A stretch of DNA of 64,000 bases from Anatilimnocola floriformis. GTDB lineage: Bacteria > Planctomycetota > Planctomycetia > Pirellulales > Pirellulaceae. The notes beneath the pieces are model-generated. The model was not told where the DNA came from and ran no database searches. It worked only from the letters and a program-made list of their open reading frames with translations. The number at the start of each line of letters is the position of its first letter. The stretch's first letter is position 1. Below, one piece after another: positions 1-64,000 of this stretch. The stretch is taken from NCBI RefSeq assembly GCF_024256385.1, contig NZ_JAMLFW010000002.1, forward strand, positions 1,612,001-1,676,000. Direction: 5' to 3'. A program made the translations under genes and the position numbers.

Positions 1-430
1 CCCGCTTCCGCGTCAGGTCCCAGATCGAATCGTTTCCTTGCCGCGTTTGCATGCTCAGCGAGTCATCGAGCAGGATGATCCGTTCAAACTGCTGGGCATC
101 GATCAATCCCGCCGTCATCGCCGTCGGAAAGAACGGCCGGGCGAGCAGCAAGCCGAGCAAAAAGATCGCCAGGCAGCGGAGGAGCAGCAGGATCAGATTT
201 TCGAGCCGTACGCGTCGGCGGTTCTTCTTTTCTGCATCGAGCAGAAATTCCATCGCCGCCCAATCGACGATTTTGAATTGTCGCTTGTTCAGCAAATGGA
301 TGATGATCGGCACCGAAATGGCTGCCAGACCGATGCCGGCTAGCAGCGGGTTCGTCAAGAACGTGCCGGCCCAGCTGCTCAAGCCGCCGAGCGCTTCGAA
401 TTGACCGATGAGGAAGGGCATGGTGGGCAT
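1..430 (-). CDS. BatA-like N-terminal membrane protein (partial, runs off window start)
   Basis: Reading the minus strand from an ATG at 430 gives about 143 residues with the signature of the aerotolerance-regulator (BatA) N-terminal domain. It opens with NPLLAGIGLAAISVPIIIHLL as a first membrane segment, continues with LLNKRQFKIVDWAAMEFLL, and has a second hydrophobic segment after RRRVRLENL. The part reaching the window edge (ILLDDSLSM) looks like the start of a von Willebrand A domain with a DxSxS metal site. The ATG overlaps the DUF58 stop codon by one base (TGATG), so the two are translationally coupled. MoxR, DUF58 and BatA-type genes commonly form one operon in planctomycetes. The C-terminal part is outside the window. 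The exact role (envelope stress or a chaperone-type complex) is not established. Confidence 0.85.
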   Translation of the reverse strand, partial: MPTMPFLIGQFEALGGLSSWAGTFLTNPLLAGIGLAAISVPIIIHLLNKRQFKIVDWAAMEFLLDAEKKNRRRVRLENLILLLLRCLAIFLLGLLLARPFFPTAMTAGLIDAQQFERIILLDDSLSMQTRQGNDSIWDLTRKR

Positions 431-1335
431 CAGTGGCGCAGCGCCTGACGGCGGACTTTTTGACGGAAGGTAAGGTAAGTGCCGAGGACCGCGTCGAGCG
501 GATCCTTGGTATTCATCAGCACGTAATCGATGCCGGCCGAGGCGCAGGTCTTGCGAACTTCCTCGAGAAACTTCTGGACGTTCTCGAGATAGCTCTTACG
601 CAGCGACCGCGGTTCGGTGTGCAACTGCACGTTCATTTCCAGGCCGCGAAAGAGCGTGTTGTCCTGGAAAGGAAACGTCAACTCGTCGTCGTGCATGACC
701 TGAAAGACGATCACTTCATGCCGCCGCAGCCGGAACTGCCGCAAGGCTTCCGACAGCGTGGGAATGTCCGTGAAGAGATCCGAAAAGAGCACCACCATGC
801 CACGGCGGCGAATCTGCTGGGCGAGTTCCGGAAACACGCGCGAGACATCGGTCTGCTCATCGACCTGCAACTGCTCGAGCTCGTGCATCAACAGCTTCAG
901 GTGATTGGGGTGCGAGCTCGCCGGCAAATACTTTTGAACCTTGGTATTGAAGGCAACCAGGCCGACGGCGTCTTGCTGTTGTTGCAGCAGATAGGCGAGG
1001 CTGGCGGCGCCGGTCGCGGCATAGTCGAACTTCGACCAAGGCGCCGTGTACCGCATGCTCTTGCTGCAATCGACGAGGATGGTGCAGCGCAGATTGGTTT
1101 CTTCTTCGTATTCCTTGATGTAATGCCGGTCCGTCTTCGACCAGACTTTCCAGTCGATGTGCCGGATGTCATCACCGGGGGCGTATTCGCGGTGCGTGGC
1201 AAATTCCACCGCATAGCCGTGATACGGACTGCGGTGCTGGCCCGAAATAAAACCCTCGACGACCAGGCGGGCCCGCACATCGAGCCGCTTGATGCGATCC
1301 AGGGTTTTCGGATCGAGATAAGTGGGTAAGGACAT
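430..1335 (-). CDS. DUF58 domain-containing protein
   Basis: The protein has 301 residues when started at the MSLPTYLDP methionine. An in-frame upstream extension runs through the intergenic palindrome and is unlikely to be translated. The DUF58 hallmarks are present: a GQHRSPYHGYAVEF segment, then REYAPGDDIRHIDWKVW, then YIKEYEEETN. A vWA-like DCSKSM metal-binding motif follows near residue 110. DUF58 proteins are usually encoded next to MoxR ATPases and are thought to act as their partners. Here the gene lies downstream of moxR and overlaps the BatA-like gene by one base. The family is clear; the molecular role is inferred from family context only. Confidence 0.9.
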   Translation of the reverse strand: MSLPTYLDPKTLDRIKRLDVRARLVVEGFISGQHRSPYHGYAVEFATHREYAPGDDIRHIDWKVWSKTDRHYIKEYEEETNLRCTILVDCSKSMRYTAPWSKFDYAATGAASLAYLLQQQQDAVGLVAFNTKVQKYLPASSHPNHLKLLMHELEQLQVDEQTDVSRVFPELAQQIRRRGMVVLFSDLFTDIPTLSEALRQFRLRRHEVIVFQVMHDDELTFPFQDNTLFRGLEMNVQLHTEPRSLRKSYLENVQKFLEEVRKTCASAGIDYVLMNTKDPLDAVLGTYLTFRQKVRRQALRH

Positions 1336-1348
1336 GAGCAGTTTCTTT

Positions 1349-1432
1349 GTAGGCCGGAACAAGCTGTACTCAACGCAGTTCCGGCAGATGTGCACTTCAT
1401 GCCGGAACTGCGCGTTGCTTGTTCCGGCCTAC
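1349..1432. repeat. Nested palindromic intergenic repeat
   Basis: The outer arms at 1349-1364 (GTAGGCCGGAACAAGC) and 1417-1432 are exact inverted repeats. The inner arms at 1374-1386 (CGCAGTTCCGGCA) and 1400-1412 are also exact, and leave a 13-base loop. The element lies between the moxR and DUF58 genes and could form a long hairpin in mRNA. It looks like a dispersed palindromic element rather than a terminator, because no T-tract follows. Confidence 0.8.
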
Positions 1433-1454
1433 GCCATCGAACTTCAAACTTGCT

Positions 1455-2513
<1,059 letters not shown>

Positions 2514-3088
2514 GGAAGCAATTCCTTCAGGAAGAAAAATACTGCGAGGAAAACAGAGGGGAAAAACAAGGAAGAGTACGAAACGCGACCGCGGAGATCC
2601 GGCGGGTTCTGAGCCGCGTTGCTCGCCACGCGCCCTCGCGGTCATTCTCTGAAACCGCAAGTGCGCACCGAGCGCCATTCCCTAAGTGCCATTTGCCAGC
2701 ACAAAAGTTCAACTTCTCGAAACCGGCAATGAATACCCAGACAGAACCGCCCGCGCGACCAGCACGCCCCATTCTAAATGCCCCACGGGTCAATACCAGC
2801 GCTGGCCGCTCGGGCGCTGCGGATTTCCGTTCTGCGTTTCACTTCCAAGCGACGACTCCACAACGCGCCGAGCTCACCTCACGGCAAATCCATTTTCTGA
2901 AAAGCACGGCCTGCCAACGACTTCCGCCTCGCTCTGGCAAACTTGCGCCGACTCGGCGACAAGATTTCCACGATCATCTGGAGCCCGATCGCGCGCTCTC
3001 GAATCAGCTCGCTCACGGTTTTTTGCCAGTTTCACTGCAGGATGAAGAGCCCATGAAGTTTTTCCGCTAGCGACCTCCCTCTGTCGGT
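2514..3088. other. Gene-free stretch between moxR and the dnaA promoter
   Basis: Several overlapping ORFs of 80-125 codons exist on both strands, but none has a recognisable domain or a convincing ribosome-binding site. The stretch separates the divergent moxR operon and dnaA-like gene, so it should hold the moxR promoter. I could not assign one confidently. I did not see a cluster of TTATCCACA-type DnaA boxes here by eye. Confidence 0.5.
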
Positions 3089-3116
3089 TTGACACCCTAG
3101 CTAGCACGGCTACAAT
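3089..3116 (+). promoter_or_regulatory. Sigma70-type promoter for the dnaA-like gene
   Basis: A perfect -35 hexamer TTGACA (3089-3094) is followed after 16 bases by a -10 hexamer TACAAT (3111-3116). Transcription would start near 3123, giving a 5' untranslated leader of about 190 bases ahead of the GTG at 3315. Confidence 0.65.
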
Positions 3117-3314
3117 CGCCGACGTCGTAACGGGCAATCAACGAGAGTTGGCAATTGAATGCTGACTCTCTTTCCTTTCAGGACTCGTGCTGCAATCGCC
3201 GGCAGCCACCGTACGGTTTCACCTTGGGAATGAATCCCCTCGGCCGAAAACCGCCGGTGCAGTTCCCCCCTCGGAATTTCGGCGCTAGCGGTGCGCGCGT
3301 AGGATGCGATCAGC

Positions 3315-4913
3315 GTGACCAGGGACGATATGGAGATCGTGTCAGCCGTGCAAACCGCATTGGCTGGCAAGGTCGGAACTCAACTAGTCGCGATGTGGGC
3401 CAGCGCCTCCTTTTCGTGGAAACGGGAAGGAGAACGCCTGATCCTCACCGCTCCCGATTCCTTCCGGCTCGATCGGCTGCGACGGTTCAAGGGCGAGCTG
3501 CAGGCTGCCGCAGTCGATGTCATCGGTCCACAAGCGATCGTTGATCTGAGAGTCGCCGAGCAGTCGAAAACGGCTGTGGTTGGCGGCCGCGTCACGCCGA
3601 TAAAAGGCGGACCGGTACAACGGGAATTTCCCGGCTTGGTTGCTGTTGATCCGGCCCCAGTCGAATCTGCCGCCGCCGTACCGTCCTCTCCCCCCGCTGC
3701 CCCCAGCACGATTCACCCGCCCTTGCTCCCATCTGATACTATTGAGCAGTCGCCTCCTCCGGCCGCGGCAACGATTTTTCGTTTGCCCAGCGTGCCAGCT
3801 GCAAGCCACAATGCTTCCTCCCCGGACGATTCGTCTGATCAAACTCCTGCTCAACAACCTCACCGCATGGCGCGTCGTAACTTTGCATCGCTCGACGCCT
3901 TTGTAGTAGGAGAGGGGAATCGTCTCGCGCACGCTGCAGTCAAAAACCTGCTGAGCCAGCTCGGCCGTTACTCGCCGCTGTTCCTTTCGGGACCACCCGG
4001 CAGCGGCAAGACGCACCTGCTCGAAGGTTGCTGGCGCTATGCCCGCCAAGTCGCGCCGCAGCGCCGCACTATTTATCTGTCTGCCGAACAGTTCACCACA
4101 CAGTTCGTCGAAGCCCTGCGCGGCTCCGGGTTGCCCAGCTTTCGTCGCAAGTATCGCGATGTCGAATTGCTGCTGATCGACGACTTGCAATTCTTCGCCG
4201 GTAAACCGTCGACCCTCACCGAATTGCAGCACACCGTCGATACGCTCCTCCGCGCCGGCCGCCAGGTTGTCTTCGCCGCTGATCGCAGCTTGCCCGAGCT
4301 GAAGAACCTCGGCAGCGAGCTCGTCGGCCGTATCGGCGGCGGCTTGGTTTGTGCAATCGATGCCGCCGATCTGCAAACTCGGCTCGGCATTCTCGAACAA
4401 CTCGCTGGTTCGCATCAAACGCCCACGCCGAAGACCGTGCTTGAGTGGCTCGCCACGCAACTCGACGGCGATGCCCGCCAACTCGCCGGCGCGCTCAATC
4501 GTTTGCATGCCACCAGCGAAGCCCTGCACTGCCGCATCGACCTGCCGTTCGCGCAGCGGGCGCTCGCCGATCTGGTTCGCGTCAACCGCAAGGCAGTCCG
4601 CCTCGCCGACATCTCAAACACGATCTGCGAAATGTTCGGCATCGACGAGCAGTCGCTCCAATCCGAAAGCAAGTCGCCGGTCGTCAGTCATCCTCGCATG
4701 CTCGCCATGTGGCTGGCCCGCAAATACACCCGCGCCGCCCTCTCCGAAATCGGCAAGCACTTCGGCCGCAAGAGCCACACCACCGTCATCTCGGCCGAAG
4801 ACAAAGTCAGCGAATGGCTCGTCAGCGGCAAGAAGAGCCTCCTCCTCCCCGAAGGGGACTGCCGTCTCGAAGACGTCGTCAAACGGGTTGAATCTCAATT
4901 GCGCCTGGCATAG
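3315..4913 (+). CDS. dnaA: DnaA-family replication initiator (divergent)
   Basis: The protein has 532 residues from a GTG start; an in-frame ATG at 3330 is the alternative. Domain I (about 1-80) fits DnaA_N. Residues about 90-185 are a Pro/Ser-rich linker. The AAA+ domain starts with LDAFVVGEGNRLAHAAV (DnaA-typical), with Walker A GPPGSGKTH (226-234), Walker B LLLIDD (285-290) and an arginine-finger region GRIGGGL around 338-344. Domain IV carries HPRMLAMWLARKYT and FGRKSHTTVISA, the DnaA DNA-binding signature. DnaA initiates chromosome replication at oriC and represses genes. Oddities are the P-loop, which differs from the usual GGvGLGKTH, and KSHTTV in place of the usual RDHTTV. It may be the main initiator or a paralogue; no dnaN or oriC is visible in the window. 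Confidence 0.8.
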   Translation: MTRDDMEIVSAVQTALAGKVGTQLVAMWASASFSWKREGERLILTAPDSFRLDRLRRFKGELQAAAVDVIGPQAIVDLRVAEQSKTAVVGGRVTPIKGGPVQREFPGLVAVDPAPVESAAAVPSSPPAAPSTIHPPLLPSDTIEQSPPPAAATIFRLPSVPAASHNASSPDDSSDQTPAQQPHRMARRNFASLDAFVVGEGNRLAHAAVKNLLSQLGRYSPLFLSGPPGSGKTHLLEGCWRYARQVAPQRRTIYLSAEQFTTQFVEALRGSGLPSFRRKYRDVELLLIDDLQFFAGKPSTLTELQHTVDTLLRAGRQVVFAADRSLPELKNLGSELVGRIGGGLVCAIDAADLQTRLGILEQLAGSHQTPTPKTVLEWLATQLDGDARQLAGALNRLHATSEALHCRIDLPFAQRALADLVRVNRKAVRLADISNTICEMFGIDEQSLQSESKSPVVSHPRMLAMWLARKYTRAALSEIGKHFGRKSHTTVISAEDKVSEWLVSGKKSLLLPEGDCRLEDVVKRVESQLRLA

Positions 4914-4957
4914 CACTTGCGGGTGCTTTGGCAATTTACTCACCCGGAGAAATTGCC

Positions 4958-5158
4958 ATGGCGAAGAAAAAAGCCGCCGCCAAAAAGAACTCGCTTGTGA
5001 ATAACATCAACAAGCGAAAGCAGGCCGGTAAGAGTCGCAGCAAAAAGAAGAGCACCATCAGCCAAGAAGCCTACAGCGACATGCAAAAAGGCTGGCCGAA
5101 GAAAAAGACTGCGAAGAAGAAAACGGCCAAGAAGAAGACTGCCAAAAAGAAAATGTAG
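4958..5158 (+). CDS. Small lysine-rich histone H1-like protein
   Basis: The 66-residue, extremely basic protein starts at an ATG preceded by GGAGAAATTGCC. It opens with MAKKKAAAKKNSLVNNINKR and ends with four tandem KKTAK-type units. The composition resembles the C-terminal tails of bacterial histone H1/Hc-like proteins, which bind DNA or RNA without sequence specificity. It lies 44 bases downstream of the dnaA-like gene on the same strand and could be co-transcribed. Function is inferred from composition only. Confidence 0.75.
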   Translation: MAKKKAAAKKNSLVNNINKRKQAGKSRSKKKSTISQEAYSDMQKGWPKKKTAKKKTAKKKTAKKKM

Positions 5159-5472
5159 GCCGACGCGTAAATGGCAGGTGTCGGCAAGAAAATCAGGCTC
5201 TGCCGCTTCTGATCTTTAGTGGTGTAGTCGCAAATTCTCAGATTGAAGCGGCAGACCGAGATGAGCGCCGCTTTGTCACTGCGGACCACCGCCAATTGCG
5301 CGAAGGTTTCATCAAATTATCGGGCTGTATTTGCAGTTCTTGTGAATAGTTTGTGAAGTGTAGCCCTTCTGAGCGGAGACCCCGTTCTGTCCTCGCACGA
5401 CTGATTTCTATAGTCGAAGCAGGCCTGCCAGAGACAGGTTTGCTAATCAGTTTTGCGGAACGGAGGAACAGG
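5159..5472. other. Intergenic region upstream of the DUF1559 gene
   Basis: About 310 bases without a convincing gene. Short ORFs on either strand lack recognisable features. A strong Shine-Dalgarno sequence (CGGAGGAACAGG) sits directly before the DUF1559 start. No clear promoter hexamers or terminator were assigned. Confidence 0.5.
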
Positions 5473-6378
5473 ATGAATCGGAAATGGACCATGGCGCGAG
5501 TGTCGCGCCGGCGCGGATCTTGGGGATTTACGCTTGTCGAATTGCTGGTCGTGATTGCCATCATTGGAGTGCTCGTAGCGCTCCTCTTGCCAGCCGTGCA
5601 AGCGGCCCGCGAAGCAGCGCGGCGGATGCAATGTCAGAACAATTTGAAGCAGATGGCGCTCGCCGCGCACAATCATCACGACACCTATCTGTACTTTCCC
5701 AACGCCGGCTCCGATGGTCCCACGCGGACTTGCTGCAATGCAGATGATCGCCGCGGCTGGAGTTGGGCGTTTCAATTGTTGCCGTTTATCGAACAGCAGA
5801 ATGTCTTCGATCAAACGTCCGACGCGGTCGTCAATCTCGCTGCGATCAAGAGTCACTATTGCCCCACGCGCCGTCCGCCGGCGAAATACGGCAGCTCGGC
5901 GAAAAACGATTATGCAGCCAACGGCGGCAACGTCATCGGCGAATACGGCAAGGAAGGTTGCTTCATTCGCCAGTGGGCGACGGTGAGCACCACCACACCG
6001 CTCAGCACGCCTGTCGATCAGCAGCGCCGCATGGCCGACCTGCTCGATGGCACGAGTCAGACGTTGATGATCGGCGAGAAGCAAGTCCATCCCACCACGT
6101 GGGGCACGGCAGGAGGCGACAACGAACCGTGGAACAATGCGGGTTGGGACGAGTGCATCGTTCGCTTCGGTTCCGAGACGCCGCAGCCCGATCATCTTCA
6201 TCCGGATAGCACGCAACCCACGTTTTGGTCGCGCCGCTTCGGCAGCACGCATCCGGGCGGCGTGAACGTTGCCCGCGCCGATGGATCGGTCATCAACGTC
6301 ACTTTCAGCGTCGACGCAACGGTGTGGAAAAACTTCTGCACGATCCGCGACGGCAACATTCTCAACGGCCCATTTTAA
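5473..6378 (+). CDS. DUF1559 prepilin-like exported protein
   Basis: The 301-residue protein starts at the ATG after CGGAGGAACAGG; the longer upstream ORF lacks a signal for initiation. It carries a type IV prepilin-type N-terminus ([20 protein letters not shown], residues 18-37), followed by [19 protein letters not shown], the hallmark of planctomycete DUF1559 (SBP_bac_10) proteins. The C-terminus has the usual [14 protein letters not shown] motif. Such proteins are exported through a type II secretion or pseudopilus-like route. They occur in large paralogous families in planctomycetes; the role of this copy is unknown. A small lipoprotein gene follows 30 bases downstream, a common arrangement. 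Confidence 0.95.
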
Positions 6379-6408
6379 TTGAATCTCGGAATTCACGAAG
6401 GAACACAC

Positions 6409-6588
6409 ATGACTCGTTACACGTGCGCTTGGCTGGCCATCGGCCTGTGCGTTTTATCCGCCGTGGGCTGTTCGCAAAGCAAAAGTCAGTTGCCGACATC
6501 GGCCACCGATGCCGAAGTGCAGCAGATGAAAGCCGACGAACAGCGCGTCGCAGCCGAAGAATCAGCCCGCGAGAAACAAGGGCTGTAG
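6409..6588 (+). CDS. Small secreted lipoprotein
   Basis: The 59-residue product starts at the ATG at 6409. It has a positively charged start (MTRYT), a hydrophobic stretch (WLAIGLCVLSAVG) and a lipobox ending in cysteine (AVGC). The mature peptide is short and charged. It follows the DUF1559 gene closely and is probably in the same operon. Small lipoproteins next to DUF1559 genes are frequent in planctomycetes, but no function is known to me. Confidence 0.75.
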   Translation: MTRYTCAWLAIGLCVLSAVGCSQSKSQLPTSATDAEVQQMKADEQRVAAEESAREKQGL

Positions 6589-6597
6589 TTGGTTGAA

Positions 6598-7257
6598 TTA
6601 GGGCGTCGTCTTCGCCAGATCGCACGCCCGCCACAAGTACCACGCCGCTGCCGATCGAAAGGGTTGCCAGCGGCGGCCTTGTTTGGTGATCGCATCCATC
6701 TCGGCAAGATCTTCGGTCGCGCCCTTCTTCGCATACGTCAGCGCAAAGCCTTTGCGAATTCCGAGGTCAGCAACCGGCAGCACGTCGAGCCGGCCGAGCG
6801 TGAACATCAAAATCATCTCCGCCGTCCAGCGGCCCACGCCACGAACTTCGGTCAGACTTTCGATGATGGCTTCGTCGTCCATCTTCACGAGTTGCTTGCG
6901 CTCGGGGACGAGTCCTTCGGAACTACGCGCCGCCAGGTCGCGAATCGACAGCAACTTGTTGCGCGACAGCCCCGCGCCACGAAGCGTTTCATCCGACAAC
7001 GTCGCAATCGCGGCAGCGTGCTCGGTCGGCTTCTTCGGCAACAACGCAATCACCCGGCCGTGAATCGTTCCGGCCGCTTTGCCTGAGAGCTGCTGATAAA
7101 CAATCGCTTTCAGCAGCCCGGAAAAAATCGTCCCGTTCGCCGGCAACAACCGAAACGGCCCCGCCTGCTCAATCAGCCCCGCGAGCTTCTTATCCGCAGC
7201 AGACAGATGCGCGATGATCTCCTCAGACCTCGGATGATGGCCGTTGCTATCGCTCAT
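6598..7257 (-). CDS. DNA-3-methyladenine glycosylase II (AlkA/HhH-GPD family)
   Basis: The protein has 219 residues from the ATG at 7257. The HhH-GPD fold is clear: IVYQQLSGKAAGTIHGRV in the N-terminal helical part, a helix-hairpin-helix LTEVRGVGRWTAEMIL (about 135-150), and the catalytic aspartate in LPVADLG (D164). These enzymes remove alkylated bases and start base-excision repair. The length is typical of single-domain AlkA-like enzymes lacking the E. coli N-terminal TBP-like domain. The upstream extension of the ORF crosses a simple repeat and was rejected. It lies convergent to the small lipoprotein gene and downstream of the SEC-C protein gene. Confidence 0.92.
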   Translation of the reverse strand: MSDSNGHHPRSEEIIAHLSAADKKLAGLIEQAGPFRLLPANGTIFSGLLKAIVYQQLSGKAAGTIHGRVIALLPKKPTEHAAAIATLSDETLRGAGLSRNKLLSIRDLAARSSEGLVPERKQLVKMDDEAIIESLTEVRGVGRWTAEMILMFTLGRLDVLPVADLGIRKGFALTYAKKGATEDLAEMDAITKQGRRWQPFRSAAAWYLWRACDLAKTTP

Positions 7258-7295
7258 TCTGCCTTCTGCCTTCTGCCTTCTTCGTTCTGCGTTCG
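7258..7295. repeat. Short simple-sequence repeat (TTCTGCC units)
   Basis: The space between the SEC-C gene and the glycosylase gene holds three near-tandem TTCTGCC heptamers followed by TTCTTCGTTCTGCG. On the coding (minus) strand this reads as a GCAGAAG-rich purine run. Confidence 0.7.
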
Positions 7296-9476
7296 TTAAT
7301 CCATTCCTGGCAACCACAACTTGCTCTTGGGTTCGGCTGAGGCGGCGGGAGCGCTGGGGGTCCACACACCGGCTGCGGCGGGCGCGGGGGCGGCTCCCAT
7401 GCCGGGCATTCCTGCCATGGCGCCGGGCATTCCTGGCATGCCACCAGGGCCTGGCATACCGCCGGGGCCGCCTTGCGGGCGGATCAAACCGAGCTGCGCG
7501 AGCATCATGTATAAGCCTTGGGCGATGCCTGGTTCGTTCATGTGCTTCGAGCGAAGCGTGTCCATGATGCGCGTGAACTCGGCTTGTTCGCCGCGGAGCA
7601 AACGGAGCGGAATCTCTTGCAACATGAACCGCGCCGGCGAACGGCCGCGAGCAGCCGCCCATTCCTGCGCCTTCAAGAGCAGGTCGAGCGTCTCGCCCGG
7701 GTCGCCCGATTGGCGCGACAGTATCTCGAAGACGTCTTCTTTATTTGCGACCTTGTCGAGTGACGGTCGAGCGACAATTTCGCGCCCCACCTTCAGCACG
7801 ATCCGCTTGCACGAGACAAGCGTGCCGCGCGTGAAGGCTTGCATCAGCTCATCGTCATTCAGCTTTGTCGCGTCGACGCGGCAGAGTTGCGCGAGCGAAG
7901 CCCGTTGAATGTTCTTGCCCGAAACTTCGAACTCACCGAGCTCCGGCAAGCCGAGCGCCTTGCGCAGTTCGTTGAAGATCGGTTCTTCTTGCGGCTGCGC
8001 GAGGTCCATCAGCAGGATGGTCGCGAGGGCTTTGTTTTGCAGCGCGGGATCGGCGGCGCCTTCGCGGAGCGACTTCCCTTCGAGGCTGGCTTGCGGCGAA
8101 TCGGGCAACGTATTCAGCAGCAAATGCCGCCGTTGCGCGAGAATGAGATCTTTCCGCAGATCGGCCGGCGTATCGTCGGGGAACCGCCAGTTCACGGCGA
8201 GGATGGCCGCGTTGCGATTGTTAAAACCAACGGCTTCTTCGGTCGGTTCACCTTGGGCATGCGAACCGATGAGCGACTTCACCACGGCCACGCGGTCGGC
8301 GAAATCGTCGAGCTTGGGCGCCGTGAATTCAACGCGAGCATCGCGATCGGTTTGCTTGCCGTAGAACAGGACTTCGCCCAGGACCCGCGGAATCGCTTCG
8401 CGGGTAATGTCGATACCCGTTGCGGGAACGGCGCGATCGAGCACAAAGAACGCAGCCAGCGGCGGCGGTTCGCCTTCGGCCAGATCGAGTTCGTTGGGGT
8501 TGAGATTGATCGACTGCAGTTGCTTGTTCGAGATCCAGGCTTCCTTCAGCGTCGGCGCATCGTTGACGATGAACGTAGCCGTCACTTCTTGCACTTGATA
8601 TTCCTCACCATTCATGGCGAGGAACTGCGCGAGGCCTTCGGCTTCGATGGCTTCGTCGCGGGGCACGGCGGCGAACGAAGCGTACTTCTGGAAGATGGCT
8701 GCGGCGATGTCGTCTTCGGCGAGCGTGACGAGCAGCGCACCGAGGTTGCGCCAGATCGACGGTTCGTTCGGTTCGCTGGCCGCGATGGCTTCGAACTTCT
8801 TCGCTGCTGCTTGAAAACAACCGAACTGCGCATCTTTCAAAGCGCTGCCGAACTCCGCGAGACCGGCCGCCGTCAGCGAGCCTTCCATCGGCGGCGGCAC
8901 GAGATCGGCAAAGGTGTGGGCGACGAGCGGCACCTGGCCGCTGGCGTCGAGGTCCATCATCGCGCCGAAGGCTTGCTCGTCCTTGCCTTGCGTGACGCGA
9001 ACTTGATAGGTGAGATGGCCGCGGGCCGCGAGAACTTCGCCCGTGGCAAACAGTGCGCGACCGACCGTACCAATGGCTTGATACACCAAGTGGTGGATCT
9101 TGCCCGGGTTCTTTTCGAGAGCTTCTTGCACCTCGCCGATGGCTTCCAGCACCTTGCCGTCCTGGCAGTCGAGCACCGCGGCCAGGCCGAGGCCGGCGGG
9201 GTTAGCCGGGGCTGCTTCACGCAGTTTGTCGGTCGATTGGCGGGCCTGATCGAGTTCGCCAAGGCTGAGCTCGACGATGGCTTTGTACATGAGGGCCGAT
9301 GGCAACTTGGGATGCGTGGCCAGCAGCTTGTTGATGTGATCGAGGGCAGCCATCCGCTGTTCGCCTTCGATGGCGAGCTGGATTTTTTCGAGCTCATTGC
9401 TGACGTCGGCGCCGCAGCAGAACTTGAGCTTCTTTTCGCTGCCGCAGGGGCACGGTTGATAGGGATCGAGGGCCAT
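7296..9476 (-). CDS. SEC-C zinc-motif protein with TPR-like repeats
   Basis: The 726-residue protein starts at the ATG at 9476. The N-terminus has a SEC-C metal-binding motif, CPCGSEKKLKFCC (residues 9-21), as found at the SecA C-terminus and in many cytosolic proteins. It is followed by helical tetratricopeptide-like repeats (for example HPKLPSALMYKAIVELSLGE). The central part is unassigned. The extreme C-terminus is Gly/Met/Pro-rich with repeated GGMPG and GMPG units, then WTPSAPAAS, and ends SKLWLPGMD. The SEC-C zinc knuckle suggests a protein- or ribosome-binding adaptor, but no specific role can be claimed. It is probably co-transcribed with the glycosylase 38 bases downstream. Confidence 0.85.
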   Translation of the reverse strand: MALDPYQPCPCGSEKKLKFCCGADVSNELEKIQLAIEGEQRMAALDHINKLLATHPKLPSALMYKAIVELSLGELDQARQSTDKLREAAPANPAGLGLAAVLDCQDGKVLEAIGEVQEALEKNPGKIHHLVYQAIGTVGRALFATGEVLAARGHLTYQVRVTQGKDEQAFGAMMDLDASGQVPLVAHTFADLVPPPMEGSLTAAGLAEFGSALKDAQFGCFQAAAKKFEAIAASEPNEPSIWRNLGALLVTLAEDDIAAAIFQKYASFAAVPRDEAIEAEGLAQFLAMNGEEYQVQEVTATFIVNDAPTLKEAWISNKQLQSINLNPNELDLAEGEPPPLAAFFVLDRAVPATGIDITREAIPRVLGEVLFYGKQTDRDARVEFTAPKLDDFADRVAVVKSLIGSHAQGEPTEEAVGFNNRNAAILAVNWRFPDDTPADLRKDLILAQRRHLLLNTLPDSPQASLEGKSLREGAADPALQNKALATILLMDLAQPQEEPIFNELRKALGLPELGEFEVSGKNIQRASLAQLCRVDATKLNDDELMQAFTRGTLVSCKRIVLKVGREIVARPSLDKVANKEDVFEILSRQSGDPGETLDLLLKAQEWAAARGRSPARFMLQEIPLRLLRGEQAEFTRIMDTLRSKHMNEPGIAQGLYMMLAQLGLIRPQGGPGGMPGPGGMPGMPGAMAGMPGMGAAPAPAAAGVWTPSAPAASAEPKSKLWLPGMD

Positions 9477-9797
9477 TGCGTTACTTTCGCGCTTGTTGGG
9501 CTGCCGGAAACTGCCACGTGCGTGCAGGCAGTGGCGTCTCGACGGCGGGCCTGTGAATTTTCCGTAAATTGTTACGCCGCAAGCCCTGCAATGTAGCAAA
9601 GCCCGGCACGGGGCGGGAGAAGGGCCTTTGGCCCGAACACATCGCGACCGTGGGTGATAGCACTGGAGCAATTACCCTCGCTCTAGATTTCGAACGAGCG
9701 AAAACTCAAGCGAACTCCTTGCCAGACCGCATTCCGATTTTCCAACCTCGCAGCATTCGCCTGATCTTTTGGTAACCGTTCACGCTGGCGCTGATTT
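9477..9797. other. Intergenic region upstream of the SEC-C gene
   Basis: About 320 bases with no credible gene. It should contain the promoter of the SEC-C/glycosylase transcript on the minus strand, but I could not assign hexamers. It ends at the left arm of the IS-interrupted palindrome. Confidence 0.45.
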
Positions 9798-9886
9798 CGG
9801 GAGGGCGAGGCTCCCGCCGAGCCGCGCCGGTCGAAAACAGTCGCCGATGGCCTTCGCAATTCCACCCCGGCGGCTCGGCGGGAGCC

Positions 9887-11336
9887 TGTCACGCGACATA
9901 AAGTTATGCCGTTAATCGCGACACATAGTTTTGCCGTTAATCGCGACATAAAGTTTTGCCGGGTTGTGGGATTCGGTAGCATGAGTTCGTCTCGGGCGTC
10001 TGGTGAATTCGTTGCTGCGGAGATTCGATCATGCCTCGTGCTTTGGCTTTGGCGGTTCGGCGGGCGATTTGGCGACGATCTAAGAATGGGCAGTCGGTGG
10101 CGCTCATCGCCCAGGAGTTGGAGTTGTGCGAGCGGACGGTGAGGAGCTTTTTGCAGCGGTTGCGGGCGCGGGGCGAGGCTGCGTTGGCGGCCAATTATCA
10201 GGCGTGCGGCAGAGAGCGTTCGCAGGATGCGGAAGTGGTGCGGCGGCGAACATTGCGATTGCGTGAGCAGCATCGGCGCTGGGGCGCTGAGCGTTTGCGA
10301 ATTGAATTAACGCGGTGGTTTGTTGCGGCTCAACTTCCCAGCACGCGCACATTGCAGCGCTGGTTGCGGACCACGCGGCCTGCGCCGAGTGGTCGTCGCC
10401 AGGGCACGCGCGTGACGCGAGCAGAGCAGCCGCACCACGTTTGGCAGATTGATGCTGCGGAGCAGAAGCGACTGGCCAGCGGCGCGCCGGTGTCGTGGTT
10501 GCGCGTGGCCGATGAGTGCAGCGGCGCGGTGCTAATGTCGTTTGTTTTTTCCCCTCGGTCACTTCACGCAGGTTCCCGTGGTTCGCGTGCAGGCCTGTTT
10601 GCGGCAGGTTTTTAGCGAATATGGAAGGCCGCACGTGATGCGTGTCGACAACGGCGCACCGTGGGGTTCGTGGAGCGATCTCCCCACCGCGCTCGCGCTA
10701 TGGCTCATCGGCTTGGGTATTGAGATGCACTGGAACACGCCGCGCCGACCGCAGGAGAACGGCGTGATCGAACGAAGTCAGAGCCTGGTGAATACTTGGG
10801 CGGAACCGCGGCAGTGCCGAACTGTGCGTCAGTTTCAATCGCGACTGCGGCATGAAGATCGCTTGCAACGCGAAGTTTATCCCGCAATTCACAAGCAGCC
10901 GCGAGTCGTGGCGTTCCCCGAGCTGAAGCATTCGGGGCGCACCTACACGGCAGGTTGGGAACGACGTCACTGGAACTGGGACCGCGTGCTTGAGCATCTC
11001 AGCACCTATTGCGTGCCCCGTCGTGTCGATCAGTCGGGCAAGATCGGGCCGTATCACCGCAAGCTGTTTATCGGCGCCCGACACGCCGGCCGCGACGTGT
11101 ACCTGAGCTTCGACCCCGATCGCTTGGAATGGCTGGTGACCGATGAACCAGGCAACCAACTGCGAGCGATATACGCCTCCGACTGGACTCCACACGCCGT
11201 GCGCACTCTCCAAGTGCCAGGGCCGGCGCAGCGTCGCAAATGAAAACACTGGCGTAGACAAGTGAACATGAAAGCTAGCTAGATCGGCAAAACTTTATGT
11301 CGCTATTAACGCGGCAAAACTTTGTGTCGCGTGACA
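9887..11336 (+). mobile_element. IS481-like insertion sequence, 1450 bp
   Basis: The ends are inverted: TGTCACGCGACA at the left, and the right end reads TGTCGCGTGACA into the flank. A 5-bp target duplication GAGCC lies on both sides (9882-9886 and 11337-11341). The left end contains almost three direct copies of a 25-bp unit (from 9892, 9917 and 9942; core GCGACATAAAGTTTTGCCG). The right end has two inverted copies. Such arrays are plausible transposase-binding sites. The internal gene encodes a DDE transposase of the IS481 type, split by a frameshift. Confidence 0.9.
10031..11243 (+). pseudogene. IS481-like transposase, split by a +1 frameshift
   Basis: The first frame (10031-10615) encodes an N-terminal helix-turn-helix region (VALIAQELELCERTVRSFLQ) and the first catalytic aspartate in HVWQIDAAEQK. 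The second frame (to 11243) encodes the rest of the integrase core, with the second aspartate in MRVDNGAPWG and the glutamate in PQENGVIERSQ. All three DDE residues therefore survive, but in two frames. The break falls at a run of six T and four C (10545-10554); removal of one T restores a single frame. It could be an inactivating indel, a sequencing error or, less likely, programmed +1 frameshifting. Confidence 0.8.
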
Positions 11337-11352
11337 GAGCCTCGCCCTCCCG

Positions 11353-11569
11353 TCGTTCGCTACGACAGCGTCGCTGGCGTGAATGGCTGCATTTTTTGCA
11401 AACATATGACCTAAGTTGTCGTCACATTCGCATTTAATTGGCGGTTGATCTTTCTCAATTAGGTCGATGTTTTTGAAAACGACAGTTGTCGTCGCGCTAC
11501 CGGTGCGCGCTGAGAACGGCCCTCTTTATTTGGCTGCGTGGTAGGTGAAACGAGCAGGCGTTATCTGGA
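11353..11569. other. Non-coding stretch downstream of the IS
   Basis: About 215 bases of lower GC content than the surroundings, with no recognisable gene. The non-coding region as a whole continues to the helicase start at 12206 and contains the conserved element and hairpin listed separately. Confidence 0.45.
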
Positions 11570-11733
11570 CCTGTTCAAAATGCGTTGCGACCGCTCCGTT
11601 TGATGGTGATAAAGTGTGATATTGGAGCCTCGATATTCCGGCCCGTTTTGTTCTTAAGTCTGGCCTGGCAATGACTTGTGGATGAAATGATCTTTTGCAT
11701 CACCTGTTATATTCTGGGGGTATGAAAGGGGGG
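11570..11733 (+). repeat. Conserved non-coding element, copy A
   Basis: This 164-base segment aligns almost without gaps to 34996-35160. Shared blocks include CCTGTTCAA, TGCGACC, ATAAAGTG followed by GATATT, GTTTTGT, TCTTAAGT, TTTTGCATCACCTG, ATATTCT and GTATGAAAGGGGGG. Neither copy has a shared reading frame, so the conservation is at the DNA or RNA level. Copy A lies upstream of the helicase gene and copy B upstream of transketolase, in the same orientation. Function is unknown. Confidence 0.7.
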
Positions 11734-11851
11734 CGGGTTGTTTTAAAAATTGCTGGCCACTCCACCGCGCGGCTCGGAATAGGCGCGCTTGGGAGGTGTT
11801 ATAAAAGGTTATGCGGCGGAGTCGATGACTTGTCGCAAGTGACTAGAATGG

Positions 11852-11893
11852 AATGACTTGCAGCGAAAACAAAACTGCATTACCTGTTATATT
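11852..11893 (+). repeat. Partial third copy of the conserved non-coding element
   Basis: AATGACTTG, then a GAAA block, then GCATTACCTGTTATATT repeats the 3' part of copy A (AATGACTTG at 11670 and GCATCACCTGTTATATT at 11697) with nearly the same spacing. It lies about 180 bases downstream of copy A. Confidence 0.55.
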
Positions 11894-12174
11894 TTCCATC
11901 GTCCGAAAGAGTGGTTTGGGGCAGCGGCGGACTGGGGATTTGCCCGGCGCGAGCCCGAGCTGCGGGAGAGCGGTAGAGTATTTGGTTATTTGAGATTTCG
12001 CGGCGATTTGCGATATTTCTCCCCTGGACCGTTCGGCGGGCAGCGTGTTAGAACGGAAGACGGATTGATCCTTGAGGTGAATGTTGCCCATTGGATTTCC
12101 GCCAGGTCCAATGGTTTTTTCGCTGCCGCCTGTTTGTTGCGGTCGCTGCTTTTTGGTCCTGGGACGCTCCCAGA

Positions 12175-12193
12175 AGAGAGACTTGATCTCTCT
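12175..12193 (+). promoter_or_regulatory. Hairpin just upstream of the helicase start codon
   Basis: AGAGAGA (12175-12181) and TCTCTCT (12187-12193) pair perfectly around a 5-base loop, ending 12 bases before the ATG at 12206. The AG-rich arm is the only purine-rich candidate for a ribosome-binding site nearby, so the hairpin could limit initiation. This is inference from sequence only. Confidence 0.4.
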
Positions 12194-12205
12194 AGAGACC
12201 CTCTG

Positions 12206-14053
12206 ATGTCATTTGAATCGCTAGAACTAGCGCCAGAGATTCTGCGCGCCGTGTTGGCCGAAGGCTACACGAACCCCACCCCGATCCAGGCCCAGTCGAT
12301 CCCGCATCTGCTGGCCGGCATGGATCTGCTCGGCTGTGCCCAGACCGGCACGGGTAAGACGGCTGCGTTTGCGCTGCCGATTTTGACGAAGCTGCTCACC
12401 ACCGAACCGCAACCAGCCCCGCAGGCCGAGCACAACTCGGTGGCGACGCATGGCCGGTTTCATGAGGATGAGCAAGGCCACGCTCACATGCTGAAGGCGT
12501 TTTCGCGCACTCGGCATGCTCCCAAGTATCGCCGGCCGACGCGGGCGCTCATTCTCTCGCCGACGCGCGAACTGGCTTCGCAAATCGCCGATAGCTTTCG
12601 CACGTATGGCAAGGGCACTCGGCTGCGCGACGTCGTGGTGTATGGCGGTGTGAGCCAGAACCCGCAAGTTCGCCTGCTGCAGCAGGGTGTGGATCTGATC
12701 ATTGCCACGCCCGGTCGCCTCGTCGATCTGACGCAGCAAGGCTGGGTCGATCTGAGCACGATCGAAATGTTTGTGCTCGACGAAGCCGACCGCATGCTCG
12801 ATATGGGTTTCATGCCCGACATTCGCCGCATCATCAATTTCCTGCCGCGCGAACGGCAGACGCTATTGTTCTCGGCGACCATGCCTGGTCCGATCAAGCA
12901 ACTGGCCGAACAGATTCTGTCGAACCCGGCGATCGTGACCATCGCTCCCGAGAAGCTGACGACGGAACTGATCGATCAACACGTCTATCACGTGACGAAG
13001 GCTCAGAAAGCCGATCTGCTGACGGGACTCGTGCAACGGCCCGGGTTCTCGCGGACGATTGTCTTCACGCAAACCAAGCACGGCGCCGATCGCGTTTGCA
13101 AGCAACTCGAGCGCGTCGGTGTTCGCTGCGAAGCGATCCACGGCAACAAGAGCCAGAATGCTCGCCAACGTGCGCTGAATGCGTTCAAGGCCAGCCAGAT
13201 CCAAGTGCTCGTCGCCACCGACGTCGCGGCTCGCGGCATCGATGTCGACAACATCACGCACGTCATTCAATATGACCTGCCGGGTGAGCCAGAGACCTAC
13301 GTGCATCGCATCGGCCGCACCGGCCGGGCTGGACAATCGGGTCTGGCGATTTCGTTCTGCGATCCGGAACAACGGATCGAACTGCGCGACATCGAACGAC
13401 TGATCAATCGCAAGCTGGACGTGCAAAAGGATCACCCGGAAGGGATCGAAGTCCTGAATGTCGCGCCGGCTCCGCAACGAGCTGCTCCTCCGCCGGGCAA
13501 GTTCCGCTTCGGCGGTGCTGTTCGTGGCAAGCGGTTCGACGGTCCACGCAATGGCGGCGGTGGCAATCGTCCGCCTCGTGCTGAACGGGGCGAACGCTCG
13601 TTCGGCGGCCCGCGGAATGATCGTCCTCGCGAAGATCGCTCGTTTGGCGGCCCACGCAACGATCGTCCCGCTGCTGATCGGCCTCGCGCTGAACGGCCAC
13701 ATGGTGATCGTCCTCGCGGCGATCGGCCGCATGGTGATCGGCCCTTCGGCGACCGCCCACGTGGCGATCGTCCGCACGGTGACCGACCCCACGGCGAACG
13801 TCGTGGTGAAGGACGCGGCGAGTTTCGTGGCGAAAGTCGTCCGTTCCGCGGCGATCGACCCGCGCGGGGCGAAGGCCGTCCTTTCGGTGATCGTCCGGCC
13901 CGCGGCGAAGGGCGCCCCTTTGGCGATCGTCCCGACCGTGCTGAACGTCCCGCTCGCGGCGCCAACGTGCCTCGTCCTGCCAACGCCAAGAACTACGGCG
14001 GCAGCGGCAAGTTCAAGTTCAAAGCCAACCGTCGCCCAACCCAGGCCAAGTAG
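12206..14053 (+). CDS. DEAD-box ATP-dependent RNA helicase (RhlE-like)
   Basis: The 615-residue protein is started at the ATG giving MSFESLELAPEILRAV, which matches the Q-motif region (F..L.L.P.IL.A....GY..PTPIQ) of DEAD-box helicases. The in-frame ORF extends to 11858 but upstream residues are not helicase-like and cross repeats. Motifs present are I (AQTGTGKT), Ia (PTRELASQ), Ib (TPGRL), II (VLDEADRMLDMGF), III (SAT), V and VI (RIGRTGRAG). The C-terminal tail of about 180 residues is built of GDRPRGDRPHG-type repeats and GGP/RND blocks, typical of RNA-binding tails in cold- and ribosome-associated helicases. It unwinds RNA in ribosome assembly or mRNA decay. A leader hairpin and repeats upstream suggest a long 5' UTR. 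Confidence 0.93.
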   Translation: MSFESLELAPEILRAVLAEGYTNPTPIQAQSIPHLLAGMDLLGCAQTGTGKTAAFALPILTKLLTTEPQPAPQAEHNSVATHGRFHEDEQGHAHMLKAFSRTRHAPKYRRPTRALILSPTRELASQIADSFRTYGKGTRLRDVVVYGGVSQNPQVRLLQQGVDLIIATPGRLVDLTQQGWVDLSTIEMFVLDEADRMLDMGFMPDIRRIINFLPRERQTLLFSATMPGPIKQLAEQILSNPAIVTIAPEKLTTELIDQHVYHVTKAQKADLLTGLVQRPGFSRTIVFTQTKHGADRVCKQLERVGVRCEAIHGNKSQNARQRALNAFKASQIQVLVATDVAARGIDVDNITHVIQYDLPGEPETYVHRIGRTGRAGQSGLAISFCDPEQRIELRDIERLINRKLDVQKDHPEGIEVLNVAPAPQRAAPPPGKFRFGGAVRGKRFDGPRNGGGGNRPPRAERGERSFGGPRNDRPREDRSFGGPRNDRPAADRPRAERPHGDRPRGDRPHGDRPFGDRPRGDRPHGDRPHGERRGEGRGEFRGESRPFRGDRPARGEGRPFGDRPARGEGRPFGDRPDRAERPARGANVPRPANAKNYGGSGKFKFKANRRPTQAK

Positions 14054-14070
14054 GTTTTGAAGAAACGTTA

Positions 14071-14264
14071 GATAGCCTCGATTGCTGAAGCAATCGAGGC
14101 CGCGCAGCGGCAAGAGGCATCGCTGTCTCCTGTCATCTTCCATGGGGCGTTGAACATCGAAATTTTCGTTCGACGCGTAGCAGCCGTTTCTCGCAGCATT
14201 CGCGTCAATCGCGATGCCTCTTTTCGCTGGCGCGACATCAATTGCTGAAGCAATCGATGCTATC
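14071..14264. repeat. REP-like palindrome pair left of the RAYT gene
   Basis: Two roughly 50-base units face each other: 14071-14120 (GATAGCCTCGATTGCTGAAG, hairpin, then a tail ending GAGGCAT) and the inverted unit 14214-14264. Each has a perfect CGATTGC/GCAATCG stem-loop followed by a GC-rich CGCGC.AGCG.AA.AGGCAT tail. The arrangement of inverted pairs matches bacterial interspersed mosaic elements. Confidence 0.8.
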
Positions 14265-14271
14265 CGAGGTG

Positions 14272-14787
14272 CTAGAAATCGACCCACTCAATTGGGACAC
14301 CGACAGTCCGCCTCGCCAGATACCACCGCGCCGAACTCCACTTCCAATCCACCGCTCGCTGCACCAGCTGTGAGCGAGTTGGATTGAGATGCATGTAATC
14401 GAGTATCTCTTCAGCCTTCTCGCGCGACTCGATTTCAAACGGATAGTACTTCGGCTGCCAGAATCGGCGCCCCATTCCGAACTCACGAAAGTAGTTCGCG
14501 GCCTTCGCCGTGTACCAGGTGCGAATCAGCAAACTCGACCGGCGCTTCCACTCGTGCATCACGAAGCTCAGCGATTGCCCGGCTGGAATCCAGAGCAGCG
14601 CATGCACATGATTCGGCATGATCACAAAGCCGATGCACTTCAGACCGGCTTGCAGACGCAATGCTTCCAAGACTCCGAGAATGATCCGCTTGGGTTGATC
14701 AAGATCGAGCAAACGGCGACGACGATAGACGTTGAAGGTAATGAAGAAAACCTTCGGCCGATTGAGGATATCACCGTAATTCCGCAT
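14272..14787 (-). CDS. REP-associated tyrosine transposase (RAYT, Y1/IS200-like)
   Basis: The 171-residue protein starts at the MRNYGDIL methionine. It has the Y1-transposase HUH motif in VIMPNHVHALLW (H60, H62) and the candidate catalytic tyrosine in EEILDYMHLNPTR (Y131), plus the helical W-rich region that follows. RAYTs are single-copy domesticated relatives of IS200/IS605 transposases that are thought to move REP sequences rather than themselves. Inverted REP-like pairs flank the gene on both sides, and the same REP family recurs at 29.9-30.05 kb. All core motifs are intact and the length is normal, so it is probably functional. Confidence 0.9.
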   Translation of the reverse strand: MRNYGDILNRPKVFFITFNVYRRRRLLDLDQPKRIILGVLEALRLQAGLKCIGFVIMPNHVHALLWIPAGQSLSFVMHEWKRRSSLLIRTWYTAKAANYFREFGMGRRFWQPKYYPFEIESREKAEEILDYMHLNPTRSQLVQRAVDWKWSSARWYLARRTVGVPIEWVDF

Positions 14788-14840
14788 CGCGGGATTGTGG
14801 TCGATGCACGCGGACGAATCAAACAAAAAGTGCCGAACCG

Positions 14841-15035
14841 GATAGCATCGATTGCTTCAGCAATCGATGTCGCGCCAGCGAAAAGAGGCATAGCTGTTGA
14901 GGCGGATGCTACGAGCAGCGGTCGTGTACTTTACGCCCCGGATCGAGCCGATGGCTGACGCCCGTTGTGGATGACTAGAGACACGATGCCTCTTGCCGCT
15001 GCGCGGCCTCGATTGCTCAAGCAATCGAGGCTATC
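14841..15035. repeat. REP-like palindrome pair right of the RAYT gene
   Basis: Units 14841-14891 (GATAGCATCGATTGCTTCAG onward) and the inverted 14986-15035 repeat the family found left of the transposase. Stem sequences vary compensatorily (CATCGATTGC/GCAATCGATG versus CTCGATTGC/GCAATCGAG), which supports hairpin function. Confidence 0.8.
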
Positions 15036-15048
15036 CAAGGACCGGTGC

Positions 15049-15702
15049 TCACTTCGACAAGTTGAGCGTGCCCCACAAACTCGGGTCTTCCGCAAACGGG
15101 AATTCCTGGCCGACGGTGAAGCATTGCGGGCCCAGTTCGCGATCCAGCACGGCGTAGGTGAAGCCGATGGCGGGTTGCTCGGTGGGATTGAAACCCGTCA
15201 GAGTCGCGGCGGGTAGAAACGCTTGCAGTACGTAGCCGTCGTGTTTGCGTTCGCACTTGATCTGCAGTTGCCGCGGATCGATCTCGCGCGGGCTTTCTTT
15301 CGCCCGATTGATGGCGAGGAGCGAGATCAACGGCTCGTCGAGCTTGCGGCCGTTGCCGAGGGGCAACAAGGCCAGCCGATGACAAAAGCGGCCCGCGCGG
15401 TGGATGTTCTGCGTGTTGCGCGTGTCGATCCAGATCTGCACGCCGTCGCTATCGTCAATGCGCGAATCGCGGCACCAGGGCGCTTGCGTCTTTCCCTTGA
15501 TGTGAAAAACAAAGGCCAGGCCGGCTTCGCTCCAGCCGGCGCGGACCTCGGTGTGAATGCGTTTGCCTTCGAGCTCGCCGAAGCAAGGGAGAATGTGCTT
15601 CGGCGTGAGGTTGGCGCCTTTCGCCGACCAGATGTCTTGCGCGTACAAGCAGGGCGCGGCGAAACGGAAAAGGAATGTGGGAGCAACGAGTCGTTCACTC
15701 AC
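15049..15702 (-). CDS. CBM9/DOMON-like domain protein coupled to uvrA
   Basis: The 217-residue product uses a GTG start that overlaps the upstream uvrA stop by four bases (GTGA), so translation is probably coupled. The sequence (GWSEAGLAFVFHIKGKTQAP, DSDGVQIWIDTRNTQNIHR, GYVLQAFLPAATLTGFNP, and IGFTYAVLDRELGPQCF) is of the CBM9-like, sugar-binding or DOMON-type beta-sandwich pattern, including the D.DGVQ.WIDTR motif. No signal peptide is evident. A ligand cannot be predicted. Why such a gene would be coupled to a DNA-repair gene is unclear; the overlap may be accidental operon packing. Confidence 0.75.
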   Translation of the reverse strand: MSERLVAPTFLFRFAAPCLYAQDIWSAKGANLTPKHILPCFGELEGKRIHTEVRAGWSEAGLAFVFHIKGKTQAPWCRDSRIDDSDGVQIWIDTRNTQNIHRAGRFCHRLALLPLGNGRKLDEPLISLLAINRAKESPREIDPRQLQIKCERKHDGYVLQAFLPAATLTGFNPTEQPAIGFTYAVLDRELGPQCFTVGQEFPFAEDPSLWGTLNLSK

Positions 15703-18700
15703 GAGGCAATCTCCTTCAGGCTGCCACCGAGCGAGGCGAGGTGCTGCGTGAGGAATGTTCGCAGCTCCGGCTGATGGACTTGCTCGATGTTCGCAAAATG
15801 CAACTTGATGATGTCCCGCTCCTTGCTCAAATCATCGAACTCCCGCGCGGAGCCCAGATTGGTGATGCCGCCGAGTGCAAACTTCCCCTTCGGGCCGTTC
15901 AGTACGAGCAGCAGCGACTGCGGCCGCTTGGTGTAGATGGTGGCCCATGGTTCGCGCTGCTGCGGCACGAGGATTCGCACCAGCTGTTGGTTGCTCCAGA
16001 GGAACTCCGCGTCGGGCGCGATTTCCTTGAGCAGTTCGCACAGCTCTTCCAGCGTCTCCGCTTTCCATTCGACCGTGCGACCTGGCGGAAAACCTTTCCG
16101 CAGCAAGTGCCACTTTTGGCCGAGGATTTTCCACGGCGAAACGTCTTCGGGAGCGACCGTCGCTTTCTCGGTGTACTTGAAGAAGCCCGCGACCGCGTCG
16201 TTGACAAACTGCCAGAACTCCGGCGTGTCGACTTCTTCGAACGTGTGGACGCGAATCTCGATTTCCTGCCACGGCCCTTGCAGCGTCTTCACTTTCACCC
16301 GCGGCTCGTTGCCATAAATGGGCAGATCGGAGAGCTCGTTGAGGGTCTTCAGTTGAATCCGCTCCTGCAGTGCTTCTCGCTTAAACGTTCCCTTGTAAAC
16401 GCGGAACTTGAGCTTCAGCAGCCAGGTCTCGCCGGTAATCGCGTGGAAGAACCAGCCGTCGCTCTTCTTGGCGGCGGCGATCTCGACGACACTGCGCTCG
16501 CTCCAGTCCGTCTCGCTGAACTCGCCGAGCTCGTGAATCTTGTCGACGACTTCGGCCAAGATGCGGCCGTCCCATTTGCAGGGTTCGCCGGTGCGGCCAA
16601 CGCGGCTTTCGGTGTGCCACTTGCGGCCGTCGACTTCCCACGGCATCTTCACCGTCTTGCCGACTTCGGTGATGTCGAGATCGCCTTGCTTCTCTTGATC
16701 GAGTTGCTGCGGATCGTACTTCTGCCGATCGGCAAAGGGGCCCGCGAGCAAGACCGGCGCGAGGGCGGCGGCCGTGTGCGAGTAGAGTCCGCTGTCGTTC
16801 GCATCGATGACGGCAGGCGACGGCGCGGGCGTTTTCTTTTTCGCCGTTTTCTTGCCGGTCGCTTGCGAACCGCCAGTCATCGCCAAGTGCCGCGCGACGA
16901 CCTCGTCGGGCGTGCCGCTGCAGACCACCTGGCCGCCGCCTTCGCCGGCGTCGGGGCCCATGTCGATCATCCAGTCACAGCTCTTGATGATGTCGAGATT
17001 GTGCTCGATCAGCACGACCGTGTTACCCAGATCGACGAGCCGCTGCAGCACTTCGAGCAGCTTGGCGAGATCGTCGAAGTGGAGACCGGTCGTCGGTTCA
17101 TCGAGCAGATAGAGCGTGCGGCCGGTGTCGGGCCGCGAGAGCTCGGCAGCGAGTTTCACGCGCTGAGCTTCACCGCCCGAGAGGGTCGGCGCTGGCTGAC
17201 CGAGCGTGAGGTAATCGAGACCCACGTCGCAGAGCGTTTGCATGATGCGGCGGATCTTCGGAATGTTCTCGAAGAGCTTGAGGGCGTCGCCGCAAGTCAT
17301 GTCGAGCACATCGCTGATCGAATGGCCATGGAACATGACCGCCAGTGTCTCAGGGTTGTAACGCTTGCCGCGGCAGACATCGCACTCGACCCACACGTCG
17401 GGCAGGAAGTGCATTTCGATCCGCTTTTGGCCGTTTCCTTCGCAGGCTTCGCAGCGACCGCCGGGAACATTGAAGCTGAACCGCCGGCCTGAATAGCCGC
17501 GGACCTTGGCTTCGGGGAGTTGCGAAAACAGCGTGCGGATCAGCTCGAAGCAACCGGTGTACGTCGCGGGGTTCGACGTCGGCGAATTGCCCAGCGGCTG
17601 TTGATCGACGCGGATGATCTTGTTGACGTGCTCGAGGCCGGTGATCTTGTCGTGCTGGCCGGGAATGATGGCAGCGCGATGGAGCAACCGGGCCGCGGCA
17701 GCGTAGAGCACGTCTTCGATGAGCGTACTTTTGCCACTGCCGCTGGGGCCGGTGATGGCCGTCAGCGTGCCGAGCGGAATCTTTACGTTGACGTTGCGGA
17801 GATTGTTGTGCCGCGCGCCCAGAACTTCGATGTACGCCGTCGGTGCTGCGACTTCAGGCTTCGGCTTGTCGGCTTCGCTGGTTGTCTTCGGCGCTGCCTT
17901 CTTCTTTTTCTTCGGCGCGGTCGCATCCCAATCTTCCAGCGGATCGGCGAGCGTCGCTGCCGTTAGCGGCTGACCCGTGCGGCGCGTGATCGGCACGGCC
18001 AGCGCCTTGCGGCCGCTGAGATAAGGACCGGTAACCGAACGCGGCTGCGAATCGAGCTCCGTGGGATGAGCGTTCGCGACAATCTCACCGCCGAGTCGTC
18101 CTGCCCGTGGGCCGAAGTCGAGAAGGTGATCGCAATGCTCGATCACTTCGCGGTCGTGTTCGACCACGATCAGCGTGTTGCCGAGATCGCGGAGCTTGTG
18201 GAGCGCGCCGAGGAGCCGAGTGTTGTCGCGCGGGTGCAAACCGATGGTCGGTTCGTCGAGCACATACAGCACGCCGCACAGGCCGCTGCCGAGCTGACTG
18301 GCCAGGCGGATGCGCTGGGCTTCGCCGTTCGAGAGTGTTGCCGCGGGACGCGAGAGAGACAGATAGTCGAGACCGACATCGAGGAGGAACTGCAACCGCC
18401 CCATGATTTCGCGGAGCAATTCGCCGGCGATCTTTCGTTCGCGCTCGCTGAGGTTCCACTCGTTGATCGTCTTCTGCAATTGTCCCAGCGGCATGCGGCC
18501 GATGTCACCGATCGTCTGATTGCGAAAGCGGACGGCGGAGGCGTCGTCGCGCAAGCGGCTGCCACCGCAGGTCGAGCACTCGACATCGGCAACGAGTTGC
18601 TCGAGGCGAATGCGGAGGAGCGGCGACAGTTTCGATGCTTCTTCGAGGGCTGGATACAAACCCTTGAATTGAAAGCGGAACAGCGGCTTGGCTTTTTTCG

Positions 18701-21700
18701 CCGTCGAACCAGGCGGGAGCACATCGAACCATTGCTCTTCCGCGCCGTAGAGAATCGTCCGCCGCTGTTTGTGCGGTAACTGATCGAAGGGCACATCCAG
18801 CGGCACGCCGGTGCCGGCGCTCAGCGCTTCGAGCATCGCGGTGGCATGCGGCTTGGTGAGATCGGGCCAGAGGGCGAGTGCGCCTTGAGCCAGCGTGAGC
18901 TTGGGATCGGAGAGGAGCGCGGCGGGATTGGCGCCAGTTTGCACGCCGAGGCCTTCGCACGATGGGCACCAACCGAGCGGGCTGTTGAACGAAAAGCTGT
19001 GCGGCGTGAGAGGCTCGAAGCTGCGATTGCACTCGCGGCAGGCGAGATGCTGGCTGTGCGGCACGACCTTCCATTTGTTCTCGGGCACGTCGTCTTGAGC
19101 GTAGGCCACATGCATCACACCCTTGCCGAGGGCGAGGGCTTGTTCGACGCTGCCGGCGATGCGCGAGCGGGCTTCTTCCTTGACGATCACGCGGTCGAGA
19201 ACAACTTCCACCTTGTGCTTGCGACGGCGATCGATTTCGGGCACGGCACCGAGTTCGTGCGACACACCGTTCACGCGGACGCGGTTGTAACCCTTCGCGC
19301 GGAGGCTTTCCCATAATGTGGCATACTGCTGGCCGACCTCGATCTCCATCGGCGCCATTAGGAACAGCTTGGCTCCGGGCGTTTCGGCCAGGATCGTATC
19401 GACGACCTGATCGGCCGATTGCGTGCCGACGGGAATATCGCAATCGGGGCAATACAGCTGACCGAGACGGGCGATCATGATCCGCAGGTAATCGTAAATC
19501 TCCGTCACCGTGCCGACGGTCGAGCGCGGTGTGTGGCCGAGGTTCTTCTGCTCGATGGCGATGGCTGGCGACAAGCCGTCGATGTGATCGACGATCGGCT
19601 TTTGCATTTGGGCAACGAACTGCCGGGCGTAGCTCGACAGGCTCTCGACATATCGCCGTTGGCCTTCGGCGTAGATGGTGTCCATCGCGAGCGAGCTTTT
19701 GCCGCTGCCGCTGGGACCGCAGAAGACCGTCATCTTGTCGCGCTCGATTCGCGCGCTGACGTCCTTCAAGTTGTGCTGCTTCGCACCGCGAACGACGATG
19801 TGCGTCGCCAGTTCCGGCGGGCCTTGCGTGACGACTTCGGGTTTGTCGTTTTTGGGTTTCTTCTTCCCGTTTTTCTTTTCTTCGACGGGTGTGAGCGCAG
19901 CGTAGGCCTTTTCGCGAGCCTCTTTCGCGGCGGAGCCGTCGAGGATCTTCTTCAGCGCGCGGCCCGTGTAGGACTCTTCGCACTTCACGATGTCTTCGGG
20001 CGTGCCGGCCGCGAGCAACCGGCCACCGGCAGCGCCACCTTCGGGGCCCATGTCGATGATCCAGTCCGCCGTTTTGATCACATCGAGATTGTGCTCGACG
20101 ACGAGGACGGTGTTGCCGGCTTCGACGAAGTTGTGCAGCACCTTCAAGAGCAACTGAATGTCGGCGAAGTGGAGGCCGGTCGTCGGTTCGTCGAGCAAGT
20201 ACAACGTCTTGCCGGTGCTCTTCTTCACCAGTTCGCGGGCCAGCTTGATGCGTTGGGCTTCGCCACCGCTGAGGGTCGGCGACGGCTGACCGAGCTTGAT
20301 GTAGTCGAGGCCGACGTCGTGCAGTGTTTGCAGCCGATGATGAATGTTCGGCACATTGGCGAAGACATCGAGCAACTGCTGCACGTCCATGTCGAGCACA
20401 TCGGCGATCGACTTGTCCTTGAAGCGGACCTGCAATGTTTCACGGCTGAAGCGTTTTCCTTCGCAGACGGGGCACATGACCCACACGTCGGCGAGGAAGT
20501 CCATTTCGAGCTTCGTGCTGCCGTTCCCTTCGCAGGCTTCGCAGCGGCCCCCTTCGACATTGAAGCTGAAGCGGCCCGGCTTGAAGCCGCGGCGTTTGGC
20601 TTCGGGCAACTGCGTGAAGAGATCGCGGATTTCGTCGAACAGTTTGATGTACGTACCGGGATTGCTCCGCGGCGTGCGGCCGATGGGCGTTTGATCGATG
20701 GCGATGAGCTTGTCGAGATGCTCCATCCCTTCGATGGCGCGATGCTTGCCGGGGTTGCCTTCGCCCTTGTTCAGGTCGCGATGGAGCGTCTCGACCAGAA
20801 TGTCGCTGACGAGTGAGCTCTTGCCGCTGCCGGAAACGCCGGTGACGCACACGAACGCGCCGAGCGGAATATCGACGTCGACGTTTTTCAGATTGTTCTG
20901 TTCGGCGCCGAGGATTCGCAAAAAGTTGCCGGTGAGCGGCCGGCGAGTCTTCGGCACGGCGATTTCGCGTTCGCCCGACAGAAACTGCCCCGTGACACTC
21001 CGCTCCGTCCGCAGCACTTCGCCGGGTTTGCCTTGGGCAACAAGTTCACCGCCGCGCACGCCGGGGCCTGGACCGAAATCGAGAATCTGATCGGCGGCCC
21101 AGATGGTGTCCTCGTCGTGCTCGACGACGATCACGGTGTTGCCCATGTCGCGCAAACGGCGGAGCGTGGCGAGCAAGCGATCGTTGTCGCGCGGATGGAG
21201 ACCGATCGACGGTTCGTCGAGAATGTAGAGCACGCCGACGAGGCCGCTGCCGATCTGGCCGGCGAGGCGGATCCGCTGCGATTCACCGCCGGAAAGGGTC
21301 GGGGCCGTGCGATCGAGCGACAAATAATCGAGGCCGACGTCGATCAAGAAGCCGAGCCGGGTGCGGATTTCCTTGAGCACTTCGGCAGCGATGATCTGCT
21401 GAGTGTCGGTCAGTTGCAGCCCGGCGAAAAACGCCGAAGCGTCGCTGACCGCGAGATTGCAGATCTGCGGCAGTGTACGGACGGGATTTTCTTCAAAACC
21501 CGGCGCCGACGTCGTGATGCGCACCGCGCGAGCTTGCGGCACGAGTCGCTCGCCATGGCAGGTCGGGCAGCCGACCATGCTCATGTATTTTTCGAGCTGC
21601 TTGAGCTGCATCTTGCTTTTGCTGGTTTTGTGCTTGCCGGCAAATTCGGGAATGATCCCTTCGAATTTGCCGCCGTACATCATCGGCGCTTGCCCACCCC

Positions 21701-22919
21701 GCCAAGTGAACGTGATGTGCTCTTTGTCGGTGCCATACAGCCAGACGCGCTGTTGCTCGACGGTCAACTTGTTCCAGGGCGATTCCAGCAGCGTGCCGTC
21801 TTCCCACTTGTGCTTGCGCTCGAGCGTATCGGCCACGCCTTGATAAATGTGCCGCCGCCAACGACCCAGCTCGTGCCAGGGCCCGATGAGTTCGATAGCT
21901 CCTTCTTTGAACGACAATTTCGGATTCGGAATGAGTAACTCGGGCGACAGCGAATACATCACGCCGAGGCCGTCGCAATCGGCGCACATCCCTTGCGGGC
22001 TATTGAAGCTGAAGAGCTGCGGGCTCGGCGGTTCGAACGACAAGCCGCACGTCGTGCAGGCGTAGTCGGACGAAAACAGCATATCGCCGGCGCGAGCCGC
22101 GCGGCGCTTCTGCTTCGCGCCCTTGGCAGTTACTTCTTCCTCGGCTGCTTCAGCTTCTTCGTTCTCCGGAACGGGCACTGATTTCTTCGCTGCCGCTTCG
22201 TCATCGAGCGCGACAATTAGATTGCCGCCGCCCATTTTCAGCGCGGTTTCGACGGCTTCGCTCAAGCGCGGGCGAATATCGGGGCGCAGAACCAGCCGAT
22301 CGACAACCACTTCGATATCGTGCCGCATCTGCCGATCGAGCGATTGGCTGGCGTTCAGCTGCACGACGGTGCCGTCGACACGAGCGCGCACGAAGCCCTG
22401 CTTCAGCAAGTCTTCGAACAGATCTTTGTATTCACCCTTCTGCTGCCGAATCAGCGGCGCGAGGATGTTCAGCTTGCTCCCCTCGGGCAGCTGCTGAATG
22501 CGGGCGAGGATTTCTTCGCGCGATTGCGCGGTGATCGGCTGGCCGCACTTCGGGCAGTGTCCCTGGCCGACGCGGGCGTAGAGGACGCGCAGGTAGTCGT
22601 AGATTTCGGTGATCGTGCCGACGGTCGAGCGCGGATTGTTGCCGCTGGACTTTTGGCTGATGCTGATCGACGGGCTCAAGCCGCCGATGTAATCGACGTC
22701 GGGCTTGGGCATTTGACCCAAGAAATGCCGGGCGTAGCTCGACAGGCTTTCGACATAGCGACGCTGCCCTTCGGCATACAGCGTGTCAAAGGCCAGGCTG
22801 CTTTTGCCGCTGCCCGAGACGCCGGTGAGACAGATGAGTTGATTGCGAGGAAGGACGAGCGACACATCGCGCAGGTTATGCTCGCGAGCCCCTTTGATGA
22901 CGATGTCCGATGCTGGCAT
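15699..22919 (-). CDS. uvrA: Tandem double UvrA fusion protein (excinuclease subunit A-like)
   Basis: One uninterrupted 2406-codon ORF encodes two complete UvrA units, each about as long as a normal UvrA (about 940 residues), and a 380-residue C-terminal extension. Unit 1 (about 1-1010) has Walker [10 protein letters not shown] near 33 and 692 and signatures LSGGESQR and LSGGEAQR. Unit 2 (about 1035-2020) has GPSGSGKSS near 1068 and GPSGSGKST near 1721, with signatures LSNGEAQR and LSGGEAQR. All four Walker B/D-loops ([12 protein letters not shown]-like, [10 protein letters not shown]) and the CxxC zinc pairs, including CEACEGNG in both units, are present. UvrA normally dimerises to find bulky DNA lesions and load UvrB; this looks like a covalent dimer. 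Lysine-rich linkers join the units. A -10-like TACAAT lies upstream at 22965-22970 (minus strand). Confidence 0.93.
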
Positions 22920-23221
22920 GAGCCCCTGTATTCCTGTTCAGATTCCTCCGTGCCGAATCCTGTCATTGTAGGAGTTTAGGGGCCCGAGCGGACAGGGGGA
23001 GAATTACGAATCGGCGGGTCTCCTCACTGGGTTCAGGGATGTGATGAGTTCACGTCCGCCCGCTGCGCGACACCTCCCTTTCCCTCTTTCCCGCCGCTTG
23101 ACGCACTGAGTAGAATGGAATGTGTTCAGTGCCCCTTGTTCTACATCGACGAGCCGGGTTCCTCGACAGGCTGGGTTCCTTGAGAGGATCATGCCCTCGC
23201 CGATTTGCGGAGGGATTCTGC
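22920..23221. other. Divergent intergenic region between uvrA and the HNH gene
   Basis: About 300 bases without a gene. It should hold divergent promoters. A TACAAT element reads toward uvrA at 22965-22970, without a good -35. A GGAGGG ribosome-binding site lies just before the GTG start of the HNH gene. No operator palindrome was recognised. Confidence 0.5.
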
Positions 23222-23860
23222 GTGATCGAAGCGGACTCAGACCGAATCTTGAGTTCTAGCGTCTTGGTGCTGAATCGTTTCTATTCCCCCGTGCATGTTG
23301 TCTCTGTTCGCCGGGCCTTCATTCTCCTCTATCGAGAATGTGCCGAGATCATCCATCTCGAGGATGGCCAGTTTTGCAATTACGACTTCTCGGGCTGGTG
23401 CGAAATGAGCGCCTTTCGCTCGTCCGACAAGCAGCCTCATGAAGATTGGATTCAGAGCGTGCGCTTCGAAGTGCAAGTGCCGCGCGTCGTCCGGCTGCTC
23501 GAATACGATCGGCCGCAACGGAGTACCCTCCGCTTCAATCGCCGCAACCTCTTTGCCCGCGACGGCCATCGCTGCCAATACTGCGGCCGGTCCTTCCCGT
23601 CGCATCAGCTCAGCCTCGATCACGTCATGCCTCGTAGCCGCGGCGGCGAGACGAGCTGGCAAAACGTCGTCTGCTCGTGCGTCGGTTGTAATACCAAAAA
23701 GGGAAGCAAGACGCCGCAAGAAGCGAATATGCTGCTGAAGACCCCGCCGGCCGAGCCCAAAGCCAATCCGCTGCTGTTGCAGAAATTGACGAATCCGAAA
23801 TATGCGTCCTGGCGGACATTCTTGCCGCATTTGGTTTCGCATTTGAGTGAAGCGAATTAG
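23222..23860 (+). CDS. HNH endonuclease family protein
   Basis: The 212-residue protein is started at GTG (VIEADSDRIL), preceded by GGAGGGATTCTGC; the upstream extension is arginine-rich and unlikely. The C-terminal half has the HNH nuclease core: CQYC (C118, C121), SLDHVMPRSRGG (D133-H134), WQNVV (N148) and CVGC (C153, C156), typical of the standalone HNH proteins widespread in planctomycetes, cyanobacteria and actinobacteria. The N-terminal part (VLNRFYSPVHVVSVRRAFIL) is the usual conserved lead-in of this subfamily. It should be a metal-dependent DNA nuclease; the biological role is unknown. Confidence 0.92.
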   Translation: MIEADSDRILSSSVLVLNRFYSPVHVVSVRRAFILLYRECAEIIHLEDGQFCNYDFSGWCEMSAFRSSDKQPHEDWIQSVRFEVQVPRVVRLLEYDRPQRSTLRFNRRNLFARDGHRCQYCGRSFPSHQLSLDHVMPRSRGGETSWQNVVCSCVGCNTKKGSKTPQEANMLLKTPPAEPKANPLLLQKLTNPKYASWRTFLPHLVSHLSEAN

Positions 23861-23868
23861 GTGCCTTG

Positions 23869-24091
23869 GTGTGCCACTGGCCAGAGCCAGTGTTGATGGG
23901 CGAGGGGCGGCGGCGTTCGGCTCGCGGTGGACACTGGCCATTGTGGCAAGAGGTTGCGCTGCGATTCATTGGTTGTTTTGGTAACGGCCAATTTTCTGAC
24001 AGTCCAACTCGTGCCAGAAGTCGCGAAGTTGCCTTGGCCTGCATTTCAATCTCCCATTGCCGATCGGCACTGGTTGAGTCCAGTGGCACAC
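23869..24091. repeat. 223-bp element bounded by 12-bp inverted repeats
   Basis: GTGTGCCACTGG at 23869-23880 is exactly inverted at 24080-24091. Each end also carries an adjoining imperfect palindrome (CCACTGGCCAGAGCCAGTG on the left). There is no coding content. It resembles a small non-autonomous or REP-doublet element. Confidence 0.65.
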
Positions 24092-24194
24092 GAAAAAGCA
24101 CAAACGCCATGCAGCGCAATTGCGTTCGCGGCGGGGAATCTTTACGGTGGAACATTAACCCGTTCGTTCGCCGTTTCTTTTCGCCAGTCCTCTC

Positions 24195-24419
24195 ATGCAA
24201 GACATTCTCGTTGGGGCCGTGACCTGCCTCGTGGGACTCGTGTTCATCTTCGGCGCAGCCACGAACAATCAGTTCTTGCTCGACCTGCAAAAATCGCGCT
24301 GGCTCAGCCAATTCGCGGGGCGCACCGGGGCGCGCGTCATGCTGGCTCTATTGGGGCTCGGCTTGGTCGTGCTCGGCGGCGCGATCATCCGCGGTTGGCG
24401 GTTGCCGCTGTTTGGTTAA
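24195..24419 (+). CDS. Small two-helix membrane protein
   Basis: The 74-residue product MQDILVGAVTCLVGLVFIFG... has two hydrophobic helices (about 5-22 and 47-65) separated by a polar loop (LLDLQKSRWLSQFAGRTG). No family was recognised. It is convergent with the SRP-like gene, and the two genes overlap by four bases at their 3' ends. Confidence 0.6.
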   Translation: MQDILVGAVTCLVGLVFIFGAATNNQFLLDLQKSRWLSQFAGRTGARVMLALLGLGLVVLGGAIIRGWRLPLFG

Positions 24420-24799
24420 ATGGCGTCGCTGCCACGGTTTTGTTCTTCGCGTTCCTTTTGCTTCAGGGCGAAGAGATGCTGCAGGAAGTAGCCAACTTCA
24501 CTGGGGCAGACGCCGGCGCCTTGAGCGATGCGATACTGACGAGCAAAACTGATAATCTCCGGCCACTCCCGTTCCCATGGCGTCATAGCGTCGATGATGC
24601 CAATGTGCTGATTCATTCTTCTCCTCGCCTGACTCACCTGTTTTCTCGATTCGCGAGAATCCCAACCGTTGGACCGGCAGAATATCCAAAAGAAGAAACG
24701 AAAGAGGAAAGTGGGACGTTCCACCCCTTCCAGCGCACGAACGGTCCACGCATATTGCTCCCGCAAGTCGCTGATCGTATGTCGCTGGTCGCCCGGCAT
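24416..24799 (-). CDS. Stand-alone SRP54 M-domain-like protein
   Basis: The 127-residue product starts at an ATG after AGGAGACTCCCA. It resembles only the M domain of the signal-recognition-particle GTPase Ffh/SRP54. HTISDLREQ matches the FTLxDFxxQ first helix. IIDAMTPWEREWPEIISFAR matches the IINSMTPKER.xPdiI segment. QYRIAQGAGVCPSEV (about 89-102) matches the RNA-binding RRIAxGSG.xxxEV loop. The GTPase domains are absent and the C-terminus is not methionine-rich. The middle contains an aromatic stretch FLFRFFFWIF where Ffh has its flexible signal-peptide loop. It could bind SRP RNA or rRNA; function is inference. Confidence 0.65.
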   Translation of the reverse strand: MPGDQRHTISDLREQYAWTVRALEGVERPTFLFRFFFWIFCRSNGWDSRESRKQVSQARRRMNQHIGIIDAMTPWEREWPEIISFARQYRIAQGAGVCPSEVGYFLQHLFALKQKEREEQNRGSDAI

Positions 24800-25045
24800 T
24801 GGGAGTCTCCTCTAGGTCGCGGCCAATCACGTTTGATTCTAACCGCGCTTAAAAAAGCCCCGCCAGAGTGAAGTGGCGGTTGCCATAATTTGGTTCGGGT
24901 ACTCTTTGCTACCCATTTTTTCTGCTTGCTTACTACCCCACCGGTCGATACCATACAAAACATCGCAGGGGCTCTGCTGGCAACAATTCGCGCAATTCTC
25001 TTCGTGCCGTTGCTGGCTGTCGGAACAGAAGTCTTAGGTGCCCCG

Positions 25046-26140
25046 ATGTCTTGCTTCTTTGCTGCCTGGCGGTCGCGTCGTCTGTTTCTTGTCCTGGCTG
25101 CGGTTGCGTTCGCAGCCCCCTGCGTTCAACCGACCTTTGCGGCTACTCCCGAGCCCGCTCCCGATACGGTCGATGTGTTTGCCGCCGTCAAAGCCGGCGA
25201 TCTGGAAGTGGGTGTCGTGCCGCAGAACGAGCGGCGGGTCACCATTCAACTGAAGAACAAAACCGAACGGCCCCTCACGATTCAGCTGCCGCCCGCACTC
25301 GCTGCCGTGCCGGTGCTCGCGCAGCAGCCGGGCGGCTTGTTCAATGGCTTTCCGAATGCCGGCGGCAATCGCAACAACCAGCAGCAAGCGCCGCAGCAGT
25401 TGGGCCTCGGCATGAACGGCGGCAATCAGCAGCGGGGCAATCAGCAAGGTGGCAACTTGTTCAACGCCGGCATCTTCAACATTCCCGCCGGTCGGGCGAT
25501 CAAAATCAAAGCCGAGTCGGTCTGTCTCGAGTACGGCAAGCCGAGCCCCGATGCCCGGATGAAGTACGAACTGCAACCGCTCGAGAGTGTGAGCGACAAG
25601 CCGGAGCTCGCCGCCGTGCTCACGTCGCTGGGCACCGAGCAGATCGATCAGCGCGCCGCCCAAGCCGCGGCCTGGCATGTGGCGAATGATATTGGTTGGG
25701 ATGAACTGACGAACCTCGTTGCGCGCAAAGTGGGCGGCACCAAGGAAATGCAATTCTCGACGCGCGATGTCGCCGCCGCGAAGAAGTTTCTCGACAACGT
25801 CGCGAGTGAAAAGCGTTCGTCGACGATGAACGCCAACGAAACCAGTTCCAACCGATCGCCCGCACAATCGCCATTCAGCGGCAACTCGGCCGCTGCATTT
25901 GCCGGCGGCTCGGCGAGTGGCTTTGCGTTTGGCCAGGGAGGCTTTGGCGGCAGCGGCGGAACGGTGACCGGCGGCGTGGGTGTGAGCGTTGGCGGCGTCT
26001 TCGGCGGCCCGGGCAATGCGAACAACGGCACACAAAGCTTCGGCGATGGCAGCGGCGGCTTCGGTCCAGGCGCGATGGCGGGTGGCTTTGCCGGTGGGAG
26101 CGCAGGTGGCGGAGTTCGTGCGCAGGGAAAGGCGAAGTAG
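25046..26140 (+). CDS. Secreted Gly/Asn/Gln-rich hypothetical protein
   Basis: The 364-residue protein starts at MSCFFAAWRSRRLFLVLAAV, a signal peptide ending near PTFAA. The region after it (VDVFAAVKAGDLEVGVVPQN) resembles planctomycete secreted proteins with a beta domain. It is interrupted by a low-complexity N/Q/G block (GGNRNNQQQ, GGNQQRGNQQGG). The last 100 residues are a glycine-rich tail (GGSASGFAFGQGGFGG and similar). No known enzymatic domain is visible. An exported structural or surface role is a guess. Confidence 0.75.
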   Translation: MSCFFAAWRSRRLFLVLAAVAFAAPCVQPTFAATPEPAPDTVDVFAAVKAGDLEVGVVPQNERRVTIQLKNKTERPLTIQLPPALAAVPVLAQQPGGLFNGFPNAGGNRNNQQQAPQQLGLGMNGGNQQRGNQQGGNLFNAGIFNIPAGRAIKIKAESVCLEYGKPSPDARMKYELQPLESVSDKPELAAVLTSLGTEQIDQRAAQAAAWHVANDIGWDELTNLVARKVGGTKEMQFSTRDVAAAKKFLDNVASEKRSSTMNANETSSNRSPAQSPFSGNSAAAFAGGSASGFAFGQGGFGGSGGTVTGGVGVSVGGVFGGPGNANNGTQSFGDGSGGFGPGAMAGGFAGGSAGGGVRAQGKAK

Positions 26141-26147
26141 TTGAGCC

Positions 26148-26765
26148 TTATCGCCAATAGCCTCGCACCACTAGATAGGCGACTAAGACGAAGAGCGTCA
26201 GCAGCGCGATCAGCGAAGTGTTCGCTGGTCGCTTGGCGAGTACGATTGCGCCAGCCATCAGAATGACAGTGGGTCCGACATCGCCCCACGGAATCAGCGG
26301 GAAGACGTAGCCCGCCTTCGAGAACGGCCAGAAGGGCCGGACCAGCCAATCGGTTAGCCCTTCGCCGCCGGAGACCACCATGTCGCACGGCAGATGCACC
26401 AGCTGCGCGACGAAGGCAATCAGCGTGAAGACCAGCAGCGTGCTGAGGAGCGGCCGACTGGCTTGCGCTTCACTCGCCGGTGAAAAGTATCGCCGCACGC
26501 GGTCGCCGATTCGTTCGATCCAGCGAAACTGCGCCTGCGACCAGCCCAGCACGAGCGCGGCGAACAGGATGGCCAGCAGATTGTGCCCCCACACGCGATG
26601 GCCTGCTTCGAACCGCTGCATATCGATCAGCATCGGCAGACCATCCCAGTCAGGCACATTTGAAGCAATCCCCGCCATCGCCACGGCCGGCCAACCCCAA
26701 TAACGATGGCAACCCGCCGCGAGCGCGAGATGAATGCCAACGAGGGTGTGTTCGGGAGTGGTCAT
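26148..26765 (-). CDS. YdjM/DUF457-like membrane-bound metal-dependent hydrolase
   Basis: The 205-residue protein is started at MTTPEHTLVGIHL. It has the pattern of the LexA-regulated YdjM/DUF457 inner-membrane hydrolase family: an N-terminal histidine (H6), SNVPDWDGLPML, GHRVWGHNLL with paired histidines, then three to four hydrophobic helices and HLPCDMVVSGG. The conserved His/Asp residues are expected to bind metal. The substrate is unknown. It lies convergent with the secreted Gly-rich gene; its upstream side abuts an intergenic repeat. Confidence 0.82.
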   Translation of the reverse strand: MTTPEHTLVGIHLALAAGCHRYWGWPAVAMAGIASNVPDWDGLPMLIDMQRFEAGHRVWGHNLLAILFAALVLGWSQAQFRWIERIGDRVRRYFSPASEAQASRPLLSTLLVFTLIAFVAQLVHLPCDMVVSGGEGLTDWLVRPFWPFSKAGYVFPLIPWGDVGPTVILMAGAIVLAKRPANTSLIALLTLFVLVAYLVVRGYWR

Positions 26766-26770
26766 AAGGA

Positions 26771-26950
26771 AGCCCGACGCGTGAGCGAGGGTTTGGGCAC
26801 GAGGACGTCGTTCGCGGCAACGTGCGATAGCACCACTCGCGGCGGCGGTTGTTGCCGCAGGTAAGTTTATCCCGCTCCCATTGGTGCTGTCGCACGTTGG
26901 TCGACCGAAAGCCCACGCGCCCAAACCCTCGCTCACGCGTCGGGCTACCT
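26771..26950. repeat. Inverted repeat element with arms of a dispersed family
   Basis: The left arm 26771-26800 (AGCCCGACGCGTGAGCGAGG, then GTTTGGGC) is inverted at the right end of the element (GCCCAAACCCTCGCTCACGC, then GTCGGGCT, ending near 26948). The segment 26868-26950 is nearly identical to 27707-27790 in direct orientation, so this gene-flanking repeat exists twice around the next gene. Confidence 0.8.
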
Positions 26951-27000
26951 ATTCGCGGCGAGAACTCATCTTCGTTAGTGTTATAGAGAAGAGAAAACCA

Positions 27001-27693
27001 ATGTATCCTCGCAAACTCAGCCGCCGCGAATTCATTCCGCTCGCGAGTGGATTGGTGCTCGTTGGTGGAGGTTGTATGCACGGCGAATCGAGCAGACCAG
27101 TGAATGAAGTCAAGGTTACTGTTGATCTCCCGTTGTTCGACGAGTTGTGGAAGCTCGACGGTGAAATCAAACAGCAGTTCGCCAGTAAACGGAATAACGG
27201 GATTGAGGCACTGGGAGTGACTTTCCGGAATCCTGACCAGTTGACGCATGGTGGATATTCATGCACGCCAACGAATACCGTCGCTTTCGCGTCAACGGGG
27301 GGCGATGGAGTCCATTTCAGCTTTCTCGTGCGCGATGATCGGGTTGGCGTTAATTCCCCCGTCGTGCTGACAGCACCGTCCAATTTTGGCAATGAGAATT
27401 GCATCTTGGCCGAAAACTTTCGCACGTTTTTGCGCATGGGTCTGCGACGTGGATATTTCGCGATGGAGCAACTCTCCTACAGCCCCACAGAGGCACTGCA
27501 CGTTTACGGCACGCCAGATTGGAAACCGAGTTCAAAATCGGATCACTCGAAGGGGTATGTGCTAGATGATCGCGAAGTGCGTGTTTTACAGTTTGTTGCC
27601 AAGCGATTGCAGTTGGAACCTTTCAGTTGCACCCCCGAGGATTTTCAGGCTATGCAAGATCGATACATGCAAGTGCTGAAAATCCAGAGCTGA
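27001..27693 (+). CDS. Twin-arginine lipoprotein of unknown function
   Basis: The 230-residue protein begins MYPRKLSRREFIPLASG, a twin-arginine (RREFI) signal, followed by a hydrophobic stretch and a lipobox-like VGGGC. This suggests Tat export and lipid attachment. The mature part shows no known domain; it contains VKVTVDLPLFDELWKLDGEI and a central beta-rich segment. The gene is flanked on both sides by direct copies of an 84-bp repeat, which may have allowed it to be acquired or duplicated. Confidence 0.7.
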   Translation: MYPRKLSRREFIPLASGLVLVGGGCMHGESSRPVNEVKVTVDLPLFDELWKLDGEIKQQFASKRNNGIEALGVTFRNPDQLTHGGYSCTPTNTVAFASTGGDGVHFSFLVRDDRVGVNSPVVLTAPSNFGNENCILAENFRTFLRMGLRRGYFAMEQLSYSPTEALHVYGTPDWKPSSKSDHSKGYVLDDREVRVLQFVAKRLQLEPFSCTPEDFQAMQDRYMQVLKIQS

Positions 27694-27706
27694 TCAGGCC
27701 CGCGGT

Positions 27707-27790
27707 TATCTCGCTCCCATTGGTGCTGCCGCACGTTGGTCGACCGAAAGTCCACGCGCCCAAACCCTCGCTCACGCGTCGGGCTACCTA
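27707..27790 (+). repeat. Second direct copy of the 84-bp intergenic repeat
   Basis: It matches 26868-26950 with only a few differences (core CTCCCATTGGTGCTG, then GCACGTTGGTCGACCGAAAG, then CCAAACCCTCGCTCACGCGT). The two copies bracket the lipoprotein gene at 27001-27693. Confidence 0.8.
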
Positions 27791-27943
27791 GGCAGGGCTC
27801 TTCCCCCACCTCTCGTCTCTCGCCTCCCACCTCCCGCCCTTTTCCCGCGCCCCTCGCCTCTTCGCTCCCTCCGTGGCATACTAGAGGCTCCTCTTGGCCC
27901 GCCCGTTTGTCTGCGTGTTCGCACGCACCATCTTTTGAGAATC

Positions 27944-29836
27944 ATGGCTACTGGCACTGCAGCTGCAACCAAGGCTCGCCGCGCGGCGGGCACGCATCTT
28001 CCCGCGTATGTCTTTGAAACGGGCGAAGATCTCGCCCGGCATGTCGCCCGCATCGTCGCCGGCATCATTCGCGAACGGAACGCCCTCGGCCAAAGCGCCG
28101 TGCTCGGCTTGCCGACCGGCAGCACGCCGGTGGGCGTGTATCGCGAGCTGGCCCGCATGCATCGCGAGGAAGGGCTCGACCTGTCGGCCGTGATCACGTT
28201 CAATCTCGACGAATATTACGGCGTGACCCCCGATCAGCTGCAAAGCTATCACCGCTGGATGCACGAGCAGTTTTTCTCGAAGGTGAACGTCAAGCCGGAG
28301 AACATTCACATTCCCCGCGGCGACGTGCCGCTGGCGAATATCGACGCCTATTGCCGCGAATACGAAAGCGAAATCGAACGGGCCGGCGGCATCGATCTGA
28401 TGATCCTCGGCATCGGCGGCAACGGCCACATTGGTTTCAACGAACCCTTCAGCGTGCGCAACAGCCGCACGCGGTTGTGCACGCTCGATCCGGTCACGCG
28501 TCGCGCCGCCGCGAGCGATTTCTTCGGCGAATGGAACGTGCCAACGCAAGCGATCACGATGGGCCTCGGTTCGATCTTCGACGCGCGAAAGATTCTGCTC
28601 CTCGCGCTCGGCGAACACAAAGCGCCGATCATCAAGGAGGTCGCCGAAGGATCGGTCACGCCGCGCGTGCCCGCTTCGTACCTGCAAGAGCACAGCGATG
28701 CGACGGTCCTCGTCGATACTGCCGCCGCGAGCAAACTGACCAGCAGCGAAACGCCCTGGGCCCTCGGCAACGTCGAATTCAACGAAGCCCTCATCAAGCG
28801 GGCGATGATCTGGCTGTGCGACAAAACCGGCAAGAGCCTGCTGAAGCTGACCGACGATGATCTGCGGCAACACGGCTTGCATCAGCTGCTGCGGCATCAC
28901 GGCCCGGCCCCGAAGATCGCGCATGCGGTCTTCAGCCATCTGATGCACACCATCGAATATCACCCAGCCGGCAAAGAAAAGAAAAAGGTCATCTGCTTCA
29001 GCCCACACCCCGACGACGACGTGATCAGCATGGGTGGCACGCTCATCCGCCTGGTCGAGGATGGCCATGAAGTGCACATTGCCTACATGACCAGCGGCAA
29101 CATCGCGGTCTTCGATCACGACGCCCAGCGGATCGCCGACCTGGTGACCGAATACAACCGCATGTTCGGCATCGATACCGAGCGGAGCCTGCTCGTCGAA
29201 AGCACAGTGCACGAAGCCCTCGACCGCAAGATTCCCGGCGGCTGCGACATCGATGCCGTGCAAAAAATCAAAGCCCTCATCCGCTGGGGCGAAGCCAAGG
29301 CCGGCGCCTACAAGGTCGGTGCGAAGGAAGAGCATCTCCACAATCTCGACCTGCCTTTCTATCGCACCGGCACGATCGCCAAGAAGCCGATCAGCGATGA
29401 AGACGTGCAGATCATCAAGAAGTTGATCGAAGACGTGAAGCCCGATCAGGTCTACGTCGCCGGCGACCTCTCGGATCCGCACGGCACGCATCGCGTCTGT
29501 GCGCAAGCCATTTTCCGTGCTCTCGAACAGATCGAAAACGAACAAGGCTCCCGGCCCGAGGCGCTGCTCTATCGCGGCGCTTGGCAGGAATATGAACTGC
29601 ACGAAATCGAAATCGCCGTGCCGCTCAGCCCCGGCGACATTCTGCAGAAGCGCAAGGCGATCTTCATGCACCAAAGTCAAAAGGACGAAGCCCTCTTCCC
29701 CGGCAGCGACCCGCGGGAATTCTGGCAACGGGCCGAAGACCGCAACACCGGCACGGCCGCCCGCTACAACCAGGTCGGCTTGCCTGAATACTTTGCGATG
29801 GAAGCCTTCACCCGCTGGAACGGCGTGCCGATTTAG
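27944..29836 (+). CDS. NagB-like glucosamine-6-phosphate deaminase fused to LmbE/PIG-L deacetylase
   Basis: The 630-residue fusion starts at the ATG giving MATGTAAATK; a TTG nine bases upstream is the alternative. Residues about 25-300 are NagB/glucosamine-6-phosphate isomerase: GLPTGSTPVGVY, FNLDEYYGV, GIGGNGHIGFNEP. From about 350 onward is a PIG-L/LmbE-type zinc deacetylase with SPHPDDDVISMGGTL and a later DPHGTH histidine motif. Bacteroidetes and planctomycetes are known to have such fusions, annotated as putative deaminase-like proteins. The pairing suggests N-deacetylation and deamination of amino sugars in one polypeptide. Catalytic motifs of both domains look intact. Confidence 0.93.
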   Translation: MATGTAAATKARRAAGTHLPAYVFETGEDLARHVARIVAGIIRERNALGQSAVLGLPTGSTPVGVYRELARMHREEGLDLSAVITFNLDEYYGVTPDQLQSYHRWMHEQFFSKVNVKPENIHIPRGDVPLANIDAYCREYESEIERAGGIDLMILGIGGNGHIGFNEPFSVRNSRTRLCTLDPVTRRAAASDFFGEWNVPTQAITMGLGSIFDARKILLLALGEHKAPIIKEVAEGSVTPRVPASYLQEHSDATVLVDTAAASKLTSSETPWALGNVEFNEALIKRAMIWLCDKTGKSLLKLTDDDLRQHGLHQLLRHHGPAPKIAHAVFSHLMHTIEYHPAGKEKKKVICFSPHPDDDVISMGGTLIRLVEDGHEVHIAYMTSGNIAVFDHDAQRIADLVTEYNRMFGIDTERSLLVESTVHEALDRKIPGGCDIDAVQKIKALIRWGEAKAGAYKVGAKEEHLHNLDLPFYRTGTIAKKPISDEDVQIIKKLIEDVKPDQVYVAGDLSDPHGTHRVCAQAIFRALEQIENEQGSRPEALLYRGAWQEYELHEIEIAVPLSPGDILQKRKAIFMHQSQKDEALFPGSDPREFWQRAEDRNTGTAARYNQVGLPEYFAMEAFTRWNGVPI

Positions 29837-29853
29837 GGCGTCCGCGTCAGATA

Positions 29854-30050
29854 GATAGCCTGGATTGCTTCAGCAATCCAGGTCGCGCCAGCGACATGAG
29901 GCATCCTTGGAATCGTGGTGGCGAAAACGAAGACCGCCATCCTCGCGCCATTTCGGCTGAGTCGAGTCAACCTTCGTTTGCAGCCTGACGCGTACAGCAA
30001 GGCCTCTTTTCGCTGGCGCGACATCGATTGCTGACGCAATCGATGCTATC
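29854..30050. repeat. REP-like palindrome pair, third site of the RAYT-associated family
   Basis: Units 29854-29904 (GATAGCCTGGATTGCTTCAG onward) and the inverted 30001-30050 have the same stem, GC-rich tail and GAGGCAT/AGGCCTC end as the repeats around the RAYT gene at 14.3 kb. There is no transposase here. The pair sits between the NagB-LmbE fusion gene and the fused spermidine-synthase gene. Confidence 0.8.
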
Positions 30051-30067
30051 CGCGCGAAAGACCGCCT

Positions 30068-32449
30068 CTACTTCTTCCACCACTTGCGCATCTTTACGAC
30101 CCAGTCCGATTTCAGGATCGGCAGCAAGCTGCTGTGTTGGTCGGTCCAGAGAACTTCGTCTTGTTGCTCGACGGCAAGGGATCTCGAAACGGCGAGGACG
30201 ATGTCTTGCGTTAGGAACTCGGTGTTCTGAGTTAGCAGCACCCAATCGCTGCCGGTGAAGGCATCGGAGTCGATGTCGCTCCCCTCAACGGAGATGTTGA
30301 TCGGCGTTAGTTCGTACTTCCGCGCGAGAGCAGCACAGACCGGGGCCAGATTGAGGTGCCGGTTGCTGATGTGAATCGCCAGAATGCCCTGAATGTTGCC
30401 GAGCTCGTCTTTGCGGAGGTGCCGCATGTAGAGCTTCATCGATTCGACGGTCAGCAAGTGCGCGGGAATCGCATCGCCGCTGAAGGCATCGAGCGCGATC
30501 ACGTCATAGTTCTGATCCTTTTCTTGTTCCATCTGAATGCGAGCGTCACCCTGCACCACTTCGCACTTCGCGCCGCGATCGATGGCATCCTTGCGGAACG
30601 TGAAGTACTTGTCGCTGATCGCGATCACCTTGGGATCGATTTCGTAAAAGCGATAGACATCGTCCCGCTTGGCATGAGCGGCCATCGTCCCCGCGCCGAG
30701 ACCAACCACGCCGACGCGAATGCCGTTGTCTTTGCCCTGAGCGTCTTTCGTGCGCGGGTAATGCCCCACTGCAATACCGGCGCCGCTGTCGTAGACGTAG
30801 TACGTCGTCGGTTCGCCGCGCTGCTCGGTGAATTGAAAGCCGTGCAAAATGCCGCCGTGCACCAGGCTGAAGGCATCGCGATCATCGCGGCCGTCACCAT
30901 CGTTGTCGTCGCCGCCGAGACGTTCCTTCACGGTTAGCGTGCCGTAGAAATTGCGAACAATATCGACCGTGTTGTCGGCGACTTTTTCATACGTGCTGCC
31001 AATGACAAGCACCGCGCCGCCCATGATCACAAACGCCGAAATCCACTGCAGCCATTGTCGATTGAGGAGCCAGCTGTTGCGACCGTCGTTGGCCAGCGCA
31101 ATCCAGGCGACGACGTAACCAAAGACGATGCCCATCGAGAGCTCGAACGACAACTTGAAAATGTGCGGGCAGATCAACGCGACAAACAAACCGCCGAGCG
31201 CGCCGCCGACCGAAATCAGCAGGTAATAAAGCGTGAGATTCTCAGGCCGCGGCTTGAGCTTGGTGAGTTCGCCGTGGCAGAGCATGCAGACGATAAAGAG
31301 GACCGCGACGTAAACAACACCTTGAAAGGCGAGGTTGTTGTGAAATTCTTCGGCCCACGGCGATGCCGATTGATTAATCCAACCGGTTACGTGATGGGCG
31401 ACATACTTGACCGGAAAGAGAGCCTTTTCGGCTACTGTTTTTGATTCGCCGGGGAGCGCCGTTTGTTTCCAGCCCGCACCCTTGATGAGCACGCAGAGCA
31501 ACAAAATGCTGACGACACCCAGCGGCCCCCAGAACTTGCGCTGATACCAAATATCGCTATCGAAGCAGAGGATGAACGAAATCAAATAGAGGGCCAGTGG
31601 CACGACGAGCAACACCGGCACCACGGCGATGTCCTGGCACAGGTGATTGGTCGTGGCGAGGAGCAGCATCGAGGCGAGCGCCGGCAGCAAGATCCAGCCC
31701 AGCATCAAGCTGCCGCTTGGCTGCGCACCGGTTGCTGCTGGCAAACTTCCTTCAGCGACTTCGCATTCGACAATCTCGCGATTCGGCGCTTCGGGATCGA
31801 GCGTCTTCATTTCGAGCAACTTGCTCACGCGCCAGCCGAGCAAACCGGCGAGCAACGCAAAGCCGAGGAACACACTGCTCCACATCCAACCTTGCGTGGT
31901 CGTGGTCAGCAGCGGCTCGAAGCAGAGCGGATACGAAAGCAACGCGAGCAGCGAGCCGACGTTGGAGAGGGCATACAAACGATAGGGCGAAGTCCGCGGA
32001 TAAGCCCGCGCAAACCAGGCTTGCACCAGCGGCCCGCTCGACGACATCAGGAAGTACGGCAAGCCGACCTTCACCGCGAGGAGCAACAGAATGCGCAGCG
32101 CCGGCAAGCTGCCATCATGCGGCTTCCACCATTCGGTAGGCGTGATCGGCAGCGTGAAGATCGCCAGGGCCAGCAACAATCCATGCACCACGCCTTGGCG
32201 CGACGGCGGCACGAAACGGATCAGCGCGTGAGCGTAGGCATAACCGGCGAGCAACACGAGCTGAAAGAACAACACGCAGGTGGTCCACACGGCAGGGCTG
32301 CCGCCGAACCACGGCAAAATCATCTTGCTGATGATCGGCTGCACTTGAAACAGCAAAAACGCGCTGACGAAGATTGTCGCCGCCGCCCACCAGGCCAGCG
32401 CCGGGCCGCGGACCGGTTTCGTCTCCACACTTTCCGTAGTCATCGACAT
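30068..32449 (-). CDS. Membrane-fused spermidine-synthase-like protein
   Basis: The 793-residue protein is started at the MSMTTES methionine (AGGACG eight bases upstream). The N-terminal part, about 500 residues, holds 12 or more hydrophobic helices starting with WWAAATIFVSAFLLFQVQPI, the usual pattern of fused SpeE-like proteins. The C-terminal part has a Rossmann methyltransferase-like fold with VGVVGLGAGTMAAH, RFYEIDP and DVIALDAFSGDAIPAHLLT, typical of spermidine synthase relatives. Between them is an insert with DDNDGDGRDDRDAF that looks like a calcium-binding loop. It might transfer aminopropyl groups or act on a membrane substrate; the reaction is not proven. Confidence 0.88.
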   Translation of the reverse strand: MSMTTESVETKPVRGPALAWWAAATIFVSAFLLFQVQPIISKMILPWFGGSPAVWTTCVLFFQLVLLAGYAYAHALIRFVPPSRQGVVHGLLLALAIFTLPITPTEWWKPHDGSLPALRILLLLAVKVGLPYFLMSSSGPLVQAWFARAYPRTSPYRLYALSNVGSLLALLSYPLCFEPLLTTTTQGWMWSSVFLGFALLAGLLGWRVSKLLEMKTLDPEAPNREIVECEVAEGSLPAATGAQPSGSLMLGWILLPALASMLLLATTNHLCQDIAVVPVLLVVPLALYLISFILCFDSDIWYQRKFWGPLGVVSILLLCVLIKGAGWKQTALPGESKTVAEKALFPVKYVAHHVTGWINQSASPWAEEFHNNLAFQGVVYVAVLFIVCMLCHGELTKLKPRPENLTLYYLLISVGGALGGLFVALICPHIFKLSFELSMGIVFGYVVAWIALANDGRNSWLLNRQWLQWISAFVIMGGAVLVIGSTYEKVADNTVDIVRNFYGTLTVKERLGGDDNDGDGRDDRDAFSLVHGGILHGFQFTEQRGEPTTYYVYDSGAGIAVGHYPRTKDAQGKDNGIRVGVVGLGAGTMAAHAKRDDVYRFYEIDPKVIAISDKYFTFRKDAIDRGAKCEVVQGDARIQMEQEKDQNYDVIALDAFSGDAIPAHLLTVESMKLYMRHLRKDELGNIQGILAIHISNRHLNLAPVCAALARKYELTPINISVEGSDIDSDAFTGSDWVLLTQNTEFLTQDIVLAVSRSLAVEQQDEVLWTDQHSSLLPILKSDWVVKMRKWWKK

Positions 32450-32702
32450 GCAAAACGTCCTAAGCCGACTGGCGAGTGAAACCTGTGTCATCAGCGTATC
32501 GAATGCAAAGAGGTTTAGGGACTGCCCGGCAATCGACGGCAGCACCTGTTGGCAAGAATAGGGCGAGAAATGCGCAGCTGCGGCGAAAGGTGCGATCGCA
32601 AGGGTTGTCGCGGATTTGCGGCGACGTGCGCGCGTGAAATCCCCTACGAATCGCGGTAGACTGAGGCGCGGGATTCAGTTCCGTGCTCTCCCGAGAGTAA
32701 GC

Positions 32703-33890
32703 ATGATGGCTCGCATACTGACGTTGATTTTGGTTTCGATAGCCGTGGCGTTGGCGATCAAACCAGCGCACGCGGAGCCTAAAATCTCAGCACTCGTTCC
32801 GCGAGCAGGTGATGACTTTGGGGCAGTCAACACGCACCATTGGGCGCTGGAGCGCGATCCGGATCGAATCGTGCTGCAAAGCCCTGCCGAGATTTCACTG
32901 CTTGCCAGGGTTGAAGGTAAGTTACAAAAAACCGGTGAAGGGCTCGTGGCGAAGGGCCATTCTTACGACAACATCGGAAACTTAGGCAACTCCCGCTTTT
33001 GGCTTCCAGGCACTGGTGGAAACGCGGTGGAGATTTTCGAAGCCAAGCGCGATCCAAAGCCCCACCTCGAGCGCCTCAAGGACCTGCGATTTACACGGAA
33101 CTTTCGAATCAGCAATGGACTTGGGTACAACGGAGGCGACATCGTACTCTCACTTCCCTCCGGTCCCATGGCGGCCTTGCTGAGGCGTGATGCGTTTTCT
33201 GTGGTGCAATGGAACTCGAAGACCGGAACGCTCGATTCCGGCGGCAAGCCTTGGGACGGCGATCAAAATTGGCACACCTGCCCCCTCCCACGGTTGACCG
33301 CAGCCTGCGTGTTGGGTGATGGCGAGGCGCTCATTGCGACACAGGGACTAGACGACACCGGAACCGGTTATTTGACCGTCTTCCAAGCCTTTCCCGATAC
33401 GCTCAAGCCGCTCAGCGTGACGACAGAAAATTTGAACGACCCGCTAGTTCGCAATGGGGTTTTGTCGGCGAGAAAGGTCGCATCGTCCCGCGATGGAAAA
33501 CTGGTCGTGGCTTGCGGAGCAAGAGAGGCGACTCTCTTTGAATGCAATGAGAAGAAGGAGTTGATTCATCTCGGGCTGTATTGCGCTGCCGATGATGAAG
33601 AGGTGCACATCTCCGCAACCCGCATTGATGGTTTGATTCCACCGCGGTTGTGCGCGGCCGGCGATACTCGGGAAAGCATCGCATTTGTGGCTGAACACGA
33701 CGGCGGTGTCTCCCTCTGTCGATATGACGCGACTACCAAAAAATTGGTCGTGCTGCAGACCGTTGATCTGAACAAGTTATTGGCGGACAACGCGGGGGCT
33801 CCACTCGCTGTCACGTTTGCCGGACGATATCTCCGAATTGCCACCACACGCTATGCCCTGATCGAACTCGATTTTGAAAAAGGGAAGTGA
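32703..33890 (+). CDS. Secreted hypothetical protein
   Basis: The 395-residue product starts MMARILTLILVSIAVALAIK, a signal peptide with likely cleavage after AHA. The mature chain is beta-rich (for example LTAACVLGDGEALIATQG) and may form a propeller-like fold, but no repeat motif or enzyme signature can be assigned. It is divergent from the fused spermidine-synthase gene, with about 250 bases between them. Confidence 0.75.
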   Translation: MMARILTLILVSIAVALAIKPAHAEPKISALVPRAGDDFGAVNTHHWALERDPDRIVLQSPAEISLLARVEGKLQKTGEGLVAKGHSYDNIGNLGNSRFWLPGTGGNAVEIFEAKRDPKPHLERLKDLRFTRNFRISNGLGYNGGDIVLSLPSGPMAALLRRDAFSVVQWNSKTGTLDSGGKPWDGDQNWHTCPLPRLTAACVLGDGEALIATQGLDDTGTGYLTVFQAFPDTLKPLSVTTENLNDPLVRNGVLSARKVASSRDGKLVVACGAREATLFECNEKKELIHLGLYCAADDEEVHISATRIDGLIPPRLCAAGDTRESIAFVAEHDGGVSLCRYDATTKKLVVLQTVDLNKLLADNAGAPLAVTFAGRYLRIATTRYALIELDFEKGK

Positions 33891-33905
33891 ACGCTTGTCT
33901 CGCAT

Positions 33906-33980
33906 CTTTTGGCAGATCCTTGCCAAGCCAGAGTTGTCCGCGCTGCCGTGTCTTTCTTGAGCTGGACGGTCAGTCGGCAG
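33906..33980 (-). pseudogene. Remnant of a small conserved gene family (copy 1)
   Basis: In the minus-strand frame this segment encodes LPTDRPAQERHGSADNSGLA followed by RICQK. The same peptide, with H/R, Q/E and M/R changes, is encoded at 34874-34948 within a 92-codon ORF. Of nine base differences over 25 codons, six are synonymous, which indicates past coding constraint. Copy 1 runs into the end of the secreted-protein gene and appears truncated. Confidence 0.45.
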
Positions 33981-34161
33981 GCGCGGCCGCCAGAAAGTGA
34001 GTATGCCAAGGAAGTAGCGAAGAATGGGACGATTTTGAGGCAGCGGTTCAGCCGGGCGATGAGCTTTGGGAGGACCTGTAGAGACCTTGAATCTTGGGAC
34101 AGAGGCAGAGGGTTGCGCCTGCTGAAATTACAAAAAAACGGCGAGGTCGTGATAGGCCCCA

Positions 34162-34494
34162 ATGAAACGAGAATCCCGTGCACCCCTGGTCGTCGCTATC
34201 GTGCTGACGCTCCTGCCGGTGCTGTACGTGGGGAGCTATTTCGCGCTGGTCGTGCCCGAGGGGACCATTGAAACGCGATGGTATCGCGATGTGAGCGGCA
34301 GCTCCTACATTGCAGACGACGACTTTGATCTCTTTCCCAGTAACTACCGAGCAATTCATAGGCTCGCGCCGGTGGCCTACTGGCCTCTGGAGCAGATCGA
34401 CAGGAAGGTCAGGCCGGGAGCGTGGGAGGTGGACATAGATCAATTCCGCATGCCACATTCGGGGCCCGCTGAAATTTATACACCGCCGAATTAA
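34162..34494 (+). CDS. Small membrane-anchored protein, MKRES family (copy 1)
   Basis: The 110-residue protein begins MKRESRAPLVVAIVLTLLPV and has one N-terminal transmembrane helix. The remainder is periplasmic, with YWPLEQIDRKVRPGAW near the end. Two paralogues in this window (34518-34760 and 41551-41808) share the N-terminus and the PLE..DR..RP..W motif. No function is known to me for this family; the strong N-terminal conservation argues that these are real genes. Confidence 0.8.
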   Translation: MKRESRAPLVVAIVLTLLPVLYVGSYFALVVPEGTIETRWYRDVSGSSYIADDDFDLFPSNYRAIHRLAPVAYWPLEQIDRKVRPGAWEVDIDQFRMPHSGPAEIYTPPN

Positions 34495-34517
34495 GGGAAA
34501 AGTTCCAAAGTTCCACC

Positions 34518-34760
34518 TCAATGGGCCAGCGACTCCTTGGCTTCGGCAAGCCAGGAATTCGGCCGCACTCGGCGGTCGGCCTGTTCCAGTGGCCAGAATA
34601 CACGCTCGGCATATTCGCCGCCCATCCGGTACGGATGCCCACCGACCGATGAGTAGAAAGCAGTGGGTCGGACCAGCGCCAAATAGCTCACCACGTATAG
34701 CACCGGCAGGAGGAGCAGCACGATAGCGAAGATCAGGGGTGCGCGGGATTCGCGTTTCAT
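34518..34760 (-). CDS. Small membrane-anchored protein, MKRES family (copy 2)
   Basis: The 80-residue product begins MKRESRAPLIFAIVLLLLPV and has a GGGAG ribosome-binding site upstream. One transmembrane helix is followed by YRMGGEYAERVFWPLEQADR and RVRPNSWLAEAKES. It is convergent with copy 1, with 23 bases between the stops. The near-identical first 80 bases of copies 1 and 2 point to a recent local duplication. Confidence 0.8.
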   Translation of the reverse strand: MKRESRAPLIFAIVLLLLPVLYVVSYLALVRPTAFYSSVGGHPYRMGGEYAERVFWPLEQADRRVRPNSWLAEAKESLAH

Positions 34761-35035
34761 TCTGGCGACTCCCGTTTAGTCAGATCCACTTCGTTGGCCT
34801 TTGAGCACGCGGCGCAGGATGGCTCGGCCATTTGCCAAATTCTAGCTAACCGTTGCGCCGCTCGCGCCAAGTTCTTTTGGCAGATCATCGCCAGACCAGA
34901 GTTGTCCGCGCTGCCGTGTCTTTGTTGGGCCGGATGGTCGGTCGGCAGGTGCGCCCAAGTCTGACGCGGAAGTGATGCCAAGCAGGTTTTGGCAGCCTGT
35001 TCAAGCTCGCCTGCGACCACCCGGTTTGGTGGCAA
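34757..35035 (-). CDS. Putative small protein of the ADNSGLA family (copy 2)
   Basis: The 92-codon ORF includes LPTDHPAQQRHGSADNSGLA and continues with MICQKNLARAAQRLARIWQM and AEPSCAACSKANEVD. The 25-codon core is shared with 33906-33980 with mostly synonymous differences, suggesting selection on this frame. It ends with four bases of overlap with the upstream end of the MKRES copy 2 gene. The N-terminal part overlaps the conserved non-coding element, so the true start is doubtful and the gene may be decayed. Confidence 0.4.
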   Translation of the reverse strand: MPPNRVVAGELEQAAKTCLASLPRQTWAHLPTDHPAQQRHGSADNSGLAMICQKNLARAAQRLARIWQMAEPSCAACSKANEVDLTKRESPE

Positions 35036-35160
35036 TAAAGTGCGATATTCGCAGCGCGTTATTGCCGTCGTTTTGTGGTCTTAAGTGTTCTGCAAAAAGG
35101 ACTTACGGAACAAATCAAATTTTGCATCACCTGCAATATTCTAGGAGTATGAAAGGGGGG
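34996..35160 (+). repeat. Conserved non-coding element, copy B
   Basis: This 165-base copy aligns with 11570-11733 nearly without gaps. Conservation is highest in ATAAAGTG.GATATT, TCTTAAGT and TTTTGCATCACCTG, and in the 3' end GTATGAAAGGGGGG. It lies upstream of the transketolase promoter and in the same orientation as the gene. Confidence 0.7.
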
Positions 35161-35238
35161 TGTTCGGGTGATTGGATATGGAACGTCGACGGGCGGTTGA
35201 ACAGCGTCGTTGTGGCGGCGGCTCGCAGTTCCAAGGCG

Positions 35239-35268
35239 TTGACGATCTTGCGGGGCGACCGGTACAGT
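35239..35268 (+). promoter_or_regulatory. Sigma70-type promoter of the transketolase gene
   Basis: TTGACG at 35239-35244 and TACAGT at 35263-35268 are separated by 18 bases. The predicted start near 35275 gives a leader of about 65 bases before the ATG at 35339. Confidence 0.55.
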
Positions 35269-35338
35269 AACAGGCTTGTTTTTCAAAGTTTCAGCTGGGA
35301 TTTTCCCCTTCAAGAGCCCTGTGGGCAGCGTACGAAAT

Positions 35339-37405
35339 ATGGCAACGGCAGAGCTTTCCGTCGATATCGAACAACTGGCAATCAACACCATCCGCACCCT
35401 GGCGATGGACGCCGTCCAAAAGGCCAACAGCGGCCACCCCGGCACGCCGATGGCCCTCGCGCCGGTCGCCTATCAGATTTGGAACAACAACCTGCGGCTC
35501 GACCCAGCCAATCCTCTTTGGCCCTGCCGTGATCGCTTTGTGCTGTCGTGCGGCCATGCGTCGATGTTGCTGTACTCGATGATTCACCTTGCCGGCCTGA
35601 AGAAGGTCGACAAGAAGGGCGTGCAGCACGACGAGCCGGCGCTGTCGCTCGACGATCTGAAGAACTTCCGCCAACTCGGCAGCCCCTGCGCTGGCCATCC
35701 CGAATACGGTGATGCGACCGGCATCGAAATGACCACCGGCCCGCTCGGCCAAGGGTGCGGCAGCAGCGTCGGCATGGCCATGGGCGCGAAGTGGTTCGCC
35801 GCCAAGTACAACAAGCCGGGCTTCGACATTTTCGAAAACCGCGTCTACGTCCTCTGCAGCGATGGCGACATCATGGAAGGCGTGGCCTGCGAAGCCGCTT
35901 CGCTCGCTGGCCATCTGCAACTCGATAACCTGATCTGGATCTACGACGACAACAACATCACCATCGAAGGCGAAACCGAACTGGCCTTCAGTGAAGATGT
36001 CGCCACGCGGTTCCAAGGTCTCGGCTGGAACACGCTCGTCGTCGAAGACGCCAACGACCTCGGCGCCATTCAATCGGCGATCGACAATTTCAAAGGCACC
36101 AAGCACAAGCCGACGCTGGTGGTGCTCCGCAGCATCATCGGTTGGGGTTCGCCGAACAAAGCCAACACCCACAATGCGCACGGCGCCCCGCTGGGCGAAG
36201 ACGAAATCGTGCTGACGAAGCGGGCCTACGGCTGGCCGGAAACCGAGAAGTTCCTCGTTCCTGGCGAAGTTCGCAAGCACTTCGAAAAGGGGATCGGCAC
36301 CCGTGGCGGCAAGGCTCACAGCGAATGGGCTGCCAAGTTTGCCGAATATAAGAAGGTGCATGCCAAGGAAGCTGCCGAGCTCGAAACCATTTGGGCCGGC
36401 AAGCTGCCGGAAGGTTTCGACCAAGGCATTCCGGTGTTCCCCGCCGATGCCAAGGGCATGGCCACCCGCATTTCGTCGGGCAAGGTTTTGAACGGCCTGG
36501 CCAAGCATTATCCGTGGCTCATCGGCGGCTCGGCCGACCTGGCGCCGTCGACGATGACCATGCTCGAGTTCCCCGAAGCGGGCCACTTCGGCCACGAAAA
36601 CTACGGCGGCCGCAACCTGCACTTCGGCATTCGCGAGCACGGCATGGCCGCGATTTGCAACGGCTTGTCGCTGACCGGCATTCGTCCGTACTGCGCCACG
36701 TTCTTCGTCTTCACCGATTACCTGCGTCCGAGCCTCCGTCTGTCGAGCATCATGCATCGCCCGGTAACGTACGTCCTCACGCACGATTCGATCGGCCTCG
36801 GCGAAGACGGCCCGACGCATCAGCCCGTCGAACATCTCGCCGCCGCCCGCGCCATTCCTGGTCTGTCGGTGGTTCGCCCCGGCGATGCCAACGAAGTGGC
36901 CGAGTGCTACCGCGTGCTGATGAATCGGCTTAACCATCCCGCCGCCGTTGTCCTCACGCGCCAAAACGTGCCGACGATCGACCGCACGAAGTTTGCCCCA
37001 GCCGCGAACGTCGCCAAGGGTGGCTACATTCTGGCCGAAGCCAAGAGCGGCAAGCCCGACGCGATCATCATCGCCACCGGCAGCGAGCTCGACATCGGCA
37101 TGAAGGCCTGGGAACAGCTGACGGCCGACGGCGTGAATGTGCGCCTCGTCAGCATGCCGTGCTGCGAATGGTTCGAAGAACAACCGCAGCAATACCGCGA
37201 CGAAGTCCTGCCGCCGACGGTCACTGCCCGAGTGGCAGTCGAAGCCGGCATCCGCCAAAGCTGGGACCGCTACCTGGGTTTCCAAGGTCGCTTCGTCGGC
37301 ATGAACAGCTTCGGCGCGAGCGGGCCTTTCAACCTGCTCTACAAGCACTTCGGCATCACCAGCGAAAACGTCGCCACGCAAGTGAAGTCGATGCTGCAGA
37401 AGTAG
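35339..37405 (+). CDS. tkt: Transketolase
   Basis: The 688-residue enzyme starts at MATAELSVDIEQLAINTIRT. Typical transketolase features are the N-terminal SGHPGTPMALAP, the thiamine-diphosphate region SDGDIMEGVACEAASLAG (about 174-191) followed by YDDNNITIEG, then GGSADLAPST and FGIREHGMAAICNG in the pyrimidine-binding domain, and a C-terminal domain ending near FGASGPFNLLYKHFG. It transfers two-carbon ketol units between sugar phosphates in the non-oxidative pentose phosphate pathway, in the cytosol. The length matches the family. The annotated start follows a promoter and leader; the upstream in-frame extension crosses the promoter and is not used. Confidence 0.97.
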   Translation: MATAELSVDIEQLAINTIRTLAMDAVQKANSGHPGTPMALAPVAYQIWNNNLRLDPANPLWPCRDRFVLSCGHASMLLYSMIHLAGLKKVDKKGVQHDEPALSLDDLKNFRQLGSPCAGHPEYGDATGIEMTTGPLGQGCGSSVGMAMGAKWFAAKYNKPGFDIFENRVYVLCSDGDIMEGVACEAASLAGHLQLDNLIWIYDDNNITIEGETELAFSEDVATRFQGLGWNTLVVEDANDLGAIQSAIDNFKGTKHKPTLVVLRSIIGWGSPNKANTHNAHGAPLGEDEIVLTKRAYGWPETEKFLVPGEVRKHFEKGIGTRGGKAHSEWAAKFAEYKKVHAKEAAELETIWAGKLPEGFDQGIPVFPADAKGMATRISSGKVLNGLAKHYPWLIGGSADLAPSTMTMLEFPEAGHFGHENYGGRNLHFGIREHGMAAICNGLSLTGIRPYCATFFVFTDYLRPSLRLSSIMHRPVTYVLTHDSIGLGEDGPTHQPVEHLAAARAIPGLSVVRPGDANEVAECYRVLMNRLNHPAAVVLTRQNVPTIDRTKFAPAANVAKGGYILAEAKSGKPDAIIIATGSELDIGMKAWEQLTADGVNVRLVSMPCCEWFEEQPQQYRDEVLPPTVTARVAVEAGIRQSWDRYLGFQGRFVGMNSFGASGPFNLLYKHFGITSENVATQVKSMLQK

Positions 37406-37436
37406 TTCTCTGGCGAGGCGCAGCCTCCGTTATTTT

Positions 37437-37477
37437 CCCTCGCCCCTGTACTCAGGGGAGAGGGATAGGGTGAGGGG
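37437..37477. repeat. GGGGAGAGGG-type palindromic repeat
   Basis: The segment CCCTCGCCCCTGTACTCAGG followed by GGAGAGGGATAGGGTGAGGGG belongs to the same family as the inverted pair at 54821-54936. It is a dispersed intergenic repeat between two convergent genes. Confidence 0.6.
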
Positions 37478-37538
37478 CCGGCAGCTTAGCGAGACGTGGA
37501 TTAGAGCTCATCTAATCCACACCCACTTTCGGCCGCTA

Positions 37539-37874
37539 CTACGAAAAGTCCCGCAAAAACTCGCCGTAAAACTCCAGCATTTCCTCGCGCGGTTCGTCCT
37601 CCGCCTCCTCTTCGGCGATCAGTCCTTGCAGCGTGCTCTTCAAGCGACTTTTTTCTTCTTTTGTCGCGCCGCGCAGTTCGTAAGTCATGTCTTCCAAGCG
37701 GCTGAGAGCGCTGTCTGGATCCACGGTCTCGTCGTCGGCGAGTTCCAAGAATGCGGCGAGATGAATGAGCGCCGCTTCTACCGCATAGATCGTGTGTTTT
37801 GACTTCTTCGCCGCGGACTTGGCCTTTGGTTTCGCTTTGGACTTGGGCTTGGTCGCCGATTTCTTCTTGGCCAT
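37539..37874 (-). CDS. Small protein with basic N-terminal tail and acidic body
   Basis: The 111-residue product starts at MAKKKSATKPKSKAKPKAKS; an ATG 33 bases upstream overlaps the preceding gene and is less likely. The first 25 residues are a lysine/alanine tail like histone H1 or ribosome-binding tails. The rest is acidic and helical (EAALIHLAAFLELADDETVD, ending EEMLEFYGEFLRDFS). No family is recognised. It follows the PSD1-type gene by ten bases, so the two may be co-transcribed. Confidence 0.65.
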   Translation of the reverse strand: MAKKKSATKPKSKAKPKAKSAAKKSKHTIYAVEAALIHLAAFLELADDETVDPDSALSRLEDMTYELRGATKEEKSRLKSTLQGLIAEEEAEDEPREEMLEFYGEFLRDFS

Positions 37875-37884
37875 CGAGTTGTCT

Positions 37885-40863
37885 CTAGTTCTTGTGGAGC
37901 GTTTCATCGAGATTGAGCAGCACGCGCATCACAGAAGTGTAGGCGGCCTGCAGATTGCCGGGGTGCAGTTCTCGTTGCTTCTTCAGCGACTGCAGCAAGA
38001 TGCCGATGTCTTGATAGGTCGGTTGCCGCGATGTGCAGGACTGGAATGCCCACACCAGGCGAGCGCCGTCGTCTTCGTCGCGCCGCAATGCAGCGCGGGC
38101 TAGTTCTTCGGCTGCGGTCGAAAACGTCGTTTCATTGAGGAGTGTGAGGGCTTGCAACGGAGTATTGGTGCGCGAAGTGCGGACGGTGCAATACTCGCGA
38201 CTCGGTGCGTCCAGGGCGATCATGTTTGGCGGCGCGATGGTCCGTTTCCAGAAGGTGTACAAGCTGCGGCGAACTAGGTCCGCGCCGCTACCCGGTTCGT
38301 AATCGACAGCGCCGGTCAGTTCTTTCCACAAGCCGGGCGGCTGAAGTGGTTTGACCGATGGGCCGCCGATTTGTTCGACGAGCAAACCACTGGCCAGCAA
38401 GGCTTGATCGCGAATTTGCTCGGCAGATAAGCGTTGTCGTGGTCCGCGAGCGAGCAGCCGGTTTTCGGGATCGTGCTCGAGTTGCGCTGGCGAGGTGCGC
38501 GACGATTGGCGATATGTGCTGCTGGTCAGCAGTTGTCGCTGCAGCCATTTCACGTCCCAGCCGTGCGCGGGGAACTCCATGGCGAGGTAATCGAGCAACT
38601 CGGGGTGACTCGGCCATTCGCCCTGCGAACCAAAGTCTTCCGCCGTCTTCACCAGACCGGTGCCGAAATGCAGTTGCCATACGCGGTTGACCTGCACGCG
38701 CGAGGTCAGCGGATGATCCTTCGCCACGAGCCACTGCGCCAAGCCAAGTCGATTCGGCGGCGCATTTTGGGGATAGATTGAGAGCGAGGCCGGCACGCCG
38801 CTGGTCACACGCTCGCCCGGTTGATCGTATTGTCCCCGCAGCAAGATGTGCGTCTCGCGCGGCTCCTTCATTTCTTCCATCACCATGACGGTCGGCAGCG
38901 TTTCTTCAAACGCGGCAATTTTGTCACTGGCGGCGTTCAGCTCTTGGTAGGCTTTGCGCACGAAGTCGTTCGCGCCGTGCGCGAGAAAATACGCTTCGAG
39001 TTTGCGTGCTTGCCCTGGGGTGCGATCGTCTCGGTGGATCCGGCGAATTTCGGCCAGCGACTCGGCGGTTGCCAGCCAGCTGATTTCTTCCACGGTCAGG
39101 CAGGCGTTGTCGACTCGCACATTTTTCAATCCGCCACGAAATCTCGCTGCAGGACCGCCACCACCACCGATGCGCAGCGGCTGCTTGGTGTTGATCGGTT
39201 GATTGAGTTCGTCAAGCAGCACTTCCGGACGACTAAGGTTGCCATCGACATAGAGCTGAATGCCCGCTGCCGTGCGCGAGCCGTCATACGTCGCAGCGAC
39301 GTGCAACCACCGCCCGCGCGGCAGCGATTCCGCCGTTTGCACGCGCGTCGAATCGTCGAGCCAGCGTTTCACCAGATTCAACTGCAGCTTGCCGCCGACG
39401 ATGGCCAGTTGGTAGCCATCTCCTTCGGGTACATCGGTCATGCGCGAGACGATCGTGCCGCCACTCTTCTCGTCCGCGAGTTTGACCCAAGCCGACAGCG
39501 TGAACTTGTCGAGGTAACTAAAATCGGCGAGGTCGCCAGCATCGATCACACGATCGCCGGCAAACGGCTTGTCATCCAGGGGCCAATGTTTGACGAGCGA
39601 TCGATCCGGCGTAAATGAATCGGGAAGCTGAATCTCTGTTTTCGCTTCCCATTCCGCTTGTGCTTGTCCGCGCGCGCGTCGAAACGACCGCCAGTCGCGC
39701 CAGAGAGCTAGAAACTTTTTCTGCAATGCGAGCAGCTGCGCTTGCTGCTCCACCGTCGGCGCCGCGATGAACGGCGGGCTGTTGCCGAACTTCACCGCGC
39801 GGCCCTTTTCCGGCACGTTGTTGAAGAATGCCGACAGCTGATAGAACTCGCGCATCGTCAGCGGATCGAATTTGTGATCGTGACAGCGCGAGCAACCGAT
39901 CGTCAGACCGAGCCAAACCGTGCCGGTTGTCTCGACGCGATCGGCGACGTACTCGGCGGCGTATTCCTCGGGGATGATGCCCCCTTCGGCATTGCCGCGA
40001 TGGTTGCGATGAAAACCAGTCGCGATCTTTTGATCGAGAGTCGCATTCGGCAGCAGATCGCCGGCGAGTTGCTCGATCGTGAACTGATCGAAGGGGAGGT
40101 TGCGGTTGTAAGCGTCGATCACCCAATCGCGCCACCGCCACATGAAGCGTTCGCCGTCGCTTTGATAGCCGCTGGTGTCGGCATAGCGAGCCGCGTCGAG
40201 CCACGGGCCGGCCATTCGTTCGCCGTAGCGCGGCGATGCCAAGAGGCGATCGAGCGCTTGCTCATAGGCGTCCGGCGCGCGGTTGCTTAAGAACTCATTT
40301 ATCTCAGGCATCGTCGGCGGCAAGCCCGTGAGATCGAACGAGGCGCGGCGGAGCAACGTCGCTGCTTCGGCTGGCGGCGAGGGCTGTAGTTTTTCTTTTT
40401 CCAACCGCGCGAGCACAAACGAATCGAGCGGTTGATTTTGTGCGGGTGAATTTGGAACCGCAGGAATCAATGGCCGCGCTGGCGGAATGAGGGACCAATG
40501 CTTCTCCCACTTCGCACCACCGGCGATCCAGGAGCGGAGCAATTCGATTTCGCGCGGCGAGAGCGCGTGACCACTGCCGGGAGGAGGCATCTGCTCATCA
40601 GGGTCGCGACTCGTCACGCGGCGGATCAGTTCGCTTTGTTTTGGTTCGCGGGGAACAATCGCTCGCCGGCCATCGCTCGCGGCGAGGGCTGATTCCGGCA
40701 GATCGAAACGCAGATCGGCTTGCCGGTTCTTGGCATCGGGGCCATGGCAAGGAAAGCAGGCATCGGACAGAATCGGACGGATGTCGCGATTGAACTGAAC
40801 TTCGTCGGCCGCAACAGGCGCGGCCAGGAACAGCGCGACGAGGATGGAGAGACAACAACGCAT
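37885..40863 (-). CDS. PSD1/DUF1549/DUF1553 protein with cytochrome-type N-terminus and LamG domain
   Basis: The 992-residue exported protein starts at MRCCLSILVALFLAAPVAA (signal peptide). Next is a planctomycete cytochrome C domain (PSD1-type) with CFPCHGPDAK, then DUF1549 (LRRASFDLTGLPPTMPEINE, and CSRCHDHKFDPLTMREFY). A LamG-like concanavalin-type insert lies in the middle (FTLSAWVKLADEKSGGTIVS, then QLYVDGNLS). DUF1553 follows at the C-terminus (NRLGLAQWLVAKDHPLTSRV). Such proteins are encoded by large families in planctomycetes and are thought to act on polysaccharides or as redox partners; no substrate is known. This copy is not followed by a DUF1501 gene, unlike the usual pair. Confidence 0.95.
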   Translation of the reverse strand: MRCCLSILVALFLAAPVAADEVQFNRDIRPILSDACFPCHGPDAKNRQADLRFDLPESALAASDGRRAIVPREPKQSELIRRVTSRDPDEQMPPPGSGHALSPREIELLRSWIAGGAKWEKHWSLIPPARPLIPAVPNSPAQNQPLDSFVLARLEKEKLQPSPPAEAATLLRRASFDLTGLPPTMPEINEFLSNRAPDAYEQALDRLLASPRYGERMAGPWLDAARYADTSGYQSDGERFMWRWRDWVIDAYNRNLPFDQFTIEQLAGDLLPNATLDQKIATGFHRNHRGNAEGGIIPEEYAAEYVADRVETTGTVWLGLTIGCSRCHDHKFDPLTMREFYQLSAFFNNVPEKGRAVKFGNSPPFIAAPTVEQQAQLLALQKKFLALWRDWRSFRRARGQAQAEWEAKTEIQLPDSFTPDRSLVKHWPLDDKPFAGDRVIDAGDLADFSYLDKFTLSAWVKLADEKSGGTIVSRMTDVPEGDGYQLAIVGGKLQLNLVKRWLDDSTRVQTAESLPRGRWLHVAATYDGSRTAAGIQLYVDGNLSRPEVLLDELNQPINTKQPLRIGGGGGPAARFRGGLKNVRVDNACLTVEEISWLATAESLAEIRRIHRDDRTPGQARKLEAYFLAHGANDFVRKAYQELNAASDKIAAFEETLPTVMVMEEMKEPRETHILLRGQYDQPGERVTSGVPASLSIYPQNAPPNRLGLAQWLVAKDHPLTSRVQVNRVWQLHFGTGLVKTAEDFGSQGEWPSHPELLDYLAMEFPAHGWDVKWLQRQLLTSSTYRQSSRTSPAQLEHDPENRLLARGPRQRLSAEQIRDQALLASGLLVEQIGGPSVKPLQPPGLWKELTGAVDYEPGSGADLVRRSLYTFWKRTIAPPNMIALDAPSREYCTVRTSRTNTPLQALTLLNETTFSTAAEELARAALRRDEDDGARLVWAFQSCTSRQPTYQDIGILLQSLKKQRELHPGNLQAAYTSVMRVLLNLDETLHKN

Positions 40864-40926
40864 GATTCGCCCGTGGTTGGTTTGCGTCTCAGAATATCGT
40901 CTCGGCCTGGGCGTTGCGAGTTTTTC

Positions 40927-41331
40927 ATGCCGATCTTGAAGTGCGAAATTTCGCTCCACACCCAGCCGCCTGATTCCGCGCGCAACGACCGCGGCGAACT
41001 CGAGCTGCCGACCAACTGGGCCACCGCGCCGTGGGGCCGAACCTTCGATGATGCCCTCGCCGCCATTAGCGAGCTACCCGGCCTGTACACCGAACTCGAC
41101 GGCTCACTGGCCTGGAATTCCCTTCCCGGCGAAGCACGCTGGCAACTCTTCGGCTGCCTGTACGACCGCGGCGCGGAGCTGGCTTACGTCGATCTTTTCG
41201 GCACCTGCGATCGTGATTCGCTGGCTCGCTTATTCGCCTGCGTTCGCGGGTCGATCGCACCGCTGATGGTGCAAGATCGCGGACGCGGAGTGTTTTTTGA
41301 TGAGAGTGATTTTCTTGTAGGGCAGAAGTAG
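40927..41331 (+). CDS. Hypothetical protein
   Basis: The 134-residue product starts at MPILKCEISLHTQPPD, 63 bases from the divergent PSD1-type gene. It contains FDDALAAISELPGLYTELDG and WQLFGCLYDRGAELAYVDLF. It has no signal peptide or membrane helix and no recognised domain. The longer ORF start at 40720 is antisense to the PSD1 gene and was rejected. Confidence 0.6.
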   Translation: MPILKCEISLHTQPPDSARNDRGELELPTNWATAPWGRTFDDALAAISELPGLYTELDGSLAWNSLPGEARWQLFGCLYDRGAELAYVDLFGTCDRDSLARLFACVRGSIAPLMVQDRGRGVFFDESDFLVGQK

Positions 41332-41356
41332 AAGAGATCGGCAGAGATACGTCATT

Positions 41357-41554
41357 ATGCAGTTCGCGCCCGCTATGCGATTCACCACTAGCGACTTACT
41401 TCGACTCATGGCAATTGTTGCGCTCCTGTCCGCTGCCGTCGGCGCAGTGATCCGGCAGCAGTCGTTTCGAGTATGGAAGTCACGCCGTACTGGCAATGTG
41501 GCTGTCCCGGTACGTCTGTTGTCCATTCCACCGAGCCCGAATGAGCAGCCATGA
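41357..41554 (+). CDS. Small membrane protein with planctomycete FTxxDLL motif
   Basis: The 65-residue product contains MRFTTSDLLRLMAIVALLSA, a short lead followed by one transmembrane helix. This FS/FT..DLL.L...VAL pattern recurs at the start of many planctomycete membrane proteins, including DLFWLTLLAAIAIGWG in the gene at 42284-43600. The stop overlaps the next start (ATGA), so it is translationally coupled to the MKRES-family copy 3. The start may be the first ATG or the one at residue 7. Confidence 0.6.
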   Translation: MQFAPAMRFTTSDLLRLMAIVALLSAAVGAVIRQQSFRVWKSRRTGNVAVPVRLLSIPPSPNEQP

Positions 41555-41808
41555 AACGCGAATCCTATGCACCCTTGGTCGTCGCGATTGCGCTGATGCT
41601 TATTCCGGTGCTGTATGTGGGGAGTTACTTGGCGCTGGTCAATCCAAGTGGCTATGCATTTGCCACCGAAGACAATCGTATTAGGCCGTGCAATTACCGA
41701 TTAGGCGGTGAGTTCTCCGCATGGGCATACCTGCCGCTTGAAACAATCGATCGCTATTTGCGACCCCATCGTTGGGATCAAAGCGATCCGACATTTATTG
41801 ATTTCTGA
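41551..41808 (+). CDS. Small membrane-anchored protein, MKRES family (copy 3)
   Basis: The 85-residue product begins MKRESYAPLVVAIALMLIPV and has one transmembrane helix, then NYRLGGEFSAWAYLPLETID and RYLRPHRW. It aligns with the paralogues at 34.2-34.8 kb over the N-terminus and the PLE..DR..RP..W motif, but is more diverged at the DNA level. Its start overlaps the preceding small membrane protein gene by four bases. Confidence 0.8.
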   Translation: MKRESYAPLVVAIALMLIPVLYVGSYLALVNPSGYAFATEDNRIRPCNYRLGGEFSAWAYLPLETIDRYLRPHRWDQSDPTFIDF

Positions 41809-41869
41809 CAGGTCCAAGTTCCAATCGAAAACAGCCTCATCCAGGTGGCCGGTGCGGCATGGCATCAAC

Positions 41870-41898
41870 TTGACAACTTGTGTACAATTGAATACAAT
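41870..41898 (+). promoter_or_regulatory. Near-consensus orphan sigma70 promoter
   Basis: TTGACA (41870-41875) and TACAAT (41893-41898) are separated by 17 bases, an almost ideal promoter. No plus-strand gene follows before the minus-strand membrane protein gene, so it may drive a non-coding transcript. Confidence 0.65.
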
Positions 41899-41904
41899 GC
41901 AGGG

Positions 41905-41985
41905 TGCTTCGAATCCTGATCATTGACAATTTGGTTATCGACTGAGATCGCCGGCCGGTTGGCGATCGGTGACTGTTGTTTTGCT
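41905..41985 (+). ncRNA. Candidate small RNA downstream of the orphan promoter
   Basis: A transcript from the promoter at 41870-41898 would start near 41905. A hairpin follows (GATCGCC at 41946-41952 pairs with GGCGATC at 41961-41967). A T-rich run (TGTTGTTTTG, about 41974-41983) could act as a weak intrinsic terminator. The element has no known RNA family signature that I recognise; it is an inference. Confidence 0.3.
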
Positions 41986-42283
41986 GGCGCTCGGGCTGGT
42001 GGAATCGTTGTGAAACTGTTGTATTTGTGACGAAAGTGTTGTGGTAATTTTGGGGCTATTCAGCGCAACATATTGACAATGTTCTGGTTGTGAATTTCAG
42101 AAATCCGCAACAAGTGTTGTGAATGTCGACCTTGGAGGTGGGGATTGTCACATGGTCGCCGATTTCTTCGAAGTCGGTGAATGGACGTGAATCAACCGCG
42201 CGCCGCCGAAAGAGCCCCGCGACTTTCGGCTGTTTGGCGAGTGAAGGTCGCGATGGCGAGTCTGTGTTTGACGTGAGCAGTCA

Positions 42284-43600
42284 TCACTCGATAGACCGGA
42301 TGGACCAATCGGCTACGTCGTGTGGGCGAAGCCGTTCGATCTCTGCTGACAGATGGCGGACATCGAGCAGCCAGCCGTAGGTAAGCAGCAGCGCGACAGC
42401 GAGTGCAGCATAGCCGCGCCAATCGGCAAACCGCTGTAATGGTGCCTCCGGTGTAGCTTGTTGTCGCAGTCGTTGAAAGAAGGAGAAAATGAGCGATGCG
42501 GCAATAATCGCGAGCACGATAAGCACCGAATACACTGCGAAGTACTCACGCGGCCGAGGCACGCGGTTTTCCACCCAAACGGAAATTGGCTCTGAGTGGC
42601 ACAGCGTTAGACCGTCCAAGTTGCGCTCGCCTGCGATAAGCTTGTTGCTGAAAACAACGTGTAATTTGTATTGACCAGTAGCTGGCGGTGCGAGGTACTT
42701 GCGAATGTCGACTATGAACGGCGCGGCATTTCTTTCGCCGGGTTGAATGCGAGATGGATAACGGACCTTGGTGCCAAATTTGAGCATGGGATAGGTCACA
42801 TCGAAATTGGAAAGAGGCTGCCGCTTCCCTGCATCGTCAGTGAGGTAAACTTGCAGTTGCTCTTCCCGGTCGTGGTTCTGAATTCCATTTTCAGTAAACA
42901 CGACTGGTAGTTGATCCACGTTCTGGATCGTCACGGTTATCTGTGGCCGAGCGTCCGCCGTGGTGGGAGCTTCGACCAGAATTCTCAGCGGATCGGGCTG
43001 CTGCTCGCTGCGTCGCCAAGCCGTGAGTACTGGCCAGGTTTCAAAGGTGCCGAATGTACGACGCGAGGTTTCATACATCCGCGTATGCTGTTCCTGCAAC
43101 GCTGCGCTGTTGCGACGGCGCAATAACTCTGCCAGGCAGCCGTTGAATTCATCGTCTCCCCACCAGTTGGCTTCCTGCCGCAATCGCACCTGCAACTCAG
43201 CATCTGTCAATGTCCGCAAGTGCTTGTAGATCGCCTCACGCTTGACCGTTGCGGGATCCGGAGTTTTGTGGTGGTAATAATACCGTTGATAACCCTTTGA
43301 AGATGTCATCTCATGCATCAGCGGCCAGCGCTCGACGCCCCATCCAATTGCAATCGCCGCAAGCAGCGTCAGCCAGAATAAATCTCGCAAGCTTAGGCGT
43401 GGTTTTGCAGGTTTCAGCAATCCGCAGCCGAATGCTAGGCAGACCAAAAAGATAATCATGCCCAGCAGTTGGAAGACAAGCGCCAACAAGGGGAGCTTCA
43501 GCCGGAAGAAAATCGGCTGCACGCCAAACAAAGAAACCATCTGCACCAACGCGCCCGCAAACAACCACGCCCTGCGTCGCGGATCGATCTCTGGGGGCAT
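42284..43600 (-). CDS. Multi-pass membrane protein, hypothetical
   Basis: The 438-residue protein is started at MPPEIDPRRRAWLFAGALVQ; the upstream in-frame extension is arginine- and proline-rich and rejected. Two or three helices lie at the N-terminus, including RLSLRDLFWLTLLAAIAIGW, a planctomycete pattern. A soluble beta-rich middle domain follows (LRILVEAPTTADARPQITVT) with an Ig-like character, and two helices close the C-terminus (YFAVYSVLIVLAIIAASLIF; YAALAVALLLTYGWLL). No enzyme motif was found. Confidence 0.72.
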   Translation of the reverse strand: MPPEIDPRRRAWLFAGALVQMVSLFGVQPIFFRLKLPLLALVFQLLGMIIFLVCLAFGCGLLKPAKPRLSLRDLFWLTLLAAIAIGWGVERWPLMHEMTSSKGYQRYYYHHKTPDPATVKREAIYKHLRTLTDAELQVRLRQEANWWGDDEFNGCLAELLRRRNSAALQEQHTRMYETSRRTFGTFETWPVLTAWRRSEQQPDPLRILVEAPTTADARPQITVTIQNVDQLPVVFTENGIQNHDREEQLQVYLTDDAGKRQPLSNFDVTYPMLKFGTKVRYPSRIQPGERNAAPFIVDIRKYLAPPATGQYKLHVVFSNKLIAGERNLDGLTLCHSEPISVWVENRVPRPREYFAVYSVLIVLAIIAASLIFSFFQRLRQQATPEAPLQRFADWRGYAALAVALLLTYGWLLDVRHLSAEIERLRPHDVADWSIRSIE

Positions 43601-43632
43601 GACTTGCTTCCGAGCGCAGATGCCATGAGCCG

Positions 43633-44133
43633 TCAGCTGTACTTCACCGTAAACACCACTGCTTCCAGGTTCTCTGCCGCGGCGTCGAAGAAGGTGCGGA
43701 GTTGGGTGATGGCGAGCCAGAGTTCGACGAACTCCTTGTCCCCGCGGGGCTTGCTGTAAGACGCCGGCAGGTTTTGGAATTTTTCGCGGACTTCGGCTTG
43801 CTTCAGTTCGTTGAGCGTTTCGGAAACGAAGGCCACGATGTCGGGGCGGATCAGGATGGTGCTGAAGTCCGTGCCGTGGTGGAGTTGTTTGCCGCCGAGG
43901 ACGACATGGTTGCCGGGGAAATCGCCGCCGCCGGGATCGAGCTCGCCGTCGGTTGCGATGCGATGGAGTGCGTCCCACGCGCCGCCGACGTCGAGCAGGC
44001 GGCCGCTCTTCTTCATATCGGGCGCGCTCTTGAGCTCGTCCATATAAGCGGCGAGGGGGGCGTCTTCTTTAATACCGAACAAACGTTTGGCTTGTTCGCG
44101 AGCCAGCGCGAGGTAATAGCCTCGTCCTAACAC
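43633..44133 (-). CDS. DUF1877 family protein
   Basis: The 166-residue product uses a GTG start giving MLGRGYYLALAREQAKRLFG, matching the GRGxYxALT start of DUF1877 (YfbM-like) proteins; the longer ORF to 44226 is probably not used. DUF1877 features include LLDVGGAWDALHRIAT, GGKQLHHGTDFSTILIRP and FVSETLNELKQ. Structures of the family are alpha/beta and the function is unknown. It lies downstream of ispD on the same strand. Confidence 0.78.
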   Translation of the reverse strand: MLGRGYYLALAREQAKRLFGIKEDAPLAAYMDELKSAPDMKKSGRLLDVGGAWDALHRIATDGELDPGGGDFPGNHVVLGGKQLHHGTDFSTILIRPDIVAFVSETLNELKQAEVREKFQNLPASYSKPRGDKEFVELWLAITQLRTFFDAAAENLEAVVFTVKYS

Positions 44134-44216
44134 GACAGCACCTGGGGTAAGCGGGAACGAACGAAGGGGTAATGCGGGGAGGGTACGCAGCAGAGTTGGA
44201 AAATGAATTGCATGGT

Positions 44217-45017
44217 TCACCGCCACAAATGGTCATCGGCAAAGGGATGGGCCGGCGGATTGAGCAACTTCGGCTTGGGGAGCGCTTTTAAAATGGCGCT
44301 GGCCAGGCGGAGGTCGTCCTTGCTAGTGATTTTGATGTTCATCGCCGAGCATTGCACCACGGCGACCGGATGCGGCAGACGTTCGACGAGCTGAGCATCG
44401 TCGGTGGCCGTGAAGTCGCCGCGATGGGCGTAGGCATCGAGGAGCAACTGACGGCGAAAGACCTGCGGTGTTTGCGCTTCCCACAAACTCTCGCGCGACA
44501 CGGTCTCTTGGATGTTCTTATCCGGGCCGACGCGCTTGAGCGTGGCAGCGACGGGCACGGCCAGCATGGCAGCGCCGGTTTGTTCGGCCCGCTCGAAAAC
44601 TTTGTCGATCCACTCGTCGGTCAGGCAAGGCCGGGCCGCGTCGTGCACGGCGACGAAGTCGATCTCGGGTTTGATGCGGGCCAGCGCGGCTTGTACGGAG
44701 TCGCTGCGCTCGGCGCCACCGGCGACGATCTCGATGCCAAGCATCGCGCAGTTGCCGCCGAACTTTTCGGTGAAGTCGTCGAGGTCTTCGCGCGAGATGA
44801 CGATCAGCGTTTGCTTGACGTCCGGGCGGTTGACGAACTTATCGGCCGCATGCATCCAGACGGGCCGGTTCTCGAGCGGCGCGAACGGCTTTTTGAAAAA
44901 GATGTCGCCGACCTGGGTACTCCCAGTTGAGAACCGGCTGCTTTTGCCGGCGGCGGGCAGAATGACCGCGAACTTAGCCACAGTGATATCGAAGTATTTG
45001 GTGGGACGGACCCGCAT
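44217..45017 (-). CDS. ispD: 2-C-methyl-D-erythritol 4-phosphate cytidylyltransferase
   Basis: The protein has 266 residues if started at ATG 45017; a GTG at 44981 (VAKFAVILPAAGKSSRF) is an equally good candidate. IspD signatures are ILPAAGKSSRF, a KKPF lysine, AGGAERSDSVQAAL, VAVHDAARPC and TATDDAQLVE. It joins CTP and methylerythritol phosphate in the MEP isoprenoid pathway, in the cytosol. The loop between GKSSRF and the catalytic lysine is longer than in most homologues (STGSTQVGDIFFKKPF). Downstream on the same strand is the DUF1877 gene. Confidence 0.93.
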   Translation of the reverse strand: MRVRPTKYFDITVAKFAVILPAAGKSSRFSTGSTQVGDIFFKKPFAPLENRPVWMHAADKFVNRPDVKQTLIVISREDLDDFTEKFGGNCAMLGIEIVAGGAERSDSVQAALARIKPEIDFVAVHDAARPCLTDEWIDKVFERAEQTGAAMLAVPVAATLKRVGPDKNIQETVSRESLWEAQTPQVFRRQLLLDAYAHRGDFTATDDAQLVERLPHPVAVVQCSAMNIKITSKDDLRLASAILKALPKPKLLNPPAHPFADDHLWR

Positions 45018-45085
45018 AACAGGAAAAGTCGAACAACGGGCGCATTTTTGTTCGTTTTTTGCGGCGCGTCAAGTTTCGAAATGGT

Positions 45086-45400
45086 TCACTTTGTTTCCAC
45101 GTCGCCCGCCGCGGGCTTTTGTATCGCGGCAGACTCGGAGGCAGTCTCGGCCACGCTCGGGTTAGTGCTTTGTTCGTCGTGTGCCGACTCGTCAGCCGCG
45201 AGGTTCTCGTCACGCAGTAGTTGGTCCAGCTCTTCTGGCTTCATTGCCTTAATTTTTGCTTCTACCTTGCGACTGTAGTGTCGATCGTTCGGATCGCCAT
45301 TGGCCTGCCGCTTGCGCGTGTATTGGCGGAGAAAGCTCCCCACATCCGCTTCCGACGGCTTGCGGTTTTTTCGCCGTTTCTTCGGCTCTGGTTCGTCCAT
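45086..45400 (-). CDS. Small charged hypothetical protein
   Basis: The 104-residue product begins MDEPEPKKRRKNRKPSEADV and has a central helix-rich segment (SRKVEAKIKAMKPEELDQLL) and an acidic, probably disordered tail. No domain is recognised. It is upstream of ispD on the same strand, separated by about 70 bases. Confidence 0.6.
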   Translation of the reverse strand: MDEPEPKKRRKNRKPSEADVGSFLRQYTRKRQANGDPNDRHYSRKVEAKIKAMKPEELDQLLRDENLAADESAHDEQSTNPSVAETASESAAIQKPAAGDVETK

Positions 45401-45572
45401 ACCCGAATTCTACCACAGGCTGTTAGTCGACGAATTTTGAAAGTGTGCCGCTATCAATCGCTAACTGGCCCAGGTAAGTGGTAGCCCAGTTGCCAGACTC
45501 GTATATATTGAACGAACCTGCTTGCCGCCCCTCGCTCTTGTGCGTGCGCTCCACCTCTCAGAAACGTCATCC

Positions 45573-46067
45573 ATGCGTTGCCCCTATTGCCGCGTTGACA
45601 ACGACCGCGTGATCGATTCGCGCGTCAGCCAGGACGGCTTTGCGATCCGGCGGCGACGGGAATGCCTGCATTGCAAGAAGCGGTTTACCACCTACGAACG
45701 CCTGGAAGAAATGGGCATCAAGGTGGTGAAGAAGAACGCCATCCGCGAGCCCTTTGACCGCGAAAAGATCCGCGCCGGCCTGGCCAAGGCATGCTGGAAA
45801 CGGCCGGTCAGCGACGAACAAATCGAGCAGATCGTGTCGCAAGTCGAAAGCGACATGTACGCCACCGGCGAAGGCGAAATCGACAGCAACCTGCTCGGCG
45901 AAATGGTGATGAACCGCCTGGCCGCGGTCGATCAGGTGGCCTTTGTGCGGTTTGCGAGTGTGTATCGGCGGTTTCAGGACGTGCGCGATTTTGTGGATGA
46001 ACTGCAGCCGATACTGCGGAAGAACGCGGGAACGGGACAGGGGCCGGCGAGTAAGGATCAGCCCTGA
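45573..46067 (+). CDS. nrdR: Transcriptional repressor NrdR
   Basis: The 164-residue protein starts at MRCPYCRVDNDRVIDSR. It carries the four-cysteine zinc ribbon (CPYC at 3-6 and CLHC at 31-34) with RRRRECLHCKKRFTTYE, followed by the ATP-cone domain (VVKKNAIREPFDREKIRAGL, and ESDMYATGEGEIDSNLLGE). NrdR binds ATP/dATP and represses ribonucleotide reductase genes at NrdR boxes. The length and the domain order are standard. The start was chosen because it gives the canonical N-terminus; the upstream 17 residues are not conserved. Confidence 0.97.
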   Translation: MRCPYCRVDNDRVIDSRVSQDGFAIRRRRECLHCKKRFTTYERLEEMGIKVVKKNAIREPFDREKIRAGLAKACWKRPVSDEQIEQIVSQVESDMYATGEGEIDSNLLGEMVMNRLAAVDQVAFVRFASVYRRFQDVRDFVDELQPILRKNAGTGQGPASKDQP

Positions 46068-46116
46068 ATCGCGGCAAGTATAATGAAGAGGGAAACTCCC
46101 GCCCTTGAGGTCTATC

Positions 46117-46554
46117 ATGAGTACTGCGGCCACAAATCAAACCGGTCCTGCATCTACTTCTGCAGTGGCAGTTCCGTTGCCGGAAGCGATCGCACCGGCG
46201 GTGCAGGCGGAACTCACCTCCTTAAGGAATGAGTTGGCCGCAACCAATGCGCGGCTGGCTTGGCTGGAGAATTCGGTAACGGTGCTGCCGACAACTCGCC
46301 AACTCGTGGCGCCAAACTCGTCTGAAATTAGGACTGCTTTGGAACTGACGGCTGAGGTCTTTCCCGGTTCCGAAACCGAAATAGAAACCGAATGCGATCC
46401 CGCGGAACCCGGCTGGCCTTGGTATTCCCTGACTATTTATTGGAACGGCGCAAGTGAGGAAGTGATCGACAGGCAATTACTTCTGCATCGTCGATTGGCT
46501 GAAGCCCATCCGGATCTGCGCGATCAAGTTCGCTTGTGCATTTGTCAGCGATGA
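46117..46554 (+). CDS. Possible partner (antitoxin-like) of the HEPN protein
   Basis: The 145-residue product starts at MSTAATNQTGPASTSA. The N-terminal half has a predicted coiled coil (QAELTSLRNELAATNARLAW). The C-terminal half is acidic and aromatic (ETECDPAEPGWPWYSLTIYW, then DRQLLLHRRLAEAHPDLRDQ). Its stop overlaps the HEPN-gene start by four bases (ATGA). It is not a nucleotidyltransferase (no GS..R.D motif), the usual partner of HEPN proteins. A role as antitoxin or adaptor for the HEPN protein is inferred only from the coupling. Confidence 0.6.
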   Translation: MSTAATNQTGPASTSAVAVPLPEAIAPAVQAELTSLRNELAATNARLAWLENSVTVLPTTRQLVAPNSSEIRTALELTAEVFPGSETEIETECDPAEPGWPWYSLTIYWNGASEEVIDRQLLLHRRLAEAHPDLRDQVRLCICQR

Positions 46555-46976
46555 ATCCAACAGAATTTACAGCCTTTGCCGAAAAGCTCGCGGCTCAAGC
46601 AGCAACTACGCCTGCAAGTACTCGCTCCGCAACGAGCCGCGCCTACTATGGAGCGTTCCATCTCGTACGCGCGTATTTGCAAGGAATCGGCTTTCACCCC
46701 GGCGCGCAACACAATCTGCAACTTTGGTTTGTCGATTGCGCTGAGCCAACTGCGCAAGAAATCGGCAGGTTGCTGGGCGACCTGCAGGCGAATCGCATCA
46801 AGGCAGATTACCGCCTTGAGCTATTGCTGCCAGAATTGCCGGATTTTGCACGAAGATCGGTGGAACTCGCCCGGCGAATCGAGAGTTTTATTTCCGCGTG
46901 CAGCGCGGAACCACTTCGTTCAACAATTGTTGAACAGCTGAAGCAAAACCAAAGCAAACGAAAATCTGCCGAGTGA
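46551..46976 (+). CDS. HEPN-domain protein with candidate RNase motif
   Basis: The 141-residue product starts at MNPTEFTAFAEKLAAQAATT. SRAYYGAFHLVRAYLQ has the form of HEPN proteins, and R30 to H37 fits the Rx4-6H motif of HEPN ribonucleases. The C-terminus is helical (FARRSVELARRIESFISA), as expected for a four-helix bundle. HEPN proteins of this size are commonly toxins or nucleic-acid effectors neutralised by a coupled gene. Here the partner is the upstream overlapping ORF. Function is inferred from the motif and gene pairing. Confidence 0.75.
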   Translation: MNPTEFTAFAEKLAAQAATTPASTRSATSRAYYGAFHLVRAYLQGIGFHPGAQHNLQLWFVDCAEPTAQEIGRLLGDLQANRIKADYRLELLLPELPDFARRSVELARRIESFISACSAEPLRSTIVEQLKQNQSKRKSAE

Positions 46977-46990
46977 GTCGCACTTGGTGT

Positions 46991-48076
46991 TTACCTTCCA
47001 AACATCTCAGTCCAATGCCGATCAAGGCGACCGACGCCCACGCGCTTGTGATCGCCGAGCATGTTTTTGTGATGGCCGGGGCTGTGCCACCACATGATGT
47101 TGGCTTTGATGCCGTCGGTGGTGCCCATGGCGATGTTTTCGCCGGAGGCTTCGGTGCCGAAGAGCTTCGCTCGGTCCCAGGGAGTCTTTTTGTCCTTCAC
47201 CGGCGATTCGTGGGCGAAGAAATCGAGCTTGATCATGTCGTTCGAATGGTCGCGCGCGGTCAGCACTAATTTGGGATCGATCGCCAAACTATTGAGGCCG
47301 AGCAGCACGCGAGTGAGGTTGAGGGCCATGATGCAGCGATACTCTTCGGGCTCCATCTTGCTTTCGAAACTGGCATTAGTGGCGAAGTTGACGCGAGTCT
47401 CGTCCGACATCGGCATCGCCAAGCCGACGATTTGCTCTTCGTCGGCGGCTAGATAAGCAGCGAAGGTCGGAGCGATGGCGGCTTCACTTGAGCCCCCTTC
47501 TTTTTTCGGTGCGGCATTGGCGAGCATCGTTTGCATCTCGCGAACGCGCTGCCAACGTTCGCCGAGTGGGGCCAGCGTGTCGCGCAGTTTGATCAGCGTG
47601 GGATTCTTTTCGACAACCAGCGTCCGATCGATCAGCAAAATCTCGCGCAGCCGCAGCAACGCAGGATCGCTATTGTCGACGATCATTTCCTTGGTCAGCT
47701 CTTTTTCGCCGCGGGCCTGGTCCAGCACTTTCTTCCGCAGCTCTTCGATCTCGGGCAAAGCCTTTTGGTCGAGTCGCTTGGCATACGCAGCCGTCGCGGC
47801 CTGGGCTACTTGTTTGCGATAACGCTCCAGGCCGGCGTTCAGCTCTTTCGAAACAATTTCATCGATCGCATTCAGCGCGGCCGGGCTGATTTCGGCGGCT
47901 GTGGTGATTTGCCGCAGCTTGGCCGGCTGGGCTTTGGCGGCACGATAGCCGGCGACCACGCCATCGATCCGTTTTCGTTCGAGCGAGGAGAGAGCGGGCG
48001 GTTCATTCTCGGCAGCAGCGAGCCAGGTAGCCGTTCCGCTCACGAACAACAGCAAGCCAATTAGAGTGCGGTACAT
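46991..48076 (-). CDS. Secreted CAP/SCP-domain protein
   Basis: The 361-residue protein has a signal peptide (MYRTLIGLLLFVSGTATWLA). A helical region rich in charged residues follows (about 30-230). The C-terminal CAP (cysteine-rich secretory/PR-1) domain contains LNLTRVLLGLNSLAIDPKLV, ARDHSNDMIKLDFFAHESP, SGENIAMG and WWHSPGHHKNMLGDHKRVGV. The two histidines and the acidic residues of the CAP cavity are present. CAP proteins are extracellular, with varied binding functions. No operon partner is clear. Confidence 0.9.
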   Translation of the reverse strand: MYRTLIGLLLFVSGTATWLAAAENEPPALSSLERKRIDGVVAGYRAAKAQPAKLRQITTAAEISPAALNAIDEIVSKELNAGLERYRKQVAQAATAAYAKRLDQKALPEIEELRKKVLDQARGEKELTKEMIVDNSDPALLRLREILLIDRTLVVEKNPTLIKLRDTLAPLGERWQRVREMQTMLANAAPKKEGGSSEAAIAPTFAAYLAADEEQIVGLAMPMSDETRVNFATNASFESKMEPEEYRCIMALNLTRVLLGLNSLAIDPKLVLTARDHSNDMIKLDFFAHESPVKDKKTPWDRAKLFGTEASGENIAMGTTDGIKANIMWWHSPGHHKNMLGDHKRVGVGRLDRHWTEMFGR

Positions 48077-48165
48077 TGCGGAATTCGTCCTGCAGAAATC
48101 GAAGAGGAGAAGTAATCCGCGATTATACCCGCTTTCGCCAAATACTGACGGTTTTGGCGTGGGAG

Positions 48166-49158
48166 TTACGAGTTAATCTCGAGCACGTCCTTATCGCTCA
48201 CTACATAATCCCCCTTCACGATGCTGGCCGGATTGATGTTCGTCCCCCAAATGCGGGCGTGTTTGAAATTCTCTGCCACGTCGTGATGAATGAGCTCGGC
48301 GACATCCATCACCGTGCCGCCGCGGCGGAGCGTGAAGGGCTTGTCGTAATCGGCTTCCTTTTTGTGCGGCAGCTTGGTGTAGACCCGTACGAAGTCGAGC
48401 GCTTTGGCGACGGCGTTCTTCAGTCCATCGACGCCGGTGCCAGCTTCGGCTGAGATCTGGTGCTCTTCGAAATCGAGCTGAATGAACTCCCGCATCAGCG
48501 CAATGCGATCGGCCGCGGCGGGGTCATCGATCTTGTTGAGGACCAGGATTGTTTTCGTAAACGACAAGCCGATGTCTTCTTCGTCGAGGTACGACTCTTT
48601 GGCGAGTCGCGTTTTCGAGCCTTGCAGCTGATCGAGCACGGCTTGCAGTTGCTCGGTCCCTTCGTCGGCGCCAAGGTCGACCATCAACAGCACGAGGTCG
48701 CTGCCGCGGATCAAACCGAGCAGCGTGGAATCAAACACATCGGCCGTGATCGGCGGCGTATCGACCATTTGCACGCTGATGTCTTCCCAGGGCATCATGC
48801 CGAGCTGCGGCTCGCGGGTGGTGAAGGGATAGGGCGCGATCTCGGGCGTGGCCCGCGTTACGGCTTTTAGCAGCGAACTCTTGCCGGCGTTCGGTCCGCC
48901 GAGCAGCACCACGCGGCCGGCGCCTTGTCGCGGCAGCTTCAAGCTAGGGCCGCTCTTTTTGGTTTTCTTCGCGGTCTCGACATCGGCTTTAGCCCGGCTG
49001 ATTTTGGCTTTCAGCTCGGCTTGCAGTTTGTCGGTTCCCTTGTGCTTGGGAATCTCGCGCAGCATCACTTCCAGGCAGCGGAGCTCATCCTCGGGGGTTT
49101 GAGCGCGGCGATATTCTTCTTCGGCTTTGTGATATTGCGGTGTGAGGTTCGCGGGCAT
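48166..49158 (-). CDS. DRG/Obg-like GTPase with TGS domain
   Basis: The 330-residue protein starts at MPANLTPQYHKAEEEYRRAQ. A coiled-coil N-terminus is followed by the G domain: G1 GGPNAGKS (87-94), switch-I PYPFTTREPQLGMM, G3 region QMVDTPPIT (D133), G4 LNKIDD (N208), then a C-terminal TGS domain (VYTKLPHKKEADYDKPFTLR; GGTVMDVAELIHHDV). TGS GTPases of the Obg/DRG group bind ribosomes. In the G3 motif the glycine of DxxG is replaced by proline (DTPP), which is unusual and may alter hydrolysis. Confidence 0.9.
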   Translation of the reverse strand: MPANLTPQYHKAEEEYRRAQTPEDELRCLEVMLREIPKHKGTDKLQAELKAKISRAKADVETAKKTKKSGPSLKLPRQGAGRVVLLGGPNAGKSSLLKAVTRATPEIAPYPFTTREPQLGMMPWEDISVQMVDTPPITADVFDSTLLGLIRGSDLVLLMVDLGADEGTEQLQAVLDQLQGSKTRLAKESYLDEEDIGLSFTKTILVLNKIDDPAAADRIALMREFIQLDFEEHQISAEAGTGVDGLKNAVAKALDFVRVYTKLPHKKEADYDKPFTLRRGGTVMDVAELIHHDVAENFKHARIWGTNINPASIVKGDYVVSDKDVLEINS

Positions 49159-49473
49159 GGCGGGGAGGCATTTGGGGGACACGGAGGAAAACAGCTGTTG
49201 CCATTGTCCACCTAACCCAGCAAATTCGCGAGGGGCTGATCAATCCGTGAAGAAACTGCGTCCAGCACCGGAAACGGGCATTAAAGATTCGTCACATCCG
49301 GCAAGGTCGCACGCTTAACTGAGTAACTTCCTCAAATCCCACCGTAGACGATTTGACCCCGCCCCGGAGTGGGCAATGTTTATTCGCGGATTCCATCCAA
49401 TGTTTGGGATAGTCTGCCAGCAACGAAATAGCAGTTTCGCGATGAATGGTTGGCACGCAGTGCCGGTTCCCCC
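49159..49473. other. Intergenic region upstream of the hydrolase gene
   Basis: About 315 bases between divergent genes with no recognised gene or strong promoter. It should contain both promoters. Confidence 0.45.
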
Positions 49474-50268
49474 ATGTATCAAACGATTCGCAACATCTTG
49501 GGCTGGCCAGCCGCCGACGGTTATCGTCGCTCGTCGCCGTTGATTCTCGTCAACGGCTTGGCCGAGCAAGGCGAGAGTTGGTACCCGAACCACCGTGTTT
49601 GGCAACAGCAATTCGATGTGCACGCTCCGGGCGTGATCGTGTATGGCGGACAGGTGATGCAAGATCGCCTGAAGACCCGTGAGCCAATCGATATCAACTT
49701 TCTGACCGATCGCCTCACTCAGTATCTCGATCAATACGTGCAAGCGCCGCCATACAACCTGGTGGCGAGCAGCTTGGGTGGTCAGCTGTCGATTGAATAC
49801 GCGGCACGCTATCCCGAAAAGGTCGACAAGATCGTGCTCCTCTGCCCGTCGGGCTTCGGCACTGAAGAAAAGCTGCCGATCACCGAAGGAGCGCGACACA
49901 AGAATTATCAGGGCCTGGTCGAAAGCACCTTTCACAATCGCCGTTTGGCCAGCCCGCGAATCGTCGAGTACTACGCCGAAAAATTCGCCAACAAGCCATG
50001 GCGGAAGGCCTTCTTCGAAACCGTGCGCGGCACGAAGAGTCATTCGGTGAAAGATAAGTTGTCGCTCGTGAAGTGCCCAACGCTGGTGATTTGCGGCCGC
50101 GAAGATCGCATCGTCGATCCGCTCGCCGTCGAAGAAGCAGTCAAGGACCTGCCGAACTATCAGTTCGTCATGGTGCCCAACTGCGGTCACGCTCCGCAGC
50201 TGGAATTTTCCGGACTCATCAATCGCATGGTGAGCAACTTCTTGCGAGTTGGGGTGGGCGGTGTCTAA
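49474..50268 (+). CDS. Alpha/beta hydrolase
   Basis: The 264-residue protein is started at the MYQTIRNILG methionine. The alpha/beta-hydrolase pattern is clear: oxyanion region LILVNGLAEQGESW, nucleophile elbow VASSLGGQ (S100), acid CGREDRIVDP, and catalytic histidine NCGHAPQLE near the C-terminus. The substrate cannot be predicted from sequence; homologues include esterases and acyl-lipid hydrolases. The last eight bases overlap the start of the downstream RND exporter gene, so the two are probably translationally coupled, which could mean action on the same lipid substrate. Confidence 0.88.
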   Translation: MYQTIRNILGWPAADGYRRSSPLILVNGLAEQGESWYPNHRVWQQQFDVHAPGVIVYGGQVMQDRLKTREPIDINFLTDRLTQYLDQYVQAPPYNLVASSLGGQLSIEYAARYPEKVDKIVLLCPSGFGTEEKLPITEGARHKNYQGLVESTFHNRRLASPRIVEYYAEKFANKPWRKAFFETVRGTKSHSVKDKLSLVKCPTLVICGREDRIVDPLAVEEAVKDLPNYQFVMVPNCGHAPQLEFSGLINRMVSNFLRVGVGGV

Positions 50269-52537
50269 TCCCGCCCCCACTGCCTTTGGCATCCGTCGCT
50301 GGGCCGTTGCGATCTTGCTGGCGATTGGGCTGCTCCTTCCGGTCACCGCCTTTGCCGTTCGCGCTGCCATTCGCAGCAATGCGAACGACGTGCGTGATTG
50401 GTTGCCGGCCCACTTTCCTGAGACCGTACAATACCGCTCGTTCCGCGAGCAGTTTGGCAGCGAGGAGTTCGTTGTCGTCAGCTGGCCCGGTTGCGATCTG
50501 AGTGATCCGCGACTCGAACAACTTTCCGAAAAACTGAGCGAGCGCTCGGCCCAAAGCGAAGCTGCTGGTCGCGGCAAACTGTTCGTCCGCTCGACGACAG
50601 GCCGGCAGATGCTCGCTGAGCTGATGACACGCTTCAGTCTGAAAAAAGACCAAGCCATTTCGCGCTTGAAGGGGACGTTCATCGGCCCCGACGATAAACA
50701 AACCTGTGCCATCGTTACGCTCAGCGAAGAATCGCGTCGGCGGTTGAAGGGTGTGCTGCTGGAGATTCGCGCCGCTGCCGTCGACGTCGGTGTGGCCGCA
50801 AAGGACGTGCATCTCGGCGGCCCTTCGGTGGTCAACGATGCCATCGACCAATCGAGCTCGCAATCGCTCGTTCGTCTCGCGGCGCTCGCCGGAGTCGTCG
50901 GCCTTGTCGTGGCCTGGCTTTGCTTTCGCGAAGTTCGCCTGACACTGATCGTGTTTTTCATCGCCGGTTATAGCGCGGCCTTGAGCCTCGCCGTCGTGCC
51001 GTTGTGCGGCGTGCCGCTCAACGCGATTTTGATTACCATGGTGCCGCTCGTTTATGTCACCGCGATGTCGGGCGCGATTCACCTATCGAATTACTACCGC
51101 GAGAGCCTGCAGCGACTCGGCTCCGATGCTGCCATTGTCGATGCCATTCGTCACGCAGCGCTACCGCTCGGCCTGGCGACGACCACCACGGCCATCGGAC
51201 TCGTTTCGCTTTGGTATAGCGATCTCGCGCCGATTCGGTTGTTCGGCGTGTTCTCTGCCATCGGCGTGCTGATTGCGCTGGCAATGCAATTGATCGTCCT
51301 GCCGGCCTTGATCACGGTTTGGCCGAAACCGCCTGCCGTTTCGTCGGCCAGCCATCGAACCAGCGACGAAGAAGCCCTGGAGATCGAGCCGCTATCGCCC
51401 GCCTGGCAACGATACGTTTCGTTCATCACCGGCTATCACCGCTGGCTCACACTGCTGTTCGTCCTCTGCCTTGGCGGCGCCGCAACGGGGCTGATGTGGA
51501 CGACGACGTCCATTCAAATCATGCGGCTGTTTGCGCCGTCGACGCCGATCATTGCCAGTTACGATTGGCTCGAGAAAAACCTCGGCGCCATGGTGCCGCT
51601 GGAAGTGGTCGTGCGGTTCGATGCTCAAAATCAACAAACGCCGCGCGAGCGACTCGAACTCGTGCGCGAATTGCACGATGCCATTTCGCAGACCAAAGGC
51701 GTGAGTGGCTGTCTCTCGGCCGCGACGTTCACGGTGAAGACAGAAGTCCGCGGCAAGTCGGTGATGAACGCGCTGAGCAGCGTGCGGTTGAAGCACACGC
51801 AGGCCCATCTAAAAGATGCCGGATATCTCGCCAGTAGCGAGAAGGAAGAGTCCTGGCGAATCAGCGTGCGTGTGACTGCTGGCGAAGATCTCGACTACGG
51901 CCTGTTTCAACAACAACTGCGGGCCGAGGTAGATCCGCTGCTGGCCCGCGAGCAAGCGGCCGGCGCACATGGCATCTCGGCGATTTATACCGGCGCCGTG
52001 CCGATTGTTTACAAGGCCCGCCGTTCGCTGCTCGATGGTTTGATGCTGGGCTTCGGCACCGATGTGTTGCTCGTGGTCATCTCTGTCCTGCTGCTTCTTC
52101 GCAACTCCAGCGGCGGCGTGTTGTTGTTTCTGACCAGCATCTTTCCGATCACAATCGTCTTTGGCTTGATGGGTTGGTTCGGCTGGGTGATCGACATCGG
52201 CTCGGTGATGGCCCCCTGCGTCGCGCTCGGCGTGAGCATCGACGATGCGATCCACTTCCTCCTTCGCTTCCGCCAAGCCATGGACCGCGGTCTATCACAA
52301 AGACAAGCCGTGCAAGTTGCCTACGCCGGCTGCGGCCAAGCCATGATCCAAAGCTGGGGCGTGATCGCCCTCGGCCTATCGGTCTTCGCCCTCAGCCAAT
52401 TCATCCCCACGTTCCGCTTCGGGGCGCTGACGTTCGCGTTGCTCACGGCCTCGACGCTGTGCAACTTAATCTTTTTGCCAGCTTTGCTCTCCGGCCCTTT
52501 GGGCTGGTGGTTAGGGCGACGTAGCACGAACCCCTAG
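50261..52537 (+). CDS. MMPL/RND superfamily exporter
   Basis: The protein has 758 residues if started at GTG 50261, eight bases inside the preceding hydrolase gene. It has a first helix (WAVAILLAIGLLLPVTAFAV), a periplasmic loop, and then two groups of five to six helices (for example VRLAALAGVVGLVVAWLCF and GVLLFLTSIFPITIVFGLMG). This matches MMPL/RND lipid and hopanoid transporters. The motif GVSIDDAIHFLLRFRQAMDR is typical of the last helices. Export of a lipid or lipid-linked compound is likely. The stop codon and the last few codons lie inside a REP-like palindrome, so the C-terminus was probably altered by REP insertion. Confidence 0.9.
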   Translation: MSNPAPTAFGIRRWAVAILLAIGLLLPVTAFAVRAAIRSNANDVRDWLPAHFPETVQYRSFREQFGSEEFVVVSWPGCDLSDPRLEQLSEKLSERSAQSEAAGRGKLFVRSTTGRQMLAELMTRFSLKKDQAISRLKGTFIGPDDKQTCAIVTLSEESRRRLKGVLLEIRAAAVDVGVAAKDVHLGGPSVVNDAIDQSSSQSLVRLAALAGVVGLVVAWLCFREVRLTLIVFFIAGYSAALSLAVVPLCGVPLNAILITMVPLVYVTAMSGAIHLSNYYRESLQRLGSDAAIVDAIRHAALPLGLATTTTAIGLVSLWYSDLAPIRLFGVFSAIGVLIALAMQLIVLPALITVWPKPPAVSSASHRTSDEEALEIEPLSPAWQRYVSFITGYHRWLTLLFVLCLGGAATGLMWTTTSIQIMRLFAPSTPIIASYDWLEKNLGAMVPLEVVVRFDAQNQQTPRERLELVRELHDAISQTKGVSGCLSAATFTVKTEVRGKSVMNALSSVRLKHTQAHLKDAGYLASSEKEESWRISVRVTAGEDLDYGLFQQQLRAEVDPLLAREQAAGAHGISAIYTGAVPIVYKARRSLLDGLMLGFGTDVLLVVISVLLLLRNSSGGVLLFLTSIFPITIVFGLMGWFGWVIDIGSVMAPCVALGVSIDDAIHFLLRFRQAMDRGLSQRQAVQVAYAGCGQAMIQSWGVIALGLSVFALSQFIPTFRFGALTFALLTASTLCNLIFLPALLSGPLGWWLGRRSTNP

Positions 52538-53234
52538 GTTCGTGCGAGTCGGTTTTACGCAACCTGCGTGAAATTCCAACCGGCTTTTATCCAGTCAGGA
52601 CAAACCCAGCGGCGTGACTGCTGTGGACCGAGCCCAGCGCGTCGAGGATTATCGCCGATGTACTGCAGGCACTTCCACAGATGCTCTTCGTCACGAACGA
52701 TCCGGTCATAAGACTCGCGCTGCCATAACTGCCCTTGGCTGGATTGTGCGGCATTAATCTCACGCGCAGATAGTCCCTTCCAGGTTTGCTCGATCGTTTC
52801 TAGTGAATGTTCCGCGGAAAAAGGACGGACCAGTGCATGCACATGGTTAGGCATGATCACAAATGCACCAAGCTCGTACTGAACCCCATCGAAGTGCCGC
52901 AGCTTTGCTTCGAGAATGTCAGCGGCAAACGCCTGTTGCAGGATGCAGCTACCCGCGCCACTGTCTAGCCAATGTTCGACGTGCGCCAAAGTCGTGCGGG
53001 CTAGTGCCTGCCATTGGTCATCGGAACGGGGCGGCGGATTGGCTTTTTCCCAAGCTTGCCGTAAGTTGCCCCCGCTTGTCGCCAATGGGGCATACTCCGC
53101 TGGTACATCGAAAGCGGACCAGTTGGATCAAGCCCGCGAAACCTGGGTGGAGCAGGCAAGTTCCACATCGGGGCGATCCTTAGAATCGCGTTGGCGCTCG
53201 ACTCGCACGAACCTAGGGGTTCGTGCTACGTCGC
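52516..53234. repeat. 36-bp perfect inverted REP pair around a decayed RAYT
   Basis: GCGACGTAGCACGAACCCCT and the 16 bases after it (52516-52551) are exactly inverted at 53199-53234. Each copy has the GTAG tetranucleotide followed by a CACGAACC/GGTTCGTG hairpin, the classic REP layout. The pair encloses a degenerate REP-associated tyrosine transposase. The left copy overlaps the end of the RND exporter gene and supplies its stop codon. Confidence 0.85.
52555..53132 (-). pseudogene. Decayed REP-associated tyrosine transposase
   Basis: The main frame (52555-53085) keeps VIMPNHVHALVRPF, the HUH motif, and CLQYIGDNPRRAG with the candidate catalytic tyrosine. The N-terminal part appears in another frame upstream (LDPTGPLSMYQRSMPHWRQA, then GATY), so the conserved FVTFRLADSLP-like core strand expected after PHWRQ.GATY is missing and the reading frame is broken. 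Either an internal deletion or a frameshift has inactivated the gene. The flanking perfect REPs suggest that the loss is recent. Confidence 0.75.
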
Positions 53235-53257
53235 TTGTGAAGCCAAGCAAAGAAAAG

Positions 53258-53331
53258 TATTCCGGGCGGGGGTCGAACCCACAACCTTCGGCTTCGGAGG
53301 CCGACGCTCTATCCAATTGAGCTACCGGAAC
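53258..53331 (-). tRNA. tRNA-Arg (anticodon CCG)
   Basis: On the minus strand the 74-base gene folds as a cloverleaf: acceptor GTTCCGG/CCGGAAT (with one G-T pair), D arm GCTC/GAGC, anticodon stem TCGGC/GCCGA with loop CTCCGAA (anticodon CCG), a short variable loop, T arm GTGGG/CCCGC with TTCGACC loop, and discriminator A. The CCA end is not encoded. It reads CGG codons. Confidence 0.9.
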
Positions 53332-53342
53332 GGGAGCCTCTC

Positions 53343-53372
53343 AGTATATCCGCCTGAGGGGCAATTGCTCAA
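53343..53372 (-). promoter_or_regulatory. Promoter of tRNA-Arg
   Basis: On the minus strand, TTGAGC (53372-53367) and TATACT (53348-53343) are separated by 18 bases, placing the start of transcription just upstream of the tRNA. Confidence 0.6.
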
Positions 53373-53452
53373 GCCGGATGGATTGCCGCGAAAAGAGCCT
53401 GTCAGCGTAGTCCTCATGCTCCGCGTGGGGCGCGCCACACGGAGTGTGGCGG

Positions 53453-54781
53453 CTACACTAACAGCTCGCGGATCGGTTTTCCCTGACTGAGCGCCATCGG
53501 CCTGCCGATGGGGGTTTGGATTTCTTTTTGCCGGTCGATGCCGAAGGCGGTGAGGATGGTGGCGTGGACGTCTTCGACCGCGCGCGGGTCGGCGACGTCT
53601 TGCAGGCGGTTCTTTTCGTCGAGCTTCGGCTCGGGCGAGGTCTCGCCGATCACGCGGCCGCCAGCGATGCCGCCGCCAGCGACGGCCATGCTGAATCCGT
53701 GCGGCCAATGGTCGCGGCCGCCGAGGCCGTTGATCCGCGGGGTGCGGCCGAATTCTCCGGCCCAGAGAATCATCGTGCGATCGAGCAGTTTGCGCTCGCG
53801 CAGATGCTTGATGAGCGAAGCAAAGGCCGGATCGAGCGTGGTGTTGAGTTGGCGGCAGAACTCGTGGTTGTTGGCGTGCGAGTCCCAGCTGTCGAGACGA
53901 ATCTCGACGCAGCGGACACCGACCTCGACGAGCTGCAGCGCTGCGAGGCAACAACGTCCAAACGAAGTGTCGCCGAATTCCTTTCGCAGAGCTTCGGGCG
54001 ATTTGCTCACGTCGAACGCCGCGAGCTGCTCGCTCGACATCATCTTGCGGGCCGCTTCCACACTGCTGCGATGCAGCGTGCGGCCTTCGTCGAGATTTTT
54101 CAAGCGGCCGCGAGCAAAGGCGCCTTCCACGACCGACAAATCTTTGATCCGCTGCTCGAAGCGCGGCTCCGGCACGCGGGCGCGCACATCCGGCACCGGG
54201 CCGAGCGGATCTTGCGACTTGAAGGCATCGAACTGATCGCCCAGGTAACCACCGCGGGCCGCCCAGGTATTCGGCAACAACGAAACGTGTCGCGGGATCT
54301 CCAGGTTGTCTTGCGTCTGATGACAGATGATCGCGCCGAGCGAAGGATGGACCAGCGTCGGGTCGGGCCGATAACCGTTCTTCACGTAGTAGGTGGCCCG
54401 CTCGTGATCACCTTCCTTGCTGACGATCGAGCGAACGAGCGAAATCGATTCCATCTGCTCGGCGACCAGCGGCAGGTTCTCGCTGATATGTACACCCTTC
54501 ACGGCAGTCTCGATGCTCTTGCTGCCATCTTTGCTACCGCCCGCGATCTCGGTATCGGGATGCGGATCAAACGTCTCGAGCTGACTCGGGCCCCCTTGCA
54601 TCCACAGCACGATAAGCGAATGCGGCTGCGTCCCCTTCGGTTCGCTCTCGGCAGCGCGAGCCAGTTGTTCCGCCAGCGGCGTGAGGAAGGAAATGCCGGA
54701 GAGGCCCATGGCTTGCATGAGGCCGCGACGAGAGAAGTGGGAGGGCGAGTTGCAGGAGCCAGGCGATGTGAAGGTAGACAT
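53453..54781 (-). CDS. DUF1501 protein
   Basis: The 442-residue protein starts at MSTFTSPGSC; a twin-arginine-type signal (SRRGLMQAMGLSGISFLTP) follows. The family pattern is evident in HSLIVLWMQGGPSQLETFDP, SLVRSIVSKEGDHERATYYV, HPSLGAIICHQ and MILWAGEFGRTPRINGLGGR. DUF1501 is an alkaline phosphatase-like (sulfatase/phosphatase superfamily) domain found in large numbers in planctomycetes. It is usually encoded immediately downstream of a DUF1549/DUF1553 gene, as here. The pair is suggested to process polysaccharides or sulfated compounds in the periplasm, but no substrate has been established for this copy. Confidence 0.95.
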   Translation of the reverse strand: MSTFTSPGSCNSPSHFSRRGLMQAMGLSGISFLTPLAEQLARAAESEPKGTQPHSLIVLWMQGGPSQLETFDPHPDTEIAGGSKDGSKSIETAVKGVHISENLPLVAEQMESISLVRSIVSKEGDHERATYYVKNGYRPDPTLVHPSLGAIICHQTQDNLEIPRHVSLLPNTWAARGGYLGDQFDAFKSQDPLGPVPDVRARVPEPRFEQRIKDLSVVEGAFARGRLKNLDEGRTLHRSSVEAARKMMSSEQLAAFDVSKSPEALRKEFGDTSFGRCCLAALQLVEVGVRCVEIRLDSWDSHANNHEFCRQLNTTLDPAFASLIKHLRERKLLDRTMILWAGEFGRTPRINGLGGRDHWPHGFSMAVAGGGIAGGRVIGETSPEPKLDEKNRLQDVADPRAVEDVHATILTAFGIDRQKEIQTPIGRPMALSQGKPIRELLV

Positions 54782-54820
54782 TTCGATCCTCAATCTTGCC
54801 GAGCGTAGCGAGGCTTTTCT

Positions 54821-54936
54821 CCCTCTCCTCGGTACTCCGGGGAGAGGGCCGGGGTGAGGGGAACTATTGGTACCAACGCGAGTACCCGCTTCAATCCCCT
54901 CACCCTAACCCTCTCCCCGGCGTACCGAGGAGAGGG
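54821..54936. repeat. 42-bp imperfect inverted repeat, GGGGAGAGGG family
   Basis: 54821-54862 (CCCTCTCCTCGGTACTCCGG and the following bases) and 54895-54936 are inverted copies with four mismatches over 42 bases, separated by a 32-base loop. The element lies between the DUF1549 and DUF1501 genes and could form a long hairpin in their joint mRNA. It belongs to the same family as 37437-37477. Confidence 0.8.
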
Positions 54937-54959
54937 AACGGTCGCTACGCGACTTCAAT

Positions 54960-56669
54960 TCAATGGTTCCACGAGAACTCGGTGCTGTTGACCAGCACCC
55001 AATACAAATCTTCAAGCACAACGCGGCGGTCGGCGCGACGGGCGGCGGCTAGCCGCGGGACAAATACTTCGCGCTCTTCTGCCGTGGGCCGACGAGTGAG
55101 CACCGCGAGGTACGCCGCGTCGATGGCAGCTTCGGCGCTCGGTGTGACGACGACGATCCGCGTGGCCGCGTTGGCGATCAGGTTTTGCGTCGTTCGCTCC
55201 TGCACCAGTTCGCCGTTCATCAGCAACAGTCGCTGCGGAATGGTGCCGCCGCGGTCGGTGAATTCGTCCTCGCCCAAGTCACCGTAGCGCTGCACGAATT
55301 GCTGCGTCTGCTGACTCTTGGCGAGAAGCCAAATGATGTGAGCGTTCTTTTCGTCGAGCGTGTTGAGCGATGAGGATTGAATCATCGCGCCGGCCATCTG
55401 CTGCGGCTGCAAACGCGAGAGGGGAAAGGCAGCCCAACCCTTTTCGTGCTGCTGCGTGATTTCGAAATCCGCCGTGCTGCTCCGCAAAAACGGCTCGCTG
55501 GCGGAGATGAGCCGAATGAGTCGCTGCAGGTCGTGACCGTGCGCAACGAAATCCTCGGCGAGAATCTCCATGCCCGGCGGATAAGGACCGTGCAGCGGAA
55601 TTTCATCGATCGGCTCGACGAGTGGCCGGCCGCAAACGATGGCCCACATGCGATTGACGATCGCGCGGGCGAACGGCTTATTCCCAGCGTGCGTGGTCCA
55701 GCGCGCCAGTTGCTGACGACGGCTGCCGCCGGGCGACATCAGATCGTCGCCGTAGGGAACCTTGGCGGGCACGAGCTCTTCTTTTTCGCCCCGCAGGTAC
55801 TTGAAGTTGTATTCGTCTTTCGATTCTTGAATGCCCGTCAAACCAACTTTCGCTGGCGCGAAGAAGGCGGCGAGCTGATGAAAGTCTTGCTGCTTGCTCT
55901 CGCGCGGAGCGCCGTCGTCGCCGAGGTGATTGGTGCCCAGGTTGTCGTCGTGACATTGCAGGCAATCGATTCGCAGGGCGAGAAATGCCCGCACCGTGCG
56001 CGCGGCGAGCCGCACTTCATCGGGCTGTTCCTTGTTGGCTTCGGTGGTGGTGACGGTGATGAAATTCAGCGCCGGGTTGTTCGTCCACAGGCCGTTGCTG
56101 CCGATCATTTCCTGGGCCATCTCGTCGTAAGGGCGATGGGCCAGCAGTTGATCGCTGATCCATTCCACAAACCGGCTGCGACGAAAGCGGATGAGCGGCC
56201 CATCCTCGGTGCCGACATAAACGCGAGCCAGTCGCTCGCCGACATAGTTGCCGAAGCGGCGATCCTCGAGCAATCGCGACGTCCACCATTCGAGGCGTTG
56301 ACCTTCCGGCAGTTGTTCGAGCGCGCGGATCTCTTCCAGCGAGGGAATGGTGCCCGTCAAGCCGAGTGACAACCGGCGGGCCAGTGTCAGATCGCCGGCC
56401 CGCGGCGTGGTTTGCAGACCTTCGCCGGTCCACTTTGCTTCAAACTCGGCGTTGAGCTTGAGGAGGGTCGCTTGCCAATCGTTTTTCGGTTCCGGTTGTT
56501 TGTTGGCAGGAGTCGCCGATGAAGAGACGTTCGTCAAATTGCCAAAACGGCTCGGCTCGAACGAGCGGGGCGTGGGAACGTGGTCGCGCAGCAGAATGTT
56601 CGACGCCAGCATTCCGAAGCCGAAGAGGCAAACCACGGCAAAGAGAAGATTGCGTTGCCACATAAGCAT
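54960..56669 (-). CDS. DUF1549/DUF1553 protein
   Basis: The 569-residue protein starts at MLMWQRNLLFAVVCLFGFGM, a membrane-anchor or signal segment. DUF1549 features are LARRLSLGLTGTIPSLEEIR, VGTEDGPLIRFRRSRFVEWI, and the CLQCHDDNLG variant of the usual CxRCHDH motif. DUF1553 follows (PGGSRRQQLARWTTHAGNKP, FARAIVNRMWAIVCGRPLVE). It lacks the N-terminal PSD1 cytochrome domain of the longer paralogue at 37885-40863. It is upstream of the DUF1501 gene, the classic planctomycete arrangement. Confidence 0.93.
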   Translation of the reverse strand: MLMWQRNLLFAVVCLFGFGMLASNILLRDHVPTPRSFEPSRFGNLTNVSSSATPANKQPEPKNDWQATLLKLNAEFEAKWTGEGLQTTPRAGDLTLARRLSLGLTGTIPSLEEIRALEQLPEGQRLEWWTSRLLEDRRFGNYVGERLARVYVGTEDGPLIRFRRSRFVEWISDQLLAHRPYDEMAQEMIGSNGLWTNNPALNFITVTTTEANKEQPDEVRLAARTVRAFLALRIDCLQCHDDNLGTNHLGDDGAPRESKQQDFHQLAAFFAPAKVGLTGIQESKDEYNFKYLRGEKEELVPAKVPYGDDLMSPGGSRRQQLARWTTHAGNKPFARAIVNRMWAIVCGRPLVEPIDEIPLHGPYPPGMEILAEDFVAHGHDLQRLIRLISASEPFLRSSTADFEITQQHEKGWAAFPLSRLQPQQMAGAMIQSSSLNTLDEKNAHIIWLLAKSQQTQQFVQRYGDLGEDEFTDRGGTIPQRLLLMNGELVQERTTQNLIANAATRIVVVTPSAEAAIDAAYLAVLTRRPTAEEREVFVPRLAAARRADRRVVLEDLYWVLVNSTEFSWNH

Positions 56670-56846
56670 TTGCCGGTTGAATTTGTCCGCTGGTGAAACG
56701 AAACCCGTTTTCGGCTGGTATTTCTGTGTGGAACTGATTGTTGCTGCGAGTACGCAGATTTATCGTGACAGTTAGCCGTGGTGGCGACAACAGCGATACC
56801 TGCAGCGGACGGGCAAAGTTTCGGCGAGTTGGTTTTCTGAGGCAGC

Positions 56847-58253
56847 ATGACTAATCCATCCACGTTGCCTGAACCGAACATCCTGATTGCCGAGGCGATT
56901 CCGCCGCGGGAGCCTGCGGATCTGATCGTGGCCGAGCCGGTCGAAAAGCCGGCCCCGACCGACGTGCTGGTGGCGGAAATTGTCAACGAATGGTCGAATT
57001 TGCCGCCGGCGCAAAGTTGGCCGGCGAAAGTCTGGCGGACGATCTGCTTCAGCCTGTCTTGGCTGTTCGGCCTGGTTAGTTTGATCGGCTGTCTGGCCGC
57101 GATGAGCGTCGTACCGCTGCTACAGTTCGCCACGCTGGGCTATCTGCTCGAAGCTGGCGGCCGAGTGACCCGCAGCGGCAAACTGCGCGACGGCTTTATC
57201 GATTTGCCGCGGTTCGCCCGCATCGGCAGTCTCGTTGCCGGCACTTGGATTCTGCTGCTGCCGATCCGCTTTCTCGCGGGCCTCACGCGCGATGCGGAAA
57301 CGATCCCTGGCAACCCTGCCGTCGGCGCGTGGCGACTCGGGCTGACGGTCTGCACGGTGCTGATGGTCGGCCACATCTTGCTGGCGTGGTACTGCGGCGG
57401 CAAGTTGCGACATTTCTTCTGGCCGCTCCTCGCACCGTTTCAACTCGGCCAACGGTTGCTCAATAGCGGCCTCGCGGCGCCGATCATGAAGCACATTCTC
57501 AAACCGTGGTGGCCGTCGCTCTTCAACGATCTGTTTGTGCCGCTACCGTGGACGAGTTGGTTTCCGCCGGCCATCGTCTGGAGCGGTTTGCGCCGTGGCC
57601 GAATGTATGTCGAAGCCCGCGATGCCGTGTGGGACTTCATCATCGGCCTGCACCTGCCGCATTATTTTTGGCTTGGCCTGCGCGGTTTCATCGGCGCACT
57701 ATTGTGGCTCGTTCTTCCCACCGCACTTCTCGCCGTCGGCACTTCGCAAAACAACGGCGGAGCATTTTTGATCGGCTACGTCGGCGCGTTCCTGCTGGCG
57801 TTTGTTTTGATGTATTTGCCGTTCCTGCAAGCGCACTTCGCTGCCGAGAATCGCTTCGCCGCGATGTTTGCCTGGAGCGAAGTCCGTCGCCGCTTTCGCC
57901 ACGCGCCGCTGATGTTTTGGGTTTCGCTTCTCGCGACGCTCGCCTTCGCCGTGCCGCTGTATCTGCTGAAGATCGAACCGCCGCCGCGGCCGCTGATGTG
58001 GACGATCAGTCTGTTCTTCATCGTCTTCATTTACCCCGCGCGGCTGCTCACCGGTTGGACGCTCGGCTATGCCCGCCGTCGACAAAAGCCCGGCTGGTTT
58101 ATCTTGCGACAACTATCGCGCCTCGCCACGATTCCGATCGTGCTGCTGTTCGTGCTGATCGTGTTTCTCACGCAATACACGAGTTGGAACGGTGTGGCCG
58201 GGCTCTTTGAGCAACACGCGTTTATGGTGCCGGTGCCGTTTTTGGGGAGATGA
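56847..58253 (+). CDS. Multi-pass membrane protein, hypothetical
   Basis: The 468-residue protein starts with a proline-rich soluble stretch (MTNPSTLPEPNILIAEAIPP) and has seven or more hydrophobic helices, including WRTICFSLSWLFGLVSLIGC, FIGALLWLVLPTALLAVGTS and YVGAFLLAFVLMYLPFLQAH. No transporter or enzyme motif is recognised. It is divergent from the DUF1549 gene, with about 180 bases between them. Confidence 0.75.
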   Translation: MTNPSTLPEPNILIAEAIPPREPADLIVAEPVEKPAPTDVLVAEIVNEWSNLPPAQSWPAKVWRTICFSLSWLFGLVSLIGCLAAMSVVPLLQFATLGYLLEAGGRVTRSGKLRDGFIDLPRFARIGSLVAGTWILLLPIRFLAGLTRDAETIPGNPAVGAWRLGLTVCTVLMVGHILLAWYCGGKLRHFFWPLLAPFQLGQRLLNSGLAAPIMKHILKPWWPSLFNDLFVPLPWTSWFPPAIVWSGLRRGRMYVEARDAVWDFIIGLHLPHYFWLGLRGFIGALLWLVLPTALLAVGTSQNNGGAFLIGYVGAFLLAFVLMYLPFLQAHFAAENRFAAMFAWSEVRRRFRHAPLMFWVSLLATLAFAVPLYLLKIEPPPRPLMWTISLFFIVFIYPARLLTGWTLGYARRRQKPGWFILRQLSRLATIPIVLLFVLIVFLTQYTSWNGVAGLFEQHAFMVPVPFLGR

Positions 58254-58257
58254 GTAG

Positions 58258-58332
58258 TTCTGAGTTTTGAGTTTTGAGTTCTGAGACAGGATATGCAATG
58301 AAGAGTCTCTACTGTCTCAGAACTCAGAACTC
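58258..58332. repeat. TTCTGAG-unit repeat and hairpin
   Basis: Near-tandem TTCTGAGTTTTGAG units on the left pair with the inverted CTGTCTCAGAACTCAGAACTC on the right. It lies just after the stop of the membrane protein gene and may form a stable hairpin in the transcript. Confidence 0.65.
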
Positions 58333-58418
58333 TTCCGCCCTCGTTACACCCCCGTTACGCAATCAAACTTGTTCCGCCCGACACGCGCGCATTAGATTGA
58401 GTGGCGGAGGATTCAAGC

Positions 58419-59114
58419 ATGGCGGGAACAGCACCTCTGTATCGTGTGCCGGTGGTGATCTTTGCGGTGATCGTCGGCGGGCTGTATGTGTATGCGAAGT
58501 CGGGTGGAACGCTCTTTCCTTCGCGCACGCAGGTGACTCCAGCGAGCAATAGCACTAGCGATGACGCTGCGTTGCCCGTGATCGAGTTCTATGACACGAA
58601 TGCTGGGTCTCCGCAGGCATCCTTCGACTCTGAACCGCCTCAGCCATGGAAGATACAACCTGAGCAGTCGCAGCGACCAGTGTTGTTGCCGGGCTCGAAA
58701 GCTCCCTCGGCCTTGTTCGAAGAACCCTCGCCGCCACCACCGCCGAAACCGCGGGCGGTTTTGTCCGGTTCGAAGTCGCGCCCCGTTCTCGAGCCCACCG
58801 ATATCGCGCCGCCTGTTGCCAATGCAGCGCCGGCCAATCAACCTGCATCGCCGCCGCGTCCTGCGATGCTACGCGGCTCGAAGTCGATGATGATCGTCGA
58901 TCCTCCAGAGTTCCCGCCGCAGCCGGTGCAACCGGCTCCGCAGCGAGTCGTGTTGCCAGGTTCGAAGTCGGCTACTGTCGTCGATCCTTCGTCGTTCACG
59001 CCTACGAACAGCGCGCCGCAGCAAGGCTTGCAACAGCAATCAGCGCCGCTTCAACGTCCCGCACAGCCGCGCAATAACAACGCCCATCCTCGCTACCAAG
59101 GAGTTGACCGATGA
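58419..59114 (+). CDS. Membrane-anchored Pro/Ser-rich protein with GSKS repeats
   Basis: The 231-residue product is started at MAGTAPLYRVPVVIFAVIVG after GGCGGAGGATTC. One N-terminal transmembrane helix precedes a long proline-rich region that contains four copies of an (L)xGSKS motif (LPGSKAPSA, LSGSKSRPVLEPTD, LRGSKSMMIVDPPE, LPGSKSATVVDPSS), each about 30-60 residues apart. Its stop overlaps the start of the sterol-desaturase-like gene by four bases (ATGA). No function is known; the repeats could be short linear interaction motifs. Confidence 0.65.
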   Translation: MAGTAPLYRVPVVIFAVIVGGLYVYAKSGGTLFPSRTQVTPASNSTSDDAALPVIEFYDTNAGSPQASFDSEPPQPWKIQPEQSQRPVLLPGSKAPSALFEEPSPPPPPKPRAVLSGSKSRPVLEPTDIAPPVANAAPANQPASPPRPAMLRGSKSMMIVDPPEFPPQPVQPAPQRVVLPGSKSATVVDPSSFTPTNSAPQQGLQQQSAPLQRPAQPRNNNAHPRYQGVDR

Positions 59115-59956
59115 ACGCACTCCTCTGGTACCTTTACGGTTTGTTCGTGGCGACCGGCGTGAGCATTTTGTTTCTCGCGATTCTCTTCACGCCGCTGGAG
59201 CTCGCGTTTCCTGCGCGACTCGGCCAGAAGATCTTTCGGCCGCATTGGTTGACTGATTTATGTTTTCTGCTCGGACAATATTTGCTCTTCAATGGTTTGA
59301 TTCTGAGCTTGCTCACCGCGCTGAGCCTGCGACTCGATGGAATCGTGCCCAGCGGTTTTCGCGAACTCGTGCGGGCTCAGCCGTGGTGGCTGCAAGCGCT
59401 GGAAGTCATCGTGCTGAGTGACTTCTGCGTTTACTGGGGGCATCGGCTGCAGCATCGCGTGCCGTTGCTGTGGCGGTTTCATGCGATCCATCACAGCGCG
59501 GAGCATCTCGACTGGCTCGCCGCTCATCGCGAGCATCCGCTCGACACGGTTTACACGCTGACGCTCATCAACCTGCCGGCGTTTCTGCTCGGCTTTCCGG
59601 TGGCTACGCTCGCCGGCCTGGTCGCCTTTCGCGGCATTTGGGCGATTTACATTCACAGCAATGTGCGGCTGCCGCTCGGGCCGCTGCGAATGCTCGTCGG
59701 TGCGCCGGAGTTGCATCACTGGCATCACGACTGCGCTCGCGACGCCGGCAACTATGCGAACATCAGCCCGCTGATGGACCTACTCTTCGGCACGTATCGC
59801 TGTCCCGATCATGAGCCAGAAAAGTTCGGCATTCGGGAAAAGATCTCGCCGACATGGATCGGCCAGATGCTTTATCCGTTTGGCATTCGTTGGGGCGAAT
59901 CGCCAGTGAGTGTTCAGCCGCCGTTATCGAAATCGGCGACTACCGCGGCAAGCTAG
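59111..59956 (+). CDS. Sterol desaturase/fatty acid hydroxylase-like membrane protein
   Basis: The 281-residue membrane enzyme contains the eight-histidine pattern of the FA hydroxylase family: HRLQH, HAIHH and HREHP in the middle and ELHHWHHD near residue 200. These bind a di-iron centre. Two to four hydrophobic helices surround them (FVATGVSILFLAILF; LLFNGLILSLLTALSL). Substrates are membrane lipids or sterol-like compounds. The start overlaps the preceding GSKS-repeat gene by four bases, and the 3' end overlaps the convergent Wzz-like gene by 17 bases. Confidence 0.92.
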   Translation: MNALLWYLYGLFVATGVSILFLAILFTPLELAFPARLGQKIFRPHWLTDLCFLLGQYLLFNGLILSLLTALSLRLDGIVPSGFRELVRAQPWWLQALEVIVLSDFCVYWGHRLQHRVPLLWRFHAIHHSAEHLDWLAAHREHPLDTVYTLTLINLPAFLLGFPVATLAGLVAFRGIWAIYIHSNVRLPLGPLRMLVGAPELHHWHHDCARDAGNYANISPLMDLLFGTYRCPDHEPEKFGIREKISPTWIGQMLYPFGIRWGESPVSVQPPLSKSATTAAS

Positions 59957-61538
59957 GAATCGCTTCGTTGCGGCGCGAGAGGGCCAGTTCATCGACGAGC
60001 GGCGCCTCGGGCCGAGCCGGCGATTCGGTTCGCAGGGTAACTTCGCTGCGAACAGGAGCAGCAACCGGAACATTCGTCGCTCGCGACAAGCGACCTCGTT
60101 CGGCAAGGAACACGATACCTGCGGCGCTGCAGCAAGCCAGCACAAAACCAATCCCCAGTGTCGGGATCGGCTTGGGCGAGATCGGCGTGATCGAGTAGGA
60201 CGGCTTTTGAGCCAGGTTTAGGCTGGAAACCTTCGCGGTGTGCAGTTCGTCATCAATGCGGGCCTGCTCCAGGTACTCGGCATACTTGCCGTGGTTGTGC
60301 GAAGCCAGGCTGATCGAGCGCTGTAGCTGGGCGATTTCGATTTCGCTCTGATTGATGGCTTTCAGTTCGCTGCGAGCGGTGGTCAATTGTTTTTCGAGCG
60401 TCAGTTCACGCGCTTCGAGCGCGGCCAGTGCGGCCTGACGAGTCGAAAGAGCGAGTTCGCTTTCTTGCCGGACTTTGTTGAGGGCCTTCATTGTTTGCGG
60501 CGCGGTCTTTTCCTGACCGAGAATGCCGCGGGCTTGCTTGATTTGTTCGCGCACCGATTTCAGCTGTGGCGAATCATCGGTCTGCACGGCGGCGAGACCT
60601 TGCTCGAGCACTTCCAGATCGTAGAGCTTCGTTCGCATCGCCCCTTCGGTCGATTGCGGAAAGCCCGTGGTCTCTTGTGCGGTGACGAGTTCCGGAATCT
60701 GCGCGAGCTCTTCCTCGCGAGCTTTGATTTCGGCGCGGGCAGCGCTCAGGTCGCTTTGCGCCGAATGCAGCTCCTTTTGCGTCGTGGCGATTCGCTCGAG
60801 CAGTTGTTTGCGCTGCGTATCGAGTTCGGCAAAGCCCGTTTTATTCTTGTAGTCTTTTAGTTCGCCTTCGAGCTTTTCCAGATCGGTCCGCAGCTGCAGC
60901 TCTTTCTTTTCAAAGAACTCGTGCGAGCCCTTGGTGCGATTGATGCGCAGGTGCTCGGCTTGCACTTGAGCGATGAGGGCGTCGACCACATCGCGAGCCG
61001 TGGCGGGATCTTCGCAGCTGTAGCTGACGGTCACGTAGCTCGTCTTGCGAACGGCTGTCACGCGCAGGTTCTTCTTCAGCAAGGTGATCGCTTTGTCGCG
61101 AACGTCAAACACCTGCAGCGGATTCAGATTGTAAGGCTCAAGCTTTTGCAGCGTGTCTTTGATCAGCGTCTTCGGCGACCAAGCCGACGAAGTGCTGGGT
61201 TTCTTACCAAAGATGGTGTCCACACCGAGTTGATCGACGACTTGCTCCGCCGTTTCGCGGCTCAGCAGCAGTTGCTCGATCGAGTTGACGTCGGCTTCGC
61301 GAGTGTCTTGCAGCGTGACGACGGCGCCGGTCGTTGCCGTGGGGTCGAGCGCGACGCTTTCGCGGCCGACGCGGACATAAACCTTGGCTTCGGATTCATA
61401 CACCCGTTTGGCCGTCGACAGATAAACGGCGGTCAACGCGCAAACGACGAGAAAGGCGAGCAGTGCTTTCCCTTTGTGACGCCAGGCCGCGTCGAGGGCC
61501 TGCTTCACGTTTATTTCGGGTTGGTAAAGGTTTTCCAT
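59940..61538 (-). CDS. Wzz-like polysaccharide chain-length determinant protein
   Basis: The 532-residue protein is started at MENLYQPEINVKQALDAAWR; the longer in-frame ORF extends only over unconserved sequence. An N-terminal transmembrane helix (ALLAFLVVCALTAVYLS) is followed by a beta-alpha Wzz region (VYESEAKVYVRVGRESVALD) and a long coiled coil (about 230-430). The last helix (LGIGFVLACCSAAGIVFLAE) precedes a short basic tail. The architecture fits Wzz/GumC-type proteins without a C-terminal BY-kinase domain. It regulates extracellular polysaccharide length. Confidence 0.9.
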   Translation of the reverse strand: MENLYQPEINVKQALDAAWRHKGKALLAFLVVCALTAVYLSTAKRVYESEAKVYVRVGRESVALDPTATTGAVVTLQDTREADVNSIEQLLLSRETAEQVVDQLGVDTIFGKKPSTSSAWSPKTLIKDTLQKLEPYNLNPLQVFDVRDKAITLLKKNLRVTAVRKTSYVTVSYSCEDPATARDVVDALIAQVQAEHLRINRTKGSHEFFEKKELQLRTDLEKLEGELKDYKNKTGFAELDTQRKQLLERIATTQKELHSAQSDLSAARAEIKAREEELAQIPELVTAQETTGFPQSTEGAMRTKLYDLEVLEQGLAAVQTDDSPQLKSVREQIKQARGILGQEKTAPQTMKALNKVRQESELALSTRQAALAALEARELTLEKQLTTARSELKAINQSEIEIAQLQRSISLASHNHGKYAEYLEQARIDDELHTAKVSSLNLAQKPSYSITPISPKPIPTLGIGFVLACCSAAGIVFLAERGRLSRATNVPVAAPVRSEVTLRTESPARPEAPLVDELALSRRNEAIPSLPR

Positions 61539-61781
61539 GATTTCCAACCACCAGTGCGTGCTCAAACCAGTCGGCGAGGGTATCCCGGCGCTGATCTTGG
61601 CCGGAATTCCATCGCAGTTAGGGTGCGGAAATTTATCGTAGTTGCATGAGCAATTTGTTTCTAGGCGATACATTCGCATCGGGCCCGCGGTGGGCGTACG
61701 GATGCTGCGCAGATCGTTGGCAGGTACAATGTTGCGTCGATATTACGATTTCTTGGTTGAATAATTTGCGGGAATCTCTCC

Positions 61782-62441
61782 ATGCTGCGCCATTTAACAA
61801 TCTTATGGATCGTAGGGTTTGTAGCGAGCCTTTTGTTGCCGAATTTGGCCAAAGCCGAGGACAAGCCGGAGGAGGGTTTCACGTCGCTCTTCGACGGCAA
61901 GACGCTGACCGGCTGGGAAGGGAAAGAGGAGATCTTTCACGTCGCCGAGGGCGCGATCTCGGCGGGCTCGCTCAAGGACAACGTCAAGCAGAACGAGTTT
62001 CTCTGCACGACCAAGAACTACGGCGACTTCGAGCTGCGGCTCGAAGCCAAGCTGGTCGGTCCCGGTGAAAACGCCGGCGTGCAGTTCCGCAGCGAACGAA
62101 TCCCCAACCACCACGAGGTGATCGGCTATCAGTGCGACATGGGTCTCGCCGCCGGCAAAAGCATTTGGGGCGCCCTCTACGACGAATCGCGCCGCAAGAA
62201 GTTCCTCGCCACCGGCGACGACGAAGAGTTGCAAAAAAAAGTGAAAGCCGACGGCTTCAACGAACTGGTGATCCGCTGCGAAGGCCCGCACATCCAACTG
62301 TGGGTCAACGGCGTGAAGACCGTCGACTACACCGAGATGGAAAAAGACATTCCGCAGACCGGCAAGATCGCCCTGCAAATCCACGGCGGCAAGCCCGCCG
62401 AGGCGAGCTATCGGAAGATTCGGATTAAGGAATTGAAGTAA
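61782..62441 (+). CDS. DUF1080 secreted protein (3-keto-disaccharide hydrolase family)
   Basis: The 219-residue protein starts MLRHLTILWIVGFVASLLLP (signal peptide). DUF1080 features include GFTSLFDGKTLTGWEGKEEI, FLCTTKNYGDFELRLEAKLV, NAGVQFRSERIPNHHEVIGY, QCDMG and KIALQIHGGKPAEASYRKIR. The family adopts a concanavalin-like beta sandwich; some members hydrolyse 3-keto-glucosides. It is very common in planctomycetes. The genomic position gives no operon partner. Confidence 0.95.
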   Translation: MLRHLTILWIVGFVASLLLPNLAKAEDKPEEGFTSLFDGKTLTGWEGKEEIFHVAEGAISAGSLKDNVKQNEFLCTTKNYGDFELRLEAKLVGPGENAGVQFRSERIPNHHEVIGYQCDMGLAAGKSIWGALYDESRRKKFLATGDDEELQKKVKADGFNELVIRCEGPHIQLWVNGVKTVDYTEMEKDIPQTGKIALQIHGGKPAEASYRKIRIKELK

Positions 62442-62498
62442 GAGGAGACGAGGGACGGGAGGCGGGAGACGAGGGAAGCAGGACGAATCCCGCCGGGT

Positions 62499-62783
62499 TT
62501 AGTCCCTTATTGTTCGTCCCAAGAGATAATCCAATGCGTCGGCAACTCCTTTCGTTCCGACGACGATTGAATCTCCTGTGTCGCGAAGGCAGGCGACGAG
62601 GATCGGTTTCTCGTCGGTACTAACTTCCCCGGCATTGCTGGGAGTGAAGTGAAACACCCATCCCCAGTAAAATTCTTCCGTCAGGGGATCGTCGATCTTC
62701 GATTCGCATTTGAGCAGCCGCGAGCAGGGGACATGCCACAGCGCTAACACGCGCACTCTCGCTGCATTTAGGTCGACCACCAC
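62499..62783 (-). CDS. Small protein, possibly YrhB/Imm35-like
   Basis: The 94-residue product uses GTG 62783, five bases after the stop of the upstream GTPase gene. The pattern YWGWVFHFTPSN, then KPILVACLRDTGDSIVVGTK, then ADALDYLLGR is similar to the YrhB/Imm35-like fold (a WxF core, an ILV strand and a G-x-i-V-x-G turn). The similarity is weak. Coupling to the GTPase gene suggests a shared transcript. Confidence 0.5.
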   Translation of the reverse strand: MVVDLNAARVRVLALWHVPCSRLLKCESKIDDPLTEEFYWGWVFHFTPSNAGEVSTDEKPILVACLRDTGDSIVVGTKGVADALDYLLGRTIRD

Positions 62784-62788
62784 TCGTC

Positions 62789-64000
62789 CTACTTCTTCGC
62801 ATGTCGATTCAGGTGAATCCTCTTCCCGATCTCATCCTTCAATTGCTGGATGACCGATTCCTTGTCGATCGATTCCAGAATCCCTTTCACGACAACCTTC
62901 GGGCCATCGGCGCCCCAGCTGCTGCCGTGCTCGAGGTAGTACATCGCTGCCATGCCGACGATATACGAGCCGTAACCCGCGGCGGCGCCTTGCGGGATGG
63001 CGGTGACGAGCGTCCCTTTGCCCATGGTGACGGTTTTGAAGAGCGAGATCAGGCCGCTGGTGATGATCTCGGTCGCGCTCACCCAGCCGGCTGCCTTGGC
63101 GATGCCCCACACCAGGCCGCTCGCCTTTTGATAGGTCATCTCCAAGCCGTAAAGATTGGCCAGGTGCAAGATCATCGCGATATCGACCGCGCTGCCGCCC
63201 ATGACGTCGGCGACGCCGATGGGATTCAAGCCGACGGCGAGACCTTTGGAAACGGCGTAGGCGCGGATCGTGTTCTCGGCTTGCGTGCGGCGGAGCGACA
63301 TCCGCAGCGACACGATTTTGTCACTCTGATCGGCGGCATATAGCGCGCCGTTGAGCGCGACGAGCGCGAGCCCTTCTTTCTCGAGCAGCTTGAGAATGAG
63401 CGCCTTCACCTCGGCGACATCGGCCTTCGGCTTGCGCCATTCGCTCCGCTCGCTGCCATCGGCTGACTGAATGATGTATTCCTTCTCGCGCGGATCGGCA
63501 CAGGCCGTGACGATTTGCTCCGGCGGCAAGATTCCGTCGAGGCGATCGACGCGAAGAACTTCCAGCAAACGCTCTCGCTGCGAAGGACTGTAGAGATCGA
63601 TCTTGTTGAGGATCAGCAGAATCGGCTTGTTGAACGTGGCGAGCTCGACGAGCGCGGAGTACTCCGTTTCGTTCAGATCTGAATCGGTAACGAACAAAAT
63701 CAAATCGGCCCGCTGGGCTGCATCGCGGGCCATTTCGCCGCGCGGGCCGCCACCGACCTCGTTGATGCCGGGAGTATCGATGAGGATGACTTGCGACTGC
63801 GCGAAACCGGGAATCGTGTAGCCAGCGCCATCCCAGGCCACATGCCAGACTTCCTTCGTCCAACCGCCGCGCACATCGACGGCGGAAACCTGGCTGCCGA
63901 CGAGCGCGTTGATCAGCGCGCTCTTGCCGGTGCTGATTTCGCCGAAGATGACGATCTCGACGCGTCCGCTGACGAGCTTGTCGTGCATCGACCGCAAACC
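62789..64000 (-). CDS. Dynamin/YcjF-like GTPase with C-terminal membrane domain (partial)
   Basis: At least 403 residues are visible; the N-terminus lies beyond the window edge. The G domain has G1 GEISTGKSALINAL, G3 DTPGINEVGGGPRGEM and G4 LNKIDL, resembling Era/dynamin-like GTPases. The C-terminal half has a DUF697-like membrane-associated region (KGLAVGLNPIGVADVMGGSA, VDIAMILHLANLYGLEMTY) and glycine-rich hydrophobic segments. These proteins are usually membrane-associated and of uncertain function. The gene precedes the small YrhB/Imm35-like gene by five bases. Confidence 0.85.
   Translation of the reverse strand, partial: GLRSMHDKLVSGRVEIVIFGEISTGKSALINALVGSQVSAVDVRGGWTKEVWHVAWDGAGYTIPGFAQSQVILIDTPGINEVGGGPRGEMARDAAQRADLILFVTDSDLNETEYSALVELATFNKPILLILNKIDLYSPSQRERLLEVLRVDRLDGILPPEQIVTACADPREKEYIIQSADGSERSEWRKPKADVAEVKALILKLLEKEGLALVALNGALYAADQSDKIVSLRMSLRRTQAENTIRAYAVSKGLAVGLNPIGVADVMGGSAVDIAMILHLANLYGLEMTYQKASGLVWGIAKAAGWVSATEIITSGLISLFKTVTMGKGTLVTAIPQGAAAGYGSYIVGMAAMYYLEHGSSWGADGPKVVVKGILESIDKESVIQQLKDEIGKRIHLNRHAKK

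Follow-up and report, generated by a model that had tools for sequence, protein, structure and literature searches.

We have identified in the planctomycete Anatilimnocola floriformis a gene that carries two complete UvrA units in one reading frame; its product is probably a single-chain dimer of UvrA whose halves have specialised and which would start nucleotide excision repair. UvrA normally works as a dimer of identical subunits of about 940 residues, and elsewhere in bacteria the damage sensor is built from two such subunits. In the proposed mechanism, the two units and a short linker would form the four-ATPase sensor within one chain, and the tandem would scan DNA and pass lesions to UvrB. 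The gene lies in a 64,000-nucleotide stretch of contig NZ_JAMLFW010000002.1, the whole of which is referred to here as the window.

The frame starts with ATG, runs without interruption on the minus strand (15699..22919) and encodes 2406 amino acids, including a C-terminal extension; all features given below are on the same strand. Unit 1 (19989..22904; hmmscan stretch aa 6-977) matches TIGR00630 with 1323.8 bits and E = 0. Unit 2 (16899..19799; aa 1041-2007) scores 1221.9 bits together with its neighbours in the frame. Its match comes in two pieces (E 7e-209 and 1e-156), and with such E-values a chance match is of no concern for either unit. The final helix of unit 2 probably extends to about aa 2057. 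Each unit has two ABC ATPase modules with Walker A, Walker B, signature and H-loop, the catalytic residues are present at all four ATP sites, and the cysteines of the three zinc modules are kept in both units. The first-pass annotation had described a single open reading frame with two complete UvrA units, four nucleotide-binding sites and two CEACEGNG zinc modules, and each of these is borne out, with Walker A sites at aa 33-45, 694-706, 1068-1080 and 1724-1736 and the zinc-module motif at aa 793 (unit 1) and aa 1823 (unit 2). One signature is non-canonical, the first of unit 2, which reads LSNGE (aa 1529); among 45 unit 2 rows, 36 have G at the second position of the glycine pair in this motif. 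The DNA-binding insertion domain PF17755 is matched twice along the chain and scores 114.6 for the whole protein (cut-off 23.2), and the UvrB-binding domain PF17760 (UvrA_inter) is present in unit 1 (22203..22526; 133.4 bits) and in unit 2 (19098..19421; 109.8 bits). Zinc module 3 and its hairpin in unit 1 (20457..20543) carry the derived hairpin residues D807 and A810, and zinc module 3 of unit 2 (17367..17453) has the canonical H1837 and P1840.

The lysine-rich linkers noted in the first pass were borne out in part. One does lie between the units, as the core (aa 1015-1026; 19842..19877) of a linker spanning about aa 978-1040; the other (aa 2022-2031; 16827..16856) sits near the end of unit 2 and is thus no linker between the two units. 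A further lysine-rich insert, missing from that first description, separates the ATPase halves of unit 2 (aa 1668-1678; 17886..17918). The minus strand and some 345 C-terminal residues that are not UvrA also went unmentioned there.

Relative to E. coli UvrA (940 aa; TIGR00630 / NF001503), each unit of the window protein is a complete UvrA, with identities of 54% and 50%, and the zinc cysteines and catalytic ATP-site residues are common to both. Unlike the E. coli protein, the window protein has two units per chain, unit-specific fixed changes and C-terminal repeats. NCBIfam already holds a double-length UvrA model of 1809 positions, NF001885 (PRK00635), which we take to be the chlamydial double UvrA. 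The window protein scores 1354.7 bits against its cut-off of 3054, and a model of that length could not accommodate the window protein's extension; the alignment to this model spans the unit junction in all three tandems scanned of a second type described below. Novelty, as implied by the first-pass annotation, is therefore not upheld, and a planctomycete double UvrA has also been published: that of Tuwongella immobilis, described as two fused uvrA genes with twice the E. coli length (PMC8567305). The window protein fits that description and is of the same kind. In the parts of that paper available to us, the account covers length, fractionation (UvrA, B, C and D all in one protein fraction) and phylogeny, without mention of specialised units, repeats at the C-terminus, two types of tandem or split forms; it is the only description of the planctomycete fusion that we found in the literature.

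The evidence for specialised halves comes from comparison of the two units across tandems. Unit 1 and unit 2 each formed one clade, with support of 0.999 and 1.0 in a tree of 203 rows and of 100 each in a tree of 81 rows. In 42 tandems of the window's type, twelve positions are fixed for different residues in the two units, and three of these lie within the 19-residue zinc-3 hairpin (chance 0.0014, calculated post hoc). K159 is kept in 0.98 of unit 1 vs 0.0 of unit 2, G160 in 1.0 vs 0.02, and R698 in 1.0 vs 0.05. Unit 2 is thus without the conserved Lys-Gly of the UvrB-binding domain (G1196 and Q1197 in the window protein) and without Arg695/Arg698 (E. coli numbering), and unit 1 is altered in the damage-sensing zinc hairpin. 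Every tandem unit counted retains the Walker A Lys, the Walker B Asp-Glu and the H-loop His; the counts comprised 47 rows for unit 1 and 45 for unit 2 in the window's type, and 37 and 35 in the other type. In the window's type the zinc cysteines of both units are retained in all but one cell counted. Conservation at the domain level is similar in the two units. Since the UvrB-binding domain of unit 2 in the window protein scores well (109.8 bits) and retains R176, D205, R206 and R216, unit 2 may also bind UvrB. The suggestion of a covalent dimer with possibly specialised units has thereby gained comparative support in the clades, the reciprocal fixed differences found on aligning the units and the retained ATP-site residues; pairing within the chain is our inference.

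A second type of tandem was found in other planctomycete lineages. In all 37 genomes with this type, the UvrB-binding domain of unit 2 either scores low or is missing, and only 30 of its 37 unit 1 rows and 22 of its 35 unit 2 rows retain C256. Linker lengths, taken roughly between the ends of profile matches, have a median of 19 residues in the window's type (73 tandems; range 2-80) and 10 in the other (38 tandems; range 3-19). Among alignment columns lost in both types, three were lost in the unit 2s alone, one in the unit 1s alone and none in a crosswise pair alone, with four further columns lost in three of the four unit groups; by majority residue, the columns that differed in parallel outnumbered those that differed crosswise by 8 vs 1 (threshold 0.5) and 4 vs 0 (threshold 0.6). 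In the tree, the other type's two units were sisters (support 97), and those of the window's type were placed together with a support of only 54. Constraint trees were not rejected, whether they joined the unit 1s of the two types (p-AU 0.301), the unit 2s (p-AU 0.373) or all tandem units (p-AU 0.451), and these comparisons, from which chlamydial and verrucomicrobial genomes were left out, are compatible with either one or two origins of the tandem.

The tandem occurs intact or split in 38 of the 39 genomes of the class. Because intact frames were found in 30 of them, several on a single contig, an assembly or frameshift artefact was rejected. In the other eight the tandem is encoded as two or three genes, which indicates that the covalent linkage is dispensable. 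The breaks fall within units and never between them, and in five of these eight genomes the break lies inside zinc module 1. Assembly errors are an unlikely source of these splits, because the identical break recurs among relatives, within one family in two genera (three and two species) and within another in three genera, with the single-contig genomes G024, G105 and G151 among those affected. An intein at the split was also discounted; the frame of the first piece stops right behind the CxxC or no more than a few residues later.

Whether the double protein replaces the ordinary UvrA or coexists with it, a question raised in the first pass, could be settled for this genome, where it coexists with an ordinary 987-aa UvrA. 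The latter has a strong UvrB-binding domain and conserves K159, G160, R695 and R698, and it could by its sequence be a candidate for ordinary repair. The genome further encodes a divergent 948-aa UvrA, two short UvrA2-like frames and one 292-aa half, making five further UvrA-like frames of at least 292 aa, and a single UvrB. In 14 of the 39 class genomes and in 29 of the 37 genomes with the other type, UvrA_inter was found nowhere outside the tandem or its pieces, so that the tandem is the only candidate seen there to serve UvrB, provisionally so for the other type, since several of its 37 genomes are drafts (59-97% complete).

These data bear on several other explanations. The tandem might be a side-line paralogue, related for example to drugs or recombination, with the 987-aa UvrA carrying out nucleotide excision repair here; the five further frames, one of them full-size with a strong UvrB-binding domain and the conserved residues named above, fit such a role. 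We consider this improbable given the near-universal presence of the tandem in the class and the genomes in which the UvrB-binding domain is found nowhere else. It is also unlikely that the duplication came without division of labour, with both units acting as in an ordinary homodimer and their differences due to drift. The catalytic residues and zinc cysteines of both units, their similar overall conservation and the well-scoring UvrB-binding domain of unit 2 speak for drift, but the differences are fixed class-wide at otherwise near-invariant positions (K159, G160, R698), the shared losses and majority residues run parallel rather than crosswise between the two types, and in the other type the unit 2 UvrB-binding domain consistently scores low or is missing.

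Two further explanations concern the state of the chain. The linker might be a mere tether, with units pairing between chains in a higher assembly (e.g. two chains with four units). The linkers are short, as this would have it, and nothing speaks directly against it; the split relatives suggest that the pieces can find each other, which fits pairing within and between chains alike. We regard such an assembly as a minor prospect. Cleavage after translation into two ordinary UvrA monomers is very improbable: the inter-unit linker is lysine-rich and relatives show splits, but linker length varies widely, unlike a conserved protease site, and the breaks of the split genes fall within units.

In the single-chain dimer that we prefer, unit 1 retains the canonical UvrB-binding surface and the signature domain II arginines with an altered zinc-3 hairpin, and unit 2 the canonical hairpin with loss of the Lys-Gly and of two signature domain II arginines, a pattern that suggests a division of labour between the halves. 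More tentatively, and with some doubt, we propose that planctomycete UvrA is asymmetric, with one unit docking UvrB and the other reading damage; that in one lineage the second dock decayed to give a natural one-UvrB (UvrA2B1) machine; that the window's lineage gained a previously undescribed duplicated domain; and that some relatives later split the chain into two or three genes, in one case within zinc module 1. If this is true, the latter cut would leave a zinc ion shared by cysteines of two polypeptides. Whether UvrA2B2 or UvrA2B1 is the working complex has been variously estimated (PMC7835731), and the two tandem types would provide natural examples in which two UvrB-binding domains, or just one, are well conserved. 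Mutation of a single subunit is difficult in a homodimer; a natural single chain would let the ATP sites, zinc hairpins and UvrB docks be changed one by one, and its different halves give a natural route to ask the role of each half of the sensor. The split forms indicate joints of UvrA that appear to tolerate breaks.

The C-terminal extension (aa ~2060-2406) matches no Pfam or NCBIfam family above its cut-off. It consists of two homologous repeats (hhalign E 9.1e-21), repeat 1 at 16149..16661 and repeat 2 at 15702..16151, with AlphaFold mean pLDDT values of 92.6 for the whole extension and 93.1 for repeat 2. Fold searches returned nothing at E <= 0.001 in the PDB or the viral library, and the resemblances are weak. 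The top PDB rows were glutamate dehydrogenase (E 2.3e-3, whole extension) and a secretion chaperone (E 0.032, repeat). The most probable match to a DNA-binding fold was the C-terminal domain (double wing) of T4 MotA (prob 0.97 for the whole extension, 0.92 for one repeat), a weak match at PDB E 0.03-0.05 and TM 0.41 by query length (one repeat), with type III secretion chaperones scoring similarly; a T4-like MotA protein also ranked first in the viral library (E 4e-3). No sequence homology to MotA was found in Pfam, NCBIfam, PHROGs or PDB sequences. The repeat pair may form an added binding surface, most likely for DNA. The extension occurs in 14 of 199 phylum genomes, in one place each and always within the tandem frame or one of its split pieces; no free-standing family was found among these genomes, with at most 10 candidate places scored per genome, and a peptide-pattern scan returned planctomycete records only.

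Immediately downstream, a 217-aa frame without a Pfam family (15049..15702) overlaps the end of uvrA by 4 bases. Homologues of this frame lie at most 486 nt downstream in 21 of the 44 loci on genome contigs with room for it, and in the available sequence of 2 of 37 other loci.

The tandem UvrA frame of the window (15699..22919, minus strand) opens with an ATG and codes for 2406 aa. Within it the profile search returned two full-length UvrA matches (1323.8 bits, and 1221.9 bits including neighbouring pieces), and the domain scan located two UvrB-binding stretches (UvrA_inter, PF17760) and two insertion-domain stretches, bearing out the first-pass annotation of two complete UvrA units in a single ORF. 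The nucleotide-binding sites and zinc modules claimed there were also recovered, with Walker A at four places and CEACEGNG at two. Unit 1 (N-terminal) and unit 2 (C-terminal) are 50% identical over 914 aligned columns. NCBIfam already holds a double-length UvrA model, NF001885, which we take to be chlamydial. The tandem UvrA is real and previously known; PMC8567305 reports a uvrA fusion and, in Tuwongella immobilis, the detection of UvrA alongside UvrB, UvrC and UvrD. No description of the C-terminal extension, the unit asymmetry, the second tandem type or the split forms was found in the literature searched, which left most subscription journals outside its scope and is weak evidence of absence. 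The specialised halves, the loss of one UvrB dock in type II, the new extension with its internal duplication and the series of split forms offer tests of open UvrA questions.

The first-pass annotation left open whether the tandem replaces an ordinary UvrA or coexists with it. The window's own genome (8.93 Mb, 17 contigs, 99.5% complete) was searched for a second normal-size uvrA, and a 987-aa UvrA is present beside the tandem, as is a divergent 948-aa UvrA. UvrB-binding domains scored 133.4 and 109.8 bits in the tandem, 120.5 bits in the 987-aa single and 52.3 bits in the 948-aa single. Two further frames resembling UvrA (L182 and L183; 871 and 856 aa) lack model positions ~116-260, the UvrB-binding domain region, and a solitary UvrA second half of 292 aa (L181:2716-3591) covers profile positions 683-947. 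UvrB is single-copy.

Two tandem types were distinguished. Type I, the window's, comprises the class sample and two genomes of family f50, and mostly carries the extension; type II occurs in other lineages, is 1805-2216 aa long and is without the extension. Among the 39 class genomes, the tandem frame is intact in 30 (2116-2616 aa), split in eight and absent in one (G152), by a count from the tables. At least 43 of the 149 phylum-sample genomes have a tandem frame within the 150 rows listed, and two units were recognised in the retrieved loci. UvrB-binding domains were found solely in the tandem or its pieces in 14/39 class genomes, these 14 being 95-100% complete. The domains were also surveyed in 37 genomes outside the class in which a type II tandem had been recognised, plus the window's own genome and the two of f50. 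In 29 of the 37 the domain lies solely within one tandem, and five of the remaining eight (G003, G025, G058, G133, G148) have another long frame, probably a second tandem UvrA, whose two UvrB-binding domains are weak (30.9-74.2 bits). Of these five frames, just the one in G058 was retrieved as a locus (L123). The lack of a further UvrA in these drafts is provisional, as they are 59-97% complete.

Phylogenetic trees were constructed to compare both units with other planctomycete UvrAs, as the first-pass annotation had proposed. FastTree was run on 203 of 284 extracted units, leaving out partial units, the three short paralogues of the window's own genome and most loci of the genome_contigs set. 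The type I units formed separate clades (unit 1, 47 rows, support 0.999; unit 2, 45 rows, 1.0). In an 81-row IQ-TREE analysis the two units of both types fell into four clades (support 100 each), with units 1 and 2 of type II as sisters (97). The two types may stem from one common duplication or from separate ones.

Residues (E. coli numbering) were counted in tandems whose two units are both near complete (42 of type I, 35 of type II) and compared with 33 singles; tandem L123 and four divergent singles (L003, L111, L112, L114) were excluded. In every unit group the Walker A lysines, the Walker B acids and the H-loop histidines are invariant. The signatures vary slightly: the first signature Ser is Ala in 12/37 type II unit 1 rows, and its second Gly is kept in 36/45 type I unit 2 rows. 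In both types unit 1 keeps K159, G160 and R698, near-invariant in singles, and unit 2 has lost them; unit 2 of type I has also lost R695. PMC6486640 places residues critical to DNA and UvrB in signature domain II. At positions 706, 751, 754 and 757, type I unit 1 has K, L, D and A, and unit 2 has G, I, H and P. The zinc-3 hairpin spans 744-762 and is termed a locus of damage-specific contacts in PMC7835731. However, unit 2 keeps R176, D205, R206 and R216, and domain-level conservation is similar in both type I units, which counts against a strong reading of specialisation. In the main tandem of the 37 type II genomes, the UvrB-binding domain scored 84.1-125.4 bits in unit 1; in unit 2 it scored 24.6-62.4 bits in 35 genomes and was not found in 2/37.

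The ~345 residues after unit 2 of the window's tandem matched no Pfam or NCBIfam family over cut-off, with one sub-threshold DUF5937 row (E 0.03). The two parts of this extension are homologous (profile-profile E 9.1e-21), and their AlphaFold models are confident (pLDDT 92.6 for the whole, 93.1 for repeat 2). Foldseek returned nothing at E <= 0.001; weak likenesses of the small alpha/beta fold were to type III secretion chaperones and to the domain of T4 MotA that binds DNA (E 0.03-0.05), and a glutamate dehydrogenase headed the PDB rows for the whole extension (E 2.3e-3, TM 0.15). An HTH_32 match occurs in 18/84 extension members (best 9.1e-6), the window's not among them. The extension was found in 14/199 phylum genomes, always together with UvrA, and this company and the weak fold likeness suggest that it might bind DNA. 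It was detected in 28 of the 29 intact class tandems retrieved besides the window's, the exception being L083; eight tandems of family f78 match the first repeat alone, and L064 and L082 the second alone. Across 47 genome_contigs loci it is in frame with UvrA in 42 and cut by a contig end in four. In the remaining locus (L054:2843-9948) it occupies a separate frame overlapping the tandem's, either through a MAG frameshift or as a genuine split.

Eight genomes carry the tandem in two or three separated genes (L085-L099, L115, L177, L178), and in five of them the cut falls inside zinc module 1. In G024, G137 and G178, piece A comprises unit 1 and unit 2 to profile position 267, ending just past the first CxxC of this module (...SCPKCDAH and a stop in G024), and piece B starts with MSRTFEEL or MARTFEEL and supplies the second CxxC, the remainder of unit 2 and the extension. 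G087 and G105 have three genes, being cut again between the ATPase halves, near position 618. In G151, G155 and G159 unit 1 is cut near 618, and its second half forms one gene with unit 2 and the extension. By their coordinates, pieces sharing a contig are 12 kb to megabases apart. No stretch is missing at the cuts by profile positions, which suggests from sequence that the pieces may assemble in trans.

Beside the window's tandem, a 217-aa frame without a Pfam family (15049-15702, minus strand) shares 4 bases with the end of uvrA, and its homologue lies 0-486 nt downstream of uvrA in 21/44 genome_contigs loci holding at least 700 nt there. An IS200-like transposase domain (Y1_Tnp) protein is encoded close to the same end (14272-14826, minus strand), and an HNH endonuclease-domain protein is divergent from uvrA (23120-23860, plus strand).
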